NCBI GenBank assembly: GCA_002402125.1
Contig: NVVG01000103.1
Span: forward strand, 1-13,214
Reading direction: 5' to 3'
DNA: 13,214 bases
Source: Moraxellaceae bacterium
GTDB lineage: Bacteria; Pseudomonadota; Gammaproteobacteria; Pseudomonadales; Ketobacteraceae
A model generated the notes under the pieces. That model ran no database searches and was not told where the DNA came from. It saw only the letters and a list, made by a program, of their open reading frames with translations. The translations under genes and the position numbers were made by a program. This document shows, piece after piece, positions 1 to 13,214 of this stretch (position 1 is the first letter of the stretch; every line of letters starts with the position of its first letter).

Positions 1-1436
1 CTACGCTTACCCAATGGCAATTAACCGGCCTAACCTCGGGAGCATGGGAGTTTACTATTGCCGCTCTCGATGCACAGAATGCGTATAGCAATTATTCCTC
101 CGTAGCCTCAAAGGCAATTAGCGGTGAAACCCCAGTTACAGAGATTCCACCCATTGTAGAAGAACCCATTGCGGAAGAACCCGCTATCGAAGAGCCTGTT
201 GCAGAGACCCCACCAATTATTGAAGAACCTGTAGCAGAAACACCGCCTGTTCTTGAGCAACCTGTAGTCGAGGAACCTGTTGCCGAAGAACCCGCGGTCG
301 AAGAACCTGATGTAACCGCTGGCACCGCAACTTTTGCATGGTCGATACCCGTCAGCCGTGAAAACGGCGACTATCTAGACCAAAGCCAATTAAGCGGATA
401 CAAAATACTTGCTCGCAATACAACGATCGGTGTTGAGCAAATGGTGACAATTGGCTCCCCCAGCATCACCCAATATAGTTTCACAAACTTAACCTCGGGA
501 AAATGGGAATTCTCAATTGCAGCAATCGATACACAGGGCACAACTAGCAATTATTCATCGATAGAATTAAAAACGATTTATGTCGACGGACCTATTGCCG
601 AAGAACCTGTTGTCGAAACACCCCCCATTGCCGAAAGACCTGTTGAGGAAGAACCTGTTGCTGAAACCCCACCTATTATTGCAGAGCCCATTAAAAACAC
701 CGCCATTCTAACCTGGTCAATACCGGTTAGTCGCGAAAATGGCAATTATATGGATCTAAACCAGCTAACCGGATACCTCGTGCTCGCTCGTAATATCACA
801 AACGAGACAGAAAGCACGGTGAACATCAGCTTCCCGACCATTACCCAGTGGAACTTCACCGACCTAAAACCGGGAACATGGGAATTCTCTGTTGCCGCTA
901 TCGATAGCCAGGGTGCCTATAGTAATTACTCATCGATCGCATCAAAAACTATTAATGCCGATGGATCTACCGCATATATCACCCCCACTCTGGAAGGTCC
1001 TATCGTGGATGCAACACCGGTTCTGGAGGGCCCCGTTGCTGAAGAGCCCGTCGCAGAGAGCGCGCCGACAGTCGAGGAATCCGTCGCAGAAACCACACCA
1101 ACCGTGGAGGAACCGGTTGCGGAGACCACCCCCACAACTGAAGAACCTATTGCTGAAACCGGTACAATATCCGGCACAGCCATTCTAACCTGGTCAATAC
1201 CCGTTAGCCGTGAAAATGGAAACCTTCTTGTGATGAGTGATCTGACCGGATACAAAATTATACTTTACGATGTCGTAAATGATACCGAATACTTCGTAAC
1301 AATAGACGACCCAACCATCACCGAATGGGAGTTTAGCGAACTGACCACAGGAGAGTGGGAGTTTTCCATCGCTGCTATCGACACCGTAGGGGCACTTAGC
1401 AAATACTCCTCAGTAGCAACCAAAACCATTAACTAA
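1..1436 (+). CDS. Fibronectin-III-like repeat protein with Pro/Glu-rich linkers (5'-partial)
   Basis: The frame is open from base 3 to TAA at 1434-1436, so this is the C-terminal part of a longer protein; the start is outside the window. It holds four copies of a roughly 85-residue beta-sandwich-like unit: an end fragment (3-125) and full copies beginning near 320, 700 and 1175. Each full copy starts with a WSIPVSRENG motif, has a central GY, then [TS]xWEF[ST][IV]AA[IL]D and ends with NYSS/KYSS..K[TA]I, as in fibronectin-III domains of bacterial surface or secreted proteins. Linkers of about 37-72 residues are repeats of EEPVAETPP-type units, probably an extended stalk. The protein ends right after the last domain, with no membrane anchor or sorting signal. 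Function is unknown; adhesion or carbohydrate-related surface display is only an inference. Methionine 441-443 is internal, not the start. Confidence 0.85.
   Translation, partial: TLTQWQLTGLTSGAWEFTIAALDAQNAYSNYSSVASKAISGETPVTEIPPIVEEPIAEEPAIEEPVAETPPIIEEPVAETPPVLEQPVVEEPVAEEPAVEEPDVTAGTATFAWSIPVSRENGDYLDQSQLSGYKILARNTTIGVEQMVTIGSPSITQYSFTNLTSGKWEFSIAAIDTQGTTSNYSSIELKTIYVDGPIAEEPVVETPPIAERPVEEEPVAETPPIIAEPIKNTAILTWSIPVSRENGNYMDLNQLTGYLVLARNITNETESTVNISFPTITQWNFTDLKPGTWEFSVAAIDSQGAYSNYSSIASKTINADGSTAYITPTLEGPIVDATPVLEGPVAEEPVAESAPTVEESVAETTPTVEEPVAETTPTTEEPIAETGTISGTAILTWSIPVSRENGNLLVMSDLTGYKIILYDVVNDTEYFVTIDDPTITEWEFSELTTGEWEFSIAAIDTVGALSKYSSVATKTIN
126..1173 (+). repeat. Pro/Glu/Val-rich linker repeats between FnIII units
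   Basis: Three linkers (about 126-320, 583-695 and 958-1173) are built from degenerate codon repeats for E-E-P-[VI]-[AV]-E-[TE]-[TP]-P. The bounds given span the linkers and the two modules between them. The modules are also close at DNA level: the 23 bp at 702-724 recur identically at 1179-1201. This points to recent duplication and possible copy-number change by recombination. Confidence 0.75.
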
Positions 1437-1456
1437 CAAACAACAACTATCTCTCT

Positions 1457-1482
1457 CATTCCCACGCTCCCGCGTGGGAATG
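1457..1482. repeat. REP palindrome (single copy)
   Basis: A perfect 11-bp inverted repeat (1457-1467 with 1472-1482) around a TCCC loop. It belongs to the CATTCCCACGC-type REP family common in gammaproteobacteria, which is usually mobilised by RAYT (REP-associated transposase) proteins. Related copies lie at 7285-7310 and 7343-7368. It sits between the convergent 3' ends of the FnIII gene and hrpB, so its hairpin could protect or terminate both transcripts; there is no adjacent T-run. Confidence 0.85.
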
Positions 1483-1517
1483 CATACCAACCCAAACAAC
1501 AAACAATATCCACCAGG

Positions 1518-4001
1518 TTACATTCTACTCTTAACCCTATTCGTCGCCTGCGCATTTGCCGGGTCATCGGGCCAAAAATGTTTCGGATAACGCCCTTTCA
1601 TTTCCTTCTGCACCTCGCGATAACCTGATTGCCAAAAACCAGCCAAGTCCTGAGTCAATTGCAATGACCTTTTACCAGGCGATAACAAATCCATCAACAA
1701 TGGTAACTTACCATTCCCAAGTAGTGGCGTAGCCGCCAAACCAAACACCTCTTGCATACGCATTGATAATTTAGCAGGACCATTAAGTTGATAGACAACC
1801 CGAATATTAGAACCACTGGGCACTTTAATCCGCAATGGTAACAATGAATTTAACTCTTGTTGTGCTTGCCAACTAAACACATTTCTAAGCGACTCGATAA
1901 AATTAAACTTCTTTAACTGTTCTAAATTTCTAATCTCATTCAAAAATGGCCCTAGCCAGGTTTCTGCCGTAACCAGCAAATGAGCTTCATTTATTTCCGG
2001 ATATTGTTTTGGATAAAACTGATGGGCTAACATCATACGAACAAGCAATTGGGCGACCTCATTTTTATCACCGTCACCTTTATCATTATTGCCGGCACTA
2101 TTAGTAAAGCAATTAAACAGACTCAAACCTTTCTTCTGCACCAAGGTAATCCAAGCCGAGGTTCGTAGGGATGCATCAATAGCATTGCCATTGGTTTTGG
2201 CACTGACCGTAATCGCGCCAAGCATCAAGCGATTCTCATGTAAAAACCGCCCACTTTTCTCATCGAATTCACAGACTTCCTGCTGCGAAAATAAATGTGG
2301 CAACGCTTGTTCCAACAAACCCATACTCACCGGGGTCGCCGAAAATATGCGCGCACCTTTTTGCCCACCCATTTCGGCGATGGCAATAAACTCATCATTA
2401 TGCCAGTAGTCCTCTCGACTATCTGCGCCGGCGCCATTTGCCAACAAATAACCCTTACCCCTTCTTTTAGCAATACGATCGGGATAAGCCAACGCCAGCA
2501 AAATAGGTAAATAACTGACGTCAGGCTCAGCCGACGCGGTTAGTTTTAAACGTTTCAACCAAAAACCGAGTTGTTTTTTAAATAAAGGATGCGGCCGTTG
2601 ATACTGGCTATGTATAGCTAAGGCTAAATCCGCTTGATTACTCACGCGACTTTCAAGTAGCGCCAATAAATACACACTTAGAACAACAATTCCTGGATAA
2701 TCAGACTCTAACAATTGGGCTTTAATCAACATGTGCGCCCAGCGGATATCAGTACCAAAATTTAACAGCTGTTTACCCAGCATCGTGAGTTTATGGTTAC
2801 TGTCAACAGCCTCTAACATGAGTAACAGAGCAAACGCTGGTTTTTTCTGTGTGGCGGTGGGTTTATCAAGCAAATCTAGTTCGTCTAAATCTGCGCCCCA
2901 TTGTTTGGCCTCTAATAACAACTGGCTAATATCTGATGACAAGATCTCTGGAATATCATGGGCTTCTCGGCGTTCAAAACTCTGTATCGTGCCTAAACGA
3001 TATACCACACCGGGCTCAATACGCCCTGCCCGCCCTGCCCGTTGAATTGCGGAAGCCTTGGATATATTGACCGTTCGTAATTCAGTGACTCCGGTTTTTA
3101 GGTTGAATTTGGCGGCGCGTTTACGACCGCTATCAACCACAATGCGAATACCCTCTATGGTCAAACTGGTTTCAGCCACGTTAGTGGATAACACAATTTT
3201 GCGCTGCCCCTTCTCAGCGGGAGCGATCGCGTCTTGTTGCGTGGTTTTATCTTGTTCGCCATACAAGGTAAATACAGCTATATCGGCAGCCAAACCCGTA
3301 AGTTTTTGAGCCACAGTTTTAATCTCGCGCTGACCAGGCAAGAACACCAAACAGCTACCCGGTTGATCGGCCATGGCCTGCTTAATAACAGCGGGAATGG
3401 CATCGAGCCAGCGACTTTCATCTCTAACCACATGATAGTATTCATCGATAGGAAAACTGCGGCCATCGGACGTTAATACTGGGCAATCAAACGTGGCCTG
3501 TATACGCTCCGCGTCCAAAGTTGCCGACATCAACAATATCTTTAGGTCGTCACGTAACGCCGCCTGCGTTTCTAGAGCAAAGGCTAAAGCGGTATCTGCG
3601 GCAATTGAACGCTCGTGAAATTCATCAAAGATGATGCAATCAATACCGCTAAGTTCTGGGTCATTTTGCAACATGCGGGTGAGCATGCCTTCAGTGACTA
3701 TTTCCAGTTTGGTATGTTTGCTAACGAGTTTCTCTTGGCGAATACGTAAACCAATACTTTGCCCGACCTTTTCGTTTTGACATTTCGCAAGGTACCTTGC
3801 GATATTACGTGCCGCCAAGCGTCTTGGTTCTAGCATGACAATATGTTTAAAGTGACCATCACGGATTAACTGCAACGGCAACCAGGTTGACTTACCCGCG
3901 CCAGGTGGCGCTTGTAACAAAGCCATATCATGGTTTTTTAGGGTTTCGACCAATGCTGGATAGATGTCTTGTACGGGTAGCACGTTAATCCCCAATATCA
4001 T
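1518..4001 (-). CDS. hrpB: ATP-dependent helicase HrpB
   Basis: A DExH-box superfamily 2 helicase of 827 residues, matching the usual HrpB length. Motifs in order: Walker A APPGAGKST (31-39), DEFH with following ER (126-131; the HrpB form of DEAH), SAT (159-161), FLPGQREI (about 220-227), STNVAETSLT (272-281) and motif VI QRAGRAGR (320-327). The C-terminal HrpB domain ends with the family-typical WPDDPAN. The cellular role of HrpB is poorly defined; it is presumed to act on RNA in the cytoplasm. The ATG at 3999-4001 overlaps the upstream gene by 17 nt. An alternative GTG at 3981-3983, preceded by GGGG six bases upstream, would start the protein at LPVQDIYPAL, which fits E. coli HrpB (which starts close to LPV) better. 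Last gene of the cluster. Confidence 0.95.
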   Translation of the reverse strand: MILGINVLPVQDIYPALVETLKNHDMALLQAPPGAGKSTWLPLQLIRDGHFKHIVMLEPRRLAARNIARYLAKCQNEKVGQSIGLRIRQEKLVSKHTKLEIVTEGMLTRMLQNDPELSGIDCIIFDEFHERSIAADTALAFALETQAALRDDLKILLMSATLDAERIQATFDCPVLTSDGRSFPIDEYYHVVRDESRWLDAIPAVIKQAMADQPGSCLVFLPGQREIKTVAQKLTGLAADIAVFTLYGEQDKTTQQDAIAPAEKGQRKIVLSTNVAETSLTIEGIRIVVDSGRKRAAKFNLKTGVTELRTVNISKASAIQRAGRAGRIEPGVVYRLGTIQSFERREAHDIPEILSSDISQLLLEAKQWGADLDELDLLDKPTATQKKPAFALLLMLEAVDSNHKLTMLGKQLLNFGTDIRWAHMLIKAQLLESDYPGIVVLSVYLLALLESRVSNQADLALAIHSQYQRPHPLFKKQLGFWLKRLKLTASAEPDVSYLPILLALAYPDRIAKRRGKGYLLANGAGADSREDYWHNDEFIAIAEMGGQKGARIFSATPVSMGLLEQALPHLFSQQEVCEFDEKSGRFLHENRLMLGAITVSAKTNGNAIDASLRTSAWITLVQKKGLSLFNCFTNSAGNNDKGDGDKNEVAQLLVRMMLAHQFYPKQYPEINEAHLLVTAETWLGPFLNEIRNLEQLKKFNFIESLRNVFSWQAQQELNSLLPLRIKVPSGSNIRVVYQLNGPAKLSMRMQEVFGLAATPLLGNGKLPLLMDLLSPGKRSLQLTQDLAGFWQSGYREVQKEMKGRYPKHFWPDDPANAQATNRVKSRM

Positions 4002-5109
4002 CTAAAGGATTACTTTCTCCTTTCCCCCAGGGCGCGGTGAAATGAGCCTCCACCCAATCAAAGGGTACCTCAGCTATGGATGCATGCTGCCATTGTGGCG
4101 CGCCGTCTTTATCCACCAATAAGGCGCGCACACCTTCTGGAAAATCTGGGTGTTTGCTACATTGCAGCGCTACCACTAGCTCCATCTGAAACACGGCTTC
4201 TAAAGAAAGCTTGTTGCCTCGACGTAATTGTTCATAAACAATATAAGCTGTGGTTGGACAACCGTTGTTTAACCCCGCTGCAGCTCGTTGCATCCAGCTA
4301 TCTTCGGTTTCAAACGATACAATATTATGGGCAATTTCTACCAATGTATCGGCATCGGTTAGCTGGTTAATAATATCGTAATGTTGCCGCACCGTGGAGG
4401 CAGGCAACTCATTGAGGTTTTCGGCTTCACGCAGTACTGCTGACACCACGCCAACATTAGTCTTAGTACAATCCGTCCATGCTGCGGCGACTAACCCTGC
4501 AATGACATCCTCCTTACGCTCATGGGCAATATACCGATCGGCCAAACCAATAAACAATGCATCCGCTGCGTTAAAATGCGCACCGGTGAGTCCTAGAAAC
4601 AACCCGGTTCGCCCCGGTGTACGAGTTAAAAACCAGGTACTGCCCACGTCTGGAAATAATCCAATAGCCATTTCTGGCATGGCTAAACGGGACTTCTCCG
4701 TTACCACCCGATGACTAGCACCAGACATCAATCCGATACCACCACCCATGACAAACCCGTGACCCCAAACGATAAAGGGTTTTTGATATTGGTGGATCAG
4801 ATAATCTAAACGGTATTCATTTTCAAAAAATTCTGCAGCGTATGGGTTTGGCGTATCAGCACCGCATTCAATTATTGAGTCATAAACACGACGGACGTCA
4901 CCCCCTGCACAAAACGCTTTCTCGCCTGCACCTTGAAGAATCACACAAACTATGGACGTATCAAGCTGCCAGGCTTCAAGTTGTGGCCGCAACAAACCTA
5001 CCATCTCAACGCTCAGCGAATTTAATGTGCGCTCAGAGTTTAGTGTAGCTATACCGATATTTTTCCTGTCTGCTGTTGGCAATACTTCAAATAGAACTGC
5101 GTCACTCAT
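3985..5109 (-). CDS. Enoyl-CoA hydratase/isomerase family protein, 3-hydroxyisobutyryl-CoA hydrolase type
   Basis: A crotonase-fold enzyme of 374 residues, the length of HIBYL-CoA hydrolases rather than of about 260-residue enoyl-CoA hydratases. Oxyanion-hole segments are AGGD (68-71) and MGGGIG (121-126). The catalytic Glu146 and Asp154 lie in PEMAIGLFPDVGS, as expected for the hydrolase subgroup. That enzyme frees 3-hydroxyisobutyrate from its CoA ester in valine breakdown, in the cytoplasm. The ATG at 5107-5109 has an AGGGGA Shine-Dalgarno seven bases upstream. It lies 43 nt after ung and overlaps hrpB by 17 nt; no other valine-pathway gene is present here, so the substrate is not confirmed by context. 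A broader enoyl-CoA hydratase role remains possible. Confidence 0.88.
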   Translation of the reverse strand: MSDAVLFEVLPTADRKNIGIATLNSERTLNSLSVEMVGLLRPQLEAWQLDTSIVCVILQGAGEKAFCAGGDVRRVYDSIIECGADTPNPYAAEFFENEYRLDYLIHQYQKPFIVWGHGFVMGGGIGLMSGASHRVVTEKSRLAMPEMAIGLFPDVGSTWFLTRTPGRTGLFLGLTGAHFNAADALFIGLADRYIAHERKEDVIAGLVAAAWTDCTKTNVGVVSAVLREAENLNELPASTVRQHYDIINQLTDADTLVEIAHNIVSFETEDSWMQRAAAGLNNGCPTTAYIVYEQLRRGNKLSLEAVFQMELVVALQCSKHPDFPEGVRALLVDKDGAPQWQHASIAEVPFDWVEAHFTAPWGKGESNPLDDIGD

Positions 5110-5152
5110 TGCTTTCCCCTGCTTTATTAATAGGTCGCGTTACAACACAGCA

Positions 5153-5869
5153 TCAGAAAATACTAAGCTGCATGCTTTCTTCTGCTGGCAGCGACCAGTC
5201 AACAGGTTCTTTCCCGATGGATTTTAGGTATGCATTCGCCTCACCAAAATGGCCACAGCCTAAAAAACCCCTATGGGCAGATAATGGCGAAGGATGCACG
5301 GCACGCAACACTTTATGCCTACTCTCATCGATAAACTGTCCTTTCTTATGGGCATAACTACCCCATAACAAAAACACCACACCCTCTTTATGCTCGTTAA
5401 GGCGCTGGATAACACTATCGGTGAATAGTTCCCAACCTTGCTTTTGATGTGAACCGGCGCTGGCTTGCTCCACTGTCATTACGCTGTTTAACAACAAAAC
5501 ACCCTGCTTGGCCCAGGATGTTAGACAGCCGTTAGTGGCAATAGGCAAGCCAAGATCGCGATGAATTTCTTTGAAAATATTCTTTAACGATGGTGGTGGT
5601 TTAATGCCATCGGGTACTGAAAAACACAAACCATGTGCCTGTCCTGGACCGTGATAAGGGTCTTGACCCAGAATCACAACGTTCACTTCATCAAAGGGGG
5701 TATATTTAAAGGCGTTAAAACGATCCTCTTCCGGAGGATAAATGGTCTTTCCCTGTTGTTGCTGCGTCAAAAATGCATCCAAATGCTGCATATATTCTTG
5801 ATCAAATTCTGCCGCCAGCTGTTGTTGCCAACCAGCCTCAAGATCGACTTTGTCAAAAGACCCACTCAT
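5153..5869 (-). CDS. ung: Uracil-DNA glycosylase (family 1)
   Basis: This 238-residue protein removes uracil from DNA as the first step of base-excision repair. The water-activating motif GQDPYHGPGQ is at 68-77 with catalytic Asp70. The DNA-intercalation motif HPSPLSAHR is at 192-200 with His192; E. coli Ung has Asp64 and His187 at these places. FNAFKYTPFDEVNVVILG before the first motif is also typical. Full length, with no missing residue. Its ATG overlaps the TGA of the DUF3820-like gene (ATGA, 5866-5869), indicating translational coupling. Confidence 0.97.
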   Translation of the reverse strand: MSGSFDKVDLEAGWQQQLAAEFDQEYMQHLDAFLTQQQQGKTIYPPEEDRFNAFKYTPFDEVNVVILGQDPYHGPGQAHGLCFSVPDGIKPPPSLKNIFKEIHRDLGLPIATNGCLTSWAKQGVLLLNSVMTVEQASAGSHQKQGWELFTDSVIQRLNEHKEGVVFLLWGSYAHKKGQFIDESRHKVLRAVHPSPLSAHRGFLGCGHFGEANAYLKSIGKEPVDWSLPAEESMQLSIF

Positions 5870-6096
5870 GGCTCAATAGGATCCATGGTTTTCATCGGTT
5901 CAATGATTTTTTCCAAACCATTAATACGTACTTCTAACGCTAGTTGAAGTAGATATCCTAACTTCCCCTGCGGAAATCCCTTTTTAGCAAACCACAAAAG
6001 ATATTCTTCTGGCAGGTCGATAATCACCAGCCCTTTGTATTTTCCAAAGGGCATATGCAAATGCGCTAGATCCAATAGATCTTGTTTCTTGAACAT
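5866..6096 (-). CDS. DUF3820-like small protein
   Basis: A 76-residue protein with the pattern MPFGKYKG (15-22) followed by IxDLPEEYLLWF, the hallmark of the DUF3820 family, also named a putative quorum-sensing-regulated virulence factor. A similar module occurs at the C-terminus of some exonucleases, so a nucleic-acid link is possible but unproven. The start follows the stop of the upstream gene by 8 nt with no clear Shine-Dalgarno, and its stop overlaps the ung start. Coupled translation with both neighbours is therefore likely, and the fixed position before ung suggests a repair-related role (inference). Confidence 0.85.
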   Translation of the reverse strand: MFKKQDLLDLAHLHMPFGKYKGLVIIDLPEEYLLWFAKKGFPQGKLGYLLQLALEVRINGLEKIIEPMKTMDPIEP

Positions 6097-6104
6097 AGGT
6101 TATT

Positions 6105-7124
6105 TTACAGAAGAGCCAAGGCTTTTTCTGAAAAGAAGAATGGCTCTAAACGACGTCGCAAGACCTTTTCCAACACCCCGTTTTCTTTGAGCACTTCAAT
6201 AGCAGGTGGCGCAAAAAGCATCGCTTCTTCCGTTAACATTTCCTTTTTAATACTCACTTCTTCTAGAATAAGCCTCAACGTAGAATCACCGTACTTGGAG
6301 AAAAAGAAATCTATCCCAGAATCGAGAACATCAAGGGTATAACTAACCTCACGAAGCTCTAACCAAAACTCATAACCCAACACTAAAAAGTCTTGTAAAT
6401 CCGCTGCAGAAATCGCTTCCCTAAACGTGGATATTTTCTTACCTTTTATCTTTTCCCAGGCATCTTGAGATATCTCGCTGATTTTCTCATTGCTCAGTGT
6501 TTTGTTAAGAAACTTCTCACTTTGCTTCAACGATTTACTCGCGTTCTTTTTGATGAATTTCTTAACATTTTCTTCAATTGCGGCCTCTAAATTAGGTGCC
6601 GCTTTGTTCATCATGCTTTTACCAAATTTCAACATAGATGCTGCACCAGGTACATTTTTTGTAACCGGGTTGTCAGAAATATAATCTTTAATCCCACTAT
6701 AAAGCAGATCGGAAACAAGATCTGAATAAACTGGATTGGCAACAATTTGGCCAATTGCCCGTTTCCTTAAATCTTCCATTTCTAAGGCTTTTTCCAACGC
6801 CACTTCAAACTGCTCATCAGAAACTAGGTCACCCACCTTGTTTGTATCATGAACCGGCAGGTCGTAAACATGTTCGGCAATTTCACCCATTAATTCCGGT
6901 ATTGCCCCATGAATTTCTACTTCTTTAACATATTTTTTAACCACTTGTTTGATCTGATCAGAGGTAACGACTTCGCCAAGGGTAACGTCTTCAATATCAT
7001 CGAAGAATTTATCAAGCTCTTCTTCTACAATCTTCTCAAAATCCTCGCCTGTAAGTTGTTCCATAAAGAACTCAACTTGAGCATCAAGGAGTTTTTGGGC
7101 TAGTTCCTTTTTCTGATCTGACAT
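6105..7124 (-). CDS. Conserved-looking hypothetical acidic helical protein
   Basis: About 339 residues from the ATG at 7122-7124, which has GGAG nine bases upstream. An upstream in-frame ATG at 7146-7148 would add eight residues (MNCSRRAY) inside a hairpin and looks less likely. I do not recognise the family. The N-terminal third is very acidic (for example EEELDKFFDDIED), the middle is Lys-rich (FIKKNASKSLKQSEKFLNK), and the whole reads as helical. There is no signal peptide, no clear membrane helix and no catalytic motif; a short Ala/Met stretch near 165-190 is only amphipathic. It is the first gene of the cluster leading to ung, with an 8-nt gap to the next gene. A cytoplasmic scaffold or binding protein would fit, without direct evidence. 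Confidence 0.8.
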   Translation of the reverse strand: MSDQKKELAQKLLDAQVEFFMEQLTGEDFEKIVEEELDKFFDDIEDVTLGEVVTSDQIKQVVKKYVKEVEIHGAIPELMGEIAEHVYDLPVHDTNKVGDLVSDEQFEVALEKALEMEDLRKRAIGQIVANPVYSDLVSDLLYSGIKDYISDNPVTKNVPGAASMLKFGKSMMNKAAPNLEAAIEENVKKFIKKNASKSLKQSEKFLNKTLSNEKISEISQDAWEKIKGKKISTFREAISAADLQDFLVLGYEFWLELREVSYTLDVLDSGIDFFFSKYGDSTLRLILEEVSIKKEMLTEEAMLFAPPAIEVLKENGVLEKVLRRRLEPFFFSEKALALL

Positions 7125-7142
7125 ATAGGCTCTCCGGCTACA

Positions 7143-7161
7143 GTTCACTTGCTGAGTGAAC
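7143..7161. promoter_or_regulatory. Perfect 7-bp inverted repeat upstream of the ung-hrpB cluster
   Basis: GTTCACT (7143-7149) and AGTGAAC (7155-7161) flank a 5-base spacer, 19 bases upstream of the chosen start of the first cluster gene. It could be an operator or a leader hairpin in its mRNA. No convincing sigma-70 boxes were fixed next to it. Confidence 0.4.
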
Positions 7162-7284
7162 AGACTTTCTTAATGAAGTAAAATACATACTGATCCATAT
7201 ACTAACAGTGCTTTACGCCTGAGTGAATAGATGTGCTCCAAAAATATTGAGCAAAAAAACAACAACCCTCCCACCACTACCTCT

Positions 7285-7368
7285 GGTTCCCATGCTCCTG
7301 CGTGGGAATCCATACTTTCTCATCACTGGAAAATTCCATATGCATTCCCACGCGGGAGCATGGGAACG
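7285..7368. repeat. Inverted REP pair (REPIN-like element)
   Basis: Two REP hairpins face each other. The first pairs 7285-7295 with 7300-7310 (loop TCCT, two G-T pairs). The second pairs 7343-7353 with 7358-7368 (loop GGGA, i.e. the reverse orientation). About 32 bases separate them. Opposed REP copies with a short spacer define a REPIN, the unit mobilised in trans by RAYT proteins. The copy at 1457-1482 is the closest relative within the window. Confidence 0.8.
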
Positions 7369-7531
7369 AGTGGAACGGATTTAACCCACGATTAAGCGGG
7401 CTTCCAGATATACATTCAGAGCCCCACCGTACCCTCAAGCACACTGAAAAATGGCACCTTCATAACACTGAATGAGAACCAACGAATTGTACGATTAAGG
7501 CTCTACATTAGGTTTAAGGCATTGCTTCCGC

Positions 7532-7537
7532 TATAAT
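7532..7537 (+). promoter_or_regulatory. Consensus -10 box (TATAAT) for the lipid-kinase-like gene
   Basis: A perfect TATAAT followed by a GC-rich discriminator (CGCGCC), as in growth-rate-regulated sigma-70 promoters. The -35 box is poor (TTAGGT at 7508-7513, 18-base spacing). It would give a leader of about 95 bases before the TTG start. Confidence 0.5.
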
Positions 7538-7545
7538 CGCGCCAC

Positions 7546-7612
7546 GTCACATCAGTGACAAATCGCACACAGCTGAACTGTGAATGGTTAAACCGTTGCT
7601 GGTTTGACCATT
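7546..7612 (+). promoter_or_regulatory. Structured 5' leader with three tandem hairpins
   Basis: Stems: GTCAC/GTGAC (7546-7550, 7555-7559); CACAG/CTGTG (7568-7572, 7578-7582); and a 12-bp stem (7583-7594 with 7601-7612, one G-T pair). The last can be replaced by an alternative: GGTTTG (7601-7606) with CAAACC (7634-7639), or AATGGTT (7583-7589) with AACCATT (7636-7642), which overlaps the TTG start. This is switch-like, but no known riboswitch class is recognised. Confidence 0.45.
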
Positions 7613-7640
7613 GATAACCGAACAATAGCAGGCCAAACCA

Positions 7641-8591
7641 TTGAATTCTGAATCAGCCTTGAGTAACGCCACCATTATCTTTAACCCCTTAGCCGGGCGT
7701 GGCAAAACACCCAGCATTGCCAATAAAGCCAAAAGCTTTTTAACGCAACAAGGCTGGGCAACGGTGAATGTGATTCAAAGTGAATACGCTGGCCACATTG
7801 AAAACGTTTTAGCCGATGAATGGGGCAAACAATCACAGCTTATTGTGCTCATTGGTGGCGACGGCACACTAAGAGAGTTAGTTTCCGGCCTCCGCACGGC
7901 CAATCTCCACACCGAAATAGCCTTTATCCCTACGGGTAATGCCAACGTTGTCGCCCGAGAACTAGGCATCCCACTAAAACCCCAACATGCGATAGAATTG
8001 CTGGGCACCAGAGATACTAAAGAAGTTGACCTATGTGTCTTAAAACAAGACCAACAACCAGACCAAATATTTTTGGCGATGTTAGAAGTGGGTTTTGGGG
8101 CAAAAACCGTGAGTATTTGCACCCGCCTTCGCAACGGGCCACTGAAAACGGCTTACAAACTTTGGGGCGACTTTGTTTATGGTATTGCCGCAGTTATGGC
8201 GCTAAAAGGGCTCAGTGAAAAAACCTTTAACATCACACTGGATAACAATGCTCAGTCTAGCATTTCAACCCACTGCGTCGTTGCCAACATGCGGAACTAT
8301 GCCAAAGGTTGGTCTCTAACACCGGATGCAGTATGTGATGATGGACGAATCGCTACCGCCATAAGCAAACAAACCGGGACCGTAGCGATCTTCAGAACAT
8401 TTTTCGCAGCATCGTTAACAAAGAAACTCGACCCAACCTACATGGATTACAAAAAAGCTAACCATGTAGAAATTTCTAACGCAGATGGTCTATTTGTCCA
8501 AATAGATGGTGACCCTATTACATTATCTGGCAAAGCACAGATAACCGTTGAAAAAGGCGCCTTCGCTATTCGAGTAAAAGCAACAACATAG
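7641..8591 (+). CDS. Diacylglycerol/lipid kinase family protein
   Basis: A 316-residue protein with the DAGK catalytic fold: ATIIFNPLAGRG (10-21), the nucleotide-binding GGDGT (72-76) followed by LRELVSGL, and IPTGNANVVARELG (96-109). It probably phosphorylates a lipid (diacylglycerol, sphingoid or related) with ATP at the membrane face; the natural substrate cannot be read from sequence. The C-terminal half shows the usual beta-rich lobe (VEISNADGLFVQIDGDPI). In-frame TAG at 7626 leaves TTG 7641 or TTG 7659 as starts; TTG 7641 has a weak CAGG eight bases upstream. The gene is monocistronic and converges with the regulator genes, with 14 bases between the stops. Confidence 0.9.
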   Translation: MNSESALSNATIIFNPLAGRGKTPSIANKAKSFLTQQGWATVNVIQSEYAGHIENVLADEWGKQSQLIVLIGGDGTLRELVSGLRTANLHTEIAFIPTGNANVVARELGIPLKPQHAIELLGTRDTKEVDLCVLKQDQQPDQIFLAMLEVGFGAKTVSICTRLRNGPLKTAYKLWGDFVYGIAAVMALKGLSEKTFNITLDNNAQSSISTHCVVANMRNYAKGWSLTPDAVCDDGRIATAISKQTGTVAIFRTFFAASLTKKLDPTYMDYKKANHVEISNADGLFVQIDGDPITLSGKAQITVEKGAFAIRVKATT

Positions 8592-8605
8592 AAGACCCAA
8601 CGGGT

Positions 8606-9802
8606 TTAGTCCTGCAAATAGCCAATATTTTTCCAGGCTTGACGCTTCCGATAGATAGTAGAAGGACTCACCTCCAAATATTTTGCCGCCTTAGGAATGC
8701 TGTCACCACAGATTCTGATTGCCTCCTCAATCGCCTCCATCTCTACCGCCCACAACGCCTTGATTTTGTGCTCCTCACCCATGGCTTGATTTTTTTCAAC
8801 GATTAACTTCTGAATAATCTCAAGCGCGGCGGGGGGGATATAGGTTTCAGATGGCACCCGACTCAAAACTTGATCTACAGTTGGATTCGAAGCATGAGCA
8901 GCAATTAGATTAGATGCTTGACTCGATGTTTGGCTCGATGATTGACTCGATGTTTGAGCATGCAAATCATTCGCCGTAGAAGCTGCGGCCGCGGCAATTG
9001 CCTTCTCCTGTTCCAAGTCAAAACGGGTAATGGCAAACTCATCATCAGCATCATCGACAAAGGTAGGCGTCTGCATAGTACCATTTAACGGCGGCGGTAA
9101 CATTTCGGGCAATACCTGTTCGCCTTCGTTCAACACCACGACATTTCTAATCACATTTTGTAATTGCCGAATATTGCCCGGCCAATTATAGTTGGACAAA
9201 ATTGCCTCGGTTTTCAACGAGAAATCAACGAAGCTTTTCTCTTCCTCTTCTGCAAAACATTTCAAGAAATTCCGCGCGATATCCAGCGCATCACTGCCCC
9301 TATCGCGCAACGGGGGTAGCTCGATGGGTATTACATGCAAACGGTAATACAGATCCTCTCTGAATTCGCCTCGCGCCACCTGAGCCAGCGGATCCCTATT
9401 GGTGGCACAAACAAATCGCACATCAACAGACTCCAGCTTACTACCACCCACTTTTTTAAAGGTACCTGTTTGGACAAAACGCAACAACTTACTTTGCAGG
9501 TCAATATCCATCTCACCCAATTCGTCCAAAAACAAGGTACCACCGCTGGCGAGTGATGCAGCCCCCTCTCTTGCGGCATGGGCACCGGTAAAAGCTCCCT
9601 TAACATGGCCAAAGATCTCGCTTTCCATTAAATCTCGCGGTATCGCAGCACAGTTGATCGCAACAAATTCATTATCACGACGCTGGCTCTTCTCATGAAT
9701 CGCTAGCGCACACACTTCCTTGCCGGTACCACTTTCCCCAGTAATAAACACCGTTGCTTTACTTTCTGCCGCCGCGCCGATGACACGATACACCTGCTGC
9801 AT
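8606..9802 (-). CDS. LuxO/NtrC-like sigma-54 activator: AAA+ and Fis-type HTH part of a split regulator
   Basis: 398 residues from ATG 9802. It carries Walker A GESGTGKE (22-29), the sigma-54 loop GAFTGA (69-74), Walker B TLFLDE (89-94), ATNRD (133-137), WPGNIRQL (207-214) and a C-terminal Fis-type helix-turn-helix (about 355-390, with [12 protein letters not shown] as in LuxO). It should use ATP hydrolysis to open sigma-54 promoters. A Ser/Gln/Ala-rich insert (about 250-345) separates the AAA+ from the HTH. Upstream of ATG 9802 the frame stays open to 9853 and encodes [11 protein letters not shown], which belongs to the conserved start of the AAA+ region but has no ATG/GTG/TTG; a TAG lies at 9856-9854. 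So this looks like the second half of one gene with the receiver ORF at 9838-10269, separated by a one-base frame change. Independent start at 9802 would drop conserved residues. Confidence 0.85.
8918..8953. repeat. Three 12-bp tandem repeats coding [12 protein letters not shown]
   Basis: Units at 8918-8929, 8930-8941 and 8942-8953 differ by one or two bases. Being a multiple of three, changes in copy number would alter linker length between the AAA+ and DNA-binding domains without changing frame. Confidence 0.7.
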
Positions 9803-9837
9803 CTTTTCCGAGGTACCAATGAAGCCATAATAATGAT

Positions 9838-10269
9838 TTACCTCTTCACCCCCCTACGATCGTCGGCAGCGGCTCGACCACCTTCATTGAGATTCCATTG
9901 ATAACGATCCATGGCGTTTTTTAGGGTTATACACAATCTATCTTTGGTAAATGGTTTTTCTAAATAATCCAGTGCGCCATCATTCATCGCATCCACAGCA
10001 GAAACCGCAGAACCCTGCGCGGTCATTACCACAAAAACACAACCTAAGCCTTTCTCCTGAGAATGAAGAATAACCTCATTGCCCTTCATGTCATCCAACT
10101 CAAGTTCCAACAGGACAACATGAGGCCTTTCGGTATCGATGAATTTGATGGCCTCTGTGCCACTTCTTACGATGATTACCTGATAGTCATCCTCAGACAA
10201 ATAAGCCTGATAACACCGGCCTAACGTCAGACTTTTCTCTACTATTAAGAGCTTTTTAGCATCACTCAT
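9838..10269 (-). CDS. Pseudo-receiver part of the split LuxO-like regulator
   Basis: 143 residues with a CheY-like receiver fold (about 5-120). Conserved Thr83 (VMTAQGS) and Lys105 (LEKPF) are present. The acidic pair is Glu11-Lys12 instead of Asp-Asp, and the phospho-acceptor position is Glu55 ([13 protein letters not shown], where families have LLDLxLPDMxG). In LuxO (D47E) and NtrC (D54E), Asp-to-Glu here gives a constitutively active protein, so this domain may be locked on. The ORF ends in DDRRGVKR just after the G6 run at 9849-9854; with one extra G it would read on into the AAA+ frame, giving one protein of about 554 residues. ATG 10267-10269 has only a weak AGAG upstream. It follows the hybrid kinase by 113 bases. 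Confidence 0.85.
9849..9854 (-). other. G6 homopolymer at the frame junction of the split regulator
   Basis: On the coding strand the receiver reads CGT AGG GGG GTG AAG AGG TAA. The AAA+ frame reads GGG GGT GAA GAG GTA AAT. The two join by a -1 shift, or by a seventh G, within this run. Typical of phase-variable tracts, transcriptional slippage, or homopolymer sequencing error. Confidence 0.75.
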
Positions 10270-10382
10270 AACAACGTCACTCTACTATAGGAATATAAGT
10301 GTAGGTATAAAGGTGTAGACATAGGTACTGATGACCAATACAGGGTTGAGAAAATAGAGGCTGAGCAACACATTGCCAAATA
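10270..10382 (-). other. Gap between the hybrid kinase and receiver ORFs
   Basis: 113 bases with a near-repeat GTGTAGGTAT / GTGTAGACAT (plus strand, about 10300-10325) and an AT-rich TATAGT box (minus strand) that lacks a matching -35. A separate promoter for the regulator is possible but weak. Confidence 0.3.
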
Positions 10383-12854
10383 TCAGATTGAATTAAAAGC
10401 ATGAAATTCCTCTCTACTTCTGCGAAACACATCATCAAGTTCTATCAACAAACCCTGACAACCTTCTCCCCGTTGATGACTAGCAGATTCCGCCATCAAA
10501 TTCAGCACATTAAGCAGCCCACTGGCACCCAATGTTTTACAACTCATGATTAATGCATTGGCGTGACTACGAATTTTTGCCGGGTCCCTGCTCTCTACCG
10601 CTTGCCGGATAGAAACAATGGCGTCGGCGGTTTCTTCTATAAACAAGCCAATCATTTCTTTGGCAATATCAACACTGGTATCGTTGGCCAGCTGTTTAAG
10701 TACCTGTGTTGTAACCAAATCTGGTTGCTTTAGATTAACTCTATCGGTGCGCCGACTGTCATTGCGGCCAGATGACGCGGATGATGAGCGGCGATCGAGA
10801 GCCCCCGTTGTCACCTCATTGCCTCCTAACCAATAGGCAACGGTCGCCACCATAATCTGTGGTTCAATGGGTTTCGTCATATAATCATCCATGCCGGTAT
10901 GAACACACCGACGCCACACTTCATCACTGATGTTATTGGTGATACCAATAATCGGTATATGCGTTTTATACTGCTCCAACGCCCGTACGCGAGCGGTCGC
11001 CTCAATGCCATCCATTTCCGGCATCCAAATATCCATCAGAATAAGATCGTAGTGCTTTTGTTCTACCGCATGCACCACCTCCGCGCCGGTGCTCACACAA
11101 TCAACCCGGTAACCCACTTTGTTCAATATCGCAGACACCACCATCTGTGTCACCTTGCCATCATCCGCAATCAAAATGCGGCCGTCATACTTCTTGTCGG
11201 TTAAGTCCTCCACCGGCGCAACAATTTCACTTTCGGCGGCAAAGGGTTCGGGAAATTTTAATAGCCTAGCCAATTTATTCGCCAGGACAGCGGGTCGCAC
11301 CGGTTGTCTAACATGGGTATGTCGAACCCGGGCAAATTGATGGGCCGCGATGGGTTCGAAGTTACCGGGGGTGATAACAACAAAATCACATTTTTCAATA
11401 TTGTTGTTAGAATTAAGGTATTCATTGACCGATCGCATTAACGCCGCATGACTGACATCGGTTCTATGTACATTTAATAGTATTAACGACGGATCCAGTT
11501 GTTTAATCTCATCGCCGGTTAAAAACGATACCGCAGCTTTCTCGCTACTAAACACCTGTAAATTTGCACCCCAAGACATTAGCTGCCTTTCTAGCTGATT
11601 GCGGGCATCTTCAATCACATCAATATAAACAATCGACTGACCTTGCAAGAATTCCTTATTCTCGCTGGGTTTGTTATCTATTCCGCTGATTTCTTGATCT
11701 TCGGCGGCAACATCCAAGGAAAACCAAAACAGTGCGCCGACACCAGGCAGGCTACTAAAACCAACGATGCCTCCCATCATCTGCACCAGCTTTCTAGCCA
11801 ACATGTAATTCAACACCACACCAGAATAGCGCCTGGAGATGGACATCTTATCCATCAATTTATCTGAAATTAATTGCTGGTAAGCTTCCTCGTCTACCCC
11901 CTCGCCTGTATCGAGAATTTCAAAACGCACACGGCCATCTCGAGTGCGGTTAACTTCTAATTTAACCGAACCTTGTTCCGTCAGACTCAAGGCAATTCTC
12001 AAGGATTTAAGAATGATGTTGCGCATTCTCGCTTCATCCGCCACGATATATTCATCGATATCGGCAGCAACAAAACTACTGAATTCAACCCCCTTTGCCT
12101 CCGCCTCGGGCCCAATCAGCTCAACCACATCACCAATAATCGCCATGATATTACAGGGGTGTTTGTTGCTTTTTAAATTACCGGTATTGACTTTGAATAG
12201 GTCGCTGGCATCGCGTAAAGTACCCGCCAGGCGTTCGCCCGAGGTAAGCATCGTGGCCAATAGATCCTTCTGCTCATTGGAGGGCGACATTAGCCCCATG
12301 GCTTTAATGGTCGACACCATATCATTTAGCGGAGATCGCCACTCACGCTCGATGATTTGCATTAAACCCTCACAATCATTCAGATCGGGAGCAAGCCCCC
12401 CTAGATCCAAATTGGAAAGAAACTGCGGTTTACCTTCACCATGAAAAACCCGCTGAATGACCGTGATATATTCATCTTTGTTTTTAAAGCGAATAAAGCT
12501 GGTTTTGACATCAACCGGAATCCGGCCCCCACCCTTCTTCACAAATACCGCGCCCTTCACCTCCACTTGGCTCATATTGAACGCATCAATGGCACCAAGA
12601 TCCTGATCGGTATCGCGTTTTTGGCTAGGTTGAATATCCGCCATATTCAGCTTGGATAATTCTGCTTCGGTGTAACCTAACAGTGTCTGCACCGTAGAGT
12701 TAGAGTCAACAATATCGCCGTTAAGGTCATGCAACAGCATCGATGCCGGAGAAACCGCACACAGCGAACTTAACTGCGCTTCTTGTGCTTTTAGACGATC
12801 TGACTTTGCTGCCACCGCATTAGTGTTGGCTGTAATGTTATCTTGTTGGGTCAT
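10383..12854 (-). CDS. Degenerate hybrid histidine-kinase-like protein (PAS-HisKA-HATPase-REC-REC-Hpt)
   Basis: 823 residues, no membrane helix, so cytoplasmic. Order: PAS (about 25-137); HisKA-like (about 160-225); HATPase-like (about 235-382); REC1 (about 405-533); REC2 (about 558-676); Hpt-like (about 712-823). The H-box reads REWRSPLN with Arg170 for His. The N-box is ILKSLRIALSLT with Ile287 for Asn. G1 is kept (DTGEG, 315-319) but G2 reads SGVVLNYM and lacks its glycines. REC1 has Asn461 for the phospho-Asp. REC2 is canonical: Asp564-Asp565, Asp608 (LILMDIWMPEMDG), Thr639, Lys661. The Hpt reads ANALIMSCKTLGA with Asn766 for His. So it is probably kinase-dead and relay-dead, with REC2 the only site able to accept phosphate. 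It lies directly before the LuxO-like regulator and likely partners it. No clear Shine-Dalgarno precedes ATG 12854. Confidence 0.88.
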   Translation of the reverse strand: MTQQDNITANTNAVAAKSDRLKAQEAQLSSLCAVSPASMLLHDLNGDIVDSNSTVQTLLGYTEAELSKLNMADIQPSQKRDTDQDLGAIDAFNMSQVEVKGAVFVKKGGGRIPVDVKTSFIRFKNKDEYITVIQRVFHGEGKPQFLSNLDLGGLAPDLNDCEGLMQIIEREWRSPLNDMVSTIKAMGLMSPSNEQKDLLATMLTSGERLAGTLRDASDLFKVNTGNLKSNKHPCNIMAIIGDVVELIGPEAEAKGVEFSSFVAADIDEYIVADEARMRNIILKSLRIALSLTEQGSVKLEVNRTRDGRVRFEILDTGEGVDEEAYQQLISDKLMDKMSISRRYSGVVLNYMLARKLVQMMGGIVGFSSLPGVGALFWFSLDVAAEDQEISGIDNKPSENKEFLQGQSIVYIDVIEDARNQLERQLMSWGANLQVFSSEKAAVSFLTGDEIKQLDPSLILLNVHRTDVSHAALMRSVNEYLNSNNNIEKCDFVVITPGNFEPIAAHQFARVRHTHVRQPVRPAVLANKLARLLKFPEPFAAESEIVAPVEDLTDKKYDGRILIADDGKVTQMVVSAILNKVGYRVDCVSTGAEVVHAVEQKHYDLILMDIWMPEMDGIEATARVRALEQYKTHIPIIGITNNISDEVWRRCVHTGMDDYMTKPIEPQIMVATVAYWLGGNEVTTGALDRRSSSASSGRNDSRRTDRVNLKQPDLVTTQVLKQLANDTSVDIAKEMIGLFIEETADAIVSIRQAVESRDPAKIRSHANALIMSCKTLGASGLLNVLNLMAESASHQRGEGCQGLLIELDDVFRRSREEFHAFNSI

Positions 12855-13083
12855 GATATAGCTGGCTGAATCCCTAATTAGCGTGTCACTGTATTAATAC
12901 TGATGGGTTGCTGCGTATTCGCCGCTACAGAACCCCAAAAAACCCGTTAGAGTGACCGTTATTTGAAAAATCTTTGCATATTGCTAAGCTTAGTCGGTAC
13001 CGGGAGTTTATTGATCCTATTACCAAGACCTTTCCGTTATATCTACCGCCAATTTAATAACCTTCTCGACAAATTCAATCGTG

Positions 13084-13119
13084 AGAATTCGCCCTCAAAC
13101 CATCAGAATTCGCCCTCAA
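13084..13119. repeat. 15-bp direct repeat, 21-bp period
   Basis: AGAATTCGCCCTCAA occurs at 13084-13098 and again at 13105-13119, with a 6-base spacer. The purpose is unknown; the second copy supplies the left arm of the adjacent terminator-like hairpin. Confidence 0.7.
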
Positions 13120-13142
13120 CCCTACCTTTTTGGGCGTTTTTT
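13111..13142 (+). terminator. Possible Rho-independent terminator
   Basis: CGCCC (13111-13115) pairs with GGGCG (13132-13136) across a 16-base loop and is followed by six T (13137-13142). The stem is short and the loop long, so this is tentative; what transcript it would end is unclear. Confidence 0.35.
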
Positions 13143-13214
13143 CTTAAAAACTGTCCGCGCTTCCTCTAAACGCAGAGGAAATGATCAAAAGATAATCGTT
13201 AAGCACCTTAACTA

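Follow-up and report, generated by a model that had tools for sequence, protein, structure and literature searches.

A LuxO-type regulator gene with a one-base frame offset at a G6 run and changed phosphorelay residues in its receiver and upstream kinase

In the window analysed here (bases 1-13214 of contig C233, from a draft assembly in 302 contigs that totals 4.62 Mb, with 87.1% completeness and 2.68% contamination), the gene of a LuxO-type regulator is divided over two reading frames, whereby the receiver frame and the LuxO-type AAA+ frame are offset by one base in the linker, at a run of six G. This regulator, denoted LuxO2, and its own hybrid kinase, HK2, probably represent a lineage-restricted paralog of an intact LuxO1/kinase pair located elsewhere in the genome, and phosphorelay chemistry appears to have been lost stepwise in the LuxO2/HK2 lineage, furthest in the window. 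The split and the changed residues are read directly in the assembly; from them, we infer, leaning towards this reading over its alternatives, that the break is genuine and recent and lies on a degenerate branch. A LuxO paralog already uncoupled from the phosphorelay would have undergone a one-base slip at the G6 run in a poorly constrained linker, which split the gene. As a consequence, full-length regulator would no longer be made and the receiver fragment would be of little use, while an AAA+/DNA-binding protein without receiver and autoinhibitory linker may possibly be produced from the ATG at 9802.

The three frames follow each other on the minus strand in the order HK2, receiver ORF and AAA+/HTH frame. 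The receiver fragment (10269-9838, minus strand, 143 aa, stop codon TAA at 9840-9838) is recognised by Pfam Response_reg with 62.4 bits. The AAA+/DNA-binding frame (9853-8606, minus strand) is open over 415 aa, with Sigma54_activat, AAA lid and HTH_8 domains, and its first possible start among ATG, GTG and TTG is the ATG at 9800..9802, from which a 398-aa ORF starts. An earlier sequence-only reading had noted a stretch of 11 residues in this frame without a start codon of its own, and direct reading indeed places that stretch upstream of ATG 9802. The G6 run itself occupies 9854-9849 in the minus-strand direction, and the shift falls in a zone of ~18 nt between the opening of the AAA+ frame (9855/9853) and the receiver stop (9838). 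The same reading had located the one-base offset at the G6 run with these coordinates, which both the letters and the codon-usage scores confirm: before the tract one frame scores +9.5 versus -22.8 and -18.1 for the other two, and after the tract a different frame scores +12.8 versus -17.4 and -16.9. Counted from alignments, the linker from ..DR to YYGFIG comprises about 24 residues in the window, 24 in a genome of the same genus (G001) and 23 in a genome of another family in the same order (G075), and these near-equal lengths fit a simple one-base offset.

The assignment of both pieces as LuxO-type, likewise proposed from the letters, was corroborated by database searches. LuxO, the Vibrio sigma-54 quorum-sensing activator (NCBIfam NF041946; PDB 5ep0-5ep4), is the best NCBIfam match for both pieces, and LuxO structures are the best PDB matches of the AAA+ frame (5ep0, 5ep1 and 5ep2, with 5ep0 at 3.6e-107), residues 7-256 aligning with 5ep0 139-388. 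The window shares with LuxO the receiver-linker-AAA+-HTH order and the linker glycine of the GFIG motif, which is situated at the linker/C-domain border (9815..9826). From its alignment to 5ep0 chain position 142, the first glycine of GFIG is taken to correspond to LuxO Gly 141, for which a role in the linker is described in PMC4878744. In contrast to LuxO, the regulator of the window is split, has Glu in place of the phospho-Asp, has a long additional stretch separating AAA+ from HTH and is not the canonical copy of its genome. Its scores of 508.8 bits (AAA+) and 84.2 bits (receiver, over the N-terminus of the model) miss the NCBIfam LuxO equivalog cut-off of 800 bits, under which the intact relatives also remain (G001 LuxO2, 614.1 bits; LuxO1 on contig C237, 645.1 bits). 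The AAA+ part possesses the intact ATPase and sigma-54 motifs of the LuxO family, but a single chain with a phosphorylatable receiver is absent. Therefore, given this absence and the score below the cut-off, the window regulator is not filed as a LuxO.

The sequence-only reading also held that every functional motif is kept. This is true for the AAA+ part, in which Walker A (GESGTGKE, 9739-9716), GAFTGA (9598-9581) and LFLDE are all intact, but not for the receiver and the upstream kinase, where phosphotransfer residues are lost. In the receiver, the phospho-aspartate position (residue 55, 10105..10107) is occupied by Glu and the second position of the acidic pair (residue 12, 10234..10236) by Lys. 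Across an alignment of 90 proteins, the phospho-Asp column contains 85 D, 3 N, one gap and a single E, that of the window, while the second acidic column contains 85 D, 3 P, one G (G001) and one K (the window). For the 80 named loci alone, the respective counts are 76 D, 3 N and one gap, and 77 D and 3 P. Both LuxO2 relatives retain Asp at the phospho-site, and at the second acidic position G001 has Gly and G075 has Asp. With its Response_reg fold still recognised, but Glu replacing the phospho-Asp and Lys the acidic Asp, the fragment corresponds to the description of a pseudo-receiver.

Among other LuxO-like proteins, three from Azospirillaceae (Azospirillum MAG, Niveispirillum) have their phospho-site occupied by Asn, their second acidic position by Pro and the position of the conserved Lys by Leu, apparently an independent LuxO-type pseudo-receiver. 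Another LuxO-like protein, from an Aeromonas record, has a receiver stretch with the phospho-site missing in an otherwise open frame.

The kinase HK2 (12854-10383, minus strand, 823 aa) consists of PAS, degenerate HisKA, HATPase_c, receiver and degenerate Hpt domains. HisKA and Hpt stay under their Pfam cut-offs (14.7 of 26.9 bits and 17 of 24.6 bits, respectively), and HATPase_c scores 45.3 bits. Comparison with other kinases placed Arg at the H-box His (residue 170, 12345..12347), Lys at the first N-box Asn (residue 283), Ile at the second N-box Asn (residue 287, 11994..11996) and Asn at the Hpt His (residue 766, 10557..10559). At the H-box, G001 has Asn and G075 has Lys, versus His in 8/8 comparison kinases. 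The first N-box position is Lys in all three HK2 proteins and the second is Asn in both relatives, as are both positions in 8/8 comparison kinases. The Hpt position is Asn in G001 and His in G075, and it is His in the six comparison kinases with this domain in the alignment. The internal receiver Asp of HK2 is kept in the window, G001 and G075. A kinase architecture with HATPase_c and without the phospho-accepting His agrees with the description of a pseudo-histidine kinase.

According to PMC12632262, phosphorylation sites are missing in 2.0% of receivers, 0.9% of HisKA domains and 0.9% of Hpt domains. Set against these rates, three site losses in one pair would point to a lineage trend rather than to independent accidents, and the residue losses in receiver and kinase fit a progressive loss of relay control. 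Pseudo-receivers and pseudo-histidine kinases share with the window the missing Asp and His phosphorylation sites; unlike them, this pair has lost all three sites, with intermediates in two relatives. Among the titles and abstract beginnings of the literature matches listed, no degenerate LuxO paralog, no such pseudo-kinase with Hpt and no pseudo-receiver with sigma-54 was described.

The LuxO2/HK2 pair was found in three genomes only, namely those of the window, G001 and G075. In G001, the kinase is likewise followed by the regulator, here one chain of 536 aa, which is 76% identical to that of the window over 240 AAA+ residues and 49% over 117 receiver residues, and its kinase is 40% identical to HK2 over 798 residues. 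G075 displays the same gene order, a kinase of 45% identity and a regulator whose receiver, linker and AAA+ share one open frame as far as the contig reaches. Orthologs of HK2 (E < 1e-190) occur in two of the five genomes of the genus, the other three giving only general kinase matches (best 1.8e-56), and in two of the 15 genomes of the family. In the order, at least three of 390 genomes carry one, with two more passing 1e-60 at 27-30% identity; in the class sample it is at least one of 369, the window itself, with nine more passing 1e-75 at 28-31% identity. Since two candidates were scored per genome in the order and class searches, this spread is a lower bound. The strongest of the weaker matches, in G689 (30% identity, 5.0e-102), has the H-box His.

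The same genome encodes an intact LuxO1 of 474 aa on contig C237, adjoining a canonical hybrid kinase, and counterparts of this LuxO1/kinase pair are present in G001, G003 and G004. The genome also contains rpoN. When 90 AAA+ domains were placed in a tree, for which the bootstrap had not settled, the three LuxO2 proteins formed a clade apart from LuxO1 (100/100). Within this clade, G001 groups with G075 and not with the window (95/76), which leaves the order of the residue losses unsure. As a separate observation, G075 gave no match to the sigma-54 DNA-binding domain despite its LuxO-type gene; this assembly is 87% complete.

Divergence within the gene was compared between its two parts. The receiver-to-AAA+ divergence ratio is 2.0-2.3 in the three LuxO2 pairs versus 1.3-1.7 in ten LuxO1 pairs, but because LuxO1-LuxO2 pairs also show a high ratio (1.75-2.31), the LuxO2 value may partly reflect distance rather than relaxed constraint. 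In the receiver, the AAA+ part and the kinase, differences favour third codon positions, and the frames contain no further stops. The frames were therefore probably maintained until recently, although third positions near saturation (0.60-0.69 differing) weaken this argument. The presence of this bias on each side of the break, with no other stops, suggests that the break is recent.

How reliably homopolymers are counted in this assembly bears on whether the break belongs to the organism or to its draft sequence. A whole-contig frameshift detector was set aside, as its 43 calls lay in many cases at stop codons and the break of the window was missed. Instead, a tract-centred frame test was applied to 547,070 bases of the same assembly (about 12%), composed of 40 stretches picked by contig number (mostly round numbers, some already known), the window contig and the LuxO1 contig. 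With runs at contig ends uncounted, this sample contains 81 G/C runs of at least six; 41 were undecided and 40 decisively framed, 39 of which keep the same frame, eight of these being seven or longer, and the only shifted one is the G6 run of the window. For A/T, 831 runs yielded 384 decisive cases (378 in the same frame and six shifted); inspected by eye, four of the six resemble the boundaries of genes, another reads through in a single frame and the last is ambiguous. The window has three further G/C runs of at least six, at 621, 8831 and 12396. The frame remains unbroken both at the seven-base run of 8831-8837, between AAA+ and HTH in the same AAA+ frame, and at the run inside HK2. The 39 of 40 decisive G/C runs in frame argue against systematic homopolymer error. 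Given the density of 81 runs per 547,070 bases, a G/C run would fall by chance in a zone of ~18 nt in about 0.3% of cases; slippage at the run, be it cellular or an artefact of sequencing, is the most natural source of the change. Slippage, as proposed in the sequence-only reading, is plausible as origin.

A single consensus or assembly error, with one open LuxO2 gene in the organism and a miscounted G run in the contig, is possible, though less likely than a genuine break. The incomplete, fragmented draft, the single-frame relatives and the intact AAA+ motifs would agree with it, and one such error would give the same picture as decay in what is a single draft assembly; against it stand the in-frame G/C runs, including the eight long ones, and the scarcity of shifted A/T runs, most of which resemble gene borders. 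The sequence-only reading had raised the G tract as an ON/OFF switch, and its presence in relatives bears on this reading. Over the part of the linker that was compared, G001 carries an in-frame G5 almost at the position of the G6, and an A5, while G075 has no run of at least five; of the five LuxO1 genes, four lack such a run, the fifth has an A6 and none has a G run. Phase variation is not without parallel, since PMC3930126 describes homopolymer frame changes in flgR of Campylobacter jejuni, an NtrC-family sigma-54 regulator, which by analogy is a true precedent for such switching in the same protein class. However, the flgR tracts are of A/T, and the short G tract here comes with no evidence of switching. 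Despite a homopolymer at the break of a sigma-54 regulator and the G5 of G001, a reversible switch is unlikely: the tract is only six long and not conserved among G001, G075 and the five LuxO1 genes, the seven-base run elsewhere in this gene leaves the frame intact, and the chemistry to be regulated is already lost. With the other runs in frame and the tract not conserved, systematic homopolymer error and a conserved contingency tract both lack support. Late decay, or else a slip in sequencing, seems to account for the split better than an on/off switch.

Recoding, in which slippage along the G run during translation or transcription would yield some full-length protein, is very unlikely. The receiver frame has a GGG codon in the run, which could let the tRNA in the P site slip back by one base and pair again, and coding periodicity is kept by both halves, but inspection of the junction ruled out a tandem-slippery site: there is no tandem re-pairing heptamer, and the tRNA of the following codon, GTG, would find no match on GGT. 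Nor do the relatives examined offer a similar split. Among 579 named LuxO-like matches, each of the best 80 (80/80) has 140 or more open codons ahead of Walker A, versus 38 codons in the window, and neither these loci nor the LuxO2 genes of G001 and G075 have the two-frame arrangement or genuinely separate receiver and AAA+ genes, a case which the sequence-only reading had named as contrary to its proposal. A functional pair of separate receiver and AAA+ proteins, with the receiver acting in trans, is thus hardly credible. According to PMC4878744, the C domain of LuxO is inhibited in vitro by receiver plus linker supplied in trans, and by the receiver alone only weakly, and ATG 9802 has an ordinary SD score; yet the linker segment filling the ATPase site is encoded ahead of the first start codon of the AAA+ frame, within that frame, and would be carried by neither product.

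The preferred reading, a recent and genuine break, also meets counter-evidence, in that the intact AAA+ motifs and the 823-codon kinase frame argue against free decay of the whole unit. Moreover, the codon at ATG 9802 is simply that of an internal Met which was inherited and is conserved in the intact relatives. Its SD energy of -3.5 is average, with medians of -3.8 for 181 first ATGs and -2.4 for 2018 internal ATGs, and the ATG at 9828, which is out of frame, surpasses it with -7.2. Some AAA+ product from ATG 9802 is therefore possible but not indicated. Such a start drops GFIGTSEK, the first residues of the crystallised LuxO C-domain chains, so the product may not work. If it is made and folded, it would be unregulated owing to the missing receiver and autoinhibitory linker. 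The break falls in the region corresponding to this linker, which in LuxO blocks the ATPase site, and both receiver deletion and Glu at the phospho-site are reported as activating, the former constitutively, in PMC4878744 and PMC11407668. In the survey of PMC10426928, 88 of 5460 Vibrio genomes carry an in-frame receiver deletion by which LuxO is locked in the low-density state. With the constitutive LuxO alleles (D61E/D47E, receiver deletions and in-frame deletions of wild vibrios), the window shares a Glu at the phospho-site and the physical loss of receiver control; it differs in that its changes appear natural, on a paralog and accompanied by the loss of other active-site residues. Regarding possible activation of qrr small RNAs, no Rfam match at gathering score was obtained in six loci, and the sigma-54 pattern, found six times in the contig versus a mean of 8.83 expected, is not above chance.

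Taken alone, the frame break is ordinary. If the losses are real, G075, G001 and the window would form a natural series in which a LuxO-type relay sheds its phosphate-handling residues and keeps the ATPase, allowing one to test how such regulators work without phosphorylation. As a tentative proposal, LuxO2/HK2 might be a small sigma-54 regulator lineage moving from a phosphorelay to phosphorylation-independent control, in which pseudo-kinase and pseudo-receiver were kept open for another purpose. The window would be its end point: first the phosphomimetic Glu, then the physical separation of the receiver would have freed a LuxO-type ATPase of the relay.

Elsewhere in the window, a 347-aa ORF at 6105-7148 has no Pfam match at 0.001, and positions 3-1436 encode a portion of a repetitive protein, in which Glu/Pro-rich EEPVAE repeats separate fibronectin-III-like units.
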